Below, piece by piece: positions 1 through 64,000 of a DNA stretch of 64,000 nucleotides. The stretch covers positions 2,169,001 to 2,233,000 of the forward strand of contig CM077653.1 in NCBI GenBank assembly GCA_039707465.1, in the 5' to 3' direction. The DNA comes from Rhabdophis nuchalis. Taxonomy: Eukaryota > Chordata > Lepidosauria > Squamata > Natricidae. Under the pieces are notes generated by a model. It was given only the letters and a program-made list of their open reading frames with translations, made no database searches and was not told the origin of the DNA. The position numbers and the translations under genes were made by a program. How positions within the stretch are numbered: position 1 is the stretch's first letter; each line of letters opens with the position of its first letter.

Positions 1-263
1 TCTCTAAAACAAAACGTGACAGGTCATGGTGTGATCTGACCAGGGAGGAGAGAGGAGAGGGCGGCGCAACGGTTGTGCTGGAGTTGGAAGATGTGGTTCA
101 CATCGCATTAATTCATCTCCTGCTGCAGGGACATCCAACTCCAATGTTCTCCAAGCCTTTGAAGCACCAAGACGAGTTGGTTCATGGTGGTCCTTGGCCA
201 GAAGTAACCCAACACAATACAAGTCATCCCAACAGCCATCCCATTGGTGGACAGTTCATAAAC
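1..263. other. Unassigned sequence at window start
   Basis: I see no gene, tRNA-like head or terminal repeat here. Open frames across it continue into the GA-rich repeat that follows and have no protein-like composition. Confidence 0.4.
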
Positions 264-279
264 TGAAAGAGAGACCGAC

Positions 280-354
<75 letters not shown>

Positions 355-726
355 CTGAGAGAGACACCAGACAGAGACACATGGAGAAAGAGAAACAGAG
401 AGAGAGAGGGAGAGAGGGAAAGACCAGACAGAGAGAGAGAAAAACAGAGACAGAGACAGAGAGACAGAGACAGAGAGGCCAGACAGAGACACATAGAGAC
501 ATAGAGACATAGAGAAACAGAGAGAGAGGGAGAGACAGAGACAGAGAAACAGAGAGAGACAGAGACAGAGAGAGAAGGCAGAGACACATAGAGAAAGAGA
601 AACAGAGAAACAGAGACGGAGACAGAGACAGACAAGACACATAGAGAAAGAGAACCAGAGAGAGATACAGGGACACCAGGCAGAGACACATAGGGAAAGA
701 GAAAGAGAGAGAGAGAGAGAGAGAGA
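264..726. repeat. GA-rich compound microsatellite, (GA)n/(CAGA)n/(GAGACA)n
   Basis: About 460 bases of almost pure purine with interspersed C. Stretches of (GA)n and (CAGA)n are mixed with imperfect longer units of the type agagacacatag. All reading frames through it give low-complexity Ser/Leu or Arg/Glu peptides, so no coding function is inferred. Confidence 0.9.
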
Positions 727-1087
727 ATATTGCAAGAGTCATCAATTCTCGTAGACAAATAACATTTTAAAAGTAAGCTAATTTTTTGTAATGATATAAT
801 TGCCAAGTTTTGTCTTCTGTTTCTTCGTAGACAGAATTTGGACTTTGGAGAAGTAGCGCCATCATCAGAACTTGCAAGGACAAGCAATCCCCTCTTTATC
901 CAAGCAGCAGTACCAATGTGACAAGAGTCATTGTTGTCCAAGAGGGTTTTTTTTGTTGACCTCTAAGAAAGTCAAAATCCATCCCTTTCTGTAGTTTTCC
1001 CACAGTGCAAAACACCCTTTTTATCACTCATCTTCAGGGCCACAAGGCAGCACCGTAAAGGAGGCAACTGAAAGCAGAGAAGAAAAA
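727..1087. other. Unassigned sequence
   Basis: Moderately AT-rich sequence without recognised repeats or a convincing reading frame. Confidence 0.4.
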
Positions 1088-1147
1088 ATGGATGGATGGA
1101 TGGATGGATGGATGGATGGATGGATGGATGGATGGATGGATGGATGG
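1088..1147. repeat. (GGAT)n microsatellite
   Basis: About 15 perfect tetranucleotide units, with a single clean motif and sharp edges. Confidence 0.95.
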
Positions 1148-2049
1148 GAATGTTGCAGTTTGGGTGTTGGTCGTTGTAAATTACAATGCAATAAAAGTTT
1201 CCAGATGTGAAGGCCAGGATGGCATAATGAGTCCAATTACCTAAAGGACAGAGGTCAAGTTCTCTGGGGCCATGAGAATCCATCCCAAGGTCAGAGGAAA
1301 TTGGCCTGGCGGGATATGTTTTTTCTCAGCTTAATGATCCAGGAGACAAGGGACCTAATGAAGTTTCTCATCCCACCGTTGAGCCAAACTCTCCCATGTA
1401 ATTTCTCCTACGCACCCTTCCATTGCAAAAGAGGCTCCTAGCTTCTGTCTTACCGTCAGCGTTCTTGAGGATTTCTGTCCACTTTCTCCTGAGAGTCCTT
1501 TTGAGGCAGTGATGAAGATGGTGGAAAGAAGTGGTGGGGTTGCACACTTCCTGCCTGAGAAAGCTCCAACGAAGGTGGCATCTCAAAGGGTTCCTTCGAC
1601 GATGCACTCGTGGGGTTACTTCACTGCATGATGGGACAGTTCCTTTGAGAGAAAGGTTGGAAGCCAGTGCTCTTACCTCCAGTGGAATTGGAGCCAGTAG
1701 GGAAAAAATAATCACAATTTTTCAGGCTGGCGCTAGAAATTCCATCGGGTTACTTCTTCGTGGCTTCATTGTCAGACAGACACAAAGAGTTCTTTTCTTA
1801 TTGTCCCACACCAGAGACCAGACAGAGAAAAAGAAAGTGAGAGAGAGAGAATGGAGAAATTAAAAATATAATAAAAGCCCTTACTTTGCCCAGGGCTGGG
1901 AATATTAGTGAACCTTCTCCTTTTTAATTTGCACTTGCCATTAATTTCAGTGCGGGAAAACGCCTTTGCTTTTAATGGTGTTGTTAATTGCTTGGCAGGG
2001 AGAGCTACGGGAGGGAGCAATTTGCTGCCAAACAGGTTTGTGTGTGTGT
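1148..2049. other. Unassigned sequence
   Basis: Mostly unique-looking sequence with a short GA run near 1835-1855. Reading frames over 100 codons (for example 1531-1863 plus) have no recognisable domain and overlap frames on the other strand, so I do not call a gene. Confidence 0.4.
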
Positions 2050-2400
2050 GTTAGAATTAACTCTGCTGACAAGCGTTTGTTTCGTTATATAATACCCACA
2101 TGCGAGATTAATTGTATTAATACAATGCACTTAATACATCGGTAGCGTGTAATCAGCAGAAATATGCAACACACAACTCTTGTGTGGATGACCATTATTT
2201 ATAATGTAATTATCACGGCTTGGATATTCGGCTTTTCATTTTCTTCTGACCTGATTGTTTAATCTACACCGCCGTAGCCACATTCAGTCATGAGTTAATA
2301 TGCACTTTACTACAGATCGCACTTTAATAATTGTCCAAGGAAGTGTGCACGCCATCATGGAGTTAATAGTGTTTAAGAGGCCAAAGCAATTTGGGGTGTT
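2050..2400. other. AT-rich unique block rich in TAAT motifs; possible conserved noncoding element
   Basis: Contains repeated TAAT/ATTA cores and no simple repeat, TIR or SINE head. This composition is common in vertebrate developmental enhancers. Only the composition is visible here; conservation cannot be judged without an alignment. Confidence 0.3.
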
Positions 2401-2529
2401 TCTGAAGGGTTTCTAAATGTAGCGGAAGATTGCTTGCGGAAGAAGTCCACATCAGAGAGAAACCTTGGTTGAACTTTTCAACACGCTCACTGGCTGTGCT
2501 TAGCAACAGACACAATAATTATCCATCAT

Positions 2530-2600
2530 TAGATGAATGACCTTGGGAGGTATTAGGTCATCTAATCCAATCCCCAGGCAGTGCAGAAATTCATTAAACC
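2530..2600 (-). mobile_element. CR1 LINE 3' end fragment
   Basis: The phrase gaggtattaggtcatctaa followed by tccaatccccaggca is the reverse complement of the CR1 3'-terminal region seen in better copies in this window (for example 40762 onward), but it is diverged. Short and old. Confidence 0.5.
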
Positions 2601-2725
2601 TGTCTAATATTCAACCTGAATCTCCCTTCTCTTGATTTCAGTCTCTCAACGTTTCTTGACCTGCCTTTACTTTCAAGAACCCAGCAGAGAAACGGGATTG
2701 GAATGTAGAGAAGGAGGAGGACTTC

Positions 2726-2860
2726 AGACCAGAGAACCAGGAGAAGAAGTGGTCAGGCGGAGACCAGAGAACCAGGAGAAGAAGTGGTCAGGCTAAGACC
2801 AGAGAACCAGGAGAAGAAGTGGTCAGCCTAAGACCAGAGACCCAGGAGAAGGACCATCAG
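2726..2860. repeat. 35-bp minisatellite, about 4 units
   Basis: The phrase agaccagagaaccaggagaa recurs at 2726, 2761, 2796 and 2831, exactly 35 bases apart. The last unit is degraded. Confidence 0.9.
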
Positions 2861-3820
2861 GCTATCAAGAAGAAGGATCATCTCAAATTTTAACTGAGAC
2901 AATCCCATCTGATTGGGTTACACCTACCCTGAAGGATCTACCTAGACTTTTTCACGCTCTGAAGCGAGGTCTGCTTCAGTTGCACAAAAGATTTCTATTT
3001 TTCCATGAAAAATAAAATCCTGCGGAAGCCTGTAGTAGCCTCCAGTTAACAACGAGGCTAATTTGGGATACAAAAGATGACAGCAGCCATTGTCCACCCA
3101 ACGAATCCCCCCTAGAAAATGTGGGGAAGCTCCCACGCTTTTTAGGGAGCTGAGGCACCCACTGCAAGAGAAGGCAAAACTTCTCCTACTTTGGTGTCCA
3201 TGTGGGACCTTTATTTTTTTTCCACAGCTGATCGCAAATAAGCTAACTATAAATCTGTCCTTTGGTTTTTCCTGCTAAGCCGCTGTTTCTTTTCTTCTTC
3301 TTCAAACAGTTCACGGATCTCAGCAGAGCAAGAAAATTAAATGTCTGTGCAGGTGATGGTAGTGCATTTTTATAAACAGATCAGGAATTCCACGTAAGAG
3401 GCACAAGCTGATATTGCAAACTCTCGCCGTAAGCGCTGGAAGATATTTCTACCTCGGACCCTTCTCGCCTGAGTAAAAATATAGATTTTGCTGTTCAATA
3501 AAGACAGAAAAGCTGCACCTAAAATAGGTCTCTTGTTCCGTCAGTATTCAGGTTTCATCAAACCTACCTTGCTTAGACCCGGGTCTGATCCACAAGTGGT
3601 TTTTCTTCTCACATCTGGGATATTCAGGGATAATTGAGCTGTTAGCAGAAGGGGAACATTTGAGTGTGTATATAAACAGGAGTCAATTAATGTTTGGGTG
3701 CTGGAGGGAGGCGGAGTTGGGTGCACTATTTAAAGACCCCTGGGAATACAAAATGGATTTTTGGAAGCCGAACAGGGGAAGGGGTTGGCTGTCAATTTAT
3801 TTTGTTTGCAGATGTGAAAA
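2861..3820. other. Unassigned sequence
   Basis: No recognised transposon ends, tRNA-like heads or coding frame. Two opposite frames of about 60 codons near 2942-3167 overlap each other and look fortuitous. Confidence 0.4.
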
Positions 3821-3822
3821 GT

Positions 3823-3925
3823 GGAAGGGAGGGAGGGAGGGAGGGAGGGGGGAGGATGGGAATGGAAGGGAGGGAGGAGATGTGAATGGAAGGAAGGTGA
3901 TGGGAATGGAAGGAAGGAAGGTTAT
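3823..3925. repeat. GGGA/GGAA purine-rich simple repeat
   Basis: Runs of gggagg and ggaagg with a loose 20-25 base higher-order pattern (gatgggaatggaaggaagg). Confidence 0.85.
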
Positions 3926-4360
3926 CTGAGAAAGAGTTAATTTATAGCTCTAGGGCCATCCTGTAGAGATTGCGACAGTTGTAGATACAAAGACTTGTGT
4001 TGCATCATTGAAGATACTTTCCTTGCCTTCATTTCCCAATTACCATTCTTCTTCTTTTAATTTAGGGCCACTTTGACCTGGCAATTAGTCTCAAAGAGCG
4101 AGCAAGCCAATAAAGACAAATGACTGGCTTTGATGAAAATTGGACTGTGTCTCCCAAAGAGGAGACGTCTGAGTTACAATCTCAATTTTCTCCGGGTCGG
4201 ACAGATCTGGACTCGGGAGCAGGTCAAATGCTGGGCTTGTTTGCTGATCCTACAGAGACAGCACCATGGTCTCGTGCAGCCTCCTTTTTGATTTCCTCCT
4301 CTTCCTTTCTCCTTTTGGCTTCCACAGCTTGTACCTTCACCAAAGAAGATCACTTGGTAG
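3926..4360. other. Unassigned sequence
   Basis: Unique-looking sequence. A frame on each strand covers part of it, without recognisable protein features. Confidence 0.4.
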
Positions 4361-4428
4361 CAACTGGCTGGAGAAGTCTGGGAGCTGAAGTCCTTCAGAC
4401 TTAAAGTTGCAAAGGTTGGAGACCCCTG
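4361..4428. mobile_element. hAT-type short element, right half only
   Basis: Carries one arm and the terminal repeat ending in GGTTGGAGACCCCTG, the same terminus as the complete copy at 57374-57508. It is followed by CTCTAGAG, which fits the nnnTAnnn target pattern of the other copies. The left arm is missing. Confidence 0.7.
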
Positions 4429-5214
4429 CTCTAGAGCACTGGTGGAATATATCATTCGACTGTCTGGGGAAAAGGGATTCCAAATCAAAGAGGAATGGAG
4501 AAGCGCAAAGTTTTGACGTAGACGAGGCTTCGATCCTGCTAAATAGTCATTTGTCTCCATTCCCAAAAAGTGCCTTTGACCCAGAAAGAGTTGCTTGCGG
4601 GAGCCCGTTTTTCCTGCCAACTACTCCTGTCCTGGCTTCCCTTCCCAGCAAATCTAGCAATTATTTGACCATCTAATCCTGTCCTTTTTGGCTGCAACCG
4701 GAATGAAGCAGCCTTGCATACAGCAGAGTTCTCTTAATGAAAGGACAGAGTCTCCTTCCAGCTCTTGAGTCCTCTTTACCTTTGTCTCTTGCTGCCTTAC
4801 ACGCTCGGTTCCGAAATACAAATATAGCATCACTAAGGCTGGAGAGGTGAAGGGACGAGCTAAATGACTAGATTCCTCAGGCTGGGGGGAAACACAGCAC
4901 ACTCTAAAGGAGACATAACACAGGAGGATCCATCTTCCCCGGCACTCAGAACACAGGTCTCCTAGTTCCCACCATGGAAGAATGGATGGTCAAGGAGATA
5001 AAGTTGGCCGAGGGGGCAACATCGACTGATTTTATTAAAGAGAAGAATGTGTTGCTACTGCTATTATTTCTGGACTTTGTGCTCCCATCTGGAAAAAAAA
5101 AGAGAGGAAAGTTTGATTTTGAAGACTAAGATGACTTTGTCGTTCTAGAAGCGGCTGGAAACATTTAGAAACGTAAGCCCAAAAGTCAAAGTTGTAACCT
5201 CCGTTGGTTTTGCA
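4429..5214. other. Unassigned sequence
   Basis: No repeat family or gene recognised. Confidence 0.4.
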
Positions 5215-5337
5215 GCAGACTCCAACTTCGCCAATTTTAGGCCTTGTGGACTTCAAGAACCAGAATTCTTCGGCCAGCATGGAATTCTGGGAGTTGAGGT
5301 CCATAAGTCCTAAAGTTGTCAAAGTTGGAGACCCTTC
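5215..5337. mobile_element. Degenerate palindromic hAT-type element
   Basis: Arms reading gacttcaagaaccagaattc and gaattctgggagttgaggtc are imperfect inverted repeats about a short centre. Termini resemble CAGACTCCAAC and GTTGGAGACCC. It is diverged from the cleaner copies, so an older insertion or a related subfamily. Confidence 0.6.
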
Positions 5338-5458
5338 ACTGCACTGAAAAAAGTTGGAAGTTGTTTACATTTTTATCGTCTTTTTCTCTGCACCCCTTTT
5401 TCTGTTCTGTTAACTTTTCTAATTTTCCTTTCCATTTGTGTTTCGTATTTTCTACAAG

Positions 5459-5697
5459 CCACGATGGCGCAGTGGTTAGAGTGAAGTACTGCAGGCTACT
5501 TCTGCTGCCAGCCGGCTGTGTGCAATTTGGCAGTTCAAATCCCACCAGGCTCAAGGTTGACTCAGCCTTCCGTCCTTCCGAGGTGGGTAAAATGAGGACC
5601 CAGATTGTTGGGGGTAAGAGGATGATTCTGTAAACTGCTTAGAGAGGGCTGGAAAGCACTGTAAAGCAATATATAAGTCTAAGTGCCATTGGTATCA
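5459..5697 (+). mobile_element. tRNA-derived SINE with Bov-B-like tail (Sauria SINE type)
   Basis: Begins with a tRNA-like head holding an A box (TGGCGCAGTGG) and a B box (AGTTCAAATCC). A conserved body follows (gtgggtaaaatgaggaccca) and a tail taagtctaagtgccattgg. The tail matches the 3' end of Bov-B LINEs, the expected partner that supplies reverse transcriptase to Sauria-type SINEs. It is a dead SINE, not a tRNA gene. Confidence 0.85.
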
Positions 5698-6151
5698 CTA
5701 TATTATATCAAACCTCAATAAAATACGGAACATGGGTCTCACACTCTTAAGTTACACATGCTGTATGTGCTTTGGACTCAGAGTACCATGTACCTCCAAC
5801 CATGGGTTTAATCAACATTAGTAAAGATCAATCCCAGGTTTAGGACATATTCCCAAGAGAGATTTATCCAGCCATCAACGCCTCAACCGCCAGGAGAAAT
5901 CTTTTCCATGTTGGAATTTGCACACTTTTTCTTTTCCTTTTTGTAGTTTTGTGGCAGTTATAGTAAGCTGTGTTGAAATACAAGACGTGGTATAAGAAAT
6001 CAAAGCTGGGTGAGCAATACACTCATCGTGGCTTAGCATATTTCTGTGCATTCCTCATTTCCATCTTATTCCCAAATTGTTCCTTAATCTCATCTGGCAG
6101 CTTTGTGAAGGCTTGTCTGGAGCAAAAAATAAACGCAGCTAGGAGGGATAG
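5698..6151. other. Unassigned sequence
   Basis: AT-rich sequence between two SINEs. Nothing further recognised. Confidence 0.4.
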
Positions 6152-6400
6152 GATAGCTGTAGCAATAGGATAGCAATAGCAATAACACTGATATACCACT
6201 TCACGGTGCTTCATAACTCCTGGTAACCATTTAGAGAGTCATCCTATGGCCCACAACAATCTGGGTCCTCACTTTACTGACCGCGGAAGGATAGAAGACT
6301 GAGTCAGCTTGGAGCTTGTCAGGATCAAACTCCTGGCAATGGGCAGAGTTTGCCTGCAATCCTGCATGGTAACCACTGTGCCACCAGAGTTCTTGGTTGG
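6152..6400 (-). mobile_element. tRNA-derived SINE with Bov-B-like tail, minus strand
   Basis: Reverse complement of the family at 5459: tail (gatagcaatagcaataacac) at the left, body motif ctgggtcctcactttactga, and tRNA head with inverted A box (ccactgtgccacca) at the right. The sequence is more diverged than the 44980 copy. Confidence 0.8.
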
Positions 6401-6914
6401 CTGTTAGATGCTAGGATGTTCGAGGATGCTAGGATGACCTGTGGACTTGTGGACACAGAGCACAGAATGGATGTTTAGAAGGAGATTTTGAACGAAAGGA
6501 ATTTCATAGAAAAAAACACACACTGCTTTGCACACTGCTTAATTCATGTTTCACCAAGATGCTGAGGGCTCCTAACTTGGGATGGCTTTTGAAGGAGCCG
6601 AGAGCTTGCAGTAGTGGCGAATATCTGTAGCTGAGGGGGTAGGATGAGCTTGTGAGCCGAGAGCTATCAAAGGTTATAAATCCTGAAGATTCAGCATTGT
6701 TTTACTGAAGGAGGAACAGAAGAACAATGACAGAAGATGGATACATCTCCATCTCCTAAGTGCTACTCATGAGTAGCACCGAGGAGGAATTGTGTTGGCC
6801 TCTGTGAAAAACAGTGAGTGCACTCAATGACATCAAGGGAAGAGGATATTTGGACCACCAAGAATATGCTCCCCAATCTTGAGAGCACAAGTTATTGTAT
6901 ATAAACAAGAGCGA
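6401..6914. other. Unassigned sequence
   Basis: No recognised element. It abuts the tandem Penelope-like array on its right. Confidence 0.4.
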
Positions 6915-7081
6915 ACCCCCCTCCCTCCCAGCACTGATGAGGTTATCTACTCGGGTCATGAAACGTCTGCAAGAAAATAACCCCATTCAGAGAGCAGAAA
7001 GGAGCCCACAGTCTCCCTCCCTCTCCCTCCCTTCTCCATTATCCATCCTCCTTTCTCTTCCATTCTGTGCATCCCACTCCC

Positions 7082-7131
7082 TTCTAGCACTGATGATGTT
7101 GCTTAGCGGGGTCATGAAACATCTGCAAGAA
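7082..7131 (+). ncRNA. Hammerhead-like motif, array unit 2
   Basis: Order of parts is stem I strand TTCTAGCA, core CTGATGA, a 19-base stem II region, GAAAC, ATC, then TGCAAGAA. TTCTAGCA pairs with TGCAAGAA at 7 of 8 positions. Stem III would be only AC/AT here (AC/GT in other units) without a loop, so it could act only as a dimer. Stem II is weak (an interrupted helix with an extra base before GAAA). Confidence 0.4.
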
Positions 7132-7454
7132 AACAACCAAGCTCAGAGAGCACCAAGGACCCCACAGCCCTTTTCCTCCTCCTCCTCCTCCTCCTCCTCC
7201 TCTTCCTCCTCCTCCCCCCCTTTTCTCCTTTTCCTTCTCCTCCTTCCTCCACTCTGCAACTCCCACTCCCTTCTAGCATTGATGAAGTTACCTACTTGGG
7301 TCATGAAACATCTGCAAGAAAATAACTCAGTTCAGAGAGCACAAAGGAGCCCACAGTCTTCCTCCTCTCCCCTCCTCCTCCTCCTCCTCCTCCTCCTCCC
7401 TTCTCCATTATCCATCCTCCTTTCTCTTCCATTCTGTGCATCCCACCCACTCCC

Positions 7455-7504
7455 TTCTAGCGCTGATGATGCTACTTAGCCGGGTCACGAAACGTCTGTA
7501 AGAA
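7455..7504 (+). ncRNA. Hammerhead-like motif, array unit 4
   Basis: Core CTGATGA at 7463-7469, CGAAAC, and the favoured cleavage triplet GTC. Stem I (TTCTAGCG with TGTAAGAA) keeps 7 of 8 positions if two G-U wobbles are allowed. Stem II is imperfect. All catalytic core letters are present. Confidence 0.4.
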
Positions 7505-7545
7505 AACAGCCCCGCTCAGAGGACACCAAGGACTCCGCTGGACTA

Positions 7546-8289
7546 AGATGAGTTTGACCTGATCTAGCAGAACGATTCCTAGTCTTTCCATAAGAGAAGC
7601 AAGCAGGCTTCCATCATAGTGGTTAAGGAGTCATTCAGAGACAGGAAGGAGTTCCCAGAAGCGTTTAGACCCGAGACGGAATCAGTGACCTTTCTAAAAA
7701 GGAATTTTATTTTAGGAAGTGAGCTGAATTCAGAAGTCCACCCCAGGGAATGCCCGAGGCAGCCCGAAAGGCTGTCTGGGAAAGTCCTCGCTGATCCTTC
7801 ACGGCTAGAATGATTACAGTTCCAAAGTCAGATACCCAGGGATCCTCTCCTCTCTCGCCTCCAAGGGGCCTCTTCATCTTATGAGATCGAAACGGATCCT
7901 CCTCGGGTAACCTTAAACTGAGATTGACCCCAGAGGTTCACCTCGTGTAGCACGGGGGCTCCTGTGACCTTTCAGAGTCCAACATTTTGGAATAAAAGGA
8001 GCGATTTCAGTCACTGGCGCATAAACACCACAGCTTCCTATGGAGGGCGACCCAGGTGTTTGGCTCCAGGCAGGGCATGAGTGCCAAACTCAATTAAATG
8101 TTTGGTCTACTGGATATTACAAAGAAAAGTGATATTTCTTTTGGCATCGGAAGGCTGGAAGCACCGGGGGGGGGGGGGGAGATGATCCTTCCTTTATTAG
8201 AATCCCTGATTTATGCCGCTGTTTGGTATCAACATTCGTTCCCTTTGTTATGGTTGGAAATGCAGGCAGTCAACAGACAAGCACAGAAG
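7546..8289. other. Unassigned sequence with a 14-G run
   Basis: Unique-looking apart from a homopolymer of 14 G at 8166-8179. Nothing else recognised. Confidence 0.4.
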
Positions 8290-8297
8290 GAACCCTG

Positions 8298-8735
8298 CAG
8301 TGGGGAAATTCAACATTTTTAGTACCAGTTCTGTCGGTGTGGCTTGGTGGGTGTGGCAGGGGAAGGATACTGCAAAATCCCCATTCCCTCCCCACTCCAG
8401 GGAAAGGATACTGCAAAATCTCCATTACCTGATCACTCCAGGGGAAGGATACTGCAAAACCCACATTCCCTCCCCACTCCAGGGGAAGGATACTGCAAAA
8501 TCCCCATTCCCTCCCCACTCCAGGGGAAGGATACAGCAAAATCCCCATTCCCTCCCCACTCCAGGGGAAGGATACTGCAAAATCCCCATTCCCTCCCCAC
8601 TCTAGGGTCAGCCAGAGATGGCATTTGCTGGTTCTCCAAATTACTCAAAATGTCCGCTACTGGTTCTCCGAACTACTCAAAATTTCTGCTACTGGTTCTC
8701 CAGAACCTGTCAGAACCTGCAGGATTTCACCCCTG
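8298..8735. mobile_element. hAT-type nonautonomous element with internal minisatellite
   Basis: Left end CAGTGGGGAAATTC and right end GATTTCACCCCTG form inverted termini. Flanks GAACCCTG (8290-8297) and GATCCTTG (8736-8743) match at 6 of 8, consistent with a decayed 8-bp target duplication. Shares its right part with copies at 35459 and 59036. The centre is a six-unit minisatellite. Confidence 0.7.
8358..8606. repeat. 41-bp minisatellite, 6 units
   Basis: The anchor ggata recurs at 8365, 8406, 8447, 8488, 8529 and 8570, always 41 bases apart. The unit reads aaggatactgcaaaatcccc followed by attccctccccactccaggg. It lies inside the hAT-type element and in the 35459 copy is represented only once, so it is a local expansion. 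Confidence 0.95.
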
Positions 8736-8743
8736 GATCCTTG

Positions 8744-9150
8744 GTCTGATTAGAAGATGATCCACTCCGTATCTGTGTTTATTTCATCAGGCTGTTATGG
8801 CAACCTTTCCTGATGCATGGACTTCAATCCCCAAAACCCCCAGCCTCTGCTTCTTCCCTTTGCCAAATGAGGGAGCAGGAGGGCTTTGAACAGATTCCGA
8901 GGACGACGCGAAATCCCTACAAATGCAAAGCCGACATTCTGCAGAGAAATTTAGGGTGGATTGAAGGTCCTACTCAGCTGCGTGTTGGCAGGGGGGACTG
9001 CAATTAATACTCTGCGCTGCCAATCAAAATGCATTTGAACAGTGGCACAGCAAATGCGGTCATTAAGTGAATGCTGTATGCAAATGTAGACCCAAGAGAG
9101 CTTCAGAGCTTCAAGCTTTGTTTCCACAAACCCGAAGAACGGTTGATTGT
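8744..9150. other. Unassigned sequence
   Basis: No recognised element. Confidence 0.4.
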
Positions 9151-9154
9151 CTCT

Positions 9155-9603
9155 CACACAACCTATTATAAGACTAGGTTGTGAAAAAGGGCCGTGAAAA
9201 TATCTACAACTCCCTCAGATCCTGGACATAAATTGTTTCAACTTCTGCCCTCAAAACAACACACCAGAATAACTAGACACAAGGACAGTTTTAACCCCCA
9301 AATGCCATCCGTCTGCTAAACAACCAATTCCCACAACACTGTCGTATTATCTACTAAGACTGTATTACTATTATTCTTCTCTTCCCACTTATGACTATGA
9401 CCATATTGCTTCTGTCTTTTCAATTTACATTGTTTTATTTGTTTCCTAGTACAATTTGATTGCTTATTTATTAACCTATGACTATTGCTAGGTGTTGTAC
9501 CTGATGATTCTTGATGAATGTATCTTGTCTTTTCATGTACACTGAGAGCATCTGCATCAAAGACAAATTCCTTGTGTGTCCAACCACACTTGGCCAATAA
9601 AGA
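9155..9603 (+). mobile_element. CR1-group (snake L3-like) LINE 3' end
   Basis: The final part matches the 28620-28735 copy: tcttgatgaatgtatcttgt, ctgagagcatctgca, gacaaattccttgtgtgtcc and cacttggccaataaagaatt. The upstream part (caccagaataactagacaca, aaggacagttttaac) resembles the C-terminal frame of CR1-group LINEs. It runs directly into the ATTCT repeat, as reported for snake CR1 LINEs. Confidence 0.7.
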
Positions 9604-9950
9604 ATTCTATTCAATTCCGTTCTGTTCTATTCTTTCCTATATTTTTCTATTCTATTCCGTTCCGTTCCGTTCTGCTCCATTCTATTCTATTCTACTCTTT
9701 CCTATATTTTTTCTATTCTATTCTGTTCCATTCCGTTCTGCTCCATTCCATTCTATTCTATTCTATTCTATTCTATTCTATTCTTTCCTATATTTTTTCT
9801 ATTCTATTCCGTTCCATTCAGTTCTATTCTATTCTATTCCATTCTATTCTATTCTTTCCTACATATTTTCTATTCTATTCTATTCTATTCTATTCTTTCC
9901 TATATTTTTTCTATTCTATTCCATTCCATTCCATTTCACTCCATTCCTTA
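9603..9950 (+). repeat. (ATTCT)n/(ATTCC)n microsatellite seeded by the CR1 tail
   Basis: About 350 bases of pentanucleotide repeat starting exactly at the LINE terminus aataaagaattctattc. Interruptions tttcctatattttt recur four to five times at intervals, showing a higher-order unit of 60-80 bases. Confidence 0.95.
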
Positions 9951-10370
9951 TATCTCTCCACACAGTTCTATCCTTCATTTCATTCTTGCAGGCTGCCCTT
10001 GTTACCATTACATCCTTACATTATTTCAAAGATCGTATTTTTCTTTCTTTAAACTTTTTCGGCTCTCTGATTTGAAGATTCGGGTGAATGTTTCAAGCAA
10101 ACCCCCACCCTTTTTTGTATGCAGCCCAGCACAGGTAATTTGCATTGAGGTGTTTTCTGCATACCACCATGCCCCTTTCCTTGTGCATTAATCATTTATA
10201 TGAATACTTTTAAATAACTTTATCAACTATATGCAGCGTTGAAGAGGAAGCTGTGTCACAGAATTCGGGGGGGAAATACAGATTAGCTGCATTATCTATT
10301 AGCTACAATAAGATGGCAGTCCTTATGGCAGGCTGTAAATTGCTGTAGGCCAATTCAGGTAGAAATATAT
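9951..10370. other. AT-rich unassigned sequence
   Basis: Contains attaatcatttatatgaat-like AT-rich stretches near 10186-10205. No transposon terminus or coding frame recognised. Confidence 0.35.
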
Positions 10371-10562
10371 CTCGTACCAATAAAAGAGAATATTTGTAGC
10401 TCCGGGTTGAAATGGGTGATCCGTGGTGCTCCGAGTTTGGTTGTTTCCTTGCAGAATGCAGTTCTGATGTTATGTAGTTTGGGTAATGAAACATCTGCAA
10501 GAAAACAACCAAGCTCAGAGAGCACCAAGAAGTCCTCCTGCTTTTCTCAAAAATCCACTCTC

Positions 10563-10612
10563 TTCTAGCCCTGATGATGTTACCTAGTTGGATCGTGAAA
10601 CGTCTGCAAGAA
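10563..10612 (+). ncRNA. Hammerhead-like motif in second array
   Basis: Core CTGATGA at 10571-10577, then GTGAAAC, cleavage triplet GTC and TGCAAGAA. Stem I pairs except for the position next to the core and one internal A-A. Stem II is poor. Confidence 0.35.
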
Positions 10613-10654
10613 AACAACCAGGCTGAGAGAGCACCAAGGACCCTACAATCCTCC

Positions 10655-10691
<37 letters not shown>

Positions 10692-10806
10692 CACAAACCC
10701 CTCTCTCTTCTAGTACTGATAATGTTACCTAGTCAGGCAATGAAACAACTGCAAAAAAAAATCCCACCAAGCTCAGAGACCACCAAAGACCCCACAGTCA
10801 TCATTT

Positions 10807-10871
10807 CCTCCTCCTCCTCCTCCTCCTCCTCCTCCTCCTCCTCCTCCTCCTCCTCCTCCTCCTCCTCCTCT
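10807..10871. repeat. (TCC)n microsatellite
   Basis: About 21 uninterrupted CTC/TCC triplets inside the Penelope-like array, an expansion of the unit's pyrimidine tract. Confidence 0.95.
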
Positions 10872-11034
10872 CAAACCCCCTTCCCTGCCACCACTGATAG
10901 TGTTACCTACTTTGAGTAATGAAGCATCTGCAAGAAAACCACCAAGCTCAAAGAGGGCCCAGGACCCTTCATATAGCCAATATGTGAAAAAGTTGCTGAT
11001 ATCCTATCATGCATATATCCTATGCCTTCTAGTT

Positions 11035-11674
11035 CAGGGGTCCCCAACCTCTGCAACTTTAAGTCTGAAGGACTTCAGCCCCCAGATTTCTCCAGCCAGC
11101 AAAGCTGTCAGTGTCAGGGCCTGGGCCAGGGGTCCCCAACCTTTGCAACTTTAAATCTGAAGGACTTCAGCTCCCAGACTTCTCCAGCCAGCAAAGCTGT
11201 CAGTGTCAGGGCCTGGGCCAGGGGTCCCCAACCTTTGCAACTTTAAGTCTGAAGGACTTCAGCTCCCAGACTTCTCCAGCCAGCAAAGCTGTCAGTGTCA
11301 GGGCCTGGGCCAGGGGTCCCCAACCTTTGCAACTTTAAGTCTGAAGGACTTCAGCTCCCAGACTTCTCCAGCCAGCAAAGCTGTCAGTGTCAGGGCCTGG
11401 GCCAGGGGTCCCCAACCTTTGCAATTTTAAGTCTGAAGGACTTCAGCTCCCAGACTTCTCCAGCCAGCAAAGCTGTCAGTGTCAGGGCCTGGGCCAGGGG
11501 TCCCCAACCTTTGCAACTTTAAGTCTGAAGGACTTCAGCTCCCAGACTTCTCCAGCCAGCAAAGCTGTCAGTGTCAGGGCCTGGGCCAGGGGTCCCCAAC
11601 CCAGCAAAGCTGGCTGGAGAATTCTGGGAGCTGAAGTCCTTCAGACTTAAAGTTGCAAAGGTTGGAGATCCCTG
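11035..11674. mobile_element. hAT-type element with six 92-bp internal repeats
   Basis: Starts CAGGGGTCCCCAACC and ends GGTTGGAGATCCCTG. Flanked by perfect 8-bp duplications TTCTAGTT (11027-11034 and 11675-11682), of the nnnTAnnn pattern reported for Buster-group hAT transposons. Inside, a 92-bp unit with the linker gtgtcagggcctgggccagg recurs about six times. Peptides predicted across it only reflect the tandem repeat. Confidence 0.88.
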
Positions 11675-11748
11675 TTCTAGTTGATCCAAGCTCTATTGCA
11701 CGAATCAGATGCACAGGACTACAGGTCCCATAATCGCTCTTCAATGTG

Positions 11749-11776
11749 ACTCTCTCTCTCACTCTCTCACTCTCTC

Positions 11777-11831
<55 letters not shown>
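11749..11831. repeat. (CT)n microsatellite
   Basis: Dinucleotide run with a few A interruptions in its first third, then over 25 perfect units. Confidence 0.95.
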
Positions 11832-11833
<2 letters not shown>

Positions 11834-12259
11834 CGATGGGTTTTTGTCCTCCAACAAACCCGGAGGTGGTGGCATGAGGCACAAAAGATCTTATTTCCGT
11901 CGGCATTCCCAGAAAAATAATTTTGCTCTTCCTTCTCAAGCAAAGGGAGGAGGCAGGTCGCTCTTGTATCTCGAAGTAGGGGAACGGATTTATCTAGAAA
12001 GGGACCAAGCAAGGCCACGGGGGTTTTGTTTCCCTTCCCGAGCACAAACAAAATTATGAAAGCAAGAACATTTTGTTCAGCAGCCAAACTAATCCCTGCA
12101 AACAATATCTGCCAGACCCCCTAACTCAGCCGCTAATCTTCTCTTCCCTGACTTCAATTACATCACCCGGCACCCAGTCCGGTGTCGCCAAGCAGCCAAA
12201 GCAGCCAGGAACGCAGGCGAGGAAGACAGCGGTTCTCTTTGGCGGGCATAAGCCATGCC
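11832..12259. other. Unassigned sequence
   Basis: No recognised repeat. Overlapping short frames on both strands, none convincing. Confidence 0.4.
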
Positions 12260-12267
12260 CCCTAGAT

Positions 12268-12513
12268 CAGTGTTTCTCAACCTTGGCGACTTAAAGTCCT
12301 GGGGACTTCAACTCCCAGAATCCCCCAGCCAGCACAGCTGGCTGGGGGATTCTGGGAGTTGAAGTCCCCAGGACTTCAAGTCGCCAAGGTTGAGAAACAC
12401 TGTCCCAGGACTTAAAGTCGCCAAGGTTGAGAAACACTGCCCCAGGACTTAAAGTCGCCAAGATTGAGAAACACTGCCCCAGGACTTAAAGTCGCCAAGG
12501 TTGAGAAACACTG
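12268..12513. mobile_element. Palindromic hAT-type element with a terminal repeat copied in tandem
   Basis: Left end CAGTGTTTCTCAACC, centre cagccagcacagctggctg, right end GGTTGAGAAACACTG. Flanks CCCTAGAT and CCCTAGTT agree at 7 of 8. The right terminal 37 bases (ggacttaaagtcgccaaggt and following) are present four times in all, ending at 12402, 12439, 12476 and 12513. Confidence 0.85.
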
Positions 12514-12544
12514 CCCTAGTTCGATGTACAAGCCAACATAGGGC

Positions 12545-12625
12545 TTTGTGAGGGTCCTCGTTTAGCAACCGCTTGGCTTAGTGACCATTCGCCATTGTGA
12601 TGAGCCAACAGTGAGTGGCGGCACC
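12545..12625. mobile_element. Fragment of a Tigger-like DNA transposon
   Basis: The phrases tcctcgtttagcaaccgctt and ggcttagtgaccattcgcca resemble the repeat at 49978-50371. Short and diverged. Confidence 0.4.
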
Positions 12626-12644
12626 AAAAAACCCAGTGCAATCC

Positions 12645-13235
12645 TAAATTGCATTAACAGAGGGATGCAATCAAGATCAAGGGAGGTACCAATACCACTC
12701 TATAAAGCCTTAGTAAGGCCACACTTGGAGTACTGCATCCAGTTTTGAAAACATCTAGAAAAAAGATGTTGTGACTCTGGAAAGAGGGCAACGGTGAGCA
12801 ACCAGGATGATTTTAGGGGACTGGAGGCTAAAACCTACGATGGACGGTTGCAGGAACTGGGCCTGGCTAGTCTAGGGAAGAGAAGGACCAGGGGAAGTAG
12901 GAGAGCAACCTTCCAATATCTGAGGGGCTGCCCCAGAGAGGAGGAAGGGGGTCAAGCTATTCTCCAAAGCACCTGAAGGCCAGACAAGGAAGAATGGATG
13001 GAAACTGACCAAGGAGAGATTCCACCTGGAAATAAGGAGGAATTTCCTGACAGGGAGAACCATCAACCCATGGAACAGAAGTTGCCTTCGGAAGTTGTGG
13101 GAGCTTCATCCCTGGAGGCTTTCAGGAAAGGACTGGACTGCCCTCTGTCAGAAATGATGTAGGGTCTCCTGCTTGGGGAAAGGAGAGGGGAGTTGGACTA
13201 GATGACCTACAAGGTCCCTTCCAACTCTGTTTAAA
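12645..13235 (+). mobile_element. CR1 LINE, ORF2 C-terminus and 3' end
   Basis: Reads through a CR1-type C-terminal reverse-transcriptase tail (gactggaggctaaaacctac, aggggctgccccagagagga, caagctattctccaaagcac). It ends with gttggactagatgacctaca and aggtcccttccaactctgtt. Frameshifts are present, and it is a 5'-truncated dead copy. Confidence 0.85.
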
Positions 13236-13666
13236 ACATGGCAATTAATCCTGGCACCAACAATCTTCGCCAGTCTGTAAATCGAAGGAAAGCTGAAGAT
13301 CAGAAGCACAGCGGCTGCTTCACCGAGCAACCACTTCACTTCAGATGCTGGTTCCAAGTGTAGCCACTAAATGAGGACAGCCTGCGTGCATCTACACAAG
13401 CATACATATACCCACATCTACCTATATCAATCAAATGGCTTCCATCAAACAATTGCAGCAAACTGATTTCCAGCCTCTTGTTGTGACATGTACGCCGTTG
13501 CCACCCATCTCCCAGGATCTACGCAATTGTCAAAAGAAAAAAAAGTAAACAATAATTAGATGGCAATTTATCGTATAATAGACAACCCAGCATTTCTCCT
13601 TTGATCAACATGGGTAGATATAGCAGGAGAGTGGATTTTTCAGATGCATGTAATGATCCCAGTCGC

Positions 13667-13762
13667 ATTTGTCCGGGATGATGTAAGGATTCCAGGCTCG
13701 GGGGTTGGACTAGAAGACCTCCCAGGTCCCTTCCAGCCGTAGGAGTCCTTGTTCTATGTTCT
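13667..13762 (+). mobile_element. CR1 LINE 3'-terminal fragment
   Basis: Contains ggttggactagaagacctcc and caggtcccttccagc, the last 90 bases of the CR1 family. Confidence 0.8.
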
Positions 13763-13886
13763 TTCCACCACTGGCTGCCTGGGGGGGTTGATGCCCATGT
13801 CAGTTTAAGTAGAAGTTAAATTTATAGATCACAGATCATGAGAATCTATCCTTGACCTATTAGAACAGATCTAGGAGGCAAAGAAA

Positions 13887-13889
<3 letters not shown>

Positions 13890-13922
<33 letters not shown>
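13890..13922. repeat. (GT)n microsatellite
   Basis: About 16 GT units joined directly to the dispersed repeat that follows. Confidence 0.95.
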
Positions 13923-13924
<2 letters not shown>

Positions 13925-14258
13925 CCAGCATAACTCTGGAACGCCTTGAGCAATTTCAACCAAATTTGGTACACAGATGATTTAATATTGTGGGGGTAGG
14001 ACACCCCTAACACTCCTTGGGGATGTTTGTTTTCTTTAAGATACAGCCTGTTGTGCCTTAGAATGCTTTCTACTGTACTGCCATAAAATGGTTTCTACTG
14101 TGCAGCGCAGTGGAGGTGCCATGGTGATGGCTTCACAGTCCTCCACAAGGGGGCTCCCTCTGGTAAGAGGGAAAATCCAACATTAGAAATTACATTTGAT
14201 CTGGACTTTTTCCCCCTCTATAAATAAATACCCCAACAACACCGGGTTATTGGCTAGA
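13923..14258 (+). mobile_element. Unclassified dispersed repeat (possibly Helitron-like), copy 1
   Basis: Homologous over most of its length to 26205-26519: gttccagcataactctggaa, caatttcaaccaaatttggt, acacagatga, gatacagcctgttgtgcctt, and an end caccgggttattggctag. The CTAG-type end and the lack of terminal inverted repeats recall Helitrons, but this is uncertain. Confidence 0.55.
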
Positions 14259-15075
14259 ATTTTTTTTTTAAAAAATCAGGCAATCAATGCATTGAAAGCT
14301 ATGGAATTTGAATAGATACTTTCTTAGCTGTGTTTTTTTTGAGGGGGGGAAGTGGGTAGGTCTAAACCCATTTGCGTTATAAATAAACAGGTTGTGCAGT
14401 TTTGCTGCAACAGGGACGTTCTCTCGGGCCACTTTGAGACTGTCAGCTGCTCCTTGGAGGCCTCCTGAAGTCCTCGGTCACTCTCCGCTTGGCATCGGCT
14501 TGGCTAAAGGCCCACACTGCTTAATGGTTACTCACCCAAGTGCTCAGAGCAGTCAATTTGCTGTCCTCGGTGATCATCCATTAGCCGTGCTGAGATCCAG
14601 TTTGGCCCACCTAATAGCTTTCTGTCCCGCAGCCAAATTGGATGCTTGCCTGCGAATGTCTATCCTCCAGGGGATTCTTCTCCATCGGATGATCTGAGAG
14701 GTGGGATCAGCTCAGAGGGTTTTATCCCAAGTGCAAAGAGAATCTTGTACCAGGGGTTTTCAAGTGAGCAACCTTCAATCACAAAGGAAAGGATCCACCC
14801 TCCTGACCTGGACTGGATCCTGGATTCAAAAATTTGACAGGAGCGCCAACCGTATTTTTAAGAGTTGGGTGATTTAGAGTAATGGTTGCATCCGTTGCAA
14901 AGAATAGCATCTACTTGAAGGGACCGCATAGCCACAAGCGGGTGAGTTTAAGATTCCCCAGGCCATTGGGAATTGTATTGGACGACACAACTGACTTTGA
15001 GCCCATTCTGGCTTCAAGAGTGTCAGAACATTCATGACTGGCAAAGACATGGTAACAAGGTCAGCCAATGAATAG
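14259..15075. other. Unassigned sequence
   Basis: Unique-looking. A 101-codon plus-strand frame at 14392-14697 has no recognisable domain. Confidence 0.4.
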
Positions 15076-15586
15076 GCAGTTCTCAGCTGCCTTCGGAGCT
15101 AGACAGCAGTGAGGCAGGGGAACAGCTGGAGCCTATTCCCAGTGTGCGCATGCACAGAGCTGCCAGAAGAAAAGAACAACTCAGAAATCAGGGTCGACTT
15201 GGGAGTAAAAGCACAGGTGGAAGGTGAATGGCCCCTCACATAGGACACAGAAGAGGAGCGAAGGGGAGGAGGCTTTTGCAGGAAACAATTTGTTCATTTG
15301 TTTGTTTCTTCATTCATTCGATTTGTTTCAGGAATGTGAAGATGTGTCCGTGAATCTCAGAGACTCTGTGCCCAGCCTTTCCTTGCACAACACCTCCTTT
15401 GGACAATATTTCCATGGCAGCTTTCCAAGCTAGATAAGGTCTGTGGTCCTAAATTCACCTTTGAAAGGCTGTTTGCCAGGCCTTTGCTGAAGGTGAATGA
15501 GAGGAATTCACATTCATTTAATAAAAGGGGTTTTGTCGGGACCTGGACTCTGCCTCCTGCTTTTTGGGGAAGCCTAGGTCAGAACA
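15076..15586 (+). mobile_element. LTR fragment, 5' truncated
   Basis: Matches the solo LTR at 16397 from its second quarter to its end (ctcagctgccttcgga, cataggacacagaagaggag, taataaaaggggttttgtcg) and stops at CAGAACA, the family's 3' terminus. The first part is missing. Confidence 0.75.
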
Positions 15587-15588
15587 TC

Positions 15589-15677
15589 CAGAGTTTCCTG
15601 CCTGAGCAGAGGGTTGAACTAGAAGACCTCCAAGATCCCTTCCAGCTCTATTCTGATTGATAGATTGATTGATTGAA
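15589..15677 (+). mobile_element. CR1 3'-terminal fragment with (GATT)n tail
   Basis: Contains ggttgaactagaagacctcc and aagatcccttccagctctat, then a gattgattgatt tail instead of the ATTCT tail seen elsewhere. Confidence 0.75.
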
Positions 15678-16391
15678 AGCCAAACTAAGAAGCATCTCCA
15701 CTATACGTGGCTTGGACAGGCAGACATGTCTACCTTCTGTTTCCCAGTTGGAGAAGACAACCCAACTTCCTGCTGACTTTCACTGGTCTTGCTCAGTGGA
15801 CTCAAGTTAAGTTTTCCTGCTCCAATCCAGGAAGAGGCTAATTTTCACCAGAGGCAAATGACCTCGGAGCCAAAGCACAGAGCTCAACACTCACTCAAAG
15901 CTGCCTGGGAGATCAGCAAAGCTTTGCCCGAGGTGGACTAGAGGCTATGGGGAAATAGCCCTGCCTATTGGCCGTTCTCCAGAGCTTTGAGAATTTACAC
16001 TTAAAATCATTACTACAGCTGGCAGTCGACTCCATTGCAGAATCCTGCTAATAAAACCCTACCAATCCATGGCATCGTTAATCAACTGCCGTTTATTTCA
16101 GCCATGTCCAGTGGGTTTATCCTGATCCATCCAGACGGGTGGCAGGCGTCTATCTTCTCAGCCCGTCAACAACTGGTCTCCAAGAGAGAGCGGAATTGTC
16201 TCTGCAGTCCCTGAGATTCCCGATGAGTTGACTGGCCTCAAGAGTCCTTCTCCAGCAGAAGAAGCATCTGAGCATGAAATATCCTCATTTGTTGTCCTGC
16301 CTCCACTGAACCCATAAAACAAGATGAAAACACAATGCCCGTTTCTCTCTTTTTAAAAAATATTATCAAATTTGACGCAATGAAAACTTTC
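15678..16391. other. Unassigned sequence
   Basis: Nothing recognised between the LTR/CR1 pieces and the solo LTR. Confidence 0.4.
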
Positions 16392-16396
16392 CTTAG

Positions 16397-16968
16397 TGTT
16401 GTGGCCCGCCAGTGGCCAGCAGAGCTGACGACAGCAGATTCAGACAGGGAGGAGGCTGGGGAGGAACCCAGGCCAGTCCTGGAGTCTGGGGAAGGCTCTG
16501 AGGAGGGCTCTATGTCGGAGACAGAGAGGGTGCTAGGACCGTACGTCAGTTATCAGCTGCCTTCAGAGTCAGACATCAGTGAAGCAGAAGAACAGCTGGA
16601 GCCTGTTCCCAGTGTGTGCATGCACAGAGTTGCCAGACCAAGGGAACAGCTAAGGAACAAGGGTCGACTTGGGAGGAAGGCCACAGGTGGACGATGAATG
16701 GTCCCTCCCAGAGGGAATAAAAGAGGAGCAAAAGGGGAGTGGAGTTTGCAGGAGACAATTAGTTCATTTAATTGGTTCGTGACTCTTCGAGACTCCTTGC
16801 CAAGTTCTGCAGAGATCGGCCTGGCAGCTCTCCAAGCCGGATAAGGTCTGTGACCGTAAATCCTCCCTTGAAAGACTTTGCTGGCAGAATTGACAGGAGA
16901 TTCATAAAAGGGGTTTTTGTTGGGACTAGGAGTTTGGTTCAGGCTTTCAGGAAGCCTCGCTCAGAACA
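16397..16968 (+). mobile_element. Solo LTR, 572 bp
   Basis: Begins TGTTGTGG and ends CAGAACA, giving TGTT...AACA inverted termini. Flanked by the perfect 5-bp duplication CTTAG (16392-16396 and 16969-16973). A TATA-like box aataaaag lies near 16715. A reading frame of acidic residues crosses the first half, but homologous copies at 15076, 20413 and 44648 show that it is LTR sequence, not a gene. No internal retroviral region is nearby. Confidence 0.85.
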
Positions 16969-16973
16969 CTTAG

Positions 16974-17343
16974 CTCTATTAAATCCATGGTTAAAACAAG
17001 CTGCAAGCTAGGGGATGCATTTTAAGCCCCAAAATCGAAATAACGCCATCCACTTTTGAGGCGGAGGTGTCTTTTTTCTCCTTTCGACAGCTTGCTCAGT
17101 GACCTGCAACCCCGAGGTAATTAGAGAACCACCAAATCCTGGAAGTTGGGCCAACTTCTCCACACAACCCAAACCAGCAATTATGGCCAGGGGAAGCGTC
17201 GCCAAAGTTCAAATGCTTCTGACCGAAATAAAACACCCACTCCGAACCCAACGGAGAGACCTTTCAATTACGGTTCTATTTTTGAAAGGAGCATCTGGAA
17301 AGTTCTGAAGGGTTTGGGGTGCGACCCCTGAGCGTGGTCAGAT

Positions 17344-17345
<2 letters not shown>
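16974..17345. other. Unassigned sequence
   Basis: No element or gene recognised. Confidence 0.4.

Positions 17346-17437
<92 letters not shown>
17346..17437. repeat. (GA)n microsatellite
   Basis: About 45 uninterrupted GA units, the longest perfect dinucleotide run in the window. Confidence 0.97.
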
Positions 17438-17871
17438 GTCTCCTTGCATTGCTAAAAAGAGCAACCCTGGAGGCTGGGGGAGTTGGCCGAGAGGGTTGCG
17501 CATCGTGATATTTTGACAAAAGAAGAGAAGGGCAAAGAAACGTTTCAACTCTGGCTTCTAAAATTTTGATTTTAGAGAAATCCTCCTTAAAAAAAGTTTC
17601 CCTCCCATGTTGATGTCCGTATATTAAGAGTTGGGTTATCCAAAGTAGGGGCCACCAAACTTCAGGGACCACTAAATTCATAATTTTAAATCCCACGGAC
17701 GACTAATGTGATCTGCCTAATGACTGGGTGGGTGGGCGTGGCTAGGTGGTCATGTGACTGGGTGGGAGTGGCCAACTCGATATCCGTCACATCGAGGGGC
17801 ACCTTGCCCACCTCTACTTGCCCCTTCTCCCAGCCACTCCCCACCTGCCCACCTGGATCTCCTTAGAGCCC

Positions 17872-18130
17872 CAACAGGAAGCAGTTGCTCAAGCCAAGCA
17901 GCCCCCAGGAGAAAAGGTTGGCAAAACAGCTCAGTTCAAATGGGATCTGACCAAGAAGGAGGCTCAGTCGAAGCACCTCACTGAGGACTAGGAGCATAGG
18001 CTTTCCAAGCAGAGGGCAGACCTGCAGGAGTGCAAAGGCAGGTCCTGGCGCCTGGAGGCTCATTGGGCTGCGATGGTCAGCCAGTTCCAGGCCATGATGC
18101 AGTCCCACTGGAACGAGGCCCTTTGGCTCT
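17872..18130 (+). pseudogene. Protein-derived segment, coiled-coil-like, inside a hAT-type element
   Basis: In the frame starting at 17872 the translation is rich in Lys, Glu, Gln and Leu. It includes the stretches KWDLTKKEAQSKHLTED and RLSKQRADLQECKGRS, then MVSQFQAMMQSHWNEAL. A stop codon at 17989-17991 interrupts it. Composition and lack of low complexity suggest a fragment of a cellular coiled-coil gene captured by the element. I do not recognise the parent gene. Confidence 0.5.
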
Positions 18131-18212
18131 TCACCACCAGAGGGCCTCATTCCAGTGGGACTGCATCATGGCCTGGAACTGGCTGACCATCGCAGCCCAA
18201 TGAGCCTCCAGG
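18051..18212. repeat. Near-perfect inverted repeat, 72-bp arms, 18-bp spacer
   Basis: Arms at 18051-18122 and 18141-18212 are reverse complements with a single mismatch (gaacgagg against gaatgagg). The left arm is the 3' part of the protein-like segment, so that segment is present in both orientations. Transcripts would form a long hairpin. Confidence 0.95.
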
Positions 18213-18470
18213 TGCTTCCCTCCAGCCTTCGCCCAAAGCCCCCCACCAGGAGGCTGAAGCAGACCCCAAGTCGGAATTTCTGCCCCCCTCCAACCCCCAC
18301 AAAAAGACCCCAAAGGGGGAGACTCTGCAGCAACACAAGCATTCATTGCACGTCTCCATCTCAGCGTCCATCGTTTGCCTGATTTAGTGCAATGTAAAAA
18401 TGCAAATAATTTTCCTGTGGACTACCAAAATTTTCTCATGGACCCCCAGTGGGTGACCTCTAATCTAAAG

Positions 18471-18774
18471 GAGGATCAGAGCAAGCTTTGGCAATTGAAC
18501 CCCCCACTGTTTTTCACCAGCAATGAGATTCTTTCCAGCATCTCAGTTGGTTCTTCTGGCTCCTTTATTTATTCCAGGTCTCATCCAAGTTATTTGTGAG
18601 TCTCTGGCTTTCCAGAGAGAATTGCTCTGGCGAAGCAGGGAGCTGATGAGACATCAAAGAGCAAAGGGGCGCCCTCATCTCCGAGAGGAATGACAGAGAG
18701 AGGGAAAAGGTCAAGTAGCTGCAGATGTCACCCTTCCAAAGCAGAAGAAAAGAGGACAGTTGGTAGGTATGCTT
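18471..18774. other. Unassigned sequence
   Basis: No recognised repeat or coding frame. Confidence 0.4.
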
Positions 18775-19182
18775 CTCCTCCTCCTCCTCCTCCTCCTTCT
18801 TCCTTCTTCTTCCTCCTTCCTTTTTCTTCATTCTCCTTCCTTTTTCTTCATTCTCCTTCTTCTCCTTCTCCTTCTCCTTCTCTTTACCTCCTTCTTCTTC
18901 CTTCTTTCTCTTTTTCTTCCTTCTTCCCTCTTCTTCTTCCTCCTCCTCCTCCCCTCCTCTTCCTCCTCCTCCTCCTTCTTCCTTCTTCCTTCTTCTTCAT
19001 CCTCTTCCTCTTTTTCTTCTCCTTCTCCTGCTCCTTCTTCCTCCTCCTCCTTCTCCATCTCCTTTTTCCTCCTTCTCCGTCTCCTTCTTCTTCCTTCTTC
19101 TTTCTCTTTCTCTTTTTCTTCTTTCTTCCCTCTTCTTCCTCCTCCCCTCCTCTTCCTCCTCTTCCTCCTCCTTCTTTCCCTG
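18775..19182. repeat. 400-bp polypyrimidine tract, (TCC)n/(TTC)n
   Basis: Almost no purines on the plus strand except scattered A and G. Frames through it give Ser/Leu/Pro or Lys/Glu/Arg low-complexity peptides of up to 212 codons. Mirror-symmetric stretches could form triplex DNA. Confidence 0.95.
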
Positions 19183-20412
19183 CAAGATCAGCACTGGCAA
19201 CAGCCAACTGGCATGGGGCATGCGACCTCATCCTTCAGCCTGGCACCAGCGTTTCCTTCCAACAGCCTCAATTTAAACCACAACATGGTATAAGCTTTAT
19301 TTGTCCAATCTGCACCCCGCCACCCTGAAATTAACTCCTAAATGGTAGGGGAAACGATAGCGCTGCTATAAAAATAAATATAAAAAAAGGCCCTTCGGGG
19401 AAGGAATGTTTGAAAAGAGAGAAGAGGGGAAGAACAAACGCCAGCTAAACGTAGCAACTGATTAACAGATGAAGCAGCCGTAAATTATTTCCCCTGGCCA
19501 AAACAGAAAGCCTTTGCAGACTGTTGGAGGGAAGAGTTGGCAGGACTTCCTCAAGGAAGAGCTCCAAGGCCTTGGCACAACCACGGAGAAAGGTGCCATC
19601 TGCAGCTTTCCCTTCGACCAGGGATGGCGAACCTTTTCCGAGTGCCCAAACTGAAATAAGCGTATGCGTGTGCTGGAGCTCCAGAAACCTGAAGACCAGC
19701 TGGCCGGGGCGCATGCACAGACCTTTCCAGGTGCAAATGCGCGTGAAGACAATGCTTTGCACACTGAACCGGCAGAAATGCCCACAGGACCCCACCCCTG
19801 GTTTGATCTGAAGTCTGACCGACCCTTTGCTGGTTCACACGTCCTCTGCTCTCCTCCTCATGACTCTTTCTTGGCTTTGAGAAAAGATCGATGGAGCTGG
19901 ACTCTTCAGCAGCTGGCGTAACCAACCCACAAGCTGTGGACTTCTACACTCTTGATCACATGGCAAACTTTCCCCTTTTCCAAATTTGGAGGCCACCTTA
20001 ATAGGTGTTTGGCTGTAATTGGCTTGAGTGTGGCTTAGAAATACCTTGAGCTAAGGATTACGTGCAGCCTGGCTGAGGTGAATGGTTCCATTTAAATGGA
20101 AATTGAGAGCTGCGTTATTAGGAACTGTTTCCAAAAGGCAAATTGGAAAGGATTCCTGTCAGCCATGGAGGCAAAGAACTTTGCAGAAGATTGTTGCCCA
20201 CCAGTTACAATGCTTGGAGAGGCACATTCGCCTGGAAGGCAGCTCTGGGGCAAAGCAGAAGCTTAGAAGATAAGAGAGACAACGAAACCAGAAGGACGGC
20301 TGAGCGGCAGGTAAAAAGATTCAGAATGAATGAAAGAAAACTGGTTCATGAATACACATCGGCTTCTTCAAATGGTTGCCTTCCACAGGTTGGCTGTGTC
20401 TGTGTCAAAAGC
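19183..20412. other. Unassigned sequence
   Basis: Several overlapping frames of 85-124 codons on both strands near 19445-19925, which indicates GC-richness and not a gene. No splice-bounded exon or domain recognised. Confidence 0.4.
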
Positions 20413-20640
20413 TGTTGTGGCCCAGCCAGATCCGGCTGAGCTGATGATGGACTCGGAGAGGGAGGAACCCTATGAGTCTGCTCTGGAAGATGAGGGAGAC
20501 CTTGGGGAGTGCTCAGAGTCAGAGCAGGAACCAGAGAGGCTGATTGGCCACCAGGAGGCGCCTGGGTCATGGAGCAGTGGGGAGGTTCAAAGGCAGTTTG
20601 TCCATGATGCAAGAGTGAGCAGGTCTGAGAGGCGGAGACA
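20413..20640 (+). mobile_element. LTR fragment, 5' part
   Basis: Starts with the LTR terminus TGTTGTGGCCC and continues through a region like the start of the solo LTR (gactcggagagggaggaacc). A CR1 copy with a pentanucleotide tail interrupts it on the right. Confidence 0.6.
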
Positions 20641-20833
20641 GCAATTACAATACAAATACAATACAATACAATAGCAGAGTTGGAGGTCATCTAGTCCAAC
20701 TCCCTGCCTAGGCAGGAAGCCCTATGCTATTTCAGACAAATGGCTATCCAACGTCTTCTTAGAGACTTGCAGTGTTGGGGCATTCACAACTTCTGGAGGC
20801 AACTTCTGTTCCACTGATTAATTGTTCTAACTG
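20641..20833 (-). mobile_element. CR1 LINE 3' end with (ATACA)n tail
   Basis: A short aatacaatacaatacaat tail is followed by gagttggaggtcatctagtc, the reversed CR1 terminus, and on to ggcattcacaacttctggag. It appears inserted into the LTR fragment on its left. Confidence 0.8.
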
Positions 20834-20864
20834 TCATCATCATCATCACCACCACCACCACCAG
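20831..20864. repeat. (CAT)n(CAC)n microsatellite
   Basis: Short compound trinucleotide run directly after the CR1 fragment. Confidence 0.85.
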
Positions 20865-21103
20865 AATTCCCAAAACTGAACTAGGAGCCCAGGAAAGTCC
20901 ACTCTCTTGGGCTCACCTTCACAAGATCCAGGGCCTCCCTGGGGCAGGTGGTCCTCCATGGTTTGTTTTGGGGAAAGAAATACTGCCCATATTCCTGGCC
21001 CTTGGGGGGTGAAGATGTTTCAAACTAGGTTGAATTTTAAGCTGATCTGCCTTGAAGTCAACCTGGCATGAGGATTCCACAGCTTGTTTTACCAGGTTTT
21101 GGA
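20865..21103. other. Unassigned sequence
   Basis: Nothing recognised. Confidence 0.4.
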
Positions 21104-21621
21104 AGGACAGACTTTCAGGTGCGCTTCAAGGTGTTGACGACCATCTTCAAAGCGCTCCATGACTCGGGGCCTAGCTATATGCGAGACCGTCTCCTGCTCC
21201 ATACATCCCTTCGACCGATCCGCTCCCATAGAGAGGGCCTTCTCAGGGTGCCGTCGGCCGGGCAATGCCGGTTGGCAGCACCCAGGGGAATGGCCTTCTC
21301 TGTGGCGGGCCCTACCCTCTGGAACGACCTGCCCCCCAAACTACGCACCATCTCAGACCTCCGCCTTTTCCACCAGCGTCTTAAAACGCACTTATTTCAA
21401 CAAGCCGGCCTAGCATAACCTCCCGTTCCTGATTGTTATTAGCTATAAATTTTAATTAGGGGGATTTTACATTGTTTTAGCACAGGGTATAGGTTTAATG
21501 GGTTTTTAATTAATGGTATTTTGTATATTTGTATTGTTTTTTAAATTTTCCTGTGCGCCGCCCTGGGTCCTTTCTTAGGAGAAGGTTATAAATTCGAATA
21601 AAATAAATAAATAAAATAAGA
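21104..21621 (+). mobile_element. L2-clade LINE, ORF2 C-terminus and 3' UTR
   Basis: The frame from 21068 reads the family's C-terminus (MRDRLLLHTSLRPIRSHREG, then GPTLWNDLPPKLRTISDLRL) and stops at 21418. The 3' UTR ends with ctgtgcgccgccctgggtcc and an (AAATA)n tail. 5' truncated. Confidence 0.88.
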
Positions 21622-21854
21622 GGCCCCAAATGGGAGAGATTCCCTCCACCAGTTACCCCACAGCTGCCAAAAACCAAAGTTTAGCAGAGAATGATTCTTA
21701 ACATTGGAAAGCGGGGAAATGTGGGAACTCGGAAGGGCTGTTCAGGAGAACATACGGGAAACATCAGTGGCTTTTTTTAGACCTGAGTAATAAGGCAAAG
21801 AATTGGATCGTTTTGGCAATATGAAACAGCCTGGCTGCCTCGTTGCAGCAGGAA

Positions 21855-21856
<2 letters not shown>

Positions 21857-21902
<46 letters not shown>
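21857..21902. repeat. (GT)n microsatellite
   Basis: About 22 perfect GT units. Confidence 0.95.
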
Positions 21903-21904
<2 letters not shown>

Positions 21905-22008
21905 TTATTTCAGATTTGGAAGGATAAATATCTCATTAAGGGTGGGTACTTCAAAAATGTAGCGGAAAGCATGTGTTCATGCTCACAGCAAGGATAAATA
22001 TTGGAAGG

Positions 22009-22299
22009 GAAGAAGGAAGGAAGGAAGGAAGGAAGGAAGGAAGGAAGGAAGGAAGATGAAGGCTTGAGGGAGGGAGGAAAAAAAGTAGGAAGGTAGGTAG
22101 GTAGGTGAGGAAGGAAGGAAAGGTGGGGAGGGAGGGAGGAAGGGAGGGAGGGAGGGAGGAAGATGAAGGCTGAGGGAGGGAGAACAAAAAGTAGGAAGAT
22201 GGGTAGGTAGGTAAAGAAGGAAGGAAGGGTGATGAAGGATGAAAGGGAGGGAGGGAGGGAGGGAGGGAGGAAGGAAGGAAGGAAGGAAGGAAGGAAGGA

Positions 22300-22359
<60 letters not shown>

Positions 22360-22386
22360 AGATGAAAGAGGAAGGAAGGAGGGAGG
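22009..22386. repeat. GGAA/GAAA/GGTA compound microsatellite
   Basis: Roughly 380 bases of tetranucleotide purine repeats in blocks, with the segment gatgaaggctgagggaggga occurring twice about 100 bases apart. Confidence 0.95.
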
Positions 22387-22990
22387 CATTACTCTCTTAA
22401 AAGATGAAAGTGCTATAAAATGTTATACAGCCATGAACAGTGAAGACATCCCTGGGTCACAGCTGATGGGAGGGGAAAAACCCAGAATCCGGTGGCTTTG
22501 CTGGAAGAACCATCAGTAAATAGCTCATCCTCGCCCAGACACACATTCCCACCTCAGCAGGTCTCCGCCTGTAAATGTAACAGCCCCAAACCCAAGGTGG
22601 CCGAACCGCAGGAGCTAAGAGAAGATAAAAAGCCTCCAATCCACTTAATCTCTGAGTTTTTTAAGAGAGAGAGAAAGAGAGAGAGAGAGAGGAAAAAAAG
22701 CGCTAAGCTCCCTTTTGCAGCTTAGCGCAAGAGATCGATGAGCAGCAATGGAAGGCATATGATTTCTAAAGAGAGACAGGGCCAGTGGCATCAGGGGTTG
22801 TGGGTGTGAGTGTGTAGCTTCAGCAGAGGGAATTCAAACGATTAGGATGTAAAATCGCCGTTGGACACCAGCCCATTCGAAGCCACATGCATCAAAGGAA
22901 GCCAACGGGCTGCTCTCCCTCTGTCATTTTTTTGTCCCTGGGTTCCTTCAAAGGCAACACAACTCTCGCCCCCATCAACGGAGGGACAGC
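22387..22990. other. Unassigned sequence with a short GA run
   Basis: A GA run occurs at 22664-22692. Nothing else recognised. Confidence 0.4.
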
Positions 22991-23090
22991 ATCACAGATC
23001 AGAGGAGGTGATAGCACCACTCAGTGCTGCCCTAGTGAGGCCACGCTTGGAACACTACATCAAGTTCTAGTCACTGTGACACAAAGCAGA
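22991..23090 (+). mobile_element. CR1 LINE fragment
   Basis: The phrase ctagtgaggccacgcttgga with aacactacatcaagttctag matches the CR1 region just upstream of the C-terminal segment seen at 12700. Confidence 0.75.
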
Positions 23091-23540
23091 ATTATTGTTG
23101 TTGTTGTTGTTAGTTGCGAAGTCGTGTCTGACACATCGCGACACCATGGACAACGTTCCTCCAGGCCTTCCTGTCCTCTACCATCCTCCGGAGTCCATTG
23201 AAGCTCACTCCGCCTGCTTCAGTGACTCCATCCATCCACCTCCTTCTCTGCCGTCCCCTTCTTCTTCTTTTGCCCTCCATCATTCCCAGCATGAGGCTCT
23301 TCTCTAGGGAGTCCTTCCTTCTCATTAGGTGGCCAAAGTCTTTAAGTTTGATCTTCAGGATCTGGCTGTTTAGAGAGCAGCCAGGGTTGATCTCCTCTAG
23401 GACTGACCGGTTGGATGGCCTTGCAGTCCAAGAGGCTCAAAGGAGTCTTCTACAGCACCAGAGTTCAAAGGCCTCCATTCTTTGGCGCTCAGCCTTCCTT
23501 ATGGTCCAACCTTCACAGCCATTTTCTCATTTAAACAAGG
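23091..23540 (-). mobile_element. Bov-B (RTE) LINE, ORF2 C-terminal region
   Basis: Minus-strand translation of 23110-23325 gives LEKSLMLGMMEGKRRRRGRQ, then RRWMDGVTEAGGVSFNGLRR, MVEDRKAW and NVVHGVAMCQTRL. This is the characteristic C-terminus of Bov-B elements, which are known in ruminants and squamates and spread horizontally. A (GTT)n run marks the 3' side. Truncated and frameshifted upstream. Confidence 0.88.
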
Positions 23541-23830
23541 TAAATCCTGTCTTTTAAGTGGATTGGCTTATTCCTAAAATGACTGCGGCTGACTTAGTTC
23601 ATTAGTTAGTTAATTTATAGGAGCATTGATTAACATGCCTGATGTAAAAACAACAAAGGTAATCACAGGTGGGAGGCGGGTAGATGGTCCTATCACACAC
23701 GCAATGGCCAAACGGATTAATAGTGTATAAAGGCAGGTATCTCTTTAATGGTTTTTACACTCTTACGATGTTAGCAGTGGCTAACGAAAGCTAAGTGAGC
23801 AATATATTTTAAAGTTCCAGAGTTCACAAT
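23541..23830. other. TAAT-rich unique block
   Basis: Includes agttagttaatttatagg and cggattaatagtgtataaag, with no repeat family recognised. A possible conserved noncoding element on composition alone. Confidence 0.25.
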
Positions 23831-23837
23831 GTCTGTT

Positions 23838-23905
<68 letters not shown>

Positions 23906-23908
23906 TCC
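23831..23908. repeat. (TTTC)n microsatellite
   Basis: About 19 TTTC units, followed by short TTTA and ATCT runs to about 23995. Confidence 0.95.
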
Positions 23909-23991
23909 TTATTTATTTATTTATATTCATCTTTATCTCTATCTTCTATCTATCTATCTACTTTCCTGCCTACCTATCATCTATCTATATC

Positions 23992-24310
23992 TATTTACCC
24001 GGCTTCCCCAAAATTAAGCGCTTCCCAAAAGTATTGCAATACAGCAGCAGCCAGGAGGTGACCACACTCGCTGCCTCCTGCATCTAAAAAATAATAAGAC
24101 ATCTCCAAAAATAAGGCCAAGCGCTTATTTGGTTTTAGCACAGGTTCTATTGAATTAGTTTTTTAAATTTTATATGATGTTTTGTATGTATTTTAATTTT
24201 CCTGTGCGCCGCCCTGGGTCCGTTTGGAGAAGGGCAGGGTATAAATTGAATAAATATAAATATAATATAAATATATTTCAGGGGGGTCAAAAGAAAATAA
24301 GACCCTGCAT
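23992..24310. mobile_element. DNA-transposon-like repeat (cccaaaataag type) interrupted by L2
   Basis: Left part cggcttccccaaaattaagc and ctccaaaaataaggccaagc, right part ggtcaaaagaaaataagacc, look like two ends of one short repeat. An L2 3' end sits between them. Family placement is tentative. Confidence 0.4.
24137..24277 (+). mobile_element. L2-clade LINE 3' UTR fragment
   Basis: Contains ttagcacaggttctattgaa, then ctgtgcgccgccctgggtcc and an AT-rich tail. Inserted within another repeat. Confidence 0.8.
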
Positions 24311-25272
24311 GGTAGAAGGTAGTGCATACAAGGAAACCATATAAATACCTGGAGTTTTCTCACAATGTTTTCCAAGCACTTTTACTTTCTCAACTAAGCA
24401 AAGTCCCCAAGAGAGAGAGCTTTGAAGGGGAGATTGAACTAGGATCTCAATGTTTTGTGGCTACATGCTGGTATTGTCATCTGCAAGGATTTATTTTTGA
24501 AGGGGGGTGGGGCAGGGATTCTTCAGAAGAACCACGAGGGCTAGCACGCTTCACTATTGGAAACAGATGCCAGCACCCCCCCCCCCAAATTATCTGGGAG
24601 ACACGTGTGAGGAGGGTGAGCTCTTTGGGAACAGTTCCTACATTCCAAGAATGGCTTTGGTGGGGCTAGCTAGCTCCCTCCTTATTTGTAAGACTTCTCC
24701 TCACAAATGTTCTCCAGATGTTCCTCAAGGCCAAGAGGACATAGCATGTAATTTCAGAAGTGGGCGGGGAGTGTCTCATTTGTCCTCTACCCCAGCACGG
24801 AGGAGACTGTGGGCATCCCTTCTCCTTTGTGGAGCCCACCACGAACCAGCCCGTGAGTTCACTCTGCTTGAATCCTTTTCTTGGCAGATCTGAAAACTCG
24901 GTCTAGGAAATGGCAGGATGAGTCACCCACACGCCTCCCGAGGTTAAATATAAACCCTAATTGGTCCCAGGTTGGATTTTATAGCCATTTCAGCAATCTG
25001 GATGGAGGGATCCTGCCTGAAATAACTCCGGTGGTTGTTTTGCATTTTCCTTCCTGGCTCTGGTTGGCATTGGCTGAAGCCTTTTTGTGACCCACAGAGC
25101 TAAATTCAAAACCTTCTTTTGCAAGCGATGCCTTCGCACCAAATTAAACCGTAATTAGACTTCGTGCGCCTTTGCTGATTGCATCTCTCGCTTGGCCTCC
25201 CGCCCTCAACCCGTTGATTGTTCTCGTACCTGATGAAAAGTTATACATATACATACATATATATATATGTAA
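24311..25272. other. Unassigned sequence
   Basis: No element recognised apart from a short poly-C at about 24579-24587. The frame at 24507-24893 has no domain that I recognise. Confidence 0.4.
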
Positions 25273-25275
25273 TCA

Positions 25276-25440
25276 GGGAAACTGGTTAGCTCAAGGCATA
25301 GAGAAGCCTGCTTCGAATGCTGGAGAGCACCAGTTCAAATCCCTGTAGGGAAGTATGGCCAGCTGACGAGGGCTAAGGAGCCCGAAATGGATCCATCCTG
25401 GTCTCTTAATTAATTATTACTAATCATCCCTTAAAGAAAT
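25276..25440 (+). mobile_element. tRNA-derived SINE containing a complete hammerhead ribozyme
   Basis: The tRNA-like head has an A box TAGCTCAAGG (25287-25296) and a B box AGTTCAAATCC (25332-25342), with spacing normal for Pol III type 2 promoters. The body that follows folds as a hammerhead (25357-25403). The tail is AT-rich (ttaattaattattactaatc). The body is shared with the minus-strand element at 26524-26702, which defines a family. The exact ends are not fixed because no target duplication could be read. Confidence 0.8.
25357..25403 (+). ncRNA. Hammerhead ribozyme, type I, all core bases intact
   Basis: Stem I is GGCCAG (25357-25362) with CTGGTC (25398-25403), six pairs including one G-U. 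The core box is CTGACGA (25363-25369), fitting CUGANGA. Stem II is GGGCT/AGCCC with loop AAGG. Next is GAAA (25384-25387). Stem III lies within ATGGATCCAT (25387-25396), three or four pairs. The cleavage triplet is ATC, with cleavage expected after C25397. Every conserved hammerhead core base is present, so self-cleavage of the SINE transcript is plausible; activity is inferred. Confidence 0.85.
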
Positions 25441-25583
25441 TTAACACATATCTAAAAAAACAGCAGCCATTTAATAGGTCTCTGTCTGGATGGTCTCTAG
25501 GTTGAGTCGAAGGACAGAGAAGGATGACAAGTTTGTCTCCTCCCTTAAATAGGCCTAACAGGAAGCTGTAACAATATATCCAC

Positions 25584-25585
<2 letters not shown>
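25441..25585. other. Unassigned sequence
   Basis: Short spacer without recognised features. Confidence 0.4.

Positions 25586-25647
<62 letters not shown>
25586..25647. repeat. (AT)n microsatellite
   Basis: About 30 perfect AT units. Confidence 0.97.
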
Positions 25648-25652
<5 letters not shown>

Positions 25653-26204
25653 CACTCTGCTCCCTTTCCACCCTCATCCATCCCACTCACTCACCCACCC
25701 ACCCACTTCTTGGAAGGTGAGCATTATCTTCGAAATGCAATCCTTTACATTGTTCTGATTGACAGATGCTTTGGAAGAATCTACGTGCAGACGTGTCTCC
25801 AACAGAAAAGAGTGTTTTTGAAGGCTGCAAATTCACAGCACAAGAGTTGTTTTCATTTTTTTTTAAGACTAGGGCCTGTTTCCTTCTCTGAGAAGAGAAC
25901 GTGGTGTTTTTTTTTTAAAAAAGCAAAAATGGTGGGGTTACCGCCGAAAGCAAAATATTAGGATGTTCAACCTAGTTACTACCAATGACCCACTGAGGAA
26001 AGTATTAGTTAGGTCGCATCTGGGTATAGATTTACACAATTTCACATTTTTTAAATCAGTTCAGGAACCAAAGCTAAATTACCCTTGAAAAGTGTGCTAA
26101 ATTTTCCATGTAGCTCACCAAAGGAATGGCATACATTGTTTGACCAAAATTGCATCTATGAATAAAACTATATATCTATATATATATATCAACGGCTGTA
26201 TGTG
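25648..26204. other. Unassigned sequence
   Basis: AT-rich. No element recognised before the dispersed repeat that starts near 26205. Confidence 0.4.
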
Positions 26205-26519
26205 TGTATGTTCCAGCGTAACTCTGTGGAACACCAAGAGCAATTTCAACCAAACTTGGTACACAGATGACTTACTCTCTGGAAACAAATATTGTGGGAG
26301 TAAGACACCTCAGGGTGTGTGTTCTGTTAAGATACAGCCTATTGTGCCTTAAAATGGCTTCTACTGTGCAGCGCAGTAGATTTGCCATGGTGATGGCTTC
26401 ACAGTACACCACAAGGGGGCTCCCTCTGGTAAGGGCGGAAAATCCAACATTAGAAATTATGTTTGGTCTGGAGATTTCCCCCCTATAAATAAATATCAGG
26501 GGAATGCCGTGTTATCAGC
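26205..26519 (+). mobile_element. Unclassified dispersed repeat (possibly Helitron-like), copy 2
   Basis: Same family as 13923-14258: gttccagcgtaactctgtgg, caatttcaaccaaacttggt, gatacagcctattgtgcctt, caagggggctccctctggta. It ends gaatgccgtgttatcagctaa, whose CTAA terminus would fit a Helitron 3' end, but a clear terminal hairpin is not obvious. Confidence 0.55.
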
Positions 26520-26523
26520 TAAT

Positions 26524-26702
26524 TTATGTGTGTGTGTGTGTTACGTTTTTGAGCTGATCAATAAATAAGTCAGGGAGACTAGGATAGATCTATTTCGAGC
26601 TTTTTAGCTCTTATCAGCTAGTCATACCCTTACTGGGATTTGAACCAGGGCTGTATTACATGTTAGGCAAAGCCTTAGCCACTTAAGCCACCAGGTTCTC
26701 TT
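26524..26702 (-). mobile_element. tRNA-derived SINE with mutated hammerhead, minus strand
   Basis: Read on the minus strand it has an A box (TGGCTTAAGTGG), a B box (GGTTCAAATCC), then the hammerhead-bearing body and a tail holding (AC)n. It shares the body with 25276-25440 but differs at many positions, so the two are not recent duplicates. Confidence 0.8.
26577..26623 (-). ncRNA. Hammerhead ribozyme fold with core base G8 changed to A
   Basis: On the minus strand: stem I GACTAG/CTAGTC (six Watson-Crick pairs), core CTGATAA, stem II GAGCT/AGCTC with loop AAAA, GAAA, stem III within ATAGATCTAT, cleavage triplet ATC. The box should read CUGANGA, and here the G is A. Since G8 takes part in catalysis in known hammerheads, this copy is predicted inactive or much weakened. 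All helices are kept through paired changes relative to the other copy. Confidence 0.8.
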
Positions 26703-27690
26703 CCTGATCAGCTGAGACAGGAGGATAAGTGTTGTGGCACAAGTGTGTATGTATGTATGTATGTAATACATTGTATTATGGAAGTGGCATTCCTTGCAGC
26801 ATTTTGGGGGTTAAGGGGAGGAATTCTCCTACTACCTAACAGATTTGCAAAACCTTTGTAGCATCAGAACTCGGTGGTAGACCTCAGCCATTATGTCAAG
26901 GGCTAAGCTAGTCACAGATAGACTGAGAACATTTATTACGACGCAATTGCTAAAATAAGATGCTGTTCATTTGTCGGTATCTCCCTTACATACTGTTTGG
27001 TAACAAAACAAATACAATCTTATTAAGCTTGTCTGCTTGGATAAAACTTCCAAAGGGCCTGGACAGCTTCTGGCTTGCACAGCGGTCTGTAATCCAACAC
27101 CTAAAAATATCCCAGCAGCTAATGTCTATAGCAGCTATTCATTCTTTTGGAAACTTCTGGGATGGGGTGGGCAGTTGTGACCTGTGGAATTTCCAGAATT
27201 CCTGAACCAGCCTTGGAATTCTGGGATTTGAAGTCTACACGTCATACAGGGGCCATAGTTGTCCTCCCCGGCTCTAGGAGATGACACTGCACTCCTGAAA
27301 GCCAATACATCTCAACCCCAAAGCCATCCTAAACCGATGTCACACCATTTGCCTGTCCCAGCTGATGAGTTGCTCCAAGCGCACGATTCACGGCCCCGAG
27401 AAACTCACAATTCTAATCCGTAAAATGAAATATTAGACTGAGCCGTGCGGGTGCAATACCCAGCGGCAGGATCTGGTCCGCACCCAGATTCTGCCCCAGG
27501 GGAATAAAGCATGCAAATTTGACATGCGTGTAGAAACAGGGCTTATTTGCATAACGGATCGGGCGTTGGCACAAAACTGGAATGGTTTTGGCAGAAAATG
27601 CTGTGTGGTTTGAACAGAGAATAGAAGAGCTGGCGCTGAATGAAGGGAAGGAGGCGGTCTTCCTTGACGTCCAAAATATTGGAGCAGGGG
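26703..27690. other. Unassigned sequence with a degenerate hAT-like palindrome
   Basis: Near 27180-27250, gacctgtggaatttccagaa and ttggaattctgggatttgaa recall the hAT-type palindromes but are strongly diverged. A short (GTAT)n lies at about 26746. An octamer-like atttgcat occurs near 27544. No gene recognised. Confidence 0.35.
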
Positions 27691-28025
27691 TCTTATTTTA
27701 TTTTGTTCCAATATTTGAGGGGCGGCCCCAAAGAAGAGGGAGTCAAGCTATTCTCCAAGGACCCGGAAGGCAGGACAAGAAGCAATGGGTGGAAACTAAC
27801 CAAGGAGAGAAGCAGTCTACAACTAAGGAAAAAATTCCTGACAGTGAGGACAACTGCCAATCAGTTGAACAACTTGGCTCCAGAAGTTGTGGGTGCTCCA
27901 TCACTGGAGGTTTCCAAGAAGAGACTGGACAGCCATTTGTCCAGAGTGGTGTAGGGTCTCCTGATTGAGCAAGGGGTTGGACTAGAAGACCTCCAAGGTC
28001 CCTTCCCACTCTGCTATTCTGCTAT
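27691..28025 (+). mobile_element. CR1 LINE, ORF2 C-terminus and 3' end
   Basis: Contains gagggagtcaagctattctc, agaagcaatgggtggaaact, acaacttggctccagaagtt, ggttggactagaagacctcc. Its frame is fairly well preserved across about 90 codons (27640-27954). Confidence 0.88.
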
Positions 28026-28133
28026 TCCTTAATGGAATGCAAAAACTCTCAGCATCTAAATGGAGGTAACTGGAATGAAATGTCATGCCTATATACACCC
28101 TTGTGCTTTTTAAAAATATTCTGAAATATTAGA

Positions 28134-28139
28134 GAAAAG

Positions 28140-28234
<95 letters not shown>

Positions 28235-28348
28235 GGGAGGGAGGGAGAGAGGGAGGAAAGAAGGAAGGAAGGAAGGAAGGAAGGAAGGAAGGAAGGAAGG
28301 AAGGAAGGAAGGAAGGAAGGAAGGAAGGAAGGAAGGAAGGAAGGAAGG
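28134..28348. repeat. (GAAA)n then (GGAA)n microsatellite
   Basis: About 95 bases of GAAA, a short gggagg transition, then about 90 bases of GGAA. Confidence 0.97.
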
Positions 28349-28619
28349 GCAAATGGAATTTATTTCTTTCCCTCTTTGGGAGCTTATTTCCTTCTTCCTG
28401 CAATAATTTTGATTCAATCACAAACAAATCATCTGTCTAAGCCTCTGAGTCTTTTTTTCCTTCCTGGCTGGATGGCTGAAAAATATTGACCTAGCCTGAA
28501 TCATCCATAATACGTTGAAAAAAACTCTCCACAGTCATTACTTTGAACGACAGAGGAAAACATCCTGTGAATGTTTTCTGTGGGGGAAAGCACAGCCTTA
28601 AGTCAGGAAGCATCCAAAC
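28349..28619. other. Unassigned sequence
   Basis: Nothing recognised. Confidence 0.4.
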
Positions 28620-28722
28620 CTTCGGATTCTTGATGAATGGATCTTGTCTTTTTATGGACACTGAGAGCATCTGCACCAGAGACAAATTCCTTGTGTGTCC
28701 AATCACACTTGGCCAATAAAGA
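28620..28722 (+). mobile_element. CR1-group (snake L3-like) LINE 3' terminus
   Basis: Same terminal 100 bases as at 9490-9603: ttgatgaatggatcttgtct, ctgagagcatctgcaccaga, gacaaattccttgtgtgtcc, cacttggccaataaagaatt. Confidence 0.8.
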
Positions 28723-28920
28723 ATTCTATTCTATTCTATTCCATTCCATTCCATTCTATTTTTTATTCTATTCTATTTTATGTACTATTCTTTATTCTGT
28801 TCTATTCTATATTCTATTATATTCTCCTTCCTACTTCCCTCCTCCTCTTCTCTTCTATCTTATTCTATTCCATTCTGTTCTATTTTATATTCTATTCTAT
28901 TCTATATTCTATTCTGCTAG
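28723..28920 (+). repeat. (ATTCT)n-derived microsatellite
   Basis: Begins exactly at the LINE terminus, with degenerate units and a short pyrimidine interruption (28824-28855). Confidence 0.92.
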
Positions 28921-29055
28921 GAGATGAACAGAGTTTCAAGGGACCTTGCAGGTCATCTAGTCCAACCTCCTGCCCAAGCAGGAGACCCTACATCTGCCTC
29001 TACCTAGGATTGACCTCCTTATTGGGAGGCGAGAGCTTCACCTCTCGGCCACAGC
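28921..29055 (-). mobile_element. CR1 3' end fragment
   Basis: Reads gaacagagtttcaagggacc, ttgcaggtcatctagtccaa, ctcctgcccaagcaggagac, the inverted CR1 terminus. The right part (attgggaggcgagagcttca, cctctcggccaca) looks like another repeat fused to it. Confidence 0.7.
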
Positions 29056-29205
29056 ATTCTATTCTATTCTATTCTATTCTATTTTCTATTCTATTCTATT
29101 TTCTATTCTATTCTATTCTCTATTATATTCTATTCTCTATTATATTCTATTTTCTATTCTATTCTATTCTATTTTGTATTCCATTCTATTCTATTCTATA
29201 CTGAA
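29056..29205. repeat. (ATTCT)n microsatellite
   Basis: About 150 bases of ATTCT with variant units attttct and attatattct. Confidence 0.93.
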
Positions 29206-30440
29206 ACCATCGAACTACATATGTTGTCAGAGATGGGAAGCCTTTTCAGCTATTACTGGACCTCAAATCTCAGCACAAATCAGTTTGATGCCCCAGAGCA
29301 AGTGGGCCCAATTTAATGGCTTCCCTACCTCCAATTGACTTGGTCCATCTCAGGTTCTCCGGGTGTTCTGAGCATTGTATGCACCAAGTCCAGTCAACCC
29401 ATTTTGCAGCCTGATGGCTATGAAATCCCATCTTCCCACCACCCAGATGAAGAGTATGGAAATCGGCTAGATATTTTCCCCTCTTTGATGACACTCGGAA
29501 TCTCCAGCTGAGGTAGTTACTTCTGTTTTCTAAGTGATAAGCCCGGATTTGCAACTCAGGAAGCTTTAAACCTCTGGAAAGATTTGGAGTAATCTACGGA
29601 AAGAGACAAAAATAAAGTTGACAAAATCAGAAACGAGGAGGGGATAAGCCACCTGGAAGAAGCCAAGGGAAATCATCAAAACCATTTTAAAAAAGCGAAA
29701 GTTAGAATATTTCCAACATGGGATGTGACACCCGGAAAAATACATCACCCTTCACTTCACCCTCCAGGGAAAAATTGAAAGCAAACGAGATCCAGGCAGA
29801 AGAAGAACCTCGTGGCTTTAGAATCTAAGGGACAAAACTCTGCAGTCCTTTTTCACACGGCTGTTGATCAAGACCTCTGATGATGGACAGGGCACAGAAA
29901 TGTTGCAAAGATAATATTTATGTTTTTTTAAAAATGGGGAAAAACTGTTTGATAAAAATATTTTTTTTAAACAGGAGTAGGAGGAGGAGGGAAGAGAAAG
30001 GCTGGACCATTGTACAAAACCTCATAAGATTACTAACCCCTCTGATAGTTGCAAAGGACTCGTAGTTGAACAGGAGTGAAGAGAAGTAGCAAAGTTCAGA
30101 TTCTTGAATAGCCCCAGAAGAGAAGCTGGAATGCCTAACTTTTAAGTCAAGTCCCCGTGTTCCCCATGTTCAGCTGGGCTTTGTTCAGGAGGTCCATTGT
30201 CCCTACAAATGTGTCGGCCTCTTCAAAACAGCATCCAGAAGCTGAACAGCTAATTGGTAACTTGTGGCTCCCTTCATCACACTTCCCGAGTAGTTCAAAG
30301 GTCAGCCCAGACTTAACTGAACCCTATTTAATGGCTTCCAATAGAAAAGGAGTCCTGGATTTAGGATATTTAATTAAAAAGCAGGAGGGGTGGGGGGGAA
30401 AGGATGCTAGCAAATTAATTAACATATAACTTTCAACAAA
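29206..30440. other. Unassigned sequence
   Basis: Mostly unique-looking. CTGATGA at 29877 was examined as a hammerhead box and rejected. Confidence 0.4.
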
Positions 30441-30575
30441 ATCTCCCTGCAAACCTTCTTCAAGATGGGTAGAAGGCAGCATTAATTGTAGCAATTAATT
30501 AGGCATTAAACCGATAATGGGTACAGCTGTTAACAATTAAGACCTAATTATAGCAGGGGGGTTTAACCCATGGAG
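30441..30575. other. TAAT-rich unique block; possible conserved noncoding element
   Basis: Dense ATTAA/TTAATT motifs (tagcaattaattaggcatta, caattaagacctaattatag). Assignment is from composition alone. Confidence 0.3.
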
Positions 30576-30744
30576 GGAACACTCTCCTCTGGTGGAAGGG
30601 AGGTGATGCCCCATGTTGGTGGTGGGGGGTTGTTTCTGCCTTCCAAGGATACTTAGTGGTGGGTTTTTCTCATCTTCAGTTTCCCAAAGCCACATCTTCC
30701 TGGAGCAAGCAAGCTACGATGTGAAGGTCTCAAAACCATTTTTA

Positions 30745-31062
30745 GCCACATTGAGAATCCTGCATTCATGTTTTGGTCACCACGATGTAGAAAAGATATG
30801 GAGACTCTTGAAAGAGTGCAGAGAAGAGCAACAAAAAGGATTAGGGGACTGGAGGCTAAAACATATGAAGAACGGTTGCAGAAAATGGGCATGTCTAGCT
30901 GATGAAAAGAAGGACTAGGGGAGACATTAAGGAGAAATTTCCTGACAATGTGAACCATTTTTTCTCCATTTGTCTGAAGTGATGTAGGGTGTCCTGCCTA
31001 AGCAAGAGGTTGGACTAGAACACCTCCAAGGTCCCTTCCAACTCTGTTATTCTAATCTAGTC
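30745..31062 (+). mobile_element. CR1 LINE with internal deletion
   Basis: Contains aaagagtgcagagaagagca, gactggaggctaaaacatat and gaagaacggttgcagaaaat. After gggagacatta it jumps to the later part (ggagaaatttcctgacaatg), omitting about 130 bases present in other copies. It ends ggttggactagaacacctcc. Confidence 0.85.
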
Positions 31063-31089
31063 TATTTCCCAGCCTGATGTCCTTTAGAT

Positions 31090-31559
31090 CAGGGGTCTCC
31101 AACCTTTGCAATGCCGACTGGCGACACCCAGGGGAAGAGCCTTCTCTGTGGCGGGGCCAGCCCTCTGGAACGACTTACCCCCTGAACTCCGCACCATCTC
31201 TGACCTCCGCCTCTTCCGCAAGTGTCTGAAGACACATTTATTCCATCTAGCCGGCCTAGCGTAACCTCCATCATTGACTATTAGACAGTTTTAAATTTGG
31301 GACTTTTAATTCGGTTTCTAGCGCAGGTTTTACTAGAATACGTTTTTTAAATTTTATATGTCTTGTATGTATTTTAACATTCCTGTGCGCCGCCCTGGGT
31401 CCGTTTGGAGAAGTGCGGGATATAAATTTAATAAAATAAATAAATAAATAAAAAGTCTGAAGGATTTGAGCTCCCAGACTTCTCCAGTCAGCTTTGCTGG
31501 CTGAAGAATTCTGGGAGCTGAAGTCCTTCAGACTTAAAGTTGCAAAGGTTGGAGACTTG
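31090..31559. mobile_element. hAT-type palindromic element split by an L2 insertion
   Basis: Left end CAGGGGTCTCCAACC at 31090, right end GGTTGGAGACTTG at 31559. Flanked by perfect CTTTAGAT duplications (31082-31089 and 31560-31567). The element's left arm breaks off after ctttgcaa and resumes at aagtctgaagg beyond the L2 copy, with four bases of the target lost. Confidence 0.85.
31109..31452 (+). mobile_element. L2-clade LINE 3' end nested in a hAT-type element
   Basis: Starts within the C-terminal frame (atgccgactggcgacaccca), ends the frame at cggcctagcgtaa, then has ctgtgcgccgccctgggtcc and (AAATA)n. 5' truncated. Confidence 0.88.
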
Positions 31560-31567
31560 CTTTAGAT

Positions 31568-32076
31568 ACTTGGAGGTCCATCACCCAAGTTTCCAACCGT
31601 TGTTATGATGGCTGCAAATTCCTGGAGTTTTATTCCCAAATCCCAACCCATCTGGAATTCACATAGGTAAGAAAAGTGACGTCATCTGCAGCTAAACCCC
31701 ACCCACATTTTTGAAGCGTCAGTATGTGTGGATGGGTGGATGGGATAGTGTCAGCATTCCAAATAGCATCCAAAACTAAATCAGAGTCCAACTTCCCCAC
31801 CCAGTTGAAAGTTCAAGATCCTGCCCCCCACACCCACCAGTCCATCCCATAGTCCGATCTCCCACTGCCACACTGGCAGTTCCACCCATCCAGTTCCGGT
31901 CAGGTGCAGAGGTGCAGAGACAAAGGATGACCTTGGCCTTCTAGAAAGAATTTTGTTATGGCTACATATCATCTAACTCCATACAATCCCCCCTCCCACT
32001 TTCCCACAATAGAAAATGCACAGTAGAAGAATAGAAAGTGTGGCAGGCCAAAGATCCAAAAGAAAAGATGGCTGCA
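31568..32076. other. Unassigned sequence
   Basis: No element recognised. Confidence 0.4.
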
Positions 32077-32118
32077 GGATGGATGGATGGATGGATGGAT
32101 GGATGGATGGATGGATGG
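32077..32118. repeat. (GGAT)n microsatellite
   Basis: About 10 perfect units, same motif as at 1088. Confidence 0.95.
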
Positions 32119-32878
32119 GGAGGGAGGTGGGCAATGATTTTCAAATTCCTTACCAGCAACCTGTACCAAAGCTAACAATAAATTGGCCAGTGGGCTTTCA
32201 GCAAATAGCAAAGATTTCTCTTTTTTCCCTTCCAAGGTATTCCTACCTCATGGGTGCCTCCCAGAGTCGTGTCCCCCCGCCCTGTGTGTGCAGAGGCAGG
32301 TTGTGCTGCTAAAAGTCTGTGGATGAATAAGATTTGTCAGTTTATTTGCACAGCTGTTGTATAATTGACAATAAGCCGGTTGCCTGACAAGGGACAAGTA
32401 CGTGTTCCTTATCAGCCAGGCCACAGATTTCCAAAGAACAGACAGAGCCATTCTCCAGCATTTGCGGAATTGCTGATTTAATCCTCATGAACCTTTGAGG
32501 AGGTTGGGGGGGGGAATCTTTTAAGGCCAAGAGATTTGACATCCAGAGTAGCTGACGCAAACGGCTCGGTCCCTGCTCTTCTCCAAACATGTGCATCATG
32601 GATGGCCTCTTGCTCCTTCCTCCCATCACGGAGCACTTGTCCCCCATAGGTCCTCTCTCTGTGGGGCAAGGATTGAGTCAAGTTCCAAGAGAGAAGCTCT
32701 CCCCTTTTCCTTTTGCTGCCCTGGTCTTCTTTTTCCTTCAGTGATTGCCGTTGGGTTGGGTTGGCTTCCATCTTCTACTTTCCACCATCTTGCTTTTCAG
32801 ACTTGAGTGGACAGCCTGCGAATCAACAGGTGTGGAACTATGGAAGACCCCTGCCTTGCTGAAAAAGGTCAGCCTTCC
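32119..32878. other. Unassigned sequence
   Basis: Unique-looking. No protein domain in frames on either strand. Confidence 0.4.
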
Positions 32879-33202
32879 TATCTTCCTTCCTTCCTTCCTT
32901 CCTCCTTCCGTTTATTTACTTCTTTCTTTCCTCCATCCCTTCCTTCTTTCCTTCCTCCATCCCTTCTTTCCTTTCTTCCTTTTTTCCTTCCTTCACCTCT
33001 TATTTCCTCCCTCCATCCCTTATTTCCTTCCTTCCTTCCTTTACCTCTTATTTTCTTCCTTCCTTCCTCCATCCCTTTCCTTCCTTCTTTCATCTCTTAT
33101 TTCCTTTTCTTTTTTCCTTCCTCCATCCCATTGTTTCCTTCCTTCTTTCTTTCTTTCCTTCTTTTTTCCCTCCTTTTCTTCTTCCCTTCCTTCCTTCTAT
33201 AG
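32879..33202. repeat. TTCC-rich polypyrimidine repeat
   Basis: Degenerate (TTCC)n with recurring units of about 30-35 bases (ttccttcctccatcccttcttt). Confidence 0.92.
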
Positions 33203-34787
33203 GGCCATCCTCTTGACATGGAACTCCACGTGCCCATACAACTGTGGGGAAATCATTATTAGACCACCGAGCTAACGCCATTTCAGAAAGGAAGCTAGTG
33301 TTTCACTCTTATAATGGCACAGAAGGGTCATGTAGGAAGAAAAGAAGTTGTTCAGCCTTTAGCCACTGAGATAAGACGTGGCAATTAGAAAGTGAGACAT
33401 CAGGTGGCTTCCTCTCGGAAAGGTACAACCTGAGTATTCCAGGATTAGGCCTGTGCCCCGCTGGTGGCTTATACCCGATTATAAAAGAGGGTTTCACCCC
33501 CTATGGGGGGGCTGGCTACACTCAATACTTTTGTCTTGTGGGTTAGATACATTTGGGGGAGGGACGGGACTATGAATTGCTGCATGATGAGCAAGGACTG
33601 ACCCATAGGAAGACTGGATTTCTTCCAACAAGAATAAAAGGTAAAAATTCCAACCAGGAGTAAAAAGAACTTTCCAACAAGAGACGGGAAGCATCCAGAG
33701 ATCGTCCCTTCCTGTTCACCTGTCCTTCCATCAGCGTAATCATCACCTTGGGAAATGAACAGATTTCTTCTTAAACAAGAAGCCCTGAACTTCTTTCTCG
33801 GGTCAAGAATTTTCCACTGAGGTCATCAAAGGCACACCTTTCTTTTCATCTCTTTTGGGGGTTTAAAGTTCTACCTTGGTCAAAGTCACCAGGCTGGAGA
33901 GGCAGAGAGGAAGCCTGAAGAACATCCTTTCAGCTCTGATCAGATTTTGGCCAGGAAGTTGCTAAGGGGCTTTAGGGAAACCTTCCCCCACCAAGCAGAG
34001 CTTCCTCTACAACATGGAGGCAACGTTGATGGTCCACCTTGGGATGCTGCCAGCGTGGCCGTGATTGCTCCGAGGAGATCCTCTGGGAAGACCATCCTAT
34101 AAACACCTCGTGCAAATTGAGCTGAAGACCGGGTGCAGAGTAATAACCTGAAATCGGTGCTGCTGTCAATATTTTCCAAGATATGGGATTTTTGGCCTTC
34201 CTTGTTGACGGACTGAGCCAAACAGTAGGTTGATGTCCTCCATTGTTTACTCGTTCGTTCCTTCATTTTCAGCACCGGCTTTGCTGCTCCGGCCATTGGT
34301 AACAATCTCTATTAATTGCTTTAACACCTCTGTGCAATGAGAGCCAGTACATTTCTGGGCCTAGGCTGGTTGCTAAGCAACCTGGAGGGCTTTGATGGAC
34401 TCTGGGGTCTCTGCATGTTGAAGCTGCCTGCCCATCATCCTTCGCCTATTAATTATTTAAGTTGTAGTGAAAAGGGGAGGGGGAGAGAGAGAGAGAAATG
34501 GATTGGCCTTTTCCTTCCATCTCTCCCTTTTCTGCTTTCCTTTTCACTCTTTTCCCCACCTATTTCGGTACTTCCCCCATCACCATAAATTGCCACCGCC
34601 AAAGGGGCTGGTGTAACGATGAAGGTTGAGTCCAGTGTTTAAATCGAATAACCCTGACTTCATTAGCACCACAGGGCAGGGTGTCTTCTGCTGCTCTTCA
34701 CTTAAGCAAGCTGGGTTGTCCTCTCCAGTTGATTCCAAGAGGATTCCCTGGGCGATTCCCTTACTATCCTTCTCTCATTAGCAGGGA
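33203..34787. other. Unassigned sequence
   Basis: A long interval without a recognised transposon. Reading frames over 100 codons (33940-34305 minus) show no domain. Confidence 0.4.
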
Positions 34788-35233
34788 AGTCTTATATGCG
34801 AGACCGCCTCCTGCCCCATACATCCCTCAGACCGATACGCTCCCACAGAGAGGGCCTCCTCAGGGTGCCGTCGGCTGGACAATGCCGACTGGCGACACCC
34901 AGGGGAAGAGCCTTCTCTGTGGCGGGCCCAGCCCTCTGGAACGACCTACCCCCTGAACTCCGCACCATCTCCGACCTCCGCCTCTTCCGCAAGTGTCTGA
35001 AGACACATTTATTCCATCTAGCCGGCCTAGCGTAACCCCCTGTATTGACCATTAGACAGTTTTAAATTTGGGATTTTAATTGGTTTTTAGCACAGGTTTT
35101 ACTAGAATAAGTTTTTTAAATTTTATATGTTTTGTATGTATTTTAACATTCCTGTGCGCCGCCCTGGGTCCGTTTGGAGAAGGGCGGGATATAAATTTAA
35201 TAAAATTAAAATAAATAAAATAAATAAATAAAC
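34788..35233 (+). mobile_element. L2-clade LINE 3' end
   Basis: Frame MRDRLLPHTSLRPIRSHREG continues to HLAGLA and a stop at 35035, then the family 3' UTR and (AAATA)n. The frame is intact over 79 codons and very close to the C-terminus of the long copy at 45678-47147. Confidence 0.9.
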
Positions 35234-35458
35234 TCAGTCTCCAGACCTTTCCTAGAGGTTCCTCAGCCTAATTGAGGTCCTCCTCCTCTTGTAAGCTCAT
35301 CTCAACATTCATCTCCTCAGCTTTGGTCAACCAGCACGCGTTGAAGTAGGGGAGACGGGACTATTTCAAAAAATAAAGCCATTGTATTCCAGCCTGAACT
35401 TCTAGCCCTCAAGCTTCCAGCAAATGAAAGACACGCACAGTTGATATCAGCCCTAAAT

Positions 35459-35607
35459 CAGGGGTGGAATTCAGCAGGTTCTGGAGAACTGGTAGCAGAA
35501 ATTTTGAGTCGTTCTGAAAACCAGCCAATGCCACCTCTGGCTGGCCCCAGAGTGGGGTGGGAATGGGGATTTTTTCCAGTAGGAAAAAAAATTAGATTTC
35601 ACTACTG
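35459..35607. mobile_element. hAT-type short element
   Basis: Starts CAGGGGTGGAATTC and ends GATTTCACTACTG. Inside is ggttctggagaactggtagc and a single unit related to the 41-bp minisatellite (ccagagtggggtgggaatgg). Target duplication not readable. Confidence 0.65.
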
Positions 35608-35673
35608 GAACACAACTGCTGTGTTCTCCAAGCCTAAAACAAACAGGACACATTGCAACACCTGAGAGGTCTC

Positions 35674-36096
35674 TGTCAGGTCTGCCTCTAACATTAACCA
35701 AGAAAGAAACCACTCAATTCCATTTTTGGAGAATTAAGAGTACCTTTACTGACTATGAAAAGAAAGCAGCTAGGTAAAGCAAGGTCTGAGACCCAAATGC
35801 GCAAAATCATACATATCCATATATGTCCAGCCCCCTCCCCCCCCCCAACAGTCCCCTCCCTACTGTCCAATCTGCAATCCCCTCAGGTGTCATGTGGGTT
35901 GCATCTCCAGGAGCATCATCAGGATGGCATGCAGGACGGTTGGCCTTGACCAACTCGGTATGCGAAGTAGATGGTGAGAACATGCTCCCTTCTCCAAATC
36001 TCCCTCCTGCACCATGTGGTCCCATTCCCAAATACCGCAGCCCCTCTCTCCCCATTTCAATGGCAGCCGAAGCAAGCAGCAAAGCAGAGGCTGACA
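35674..36096 (-). mobile_element. Putative solo LTR, 423 bp
   Basis: Bounded by TGTCAGGT and GGCTGACA, which gives TGTCAG...CTGACA inverted termini. Flanks GTCTC and GTATC agree at 4 of 5. Orientation is inferred weakly. No internal retroviral sequence is adjacent, and a second copy of this LTR was not seen in the window. Confidence 0.5.
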
Positions 36097-36104
36097 GTAT
36101 CCTT

Positions 36105-36747
36105 CACAACATGGGGCTTCCCTTGAGGTACACTCGAAAGCTACAGTTAGTCCAGAATGCAGCCGCGCGGGTGATTACGGGAGCCCCTAGACACTCCCAT
36201 ATAACACCGATCCTGCGTGAGCTGCACTGGCTTCCGGTAGTCTTTCGGGTGCACTTAAAGGTTTTGACGACCATCTTCAAAGCGCTCCATGGCTCGGGAC
36301 CTAGTTATATGTGAGACCATCTCCTGCCCCATACATCCCTTCGTCCGATCCGCTCCCACAAAGAGGGCCTTCTCAGGGTGCCGTCGGCCGGGCAATGCCA
36401 ACTGGCGACACCTAGGGGAAGGGCCTTCTCTGTGGCGGGCCCTGCCCTTTGGAACGACCTACCCCCTGAACTACGCACCATCTCCGACCTCCGCCTCTTC
36501 CGCCAGTGTCTAAAGACACATCTCTTTCACCAAGCCGGCCTAGCGTAACCTTCCGCTGGGACTATTTTAGACAGTTTTAATTTGGGGATTTTAATTGGAT
36601 TTTAGCATAGGATGGGAATTTAATATGTCTTTTAAATTTTGTATTTTGTCATTTTGTATGTTTTTTAAATTCCTGTGCGCCGCCCTGGGTCCTCTCCGGA
36701 GAAGGGCGGGGTATAAATTTAATTAAAAAAAATAAATAAATAAAAAT
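36105..36747 (+). mobile_element. L2-clade LINE 3' end
   Basis: Begins at acatggggcttcccttgagg. The frame passes through LQLVQNAAARVITGAPRHSH and continues with a frameshift into the C-terminus. The 3' UTR ends with ctgtgcgccgccctgggtcc and (AAATA)n. It starts just beyond the putative solo LTR. Confidence 0.9.
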
Positions 36748-37225
36748 AAACATCTTGAGATCTTCCCAATGTTCTGAACCACGGTGGCTCGATCCCACCC
36801 CAGCCTGATTAGAGAATTTCCTTCCTTCACGGTAACCCCACAGAATCCAGACAGAATCCGAAAAGTTTCAGCCTCGGCTGTTCCACGCGGCATCAAGTAT
36901 TTGCGTCCTGCATGACACGTGGCTAATGCACCATTACCCGACTGCCACTTGATGTAATTTAGTACGGCATTTATTCCATCACGTAAGTTATTTCTCCCAT
37001 GCAATCCACCGGATGGAGCCGGGCCAGGAAGCTTTTGCCCTCTGACAGTTGGGAGATGGATGTTTATTACTTGAATGTTTATCAGCTCAAATTGTATAAC
37101 AAATACTACAAGCGACTCTGTTTGGGGCTGAGAGATGCCACCGCTTTATTTATTTCCCCCCCCAATTATTTCAGAAAGAGAATTTTGCAGACTGGAAGAA
37201 AATATGGGTCACGTGATCCAAAGAG
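36748..37225. other. Unassigned sequence
   Basis: Nothing recognised. Confidence 0.4.
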
Positions 37226-37269
37226 AGTGAGGGAGGGAGGGAGGGAGGGAGGGAGGGAAGAAGGAAGGA

Positions 37270-37364
<95 letters not shown>
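37226..37364. repeat. (GGGA)n then (GAAA)n microsatellite
   Basis: About 30 bases of GGGA followed by more than 90 bases of GAAA. Confidence 0.97.
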
Positions 37365-37367
<3 letters not shown>

Positions 37368-37398
37368 CATTGAAATTCAGAAAAGCCCAAAACAGTGA

Positions 37399-37757
37399 AT
37401 TGAAGGACAAAGATGAATCAGAATATTATAAGATCTGGAATCAATTCTATCGATGGTTGGAACAAAAAAGGAAAGACTCAAAATAAGCAATGATTTAAGA
37501 TTTATAGAATGGAGGTTAGAATTAGGTATGAAATCCTAACAGTGAACATATCTAAGACAAGAACAAAGCAACACGGATGGAAATACGATATCCTTATACT
37601 TGTAAATACTGAATAGTCCAATTGTAAATAAGCATAGCGGTTATAATAGTTAATTTTTAATTTTACTATGTATGGCAAAGACATTGCCAGGAGGGTTACA
37701 CTGGGTCCAATGTTTTAATGTGTGTTTAATAAAACAAATTGAATAAAAAAAATAATA
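37399..37757 (+). mobile_element. L1 LINE 3' end, 5' truncated, with 20-bp target duplication
   Basis: Flanked by perfect copies of agaaaagcccaaaacagtga (37379-37398 and 37758-37777), with an A-rich tail. The leading frame reads KDESEYYKIWNQFYRW then a stop, as expected for an L1 ORF2 C-terminus. A roughly 270-base 3' UTR follows. The duplication length and poly(A)-type tail are typical of target-primed L1 insertion. Confidence 0.8.
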
Positions 37758-37777
37758 AGAAAAGCCCAAAACAGTGA

Positions 37778-38039
37778 CAATCTAATTTGAGGGTTTTGCA
37801 GCCTTTCAGATATTGGATGGAATTGAATTTGCTCAACGAACTGCAAAGATTCATCGCGCTTTGCTTGAAGTTACCTTTTTAAATCCACCCGACAACTGAT
37901 TGCTTAATCAAATCACTTAACGCAAGGGTGGATTTTTCAGCAGGCTCTTCCCAGTTAGGCTGCACTGTAGCAACCCACCTCGCCAGGAAAGTCCAGTCCA
38001 GTTTGGACCAGATGTTGGTCCGAATGTTGCTTTTTTGCA
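37778..38039. other. Unassigned sequence
   Basis: Nothing firmly recognised. Confidence 0.4.
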
Positions 38040-38345
38040 AGAGGCAGCTTGGGCTTTCTGGTTTTTCTTTGAAGGCGTTTCACTTCTCACCCACAGAAGC
38101 TTCTTCAGCTCTGACTGGATGGTGGGGAAGGGAAGGATTGATGCTCCTTGCAGACAGCTGGTCCTTTGCATCCTTTGAGAGGGTCCTTGAGGCCACCTGG
38201 AGGTTTACCTGTGTCCTCAGGGTCACCTGAGGGGTGCAAATGGTTCCTGCAGTCTGCAGTTTTTCTGTCTGGAAATCCACCCCTCCTCCCACATCATTTA
38301 AAAGGTGCCCATCCCAAATTTCATAGCTAAAAGTCTGTAGAGATT
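38040..38345 (-). mobile_element. Second dispersed family (possible Penelope-like terminal repeat), copy 1
   Basis: Shares about 300 bases with 53835-54165: tctttgaaggcgtttcactt, gaagcttcttcagctctgac, gctccttgcagacagctggt, ttgaggccacctggaggttt. Inverted, it contains gtgagaagtgaaacgcc, a weak echo of a hammerhead GAUGA/GAAAC core. Penelope-like origin is tentative. Confidence 0.45.
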
Positions 38346-38374
38346 CTCAGTCATTCAGGAGCCCTACTCAGGAG

Positions 38375-38391
38375 CCCTAACCCTAACCCTA
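38375..38391 (-). repeat. Interstitial telomere-like repeat, (CCCTAA)2.8
   Basis: Nearly three tandem units of the vertebrate telomere motif, located just beyond the right end of the dispersed element at 38040-38345. Confidence 0.85.
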
Positions 38392-38454
38392 GCAACATCG
38401 GAAGACCTTAGTCCATTTTGGCAAAGGGGACAGGGATTCAGGAGGCCAAAAATG
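38392..38454. other. Unassigned sequence
   Basis: Short spacer. Confidence 0.3.
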
Positions 38455-38541
38455 CTGTATTCAGTGTATAAGATGCACCCAGATTTTCACCCTCTTTTTT
38501 GGGGGGGAAAGGTGTGTCTTATACTCTGGAAAATATGGTAG
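38455..38541. mobile_element. Short palindromic DNA element (gtataagatgcaccc type)
   Basis: Left arm cagtgtataagatgcaccca and right arm ggtgtgtcttatactctgga form an imperfect inverted repeat, ending gtattc / gaaaatatggta. It resembles a short TA-targeted MITE. Confidence 0.55.
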
Positions 38542-39284
38542 TCAGGCAGGCATAGGGTTTTGTGGCTCCCGGTGTTTTCTTTTCTGTGGAAAACGGATCC
38601 AAATGGCTCTTTGAGTGTGGTTGCCAACCACTGTTTTCTGGTGGCCTGTGAATTCACAGCCTGCCAAAACCCGATGGTCCGATAGAATCACCCGCAAAGG
38701 CCTGGACTGGAGAAAGCTAAGCGAGAGAAAGAGGAGAGGCTGCCGTTTCTGAAAGACTAATGGCCGAATGTGCCACCTAATCAGGTGATATCATAGGTGG
38801 CTTAGTCCCTCCAAGGCCCTGAGCGATTCTGATTATCCAGTGATTGACATGAACAAACCAATTCCCGAAACGCTGCAGTCGGAGATAATATGGATTTATG
38901 TGTTTAGATTTCTAATCTGCCACCGCCCTGCTGTCAGGCCATCAGCAACCATCAAAACACTAAACTGAGCACGCCAGCAATATACAACACGGCAGATCCC
39001 TTGAAAAAGAAGGCCTGGATAAAAATGGGTCTTTCTGTGGATGACGCCGCCATTTGCAATACGATTAAGCACTCCAGGAGCCAAGAGTTTAACTCGCCAG
39101 CCTAATGGTGTGCTATTTTATTATGAGCAGCTTCCTTTCCCCAATGAAATGACCACGTTTTCCTGTGAGCTGAAGGGTTGCGAACGATGGTGTGGTTTTG
39201 ATCACGGACCAAGGCAGCTAAAATAAGCTCTGTAACGATTTTGCATCCCTTCCCTCTTGCTCTTCAATTTTGCAACTGTCCTGG
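38542..39284. other. Unassigned sequence
   Basis: Unique-looking, with TAAT-containing stretches near 38890-39000. No gene recognised. Confidence 0.35.
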
Positions 39285-39299
39285 ATCCGCGTAAGGGAG

Positions 39300-39400
39300 C
39301 TAAGGACCACCTACACCTCCAAATAACCAATAAAAGAGAATATTTGTAACTCAAGAGTTGAGTTGTGGACTCCCTGGTGCTCTCTGAGCTCAAAACGAAA
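39300..39400 (-). mobile_element. Penelope-like unit fragment
   Basis: Contains ataaaagagaatatttgtaa and ctggtgctctctgagctcaa, as in the inverted head of the 10375 array. The hammerhead-like core itself is not present. Confidence 0.5.
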
Positions 39401-39595
39401 CAGCAAGGCCAAAGCACCAGCAAGCAACCTTTTGATACACAGAGATTAACGCCAAGATTAAGGCTGGATCAACAGACTAAGATTTAAACAAAAGCCCAAT
39501 CAAGGCTTCAGACAAACCATGAAGCAATAAACAACAGCCTATGGAGATTCGCTGTCATCCAGGTCAAAAAGGTGCTTTTACAAGAGGCAATGGAG
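39401..39595. other. Unassigned sequence
   Basis: The right part (tgtcatccaggtcaaaaagg, tgcttttacaagaggcaatg) is a short copy of the family at 39755. Confidence 0.4.
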
Positions 39596-39596
39596 A

Positions 39597-39748
39597 AAGA
39601 GAAGAGGGAAGGAGGAAGGAAGGAAGAGGAGAGAGATAAGGGAGAGGGAGAGATGGAGGGAGGGAGTAAGGAAGGAAGGAAGGAAGGAAGGAAGGAAGGA
39701 AGGAAGGAAGGAAGGAAGGAAGGAAGGAAGGAAGGAAGGAAGGAAGGA
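39597..39748. repeat. GGAA purine-rich microsatellite
   Basis: Over 80 bases of perfect GGAA preceded by mixed purines. Confidence 0.96.
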
Positions 39749-39754
39749 ATGGAA

Positions 39755-39945
39755 GTCTATGGAGCTTCTCCATCATCCAGGCCATGGTTGCCCCAAAGGC
39801 GCTTTTCCAAGAGGCAACTGGACTTTCTGGTTTTTCTTTGAAGGCCTCTTGGATGAGAAGCGAAAAGTCTTCAAAGAAAAAAACAGAAAATCCAGTTTTC
39901 CTCTTGAAAAAGCACCTTGGGGAATAAACAACAGCCTAACCAAGG
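39755..39945. mobile_element. Inverted-repeat remnant of the second dispersed family
   Basis: Left arm agaggcaactggactttctg and right arm cagaaaatccagttttcctc are reverse-complement related over about 48 bases. Between them lies ggatgagaagcgaaaagtct, which resembles the GAUGA...GAAA layout of a hammerhead but lacks a proper CUGA box. Confidence 0.45.
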
Positions 39946-40011
39946 GCTCCCCGAGAACAATCCACCAACTGACAGACAGAGCAAGCCACTAGTGTGCAAA
40001 CCCAGAGCAAA

Positions 40012-40112
40012 CTCCAATCCCTTCTAGCGCCGACGATGTTCCCTAGTTGGGCCATGAAACATCTGCAAGACAATAACCAAGCTCAAAGAGGGCCAAGCAT
40101 CCCACCTCTGGA
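40012..40112 (+). mobile_element. Single Penelope-like unit
   Basis: Contains cttctagcgccgacgatgtt, cctagttgggccatgaaaca, tctgcaagacaataaccaag. The core box is CCGACGA, so the second core base (U4) is lost. ATC follows GAAAC. Confidence 0.5.
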
Positions 40113-40638
40113 TTAAGCATGATGAACACATTGCTTGACGCTCCTCCGCCCCCATAAAATGGCAGGCAAAGCAGAAGAAGCTGGGCAGACTTGAACAAAG
40201 CACCATAATCAACATGGCCATCCCTAGCATGAGTCATGGCGGGCCCTGAAGGAGTGACAGAAGACCCCTAAGTCATCCAGGGATCAAACCGTGTGTTGCC
40301 CATGAAGCATCACTTGGAAGGGGGACCAAATTGTAAGATGATGGCCTTGACCGGTGTACAATCGAAGTCCCTCTTGTTTACCTCCACCACATGTTTTTTT
40401 TTAAAAAGCGCAGTGGGAGGGGGAGTCTTTGATGCATAGTTTGCATAGTCACAGTGGCCCCCTTGGTTCTGTGACTCTCCTGTAGCCCCCCCCCCCCCCA
40501 GACCAAAGCATTGAATCCTGATGAATCTCAAACCATCAGGGTCATAAATCACTTTAAATCAATCAAAAGTTCCCAGCCATTATCCACTTCTATGCCAAAG
40601 GAAAACCTTCAAGAGATCTATCGATTTGAAGCTCCTGC
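40113..40638. other. Unassigned sequence
   Basis: Nothing recognised apart from a short poly-C near 40488-40499. Confidence 0.4.
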
Positions 40639-40761
40639 AATACAATACAATACAATACAATACAATACAATACAATACAATACAATACAATACAATACAA
40701 TACAATACAATACAATACAATACAATACAATACAATACAATACAATACAATACAATACAAT
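40639..40761 (-). repeat. (ATACA)n microsatellite at a CR1 3' end
   Basis: About 24 perfect pentanucleotide units ending exactly where the CR1 3' end begins (ATTGT read on the CR1 strand). Confidence 0.97.
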
Positions 40762-41275
40762 AGCAGTTGGAAGGGACCTTGCAGGTCTTCTAGTCCAACC
40801 CCCTGCATGGGCAGGAGCCTTATACCATTTCAGACAAATGGCTATCTAACATCTTCTTAAAGACTTCCAGGGTTGGGGCATTCACAACTTCTGGAGGCAA
40901 GCTGTTCCAGAGGTTAATTGTTCTAACTGTCAGGAAATTTCTCCTTAGTTCTAAGTTGCTTCTCTCCTTGATTAGTTTCCACCCATTGCTTCTTGTCCTG
41001 CCCCCAGGTGCCTTGGAGAATAGCTTGACTCCCTCTTCTTTGTGGCACCCTCTGAGATATCGGAACAGTGGTATCATGTCTCCCCTGGTCCTTCTCTTCA
41101 TCAAACTAGACATACCCAGCTCCTGCAGCCGTTCTTCATATGTTTTAGTCTCCAGTTCCCTAATCATCTTGGTTGCTCTTCTCTGCACTCTTTCTAGAGT
41201 CTCCACGTCTTTTCTACATCGTGGCGACCAAAACTGTATGCAGTATTCCAAGTGTGGCCTTACCAAGGCACTTAC
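40762..41275 (-). mobile_element. CR1 LINE, longest well-kept ORF2 C-terminus in the window
   Basis: A 152-codon minus-strand frame (40820-41278) reads CR1 landmarks: YCIQFWSPRCRKDVETLERV, TYEERLQELGMSSLMKRRTR, GVKLFSKAPGGRTRSNGWKL, NSLPPEVVNAPTLEVFKKML. It is uninterrupted, so this is one of the younger CR1 copies here. Confidence 0.93.
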
Positions 41276-41735
41276 CAAGGCAGATCACCTAGACACCAGG
41301 TCCGCTGTCCCCAGGTAAAAAGGAGTTTGCAAATGTTCTCATCCTTTCCAGAAAGGTTTTCAGAGAACCTGACCCCATGTTTTATCCTGCTGATTAAATA
41401 TACATGCAGCTTCCAGGGGTTTGAAGTGTAAGCTACCCAACAGCTGCAAATTATCCTCAATTCGCTCAATTAAGGGAGCAAAAGCAAGGTGGTGCTGCCA
41501 CCTGGTGGCAGGTGTGAAGTAGCAGCAGAATGCCCTTAAGGAGCAGAATGGCGTGAGAAGTATACAGCTTTAACCAAGAAGTCTTGAGTTTGAATCCTGC
41601 CAAGAGCAAAATTGGTTCTGCAAACACACCAATAAGGCAGGCAAAGTCAAAGTTGGGGGAAATGAAACATTTCAATAAGTCTAATAAATATTGCATGGAA
41701 TTATAACAAAATTCAACCTCTATAATCCGTGGTTA
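41276..41735. other. Unassigned sequence
   Basis: Part of 41500-41640 (cagctttaaccaagaagtct, tgagtttgaatcctgccaag) has a faint tRNA-like B-box look. Too diverged to call. Confidence 0.3.
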
Positions 41736-42100
41736 AGATATTCTTTTCATAAGCAAGTAACGTATTTAGAAGCCAATGTGATCAATATTAATGCAAAATT
41801 TAACTATTCTTTTGGCCCCCTTCCTAAGATAAACCTTTAACACCTTAAGCTTCAAAGAAGAATAAGATGTGTGTGCGTGTGTGTAATTAATTTCAAATGA
41901 AATTAACCCAAATTGAATTTAATTCTAATTAGATTAGTGAGAACGTGCTGAATGCAAATATGTGTAATTCGACAAATTATGCTTTAATTTTAATTTTAAT
42001 TAACCGCTTTAATTAAATCTAACCAATGCATCCCCTTAAATGAATGCAATTTTAATTTGATTTGGTTTGTGAATTAAAATTATTATGATTTATTAAGGTC
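41736..42100. other. AT-rich unique block with many TTAAT/TAATT motifs
   Basis: Contains ttttaattttaattaaccgc and aattgaatttaattctaatt. No simple periodicity or transposon ends. Possible conserved noncoding or matrix-associated sequence; conservation cannot be assessed here. Confidence 0.3.
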
Positions 42101-42433
42101 ATGCTAATAGGAACCCCTGTCTGCACCAGGTAGAATAAGGCACAATGACCACTTGGGAATCCAAAGAATATTAATTGGAATTGCAGCTCCCTGGGATTCT
42201 CTGTCTTTCATTGCATAACAGCAATATCCTATTTTCATTGCATCTTTAAGATCTGTGATTTAATAGGTGGGGGAAGGAAAAAATGAGATTAAAGTCATTT
42301 CTCAAACAAGTAATGCAATGTGTATTAAATTAGAGTGGGATTAGAAGGCTGAAATTTTGTCCCTTCTTTAAGCAAAGTATATCCAATACCACCATTCTTC
42401 ATAGGATTAAGTCCCCAACATCTCATCTGTTCG
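42101..42433. other. Unassigned sequence
   Basis: Nothing recognised. Confidence 0.4.
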
Positions 42434-42770
42434 TCATAACATTGGAAGGGACCCTGGAGGTCTTCTAGTCAAACCCACTGCTCAAGCAAGAGACCCCGTG
42501 CCAATTCAGACAAATGGTTGTCCAATCTCTTCTTGAAGACCTCCAGTGTTGGAGCATTTACAACTTCTGGAGGCAACTTCTGTTCCACTGATTAATTGTT
42601 CTCACTGTCAAGAAATTCCTCCTTAGTTCTAAGTTGCTTCTCTCGGTTGATGAGTTTTCCACCCATTGCTTCTTGTCCTGCCCTCAGGTGCTTTGGAGAA
42701 TAGCTTGACTCCCTCTTCTTTGGAGCAACTCCTGCGATATTGGAACATTGGATATTCTTCTCTGTCCTTG
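42434..42770 (-). mobile_element. CR1 LINE 3' end
   Basis: Inverted CR1 terminus (ctggaggtcttctagtcaaa) through tcttgtcctgccctcaggtg to cttctttggagcaactcctg, where similarity stops. Confidence 0.88.
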
Positions 42771-42969
42771 GTATACTTCTTGTATTGTGGTATCCCCGCC
42801 TGGACACCATGTTTTAGGTGTGCTCTGACCTAGACAGCGTTTTGAAGAGAATGTTCATAATTCAGGGTAGAGCTTTTGTAGTCATAGAGGCTCAATTAAA
42901 GCCAAGGAGGTGACTTTGCATCTCACCCCAAAAGGTTTTGGGGTAACTCCACAGGGCATGAGCAAAACA
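42771..42969. other. Unassigned sequence
   Basis: Short spacer between CR1 and the Penelope-like pair. Confidence 0.3.
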
Positions 42970-43170
42970 CCAACAAAGGAGAACATTTATAGCTCAGAAC
43001 TGAAGAGAGGGGTTCTTGGTACTTTCTTGTGCTTTTCCTGCAGATGTTTCATTACCCAACTAGGCAACACCATCAGTGCTAGTGACTGGGTGACTGATGA
43101 TGTTACCTAGTTTGGTTAATGAAACGCCTGCAAGAAAACCAGCCAAGCTCAGAGGGCACCAAAGACCCCC
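42970..43170. mobile_element. Head-to-head pair of Penelope-like units
   Basis: A minus-strand unit (gcagatgtttcattacccaa, ctaggcaacaccatcagtgc) is followed after about 15 bases by a plus-strand unit (actgatgatgttacctagtt, tggttaatgaaacgcctgca). Each has a CTGATG box and GAAAC on its own strand. The minus unit has ATC and the plus unit GCC after GAAAC. Together they form an imperfect hairpin of about 50-base arms. Confidence 0.55.
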
Positions 43171-43950
43171 CTGAGGAGCAAAACACAACTTGCTTAGCTT
43201 CACTCCACCACTCTGATCTCCATTGAAGGCAAAAGACCTTCCAAGCCAAACTACAACTCCTAAACCTCCCCTGTAAAATCCATCTACTCCTAGCTCCCAC
43301 TGGTAGCCATCGAGATTGGCCTTCCCCTGTCAGATAGCTTTTCAATCTGTCCTGAAGATTTGAAAGGGGTTTCTTCCACTCAGAAAACCCCAGTGGGCCT
43401 TTCGGTTTAGACAGATTCTTCAGCTCTTGTGGCCTCATTAAAGGAAAGTTCTTGAGATCCTTGAAAGGAAGCCAGGAGGGTTCAAACTCTTGATGGGCGT
43501 ACGCTCAACAATAATTAAATGCCTGCTTCTCCGGCCCCAGAAGAGACTTCGCAAAATCTTGGGAAAGTTATCCGACCAGCTCCAGACTTTCCGTGCTTTC
43601 GCCCAACTCTCCCTGCAGCCCCTGGGATTTGTGAGCTGGCTCCCTTCCCAGCCCTAATCGTTTTTATAAATTTCCTTGTTCTGCTTGATGGGGAGCTCTG
43701 CTGCAGCCCCCGAAATCTTTCTCTGTCATCTGTAGGCCCCCCGTGACTTTCCCTTCTTCTTCGCTGCGGCTTTGATGTTGTGTGTTTTCTGCAGTATCCT
43801 TGCGGCTCGGACAACACTTTTTTCCTTTGAAGCACCTATTTCGTCTCATTTTCTCTTTATATGCATCCATACCTGCACGGATGCAACAGCCTCATCTCCA
43901 GAGACTTTGGGATCCCATCCTTGCGATCCTATTTGAAGGCAGCTGGGATC
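43171..43950. other. Unassigned sequence
   Basis: No recognised element. Overlapping 75-106 codon frames on both strands are not convincing. Confidence 0.4.
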
Positions 43951-44346
43951 CAGAATCACAGAGTTGGAAGGGGCCTTGGAGGTCTTCTAGTCCAACACAC
44001 TGCTCAGGCAGAAGACCCTATTCCATTTCAGACAAATGGCTATCCAGCATCCTCTTAAAGACTTCCAGTGTTGGGGCATTCACAACTTCTGGAGGCAACT
44101 TCTGTTCCACTGATTGGTTGTTCTAACTGCCAGGAAATTCCTCCTCAGTTCTAAGTTGCTTCTCTCTTTGATTAGTTTCCACCCGTTGCTTCTTGTCCTG
44201 CCCTCAGGTGCTTTGGAGAGTAGCTTGACTCCCTCTTCTTTGGGGCAACCGCTGAGATATCGGAAGACTGCTATCATGTCTGCCCTGGTCCTCCTTTCCA
44301 TTAAACTAGACATACCCAGTTCCTGCAACCGTTCTTCATATTCATT
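43951..44346 (-). mobile_element. CR1 LINE, ORF2 C-terminus and 3' end
   Basis: Inverted terminus cttggaggtcttctagtcca through cgttcttcatattcatttgg. The minus-strand frame retains YEERLQELGMSSLMERRTRA and GVKLLSKAPEGRTRSNGWKL. Confidence 0.92.
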
Positions 44347-44647
44347 TGGATTTATATGGATCTGGTGGTCATTATTCCCGCTTCCCATTTAAATAATGAA
44401 CATTCCCCCACCATCCCTGGTCTCAGCTGCCTAAGACAGATCTGGCGTCTGCAAGAATAATAATGATTAAAACCTTTTTCATTATAAGCAACCTCGCTTT
44501 CTCCTGTTCTCCTTAGGAGCGAATTCTCACACCAAGATTAGAGACACTGTCATCATCGTCTCTCAGGGAGAAAATCAAAACTGATTTGAAAAAAATAATT
44601 TAAAAGGCTAATTGTCCAATGGCAGCTGAGAAACGGAAGTATGAATC
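44347..44647. other. Unassigned sequence
   Basis: Nothing recognised. Confidence 0.4.
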
Positions 44648-44905
44648 TGTTCTGACCGAGGCTTCCCGAGAGCCTGAAGCCGACTCCTGGTCCCGACAAA
44701 AACCCCTTGTATTAATTGACTGTGAATTCTGCTCCTTCTCCTCCATCAAAGTCTTTCAAGGGAGGATTTACCGTCACAGACCTTCTCTGGCTTGGAGAGC
44801 TGCCAGGCCGATCTCTGCAAAACTTGGCCAGGAATCTCGGAGAGTCATGAACCAATGAAGCGAACTAATTCCCTCCTGCAAACTCCACTCCCCTTTCGCT
44901 CCTCT
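44648..44905 (-). mobile_element. LTR fragment, minus strand
   Basis: Starts with TGTTCTGACC, the reverse complement of the LTR 3' end. It matches the second half of the solo LTR at 16397 (aagtctttcaagggaggatt, gagctgccaggccgatctct, ctcctgcaaactccactccc). It is cut where a SINE tail begins. Confidence 0.75.
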
Positions 44906-44958
44906 GTAAAACACTATGAAGCGGTATAGAAGTCTAAGCGCTATTGGTATCTAACATT
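44906..44958 (+). mobile_element. Bov-B-like SINE tail fragment
   Basis: Only the last 50 bases of the Sauria-type SINE (ctatgaagcggtatagaagt, ctaagcgctattggtatc). Confidence 0.7.
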
Positions 44959-44979
44959 AATATGTAGCAGCCAACCAAG

Positions 44980-45206
44980 AATCCTGGTGGCACAGTGATT
45001 AGAGTGCAGTATTGCAGGCTAACTCTGCCAACCGTCAGCAGTTCGATCCTGACCAGCTCAAGGTTGACTCAGCCTCCCATCCTTCCGAGGTGGGTAAAAT
45101 GAGGACCCAGATTGTTGGGGGCAAGAGGCGGACTCTGTAAACCGCTTAGAGGGGGCTGTAAAAGCACTGTGAAGCGGTATATAAGTCTAAGGGTTACTGC
45201 TATTAT
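44980..45206 (+). mobile_element. tRNA-derived SINE with Bov-B-like tail, well preserved
   Basis: A box TGGCACAGTGATTAGAG, B box AGTTCGATCCTG, body ggtgggtaaaatgaggaccc and agattgttgggggcaagagg, tail gaagcggtatataagtctaa. The best copy of this SINE in the window. Confidence 0.9.
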
Positions 45207-45467
45207 CCATCCTCCTAGCGCGTGGCTGATTTGACAACTACTTTGCCACAATATAAAAAAGATGACAGTCATGTGTCATCAGGGAGCTCCGATGTTGTTT
45301 CCTTCGCCCACGTTCATCTCTTGAGAAATTTGACCTTGAAGACAGTCAACAGTCGGCATCTGACGCTTTGCAACTGCCGTGGGTTTCCTTCGCCGTGTCA
45401 TTGGAAACCTTCAGAGGAAATTAAAGGGGGTGGGTAGCGAACGGGATTCTTGTCTGCAAATTCCCGG
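45207..45467. other. Unassigned sequence
   Basis: Nothing recognised. Confidence 0.4.
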
Positions 45468-45470
45468 AGA

Positions 45471-45507
<37 letters not shown>

Positions 45508-47155
45508 ATTAAATTTATACCCCGCCCTTCTCCAAACGGACCCAGGGCGGCGCACAGGGATGTTAAAACACATATAAAACATATAAAAATTTTAAAAACT
45601 TATTCTAATAGACCCTGCGCTAAAAACCGAATTTAAAAAACCCAAATTTAAAACTATCTAAGAGTCAGTAATGGGGGTTATGCTAGGCCGGCTAGATGGA
45701 ATAGGTGTGTCTTCAGACACTTGCGGAAGAGGCGGAGGTCAGAGATGGTGCGGAGTTCAGGGGGTAGGTCGTTCCAAAGGGCAGGGCCCGCCACAGAGAA
45801 GGCTCTTCCCCTGGGTGTCGCCAGTCGGCATTGTCCAGCCGACGGCACCCTGAGGAGGCCCTCTCTGTGGGAGCATATCGGTCTGAGGGATGTATGGGGC
45901 AGGAGGCGGTCTCGCATATAACTAGGCCCCGAGCCATGGAGCGCTTTAAAGATGGTCGTTAAAACCTTGAAGCGCACCCGAAAGACCACAGGGAGCCAGT
46001 GCAGCTCGCGCAGGATAGGTGTTATGTGGGAGTGTCTAGGCGCTCCCGTAATCACCCGCGCGGCTGCGTTCTGGACTAGCTGCAGCTTTCGGGTGCACCT
46101 CAAGGGGAGCCCCATGTAGAGAGCATTACAGTAGTCAAGTCGAGAGGTGACGAGTGCTTGAGTGACTGTGCGTAAGGCACCCCGGTCCAGTAAGGGGCGC
46201 AATTGGCACATCAGGCGTACCTGATGGAATGCCCCCCTGGCCACGGCTGCCACATGATCTTCCATAGATAGCCGGGAATCCAGGAGGACACCCAAATTGC
46301 GTGCCCTCTCCACGGGGGCCAGTGTTTCGCCCCCAATGGCCAGAGTTGGAATAATCTGGCTGAACCGGGGCGCCGGAAGCCACAGCCACTCAGTCTTGGA
46401 CGGGTTGAGCCTGAGTTTGTTACCACCCATCCAGATCCGTACGGCCTCCAAACACCGGGACATAACCTCGACGGCATCGTTGGGGTGGTCTGGGGTGGAT
46501 ATGTACAACTGAGTATCATCAGCGTACAGATGATATCCCACCCCAAAACCACGGATGATCTCACCCAGCGGCTTCATATATGTGTTGAACAGTAAGGGCG
46601 AGAGGACCGACCCCTGAGGAACCCCACATATGAGGGACCTCGAGGCCGACCTCTGCCCCCCTGTCAACACATATTGCGACCGACCAGAGAGGTAGGATGA
46701 GAACCACCGCAGAACGGTGCCTCCCAACCCCAACCTCCCCAGTCGGTGCAATAGGATACCATGGTCGATGGTATCAAAAGCCGCTGAGAGGTCTAATAGG
46801 ACTAGGATAGAGGAATATCCTCTATCCCGCGCCCTCCAGAGATCATCAACCAACGCGACCAATGCCGTCTCGGTGCTGTGCCCGGGTCGGAAGCCGGACT
46901 GGCGCGGGTCTAGATAATCAACTTCCTCCAAGTGTCGCGGAAACTGTTGGGCCACCACACTCTCAACAACCTTCACTAAAAAGTGGAGGTTGGAGACGGG
47001 ACGATAGTTCTCTAATAATGCTGGATCCAGGGACGGCTTCTTGAGGAGGGGCCTCACCACCGCCTCTTTCAGGATGGGTTGTGCGCGAAAGGAAAGAGAT
47101 TTTGACAGGCTACGAAGCCCGTCTCCACGCTGAACGGCAATCAACAAATTAAAAG
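45468..47155 (-). mobile_element. L2-clade LINE, 1.7 kb, 5' truncated
   Basis: The longest transposon copy here. On the minus strand: reverse transcriptase and C-terminal region, then a 3' UTR with ctgtgcgccgccctgggtcc in inverted form near 45536-45555, and a TTTA-rich tail at 45473-45510. The upstream endonuclease part is absent. About eight shorter copies of the same 3' end lie elsewhere in the window. Confidence 0.93.
45678..47147 (-). CDS. L2-type ORF2 protein, C-terminal 489 residues (reverse transcriptase)
   Basis: Uninterrupted frame of 489 codons; the first Met is not the native start, because the frame is the truncated remainder of a longer ORF2. Reverse transcriptase landmarks in order: NYRPVSNL (residues 47-54), LDLSAAFDTIDH with the first catalytic Asp (118-129), GVPQGSVLSPLLFN (175-188), and the YADD box (208-211). 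A thumb-like region and the family C-terminus ending HLAGLA follow. In the complete element this enzyme nicks DNA and copies its own RNA at the target site. Here the endonuclease is missing, so the copy cannot move by itself. The intact frame suggests a recent insertion. Confidence 0.9.
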   Translation of the reverse strand: MLIAVQRGDGLRSLSKSLSFRAQPILKEAVVRPLLKKPSLDPALLENYRPVSNLHFLVKVVESVVAQQFPRHLEEVDYLDPRQSGFRPGHSTETALVALVDDLWRARDRGYSSILVLLDLSAAFDTIDHGILLHRLGRLGLGGTVLRWFSSYLSGRSQYVLTGGQRSASRSLICGVPQGSVLSPLLFNTYMKPLGEIIRGFGVGYHLYADDTQLYISTPDHPNDAVEVMSRCLEAVRIWMGGNKLRLNPSKTEWLWLPAPRFSQIIPTLAIGGETLAPVERARNLGVLLDSRLSMEDHVAAVARGAFHQVRLMCQLRPLLDRGALRTVTQALVTSRLDYCNALYMGLPLRCTRKLQLVQNAAARVITGAPRHSHITPILRELHWLPVVFRVRFKVLTTIFKALHGSGPSYMRDRLLPHTSLRPICSHREGLLRVPSAGQCRLATPRGRAFSVAGPALWNDLPPELRTISDLRLFRKCLKTHLFHLAGLA

Positions 47156-47394
47156 GCCGCCATTGATTGAGGCTTCAGCTGCTTTCTGCTCGAGAGACGG
47201 GGCTGGTCGGTGTTGTACGAAGGAGGGCAAACAAACCCTTGTTAAGCCTTCCTTGGGAGGCCCAACCCTGCCATGTTTTTTTGGGGGGGGGGGAATACGC
47301 ACGCTTGCTCTGCAGATTGCGAAGGAGAACAAAAATAAAAAGATCTCGGATTAGCAACAGGGTGGATGTTTTTTTCCCAAGGTCCAAAAAGAAT
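47156..47394. other. Unassigned sequence
   Basis: Contains a short poly-G (47284-47293). Nothing else recognised. Confidence 0.35.
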
Positions 47395-47575
47395 TAACAG
47401 AGTTGGAAGGGGCCTTGGAGGTCTTCTAGTCCAACCCCCTGCTAAAGCAGGAGGCCCTATACCACTCTGGACAAAGGGCTGTCCAGTTTCTTCTTAGAAG
47501 CCTCCAGTGATGGACCACCCACAACTTCTGGAGGCCAGATGTTCCACGGGTTGGTTGTTCTCACAAGCAGCGGTT
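47395..47575 (-). mobile_element. CR1 3' end fragment
   Basis: Inverted terminus cttggaggtcttctagtcca to ccacaacttctggaggccag. It faces a plus-strand CR1 fragment 40 bases away. Confidence 0.88.
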
Positions 47576-47611
47576 ATTAAAATACCAGCTGCTGGAGGAA
47601 AATGGTCAGAA

Positions 47612-47958
47612 AACTTTGATGAAAAGAAGGACCAGGGGAGACATGATAGCATTGTGACAATATCTCAGGGGTTGCCCCAAAGAAGAGGGAGTCAAGCTAT
47701 TCTCCAAAGCACCTGAGGGCAGGACAAGAAGCAATGGGTGGAAACTCATCAAGGAGAGAAGCAACTTAGAACTGAGGGGAAATTGCATTGTTAAAACAAT
47801 TAATCAGTGGAACAACTTGCCTCCAGAAGTTGTAAATGTTCCAACACTGGAAGTTTTTAAGAAGATGTTGGATAACCATTTGTCTGAAATGGTGTAGGGC
47901 TTCCTGCCTATATGTGGGTGGACTAGAAGACCTCCAAGGTCCCTTCCAACTCTGTTAT
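47612..47958 (+). mobile_element. CR1 LINE, ORF2 C-terminus and 3' end
   Basis: gatgaaaagaaggaccaggg, aggggttgccccaaagaaga, ctagaagacctccaaggtcc. It runs into an ATTCT repeat. Confidence 0.9.
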
Positions 47959-48095
47959 TCTATTCTATTCTATTCTATTCTCTACTCCACTCCACTCCAC
48001 TCTTCTATTCTACTCTATTCTATTCTATACTATTCTATACTATATTCTACACTGTTCTGTTCTATTCTGTTCTGTTCTGTTCTATTCTATTCTAT
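47959..48095 (+). repeat. (ATTCT)n-derived microsatellite at a CR1 end
   Basis: Begins at the CR1 terminus. Units drift to CCACT, ATACT and TTCTG forms. Confidence 0.93.
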
Positions 48096-48936
48096 CTGTC
48101 CAGAACTGGATGTTTCCACACACCAGACTGACCTTGCATGAGAGAAGAAGGCAGACTCGATGACCCTCTAGATTTGTCCCCAACCTCTTTTATTCTTCTC
48201 TGCCGTTTCAATCCCTGAGATGAGAACACCAGAAGTCCCAGAAGCCCCTGAGCCCCACTGCATCCCTCACTTACCTTCAGGTAAGGTGGGTGGTCTATAA
48301 ATTCTATAAATAAACACAAACGTGTCACACGGGTTTGTTCCAGACTCCCTCCCACCCAGCCGTTCCACACCAAGCGTGGCTGCACAACTGAGTGCTAGAA
48401 GAGACCACGCCATGGAAGAGCTCAGTTGAGCCACAGCACGTCTTGTAGGCAGAAATTAATGTTTCGGAACATCATATTATCGGATTGGTTTTAAATAGAT
48501 GTTTCCCTGCTTTTGGCTAATGAAATGAAAGCTGCTTAGAAGAGTCAGGAGAAAAATGGTATCAACCCAGACTGATGATGGCCTTCGGAAGCCTCTTCCT
48601 CAGTTCTTCTGTCTCCCCCCAACCCTTCCATCCTTCATTGATGCTGGAACACAAGCCGCAAATGACAAGCTTCAGCGAGCAGATGAATATCTATTTATGC
48701 CGAAATGGAGAGTGTGTGAATAGTTATTGGGAGGACAAATGTATTTTGACAGGTATCTAATTTCATTCTGTGGATAAAACTCATTTTGTCAAGTGGTCCA
48801 GCCTGTTCCTTCCTGGCCCCTTCCTTCTTTTTTTGTGGAGAGTGTGTGGATTTCTTTTAGGGGGGGACATCCGCTCAAGCGCATTTATCAAACTATTAGA
48901 AAGTAATGTACTATCATGTTTCTCCAGGTGTAAATG
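48096..48936. other. Unassigned sequence
   Basis: No recognised element or gene. Confidence 0.4.
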
Positions 48937-49410
48937 TGTAAATTGTTCTCACTGTCAGGAAACTTCTCCTTAGTTCTAAGTTGCTTCTCTCCCTTGATTA
49001 GTTTCCACCCATTGCTTCTTGTTCTGCCTTCAGGTGCCTTGGAGAATAGTTTGACTCTCTCTTCTTTAGGGCAGACCCTGAGATATTGTAACACTGCTAT
49101 CATGTCTCCCCTAGTCCTTCTTTTCATTAAACTAGACATACCCAGTTTCTGCAACCGTTCTTCGTATGTTTGAGCCTCCAGTCCCCTAGTCCTCTTTGTT
49201 GCTCTTCTCTGCCCTCTTTCTAGAGTCTCCACATCTTTATTTTTACAAGTGTGGCCTTTCCAAGTTCTTATAAAGTGGTAATAACCCTTCACGGGATCTT
49301 GATTCTCTCCCTCTGTTGATGCAGCCTAGAACTGTGTTGGCTTTTCTGGCAGCTGCTGCACACGGCTGGCTCCTATTTCAATGGTTGCCCACTAGGACTC
49401 CAAGATCCCT
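48937..49410 (-). mobile_element. CR1 LINE, internal ORF2 C-terminal region
   Basis: Lacks the last 150 bases found in other copies but extends further upstream (gaactgtgttggcttttctg, tggttgcccactaggactcc). Landmarks on the minus strand include TYEERLQKLGMSSLMKRRTR. Confidence 0.9.
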
Positions 49411-49977
49411 CTCAGATGACATCTGCCAACTCCTTCCAAACTCTGGGGTGCAATCTGTCAGTTCCCGGTGAAATCCAAATGAGGACCCCATCATTTCCCA
49501 TAGCAGAAAGACCTTCCCCCTGATAGTCAAGAAATGGGCCACTGAAATGTGGCAGCCTCATCGGAGGAAAGGAAGCCCACACCTCTTCAGGGATTAGAGC
49601 CACAGCCATAGAAAAACACAAGAGGATTTTTAGGAGGCTCCCGCAGGGAACTATTGCACCAATCCGCAATATCAATAATGCTCTAAGGATAATCTGTCTT
49701 GCAACGGTAAGCGTGAAGGGGGAAACAGAAGGTCGATAGCGCATTTATATTAAGCAATTTTCTATATGAATCAATAACACATTTATATTTAATAATCTTT
49801 TGTATTGGGCAATTTTCTATGTATAATGGAACAATAAAATAGCATTGTATCAGACTTGGTATTGGTCTAATATTTAGCTTACTGAATATCCTTCTTTATT
49901 GATCTCGAAAGCAGGTTGGACCCGCTGTTTGGAGACGAAATAAGTTAAAAAGAGGTAGAGGCTCTCCCTGGGGATGC
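49411..49977. other. Unassigned sequence
   Basis: The right half is AT-rich with the segment gcatttatattaagcaattt repeated in variant form. No family recognised. Confidence 0.35.
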
Positions 49978-50371
49978 TACACGAAATCCTCGACTTATAA
50001 CAGTTGATTTAGTGACCAAACGTACAACAGCTCTGGGGGGGAAAAGTGATTTATGATCATTTTTCACACCATCGTTGCAGCGTTCCCCATAGGCCCATGA
50101 TCAAAATTCAGGTGCTTGGCAACTGACTCGCATTTACGACCATCGCCATGTCCTGGGGTCATGTGATTTCCCCCTTTTCTGACAAGCAAAGTCCACAGGG
50201 AAGCCAGATTCACCTCACAACCCTATTTTTTAACACAACCACCACAGGTGGTTCACTTAACAACGGTGGCAAACAAGGCTGTAAAATGGGACAAAGCCCC
50301 CTTGACAATTGTCTCACTTAGCAACAGAAATTTGGGGCTCAGTCGTGGTCCTAAATCCAGGACTAGCTGTA
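49978..50371. mobile_element. Tigger/mariner-like nonautonomous DNA transposon
   Basis: Left end acacgaaatcctcgacttat and right end taaatccaggactagctgta are inverted relatives, bounded by TA. The interior (ggggtcatgtgatttccccc, ctgacaagcaaagtccacag, ggttcacttaacaacggtgg) is shared with 56845-57085. Family placement rests on the terminal sequence and TA flanks. Confidence 0.5.
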
Positions 50372-50452
50372 ATGGAAGGGTAGTCTTAAATTATGGGACG
50401 AGAGAGTCGAGGTAAATGTTAGGAAAAACTTCCTAATGATGGTTTGCTAGAG

Positions 50453-50771
50453 CAGGGGTCTCCAACCTTTGCAACTTTAAGTCTGAAGGACTTCAGCTCC
50501 CAGACTTCTCCAGCCAGCAAAGCTGGCTGGAGAAGTCTGGGAACTGAAGTCCTTCAGACTTAAAGTTGCAAAGGTTGGGGACCCCTGGCCCAGGCCCTGA
50601 CACTGACAGCTTTGCTGGCTGGAGAAGTCTGGGAGCTGAAGTCCTTCAGACTTAAAGTTGCAAAGGTTGGGGACCCCTGGCCCAGGCCCTGACACTGACA
50701 GCTTTGCTGGCTGGAGAAGTCTGGGAGCTGAAGTCCTTCAGACTTAAAGTTGCAAAGGTTGGGGACCTCTG
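50453..50771. mobile_element. hAT-type element with 92-bp repeats, second copy
   Basis: Starts CAGGGGTCTCCAACC, ends GGTTGGGGACCTCTG, flanked by perfect TGCTAGAG duplications (50445-50452 and 50772-50779). It carries the same 92-bp unit and linker as 11035-11674 in inverted orientation, with about two extra units after a normal palindromic half. Confidence 0.88.
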
Positions 50772-50779
50772 TGCTAGAG

Positions 50780-51790
50780 GAATGACTTTCTGAAGGAGGC
50801 AGTGAGACGTCCTTGGAGGGATGCCTTGAAGCCAGATGTGATGTTGGACCACATCAACAACGCCTTCTACGCCCAGGTTTTTCAAATCCCCTCTCTCCTC
50901 TTGGATGAGATTCTCATGCGGAAAACCTCTTCGTAGCCTTCACCCTTGTTGGGAGAAGGTCTTGAAGCAAGCAAACGATGGCCAACCGCAGAAGGAACAT
51001 GTCTGTAGAATGTGTAGCTCCTCTTGGGTCATTTGTTTTGCACCGTCCAAGGTTACCATGGACGAGCTACATAAATTTGAACTCATAAATAAAGTAATGA
51101 ATCAATAATCTCATAGAGGAATTTTAATGGCAGGTGGATCTATGGAGCTAGCTTTTGGCTTAACCAGAAAATGGTCAGTGCCTTTTCCAGGACTTAAGGC
51201 ATCTCAGTTGTCCTTGGCCATTCCAGTTGGGTTCCCCATCTGATCCCCCAATCTCTCAGAATAGACTGAGATGCCAGTTTCGTTCCCATCCAGACGGGGA
51301 TCTCCCTGGCATAGCCCTGTCACCTTTACCGGCTGTTTTCTGTCTTCTCAGCATCTTCTCAGCATCTTCTTGGCTTAGTTTTCACCTTGTTAGCAAGTTT
51401 CTATCTCGACACATTAAAATGGCAACCCATTAATGCAAACCATAATGAGAATCCATTAAGCTGCCTATAAACATTCCGTATCCTGCACTTTGAGGTGACC
51501 ATGAAAAGAGCTTGGCCTTCTTCTTTATGACTCTTTGAAAAATGTTGCCCTCTTCCCACTCCGTGGTCTTTGCTCAAGGCTAGACACCCCTCCGGTTCTG
51601 CCTCCGAAGGGTTTCATTTCCCCAGACCTCAATCTTCCTCACTGTCCTTCTTTGCATCCGGCTATGACCTCAGCTCCTCCTAGGGCAAGATCTGGTTGGG
51701 GGTTCTGGAGCAGTCTCCTGCAGAAAGAGCCAACGCTGACCCTGAGGGAGGACGAAAGGAATGGAGATTGCAAGGTCCTTGACATGAAGG
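50780..51790. other. Unassigned sequence
   Basis: No element or gene recognised. Confidence 0.4.
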
Positions 51791-52110
51791 GTCTTTGGTG
51801 TTCTCTAAGCTCAGTTGTATTTTTGCAGAAGATCATTAGTGTACCAAGGACCCCTTCCTTCTTCCTTCCTTCCTTCCTTCCTTCCTTCCTTCCTTCCTTC
51901 CTTCTAGCTGAAAATGTTACCAGTTGGTCATTAAACATCTGCAAGAAAACAACCAAGCTCAGATTGCACTAAGAGTCCTACACTCCTCCTCTTCCTCCTC
52001 CTCTTCCTCTTCCCCCACACTCCCTTCTAGCACTGATGGTGTTACCTAGTTGGGTCATGAAACGCCTGCAAGAAAACCACCAAGCTCAGAGAGCACCAAG
52101 GGCCCCTCAT
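51791..52110. mobile_element. Penelope-like units, one inverted and two direct
   Basis: Inverted unit at 51791-51858 (ctttggtgttctctaagctc). Direct units begin at 51905 (core degraded to CTGAAAA) and 52028 (CTGATGG, then catgaaacgcctgcaag, with GCC in place of the cleavage triplet). A (TTCC)n run (51860-51905) and a TCC-rich run lie between. Confidence 0.5.
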
Positions 52111-52844
52111 GTCAACCCTGAGCCACAGATATTGCCCTTTATTAGCTCCTTGGCAATCTGAACATCTGTGCACCAGGTTAATCAGCCTCCTTCCAAAAGC
52201 CATGAAACAGATTTTATCACCCTACCAGATCCTTAAAAAAAGCAAAGGGAGATGTATCTGCCTTGTTCTCTTTCTCTCCGTCCCGTTCATGTAGCGCTGG
52301 CGTCCTTTTTCGCCCCCCAAAGTATCTAAACCATGAAGTCCTTCTGCCCCGAAGCCCCAAAGCTCTTGGCCACTTATATTCCAGCCACAAATCCTCATTT
52401 TCTTTATGGGGGCAGAGTGAGAAAGACAACTTAACTTCCCCCTCCAGATCCCCACCCCCACCCCATGAGATCTGAGCAACAGATTCCCCCCAGGGCGAAG
52501 AGGGCGGAGAAGACCAGGGTCTCCAGGACATAAACACCTCCACAAAGCTGATTTTCTCTGTATTTGGAGTGGAGTGGCACTTAGCCAGACAAACACAAAC
52601 AAGTCTGCACTCACCTCCCCTCTAAGAGAAAATAACCACGGAGTAGTGCAGCTCTTGGGGGGAAAAAACACTCAAGTTGTCATGGAACTGAACATTTGCA
52701 GTACTTTTTTTTTTATTGTCTTTCATTGTTGAAACTTTTCCGCCGAGCTCCATTACTCAGCGATGGATAAGCCCATTTGCGGAGTTAAAGGTCATTCAGA
52801 TGAGCCAACCTCTGCTCTACTAATTGTTTCAGGTAGCAAGCATC
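52111..52844. other. Unassigned sequence
   Basis: Overlapping frames up to 149 codons on the minus strand at 52222-52671 lack any recognised domain. Confidence 0.4.
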
Positions 52845-53205
52845 AATGGCAGAGGTCTTCAAACATCAATGGCAGAGGTCTTCAAACTTGGCAACTTTAA
52901 GACTGGTGGACTTCAACTTCCAGAACTCTGGGAGTTGAAGTCCACCAGCCTTAAAGTTGCCAAGTTTGAAGACCTCTGATCTAAGAGGAGAGATTGCAGA
53001 GGAAGGGATTACAAGAGAGTAAGTTATATTGGCTGGGGAATCCTGGGAGTTGAAGTCCACCAGCCTTAAAGTTGCCAAGTTTGAAGACCTCTGATCTAAG
53101 AGGAGAGATTGCAGAGGAAGGGATTACAAGAGAGTATTGGCTGGGGATTCCTGGGAGTTGAAGTCCACAAGTCTTAAAGTTGCCAAGTTTGGAGCACTGC
53201 CTTGC
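52845..53205. mobile_element. hAT-type element with tandem duplication of one end plus flank
   Basis: Core palindrome cagaggtcttcaaacttggc ... gccaagtttgaagacctctg at about 52872-52978. The right arm, together with ctaagaggagagattgcaga and the next bases, is repeated twice more with a period of about 110-120 bases. The short left tip (ggcagaggtcttcaaac) is also duplicated. Confidence 0.75.
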
Positions 53206-53834
53206 TCACATTCTGATGCTGGGAAAGGCGGAAGGGGCGAGAGGAAGGGGAGGCCAATCAGCAAGGGGAATGGACTCTATTAAAGTGCTCATTCGTCTTT
53301 GGAAGACCTGAAGGTTGCAGTCCGCTCACCATGGAGAACATCCACCTTTGTGGTCACTAAGAATCAACAAACGGATGGCACCAAATCTATCAATCACCCA
53401 ATCTGCCGGTCTGAAGGCCTTGTGTGGAATATTTCTGTCCCTTTGTCCAGTCCAAACTCTGCAACTATGGTTACAGTTGTTGGGGGGGGGGGGAGGTCTT
53501 AATTCCAAAAAAGTGCTGACATGATGATCTCATTTTACCATCGCAGTTTGCACAAGCCTTCTTTGGAAAGCCCCAGAAGAGGCTCTCGTTGCAAGCGGCT
53601 TTCCTTCCTAGCAACTGCTCAGGTAACTGGAGAGACAAGAGAGATTGGCAAATATCCCATCCAATGCATCCAACCCAAACTGAAAAGTTGGGAATTTTGT
53701 TTTTCTTATCTTTGGGTGTGGTGGGTTTTTGTTCCTCCAGGCTGGAGGATGAAGCTCAGGAACAAGACACGGATGGGGTTATTGTTATTATTTTATTTTT
53801 ATTTTTTGCACTCTGCTCTGATGCCAAAGGTGCT
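53206..53834. other. Unassigned sequence
   Basis: Poly-G at 53481-53492 is the only low-complexity feature. No gene recognised. Confidence 0.4.
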
Positions 53835-54165
53835 TTTTTTATTCGGGAGGCAACTGGACTTCCTTGCTTTTTCTTTGAGGATGTTTCGCTTCTCACCCAA
53901 GAAGCTTCTTCAGCTCTGACTGGATGGTGGGGAATGGAAGGATTGATGCTCCTTGCAGACAGCTGGTCATTTGCATCCTTTTAGAAGGTCCTTGAGGCCA
54001 CCTGGAGGCTCATCTGTGTCCTCAGGGTCACCTGAGTGGTGCAAATGGTTCCTGTAATCTGCCATTTTCCCCTCTGGAAATCCCTTCCTACTTCCACCCC
54101 ATTCCAAGGGTCTTCATCCCAAATTGGATAGCTAAAAGCCTGTAGAGATTCTCAATCACCAAGGG
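53835..54165 (-). mobile_element. Second dispersed family (possible Penelope-like), copy 2
   Basis: Same 300-base body as 38040-38345. Inverted, the left end reads cttgggtgagaagcgaaaca. No telomere-like repeat follows this copy. Confidence 0.45.
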
Positions 54166-54234
54166 CCTTTGGGACAACCATGACCAGGACGATTGAGAAA
54201 CTCTACAGACCACTCTGCTCTTAGTAAGTAGAGA

Positions 54235-54490
54235 GACGGAGCATTGAAGGACAAGAGACAATGGGTGGAAACTCATCAAGGAGAGAGGCAACCTAGAACT
54301 AAGAGAAATTCCCTAACGATTAGAACCATCAATCAGTGGAATGAGTAGCCTTCAAAAGTTCTGGGTGCTCCATCAATGGAGGTTTCTAAGAAAAGACTTA
54401 GATGGCCATCTGTCCGAAATGATAGAGGGTCCCCAGCTTGAGGCTGGACTAGGAGACTTCCAAGATCCCTTCAAACTCTGCTGATCTGTT
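54235..54490 (+). mobile_element. CR1 LINE 3' end
   Basis: gacaatgggtggaaactcat, tcaatcagtggaatgagtag, ggctggactaggagacttcc. More diverged than most copies. Confidence 0.85.
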
Positions 54491-54686
54491 TTTCTGCCTC
54501 ACCGACTCCCTCGTTCCTGGTGTCTCCTCAGCATCTCAAGGTCTGCAGAAGTGAGACAATCTTAGCGCAGCACTTATGAAGGATGGAGAGATGGGATAAT
54601 GTGGTGAGTTTTAGAGGGAAATTTTTAATGGCCCAATCCGGAGATTTGATTTTATATCTTCTAGCTATCAAAGACCCTCTAAATGT
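54491..54686. other. Unassigned sequence
   Basis: Short spacer. Confidence 0.3.
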
Positions 54687-55338
54687 GCTCTCTACATGGG
54701 GCTTCCCTTGAGGTGCACTCGAAAGCTACAGTTAGTCCAGAATGCAGCCGCGCGGGTGATTACGGGAGCTACTAGATGCTCCCACATAACACCGATCCTG
54801 CGCGAGCTGCACTGGCTTCCTGTGGTCTTTCGGGTGCGCTTCAAGGTTTTGACGACCATCTTCAAAGCGCTCCTTGGCTCGGGGCCTAGTTATATGCGAG
54901 ACCGCCTCCTGCCCCATACATCCCTTCAGCCGATGCGCTCCCACAGAGAGGGCCTTTTCAGGGTGCCGTCGGCCGGGCAATGCCGCTGGCGACACCCAGG
55001 GGAAGAGCCTTCTCTGTGGCGGGCCCTGCCCTTTGGAACGACCTACCCCCTGAATTGCGCACAATCACCGACCTCCGCCTCTTCCGCCAGTGTCTGAAGA
55101 CACATCTTTTCCAGCAAGCCGGCCTAGCCTAACCTCCCATGGGGACTATTTTAGAGAGTTTTAAATTGGGAATTTTAAAATTGGTTTTAGCATAGGATTA
55201 GATTAATTTAATATGTTCTTAAATTATGTATTTATTGTTTATATGTTTTTTAAAATTCCTGTGCGCCGCCCTGGGTCCTCTGTGGAGAAGGGCGGGATAT
55301 AAATATAAATAAATAAAATAAATAAATAAAATAAATAA
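54687..55338 (+). mobile_element. L2-clade LINE, ORF2 C-terminus and 3' UTR
   Basis: Frame from 54696 reads MGLPLRCTRKLQLVQNAAAR onward and shifts once before the C-terminus. The 3' UTR ends ctgtgcgccgccctgggtcc and (AAATA)n. Confidence 0.92.
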
Positions 55339-55785
55339 AATATTTAGACTCCTGGTGTATGGAGGCGAGACAGATGTTGAGTTGCTGTGGAATTGCTGAG
55401 ACAGATAACGTGAGGACATGCTCACCAAAGGGCCCGATTGTTGAGAGCGATGGGTCAACCGCTTGGCTTCCTTTCTTACAACCTCTTGGGAGAAAATTTT
55501 TCCACCCAAGCTCTCGGTTGGCAAAGTGATAGATAACTTGTGTGCTTTGCTGTGCTCTATAACAAACAATTCATTACAACGAAATGGACTTCCTGTCATT
55601 AGCCCAATCTCTCTGAGTTTAATGTTGCATCCTGCAGACCAGCAAATCCTTGCCTGATGACGGATGTTTCAGATCTCTTCTTGTATTTATGGCGCATCCT
55701 GAAACGGAAAAGAAAATGGATATATAACGTCTTTAGGCATTTCCACTGACATACAATATTTACTCTTGGCAAATAAACCTGTTAG
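55339..55785. other. Unassigned sequence
   Basis: Nothing recognised. Confidence 0.4.
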
Positions 55786-55861
55786 AAGGAGGGGGAGGAG
55801 GGGAGGGGGAGGAGGAAGAAGGAGGAGGAGGAGGAGAAGTAGTAGCAGTAGTAGCAGCAGC

Positions 55862-55897
<36 letters not shown>

Positions 55898-56270
55898 TGT
55901 TGTTGTTTAATAGTTTGTATTTCAGCACAATAGCAACCAGGGAAGAAGAGGAGGAGGAGGGAGGAGGAGGAGGAGGAGGAGGAGGAGGGAGGAGGAGGAG
56001 GAGGAGGAGGGAGGAGGTGAAGTAGTAGTACTAGTTGTTGTTTAATAGTTTGTATTTCAGCACAATAGCAACCAGGGAAGAAGAGGAGGAGGAGGGAGGA
56101 GGAGGAGGAGGAGGAGGAGGAGGGAGGAGGAGGAGGAGGAGGAGGAGGGAGGAGGAGGAGGAGGAGGAGGGAGGAGGAGGGAGGAGGAGGAGGAGGAGGG
56201 AGGAGGAGGAGGAGGAGGGAGGAGGAGAAGGAGGGAGGAGGAGGAGTACTAGTTGTTGTTCTTTAATAGT
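55786..56270. repeat. (GGA)n/(AGT)n compound repeat within a larger tandem unit
   Basis: Purine-rich GGA tracts alternate with the unique phrase taatagtttgtatttcagca (about 55908, 56044 and, in variant form, 56265), so a longer unit of 130-220 bases has been copied in tandem. A further related piece starts at 56521. Confidence 0.9.
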
Positions 56271-56620
56271 TTGTATTTCAGTATAACTTTTGTTTGGATG
56301 TTTATACATGATTGTTAGCATAGACTTTACAATGATATATTTGCATTTCTTTCCACTTTGTAGTACAAATGAAAACTTAATGTATTATCTATATTTTGTT
56401 ATGAAGCCTCGGAAGGGGTCAACGACTTCAACATGAAGGTTCTCACAATATCTTTTTTATACCATACCCTTACCCTATTTGTAAAAAATTGTAAAACCCA
56501 ATAAAACTTTTTCAAAACGAATAGTTTGTATTTCAGCACACTAGCAACCGGTGAAAAGGAAGAGGAGGAGGAGGAGGAGGAAGAGGGAGGAGGAGGAGAA
56601 GAAGGGGAAGTTGGCCATGG
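56271..56620. mobile_element. AT-rich segment resembling an L1-type 3' UTR, with GGA tract
   Basis: The piece ending ttgtaaaacccaataaaact resembles a LINE 3' end with a polyadenylation signal. The phrase gtttgtatttcagcacacta and a GGA tract follow. Assignment is weak. Confidence 0.3.
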
Positions 56621-56704
56621 AGAGTTGGCCATGGCAAATTGTCATAGACCCCTCGGAAGGCCATTGCTGGGAGAACGTATGGATCGGCTAGATGGGCCAT
56701 GGGT

Positions 56705-56822
56705 CTCATTAGGACCCAGATCGTTGGGGGCAAGAGGCTGACTCTTTAAATAGCACTTAGAGAGGGCTGGAAAGCCCTGGGAAGCAATCTATACGTCTGA
56801 GTGCTGTTGCTATTGCTATCAG
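56705..56822 (+). mobile_element. Bov-B-like SINE, 3' half
   Basis: Starts aggacccagatcgttggggg and ends gtctgagtgctgttgctatt. The tRNA-like head is missing. Confidence 0.75.
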
Positions 56823-56844
56823 CAGGCTACTGTTTATATACTCG

Positions 56845-57085
56845 CAAGTATTTACAATCGGTGGCAGCATCCCCAGGGTCATGTGATCACCTTTGGTGAT
56901 CCTACGATCACCTTTTCTGACCTTCCCAGCTGGCTTCGGACAAGCAAAGTCAATGGAGGAAGCTGGATTTGCTTAACAACCATGTGATTCATTTAACGAC
57001 TGCCATGATTTGCGTAACAACTGCGGCAGAGAGGTCAAAACAATTGGCATGGCTCCCTTAGCAACTGCTTTGCTTAGCGGCAGTA
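56845..57085. mobile_element. Tigger-like DNA transposon fragment
   Basis: Shares ccagggtcatgtgatcacct, ggacaagcaaagtcaatgga and cttaacaaccatgtgattca with the repeat at 49978. Confidence 0.5.
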
Positions 57086-57365
57086 ATTCTCCTCCGAATT
57101 GTGGTTTGCCACCCCTGAAGGAGATAATTTTGCTGCCCAGGAAATCTCCAACATCAGCGCTTGGAGTCACATTGCTGCACGCCCAGGAAGTGTCAAAGGA
57201 GCCTTGCACCATCTGGGGTGCAAATTTATGTGTTGCGACAACAACTGCAACTTCATAGTAACACGGAACGCCACAGACGCTTTCTCGGTGTGCGTTTCAC
57301 TGGCAAATTAGGGGAAGCTGACACTACCTGGCACCAAGGCCTGTTCAATGCACCTCAAACAATTT
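57086..57365. other. Unassigned sequence
   Basis: Nothing recognised. Confidence 0.35.
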
Positions 57366-57373
57366 GTTTAGAA

Positions 57374-57508
57374 CAGGGGTCTCCAACCTTTGCAACTTGA
57401 AGTCTGAAGGACTTCAGCTCCCAGACTTCTCCAGCCAGCTTTGCTGGCTGGAGAAGTCTGGGAGCTGAAGTCCTTCAGACTTCAAGTTGCAAAGGTTGGA
57501 GACCCCTG
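57374..57508. mobile_element. hAT-type palindromic element, complete 135-bp copy
   Basis: Near-perfect palindrome from CAGGGGTCTCCAACC to GGTTGGAGACCCCTG about the centre cagccagctttgctggctgg. Flanked by perfect GTTTAGAA duplications (57366-57373 and 57509-57516). Serves as the reference for the decorated copies at 11035, 31090 and 50453. Confidence 0.92.
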
Positions 57509-57516
57509 GTTTAGAA

Positions 57517-58610
57517 GTTAATGTTTAGGGGGAAAAGTCCACAACAAAAGTTGAGTTTTGACAATTCAGGTTCACAACTTTCTCAAGCTCACCTGACCAT
57601 CCCTGATCAATCTTCAGCCTCAGCTCCAACCTACCTCACAGGTCCGTCGTTAGGCTAAAATAAAGGGGGTTTCAATGCAGCGTTTGGGTTTCCCACAAGC
57701 TTTCAAGACAGAAGGAAGCCTTCTTGTCTACGGTGCTACCTCCATTCGGCTATTTTATCTTTTCCCCTTTCCTCCAGAGAACCAAAGTAGGGGAAATATC
57801 GGTTATTTGACAGCGAAGGTACATATAATCAAAGCCCCCATTGGGACATTCGAATTGCGGCTTCTTCATCACAGCGGCACATAAACAGGTGAGAAAATAT
57901 TGGAGATAGAAAATGTTTTTTTCAAGATACAAAATGCCCCTTACAGTCTTCTGGGTGGTTTTTTGTGGGTTTTTTTAAAAGTGAAAATGGGCCCGCAGTT
58001 CCACTCTGATTGAACTAAGATGGGCAACATGGGGTGAACGATTGACAGCTCACTTGATTTGCAAAAAAACAAATCTGGTGGAAACTAGATCTCCCCTCTT
58101 CCCTTCCCCTTTTGCCTGCTAATGATTTTGATCGGAGAGCTCCGGGGGGGGGGGGGGAGGACAGGAAAGGCGCCGTGGTGGGTCTTTGCTGAATCGATAT
58201 CCTCAGATTTGTTCAAAAGGTGCCAAAAATGAGAGGACGGATAAGAAGGAAGGAAGGCACGGGGCCTTCGCTATTTGCTAAGTGGGTGCTTTAGCACTTT
58301 CACATCAAGTAGGAGACGGAGAAGGCAAAAAAGAAATAAGAAAACTACACCTCACTTCTCCCAAAGGATGGCGGGCGGGGGGGGGGGGGGAGAGATATAA
58401 CTGCGTGTTTGTTTGTGTTTATGGGGAAAACAGTTTTTTTCCCTCCCATTCAAGATGTTGTTTCCCAAGAAACAAGTGTGGCTTTATTCAAAGCAGAACG
58501 CTAGAACTGTAGACTGGGAAGGGAGCCCTGGCATCATCTAGTCTGACCCTCTGCAATGTTAAGCCATGGGTGAGAAGTGGCTTAATTAAACAATACGGTG
58601 AACTATAATT
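57517..58610. other. Unassigned sequence with two poly-G runs
   Basis: Homopolymer G of 13-16 bases at about 58145-58157 and 58377-58391. No gene recognised. Confidence 0.4.
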
Positions 58611-58712
58611 GGGTTGGGTTGGGTTGAGTTGGGTTGGGTTCAGTTGGGTTGGGTTGGGCTGGGTTGGGTTGGGTTGAGTTGGGTTGGGTTGAGTTGAGTT
58701 GGGTTGGGTTGG
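58611..58712 (+). repeat. (GGGTT)n microsatellite
   Basis: About 20 units of GGGTT with a few GAGTT variants. Closely spaced GGG triplets on the plus strand satisfy the G-quadruplex pattern many times over. Confidence 0.95.
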
Positions 58713-59035
58713 CCTTTCTGCACTTCCAAGTTCTCATATCATATCCAAGGAGGAAATAACAGACGGGCTCAGGTCCCACTTTGGGGGATCTCAACCAAGT
58801 CATCAAAGCTGGTCCTTTTTTTCACATGGGTCGTAGGACGCCGTCTTTGAGCCTCTTGACTTATTCCTCAGTTGCAGGAAAGGCAACGGAAGTACAGAAG
58901 GAGGAAAGTCTCAGACAGAATGGTTCTGAGCAAAGACTGGGAAGGAGGGAGAGAATTTGGGGCACCAGGGAACTGTCACTCCATCCGTTACTCCAGGCTT
59001 CTTTGCCATGGCGGGAAGAGATGAGGTGAGACATC
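58713..59035. other. Unassigned sequence
   Basis: Nothing recognised. Confidence 0.4.
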
Positions 59036-59085
59036 CGTTTCTCCAGAACCTGTCAGAACCTGCTGGATTTCACCCCTGAACCTAT
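59036..59085. mobile_element. hAT-type element end fragment
   Basis: Terminal 50 bases of the 8298 family: ccagaacctgtcagaacctg then gatttcacccctg. Confidence 0.65.
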
Positions 59086-60189
59086 CTACCTACCATCTAT
59101 TTATCATTTCAGTATAATAAAAAATTCTGTGTCCAGAAGCAACAAATTAATGGATCCCAGCTGCTGCCCTGAAGAAGGACTGGTAGCCTTCAACCCATGC
59201 TTGGTGCTGCTCAGAGCCACAGAGGACCTCCTGATTTTATGACTTCTTCTGGCTCTGGTGCCCCAGTTCCAGAAGCAGGAGGGATTTTCCACTTTTGCCT
59301 AAAGGAACATGAGTTATTTATAACAGATAAGTATCTCAGGTCGCCTCTGTGTCTACACAAGATGGAGTGCAGCATTCAGACTAAGAGCTGGAGTTCCTCT
59401 GCCTCCTTCTAGTTTTGGACCCTGGAGTAGGGAGCAGCCCTCGGGTTACCAGGTTTCCACCTTCCCCCCTCCCCACCCCCACTCCCATAAGTAGTAGCTG
59501 CTCTGCAACAAAGTCGTAATGGGAGCTCCCAGAACCTGGTTTAGAGAAGGGATGAATGAAGGCATGCCGTGTCTAATTCATCAAGATCCATTAGACCGAG
59601 TATTGAATTTCCTACAATGCCCGATGGAGGGAGAGAGCTTAATTATTTTCAGGATGGCCCAATCATTTCATCCCCTATCTCCGAAAGGATCCCACGGCAG
59701 CTACCGCCTAATTCGATTGGGATGGATTTTACCTGTCATTTCTAATGCTTTTTTTCTCCTTGGCCCTGGGATTTATCTTCCTTCCTTCCTTTCTCTTTGG
59801 TCTCCCTGCATAAAAAGAAAATATCTTATGAGAAAGTAATTGGGTGACAACTGCTCTTCCACAAGGAAGCCCTGTCCGGAGGTTGTCACATTAAAAATGA
59901 CAGATCCAGTTGGCAAGAGCCAAGGAAATTAATGTTCCTGTGGCCTTCGTTAGAAATAAATTCCTCCCAAAGTTTCTTCTATAACCAGGAATGTTTTACT
60001 AGTCAGTCCATTCAATTGACATCTTGTTTTGATATCACAAAACACAACACACACCCCTTGGTAGCTCCAGCAGCCAAGAAGACCTCAGTTGTAGACTCCC
60101 AGCCTGAAATACTAGTTGTAAGTTACAATTCTTTGGGGGAAAGCATAAATTTTGTCCTTATCTTCTGGAGGATAATATAGGATGAACTC
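59086..60189. other. Unassigned sequence, part possibly conserved noncoding
   Basis: 59560-59770 has the TAATTC/ATTAG motif density seen at 2050 and no repeat ends. The rest shows nothing recognisable. Confidence 0.3.
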
Positions 60190-60550
60190 ATTTAATGAAA
60201 AGAAGGACCAGGGGAGACATGATAGCAGTCTTCCAGTATCTTAGGGGTTGCCCCAAAGAAGAGGGAGTCAAGCTATTCTCCAAAGCCCCTGAGGGCAGGA
60301 CAAGAAGCAATGTGTGGAAACTCATCAAGGAGAGAAGCAACTTAGAACTGAGGAGGAATTTCCTGGCAGTGAGAACAATTAATCAGTGGACCAACTTGCC
60401 ACCAGAAGTTGTGAATGCTCCAACACTGGAGGTTCTCAAGATGATGTTGGGTATCCATTTGTCTGAAGTGGTGTAAGGTTTCTTTCTTACGCAGGGAGTT
60501 GGACTAGAAGACCTCCAAGGTCCCTTCCAATTCTATTGTTCTATTCTATT
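60190..60550 (+). mobile_element. CR1 LINE, ORF2 C-terminus and 3' end
   Basis: An uninterrupted 93-codon frame (60195-60476) reads MKRRTRGDMIAVFQYLRGCP to LEVLKMMLGIHLSEVV. It ends gaagacctccaaggtccctt and a short ATTCT tail. Confidence 0.93.
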
Positions 60551-61465
60551 GATGTTGGCCATCCTGAGAGTTCCTTGGAGGAAGTAGGTAGACCCTACAT
60601 AAGACAAACGCCCCCTTCAATGATCCCACCATTGCTTCTTCGTGCAATTGCTGGGTGAGCCAAAAAATGATGCCTAGACTCCAACTTTGGTTAAAAATGT
60701 TGGTGGGTTGTCTTTCAGGACACAAGACGAGCTGCCTGCCAGAGGGAGTCCGATCAATCAGTCCTTCATGCTTTGTGATTTCTGCATCTTTCCAGCGCGT
60801 GGTGAGATGAGGGAGGGAGAGAATTAGTGCTGGAAGAGTACTAGATTGTGTGGCCTCCCACGGTGGCTTTGTCTTCCTGGGAACAAACTCCTCCTGATTC
60901 ATGAGTTATCGAAGAAAATTGTTCAGCCTTCAGTTGTATTTAAGGAAGATGTGATTTGGGGTGGGCAGATTGAGGGGGGTGGGCAGCGAAGAGAGAGAAG
61001 CGGAAAGGGCTTCAAGCAGAATATCTATGACCCAGGGAGTCAACTGAGAAAGGAGAAAGTCAGGCGAGGAACCTAGAGAAATAAAATAACTGATATTTTG
61101 CTCTTCGAGTGGCACTTTGTCCACAGCGTTGTTGTTGTTTTTTACTAGATGAGTTTTTGCAGCAACAATGACACATTCCAGCTCCTAGAAGTTCAGAATA
61201 AAGAAATACAAAAGCAAATTGGACATTAAAATAGTCATCACCACTTAGCAGAAGTCTGCCCTTTCTGAAGATGTGAAATTAATTTCCAGTTTTCTTCCGA
61301 TGTGAAAAGGCCATCGGCTCTTCCCTCTGCTTAGCTAAAAGGTCTTCTCCTACCTCATCCGTCTTCCTCTTAGGCCAACGGTGGTATTTACAATCTCTTG
61401 CCATTCAGCAATGGAAAACAATAATATAAAACAATGTAAGCAGAACTTGGATGAAATGGGGAGAA
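60551..61465. other. Unassigned sequence
   Basis: No element or gene recognised. Confidence 0.4.
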
Positions 61466-61912
61466 CTTTGGGCTATATGCGAGACCGTCTTCTGCCCCAT
61501 ACATCCCTTAGACCAATACACTCCCACAGAGAGGGCCTTCTCAGGGTGCCGTCGGCCGGGCAATGCCAGTTGGCGACACCCAGGGGAAGGGCCTTCTCTG
61601 TGGCGGGCCCTACCCTCTGGAACGACTTACCCCCCGAACTACGTACCATCTCAGACCTCCACCTCTTCCGCCAGCGTCTTAAGACGCACCTTTTCCAACA
61701 AGCCGGCCTAGCGTAACCTCCCGTTTTGACTGTTTTTAGATAGATTTTAATTTGGGGGATTTTATACTATTTTAGCACAGGGTATGATTTAATTGCTTTT
61801 TAAAAATTTTTTACTTTTGTGATATTTGTTATGTTTTTAAATTTCCTGTGCGCCGCCCTGGGTCCTTTTTGGAGAAGGTGCGGGGTATAAATTTGAATAA
61901 ATTTGAATAAAA
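61466..61912 (+). mobile_element. L2-clade LINE 3' end
   Basis: Frame MRDRLLPHTSLRPIHSHREG to QQAGLA and stop at 61716, then a 3' UTR with ctgtgcgccgccctgggtcc and an AT-rich tail. Confidence 0.92.
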
Positions 61913-62023
61913 CATTCTGCATTTAGCAAGCAGCTGAGATGCTTCGGGACTTCCTGGAATTTTTCCTCCCCGTTTGCAAGGCTTCCTTCTTGCCCTCTGA
62001 AAGGGCATCCCATAATGGTAGGT

Positions 62024-62377
62024 AAAAGGTAGAGGTAAAGGTTCCCCTGGCATATATGTGCTAATCGTTCCTGACTCTAGGGGGCAGTGCTCATCTCTGT
62101 TTCAAAGCCGAAGAGCCAGCACTGTCCGAAGACGTCTCCGTGGTCATGTGGCCAGCATGACTCAACACCAAAGGAGCACAGAACGCTGTTACCTTCCCAC
62201 CAAAGGTGGTCCCTATTTTTCTGCTTGCATTTTTAATGTGCTTTCGAACTGCTAGGTTGGCAGAAGCTGGGACAAATCACGGGAGCTCACTCCGTTACAC
62301 GGCGCTGGGGATTCGAACCGCCAAACTGCTGAGCTTTCTGATCGACAAGTTCAGCGTCTTAGCCACTGAGCCACCTA
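62024..62377 (-). mobile_element. tRNA-derived SINE, 354 bp, with 14-bp target duplication
   Basis: Flanked by perfect ccataatggtaggt (62010-62023 and 62378-62391). The inverted B box ggattcgaacc and inverted A box region cttagccactgagccac show the tRNA head at the right. Body phrases include tggtcatgtggccagcatga and ttcgaactgctaggttggca. A different family from the Sauria-type and hammerhead SINEs. Confidence 0.9.
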
Positions 62378-63028
62378 CCATAATGGTAGGTTTTCCTAAA
62401 ATGTTTTCTGGATGATCCCTGGAAAATGGGCCTCTGAATGAGGAAAAGAAGGGTGCAAATTTGTGACTCGTTGTCTCCACGTGCTAGTTAACGTTAGGCT
62501 CCAAGAGAATTGAAGATAGGGTTAGGGTTACTCTGGGAGAAAGGATGGCTCACTTTGAGATCAACCCAACCGCAAAGGGTTGGCTCAACCTTCCTGGGTA
62601 TCGTTGTGGCGTGAACATCTTTATTTTTCGCCTATCAAAAGAGGGTCTCCAGTGCCTTGTCATTTGCTGGGCTGGGAAGGGGCCCAATCTCCAGGGAAGC
62701 CCAGGCCATCGATGGAAACACGTTGATGCCATTGTGATCCTCAACTCCGAGGGACAAATTGAGGCATTCTCTGCTAGTCTCCCAGCGAGGCTCATCTTGG
62801 AAAAAAGGTTGCCTTGGCAACCAACTTATCAAAGAGCCGCGATGCTCTCGCGGAGCAGAGGAAAAATGGTTTTTGACAAGGGAGGCGCGGCATACAAAGA
62901 CACACCAGGCACCCACAAAAAGAGCAAGGGGGCTGCGATTCTTTTCTCCTGGGGGGAAAAACGGAAGGCAAAAGTGGGGGTCCTCCATCCTCCCCAATCT
63001 GGGCTTCCAGGATGGTGGAATTCTTCAG
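62378..63028. other. Unassigned sequence with telomere-like TAGGGTTAGGGTTA
   Basis: 62517-62530 holds a little over two units of the telomere motif. The 204-codon frame at 62545-63159 runs into the L2 copy, has competing frames on both strands and shows no domain, so it is not called. Confidence 0.4.
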
Positions 63029-63724
63029 GATTCTTCGCCAACTGGACTACTGCAATGCTCTCTACATGGGGCTCCCCTTGGGGTGCACCCGAAGGCTACA
63101 GCAGGTCCAGAATGCGGCCGTGCGGGCGATCTTGGGAATGTCTAGGTATTCCCATGTAACACCGCTCCTGCGCGAGCTGCACTGGTTACCTGTGGTCTTT
63201 CGGGTGCGCTTCAAGGTGTTGATTACCATCTTTAGAGCGCTCCATGGCACGGGACCTAGCTACCTGCGAGACCGCATCCTACCTCATACATTCCTGCGGC
63301 CGATCCGCTCCCACAGAGAGGGACTTCTCCGGGTGCCGTCCACCAGGCAATGCCAGCGGGCGACGCCCAGGGGAAGGGCCTTCTCTGTGGTGGGCCCAAC
63401 CCTCTGGAACGACCTACCCCCCGACCTCAGAACAACCACGGACCTCCGCACCTTCCGCCAGAAATTAAAGAGACTCCTGTTTCATCAGGCCGGCTTGGCC
63501 TAAGTTATTTACCTAGCCTACAGTCTGTATAATAAATTGTTTTAATTGGGTTTGAATGGGATTATGTTTTAACCTTTTAAATTTTAGCACAGGGATAATT
63601 TATTTAATTTGATTTTAACTATTTATATTGTGATACTGTTGTGTTTTTTAACTTCCTGTGCACCGCCCTGGGTCCCTTTGGGGAGAGGGTGCGGTTATAT
63701 AAATCTGAAAATAAATAAATAAAT
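63029..63724 (+). mobile_element. L2-clade LINE, ORF2 C-terminus and 3' UTR, divergent subfamily
   Basis: A frame of 163 codons ends at 63503 and includes CTRRLQQVQNAAVRAILGMS and LHWLPVVFRVRFKVLITIFR. It differs from the other L2 copies at many positions (for example LRTTTDLRTFRQKLKRLLFH), with a 3' UTR ending cctgtgcaccgccctgggtc. A distinct subfamily is likely. Confidence 0.9.
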
Positions 63725-64000
63725 AAATAAATAAACCTACCACAGCTGGTATTCCTGTTGGAGCTTCAATTGCAATCCTTTCTCCTTCCGATGAAAAGCT
63801 ACATGACTGCTGGATAAGAATGAGATCTTCTCCATTCCGTGGAGTAACTTCAAAAGAACTGTAGAATTTCCTTCTCCTTGCTTGTTCCATCATTTGCTGC
63901 ATCTCTTCTGGGTTTCATGACTCTTCTACAAATGTGTGCAAAACTCACCTGCTGGGAACAATGAACGATGCCTTCTGTCACTTCAGTCATTCTGGAAAAT
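63725..64000. other. Unassigned sequence at window end
   Basis: Nothing recognised. Confidence 0.35.

Follow-up and report, generated by a model that had tools for sequence, protein, structure and literature searches.

Animal retrozymes combine type I hammerhead ribozymes with tandem units of ∼300 bp and a GC content below 45%, and they produce circular RNA (PMC7229834). According to a review, retrozymes seem to be promoterless and might be classed as SINEs of a new type (PMC7761336). In the axolotl, retrozyme monomers cut poorly and dimers better, and the RNA was closed by RtcB in vitro (PMC7229834). The hammerheads of humans and other mammals are described as isolated motifs that are not arranged in tandem and from which circular RNA is not expected (PMC7229834). 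The hammerheads in the RECK and C10 introns resemble those of Xenopus repeats (Perreault and colleagues, PMC3088659), and another review holds that retroelement hammerheads seem to have been domesticated in amniotes (PMC6155905). The words lizard, Anolis and reptile are absent from PMC3088659, and none of the papers among the literature matches listed (main texts, mostly open access) reports a reptile retrozyme or a reptile SINE with a hammerhead. The repeat may already have been catalogued, with or without its ribozyme.

The present work follows up an earlier note on a stretch of 64,000 nucleotides from the snake Rhabdophis nuchalis (hereafter the window), which had described a tRNA-derived SINE with a complete hammerhead that would cut the SINE RNA. 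We think it fairly probable that the window contains two copies of a retrozyme-like element, a retroelement that is non-autonomous, has units of ∼341–346 nt and works in the manner of animal retrozymes.

The two hammerheads of the window

Copy 1 carries a complete type I hammerhead, read from the window sequence at 25351–25407 on the forward strand, with a predicted cut after C25397 (Table 1). It has the attributes of the class, namely the CUGANGA, GAAA and NUH core and three helices, open at stem I, and all the features that the earlier note had named stand in their places, as judged from the sequence and from a descriptor that requires the core together with a minimum of four, four and three pairs in stems I, II and III. 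Searched on both strands, this descriptor matched the window once (copy 1, + strand) and 200 simulated first-order Markov windows not at all, which, together with the pairing statistics of the family alignment (see below), ruled out a chance motif. By its anatomy in the sequence, copy 1 can thus be taken as confirmed to be a genuine type I hammerhead, with self-cleavage predicted after C17.

Table 1. Features of the element in the window (positions are those of the window).
Feature	Positions	Strand	Basis or remark
Element copy 1 (subfamily B), almost a full unit	25267-25588	+	97.8% identity over 322 bp to the 346-bp unit of locus L025; unit B 333 through 308
Possible A box	25287-25297	+	A-box matches in the family near chance
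B box AGTTCAAATCC in the head	25332-25342	+	2 mismatches to GGTTCGANTCC
Outer stem I AAG/CTT, internal loop TAT/T	25351-25353 with 25405-25407	+	three extra pairs beyond the loop
Inner stem I GGCCAG/CTGGTC	copy 1	+	six pairs, one of them G-U
Core CTGACGA	25363-25369	+	sequence
Stem II GGGCT/AGCCC, loop AAGG	copy 1	+	sequence
Core GAAA	25384-25387	+	sequence
Stem III palindrome ATGGATCCAT	25387-25396	+	may pair with a second hammerhead (two-strand fold)
C17, predicted cleavage base	25397	+	sequence
Remaining 3' section of the unit, ∼180 nt	25408-25588	+	alignment to the L025 unit
Element copy 2 (subfamily A)	26535-26721	-	81.9% identity to a subfamily-A unit; unit 316 through 165
Copy 2 hammerhead, with A in place of G8 in its core (CTGATAA)	26573-26629	-	Rfam restricted scan, relaxed descriptor, comparison with copy 1

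Comparison with the Rfam covariance models, a check proposed at the outset, gave a divided answer. A window-wide scan at E≤1 reported no hammerhead, so that restricted scans were needed; these did match the hammerhead model RF02275 (HH9), yet copy 1 scored 25.2 bits and copy 2 scored 30.6 bits, against a gathering score of 52. The same model gave 27.6–35.5 bits in the family loci, and the top score of Hammerhead_1 was 31.8 bits (gathering score 34), so no Rfam match in the window copies or the family loci reached its gathering score.

Copy 2 was picked up by nhmmer over 26553–26700 (−), head included, and its hammerhead was also caught by the descriptor once G8 was allowed to be A. As its core lacks G8, this copy has probably lost activity. 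The two hammerheads differ at 15 of 57 positions, 11 of these in stems, and all 17 pairs are intact nevertheless, with both bases changed in five of them and a single base in a sixth. When the same substitutions were placed at random, a result with no broken pair and five two-sided pairs arose in a fraction of 0.00004 of 200,000 trials, an optimistic value since both copies had guided the drawing of the structure (its outer stem).

Of the proposed tRNA-derived head, the B box is what held up. In copy 1 it ends 14 bases ahead of stem I, and a B box with at most two mismatches lies just upstream of the hammerhead in 49/64 family copies (29/38 of the unselected ones), as compared to 0.6% of random 40-mers from the window. 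A tRNA origin found no further backing: A-box matches occur in 46/64 copies vs ∼60% of random 60-mers, ARAGORN detected no tRNA in the window, and an Rfam tRNA match at E≤10 was found neither in the two window heads nor in that of locus L036, bearing in mind that old heads can lose their fold. A lack of TTTT, considered as a sign of Pol III read-through, was not significant. We therefore regard a B-box head as supported and its derivation from a tRNA as possible.

Abundance, repeat unit and proposed mode of spread

The assembly from which the window was taken (1.918 Gb, 348 contigs) was searched with a 31-place motif pattern, which at no more than one mismatch gave 22,399 matches (11,241 on the + and 11,158 on the − strand), while the reversed pattern gave none. 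A pattern of the B box plus linker matched 5,404 times on the + and 5,249 times on the − strand (at most two mismatches; control, 0). The earlier note was right in placing the type I hammerhead downstream of a Pol III-type B box in a dispersed repeat. Loci for closer study were chosen by pattern from the first 12.2 Mb of a single contig (C1), and a family profile run over 20 fixed-step 10-kb stretches of contigs C1–C8 returned seven matches, within 2/20 stretches.

The repeat is larger than the short head-plus-hammerhead SINE originally envisaged: since copy 1 aligns to the L025 unit over its entire span, the element extends ∼180 bases past the hammerhead, and the unit measures ∼341–346 bp rather than ∼130 nt and is often found in tandem. 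Locus L025 has five consecutive forward copies at a spacing of 346 bp and L027 three at 344 bp; from the fixed-step stretches, L052 shows three units 346 bp apart and L047 two same-strand hammerheads 348 bp apart. Units of subfamily A (∼341 bp) and subfamily B (∼346 bp) can be aligned over their whole length, and the unit has a GC content of 0.41–0.42. Its 3' part includes a second conserved hairpin (25479–25520 in the window; TCTCTGTC with GACAGAGA in copy 1), which by eye is apparently kept in subfamily A with changed pairs. TAATCA and TGATCAG, guessed from the window copies to be target-site duplications, were dropped as the same bases are present in family loci.

How single insertions relate to this unit was read from a census of 76 segments, 58 of which were kept after omission of overlapping or duplicate loci (11) and of segments shorter than 100 nt or lying at locus edges. 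Sixteen of the 58 are longer than 345 nt (three of these by 6 nt or less) and eight shorter ones cross a unit junction, together 24/58, a number to which DNA-level duplication may have contributed. Right ends cluster at unit positions 161–180 (21) and 261–320 (30), left ends are scattered, and no right end of the 58 segments falls within unit positions 101–140, around the cleavage position 117. This lack of insertion ends at the cleavage site fits circles or uncut multimers as the template, and not cut linear RNA.

In the reading that we favour, the retrozyme-like element is composed of a head bearing the Pol III-type B box, the type I hammerhead and the 3' part. Transcripts spanning at least two units, whether made from the internal promoter or by read-through, would contain several hammerheads, which could join in pairs via their palindromic stem III and cut after C17. 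The unit-length RNAs might then be ligated into circles (by RtcB in known cases), and a LINE may reverse-transcribe circles or uncut multimers from preferred 3' sites, giving tandem, junction-spanning and 5'-truncated insertions. Among the outcomes named in the earlier note (processing, circle formation, regulated cleavage), it is circle formation that the anatomy of the unit favours.

Alternatively, the repeat could be an ordinary SINE, a linear Pol III transcript spread by a LINE, whose hammerhead is active now or was so once and cuts incidentally or for regulation, and whose tandem rows stem from satellite amplification and segmental duplication. Clustered right ends with scattered left ends are indeed what LINE-primed copies look like, and SINE-derived satellites are common in squamates (PMC10702118). 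Besides, two duplications of more than 3 kb that contain clusters of units (L026/L029, 98.4% identical; L028/L030, 99.8%) show that duplication at the DNA level accounts for some of the tandem structure. However, the unit length recurs at separate loci, with 7/17 close same-strand neighbours (<900 bp apart; listed motif and B-box-plus-linker matches) spaced 335–346 bp, and the eight junction-crossing segments are single insertions. The units of squamate SINE satellites, moreover, are always shorter than the SINE in that study (PMC10702118). Taken together, we consider the ordinary SINE rather unlikely.

Other repeats and arrangements were observed alongside. Inverted hammerhead pairs are frequent (L014, L016, L021, L039, L041, L043), some with starts about 75–110 bp apart, and their RNA could fold back on itself. 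An open frame of 498 aa in the window (45678–47174, −) encodes a LINE reverse transcriptase, which we take to be CR1-like; its best counterparts among the matches listed come from Erythrolamprus reginae (73%), the lizard Salvator merianae (72%) and the snake Naja naja (75%), with further snakes and lizards next in line, which would by itself point to a squamate host, probably a snake. Strong palindromic hairpins of the window at 11521–11648, 12294–12376, 50479–50561 and 57400–57482 gave matches to mir-5408, mir-3160 and others on both strands, below the gathering scores, and are probably repeat palindromes.

Conservation and pairing across the family

From 96 family matches, 65 copies that span the hammerhead were obtained (26 pattern-chosen, 39 unselected; duplicate loci L029 and L030 omitted), and 63 of these, leaving out two gapped copies, form an alignment with 39 distinct rows. 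The earlier note had made its proposal depend on conservation of the core and helices among copies, and both turned out to be conserved. An intact core is present in 29 of the 39 unselected copies, and 23 have in addition all pairs of inner stem I and of stems II and III. In the alignment, 97.2% of 702 pair cells are paired vs 91.8% in shuffles (0/500 as high), and two-sided changes occur at 7/18 pairs (4.2 in shuffles; 6/500 as high), both comparisons being made with shuffles that ignore relatedness. The 25 distinct unselected rows by themselves gave 96.4% vs 90.7% (0/2000 shuffles, relatedness again ignored). Partners slid out of register pair in at most 52.9%, and the number of pair types was not above that of the shuffles (19 vs 19.4). 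What counts as independent events are the few subfamilies from which the rows derive.

These subfamilies matter for the view that the hammerhead is a relic, an ancestral ribozyme which no longer has any importance and which is conserved through nothing more than common descent and recent spread. A few subfamilies do lie behind many copies, 10/39 unselected copies have lost the core, and array copies are about 99% alike. Yet compensatory changes distinguish the subfamilies in all three stems: stem I reads CCAG/CTGG, CTAG/CTAG or CCAA/TTGG, stem II GAGCT/AGCTC, GGGCT/AGCCC or AGGCT/AGCCT, and stem III TAGATCTA or TGGATCCA. The relic view is also at odds with the identities among 27 dereplicated unselected copies, where the core (0.916) exceeds both head (0.709) and tail (0.828); stems (0.794) are no more conserved than loops (0.804), which covarying stems need not be. 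A mere relic thus seems improbable to us.

Folding calculations bear on how the hammerhead might act. For 73 nt of copy 1, the lowest-energy fold differs from the hammerhead and 113/200 shuffles are equally good, and for 57 nt the minimum fold contains stems I and II without stem III (−15.0 vs −13.5 or −14.5 kcal/mol). The fold of copy 2 beats shuffled sequences (3/200 as good), and its centroid includes stems I and II. Both main forms of stem III are palindromic, and the GATC centre is retained in 37/39 unselected copies, loop II occurring in five forms. When two strands were folded together, the computed minimum was a double hammerhead for copy 2 and for a subfamily-A copy, whereas that of copy 1 lay 2 kcal/mol above the dimer minimum.

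Since the centre of the 10-nt palindrome would be a free loop in a hairpin and paired between two hammerheads, cutting by a lone copy appears doubtful on these models. C25397 remains the predicted site; it is the self-cutting of a single SINE RNA, as proposed in the earlier note, that is in doubt. With its palindrome, stem III lends itself to hammerheads that cut in pairs, and tandem transcripts should therefore be cut more than single copies. By analogy to the axolotl, single insertions such as copy 1 would leave most of their RNA whole, which would resolve the puzzle of a SINE that loses the 3' tail needed for its retrotransposition, and tandem units would give rise to unit-length RNA and circles. 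Judged by the motif itself, it is very improbable that a non-autonomous derivative has brought along the hammerhead of a Penelope-like element. Pseudo-LTRs of these elements do contain minimal type I hammerheads in tandem, which possibly work as dimers, but they are described as devoid of helix III or of the loop–loop contacts (PMC7761336), in contrast to the four-pair palindromic stem III with its compensatory pair in the snake.

Relation to described hammerhead elements

If the retrozyme-like reading is correct, dimer-dependent cutting would spare the RNA of single insertions while tandem insertions would yield circles. The statements that hammerheads of humans and mammals are isolated motifs (PMC7229834) and that retrozymes seem to lack promoters (PMC7761336) are both touched by a reptile family in which more than 20,000 matches to the motif go together with tandem units and a head carrying a B box. 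Such a family would also make several questions testable in an amniote, i.e. whether ribozymes make circular RNAs, whether circles serve as templates for retrotransposition and whether intron hammerheads descend from repeats.

The family pattern had no matches in IMG/VR viral contigs, nor in a collection of prokaryote genome contigs, where an absence says little. With a looser pattern, 13 IMG/VR contigs (L001–L013) displayed hammerhead-like sequences of the form AGCTGATGAG..CTAA..AG..CGAAA, several of them shortly before an apparent gene start. These sequences have the same core and loop words as the snake motif, but scored 24–32 bits with the family model R1, compared to 78–88 bits for the eight complete copies of the window and the random stretches, from which R1 was built. 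Read by eye, they look like phage hammerheads in a different setting, and they were set aside as unrelated.

SMalpha of Schistosoma mansoni has a Pol III promoter. It resembles the snake element in being a SINE-like retrotransposon that carries a type I hammerhead (PMC8490949), although host and sequence differ and the two were likened by description, not letter by letter. The squamate SINEs Squam1–Squam3 share with the snake element, again by description, many copies and tandem derivatives, and their tRNA-type head may have a counterpart in its B-box head (PMC7983390, PMC10702118). Squam3, in turn, has a CORE domain and an L2 tail, neither of which was noticed in the snake element, a comparison made by description and not with the consensus sequence; the text of PMC10702118 contains neither 'ribozyme' nor 'hammerhead'.

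HH9, the RECK intron hammerhead, is the best Rfam match of the snake motif, though always below 52 bits, and occupies a fixed intron site, whereas the snake motif forms a dispersed repeat. A more far-reaching version of our reading would be a promoter-bearing snake retrozyme, driven by its B box, self-cleaving, spreading via RNA circles, present as more than 20,000 motifs and of the same stock as the amniote intron hammerheads of the HH9 type; we put this forward as a tentative possibility, which we would not yet expect to hold in full.

The closest parallels are the axolotl retrozymes Rtz331 and Rtz353 (about 330 and 350 bp; PMC7229834, PMC7761336), which the snake unit resembles in its type I hammerhead, its tandem organization, dimers and upwards, on a scale of ∼300 bp and its GC content below 45%, and a weak stem III is common to the snake element and the amphibian retrozymes. 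The arrays of 346, 346 and 344 bp likewise lie within the range given for retrozymes, i.e. tandem units of about 170–400 bp with a type I hammerhead and less than 45% GC. Metazoan retrozymes seem promoterless according to the review (PMC7761336), whereas the snake element has a B-box head, an amniote host and many dispersed copies. It is best read as extending the known kind of retrozyme to a squamate host and to a head with a B box.
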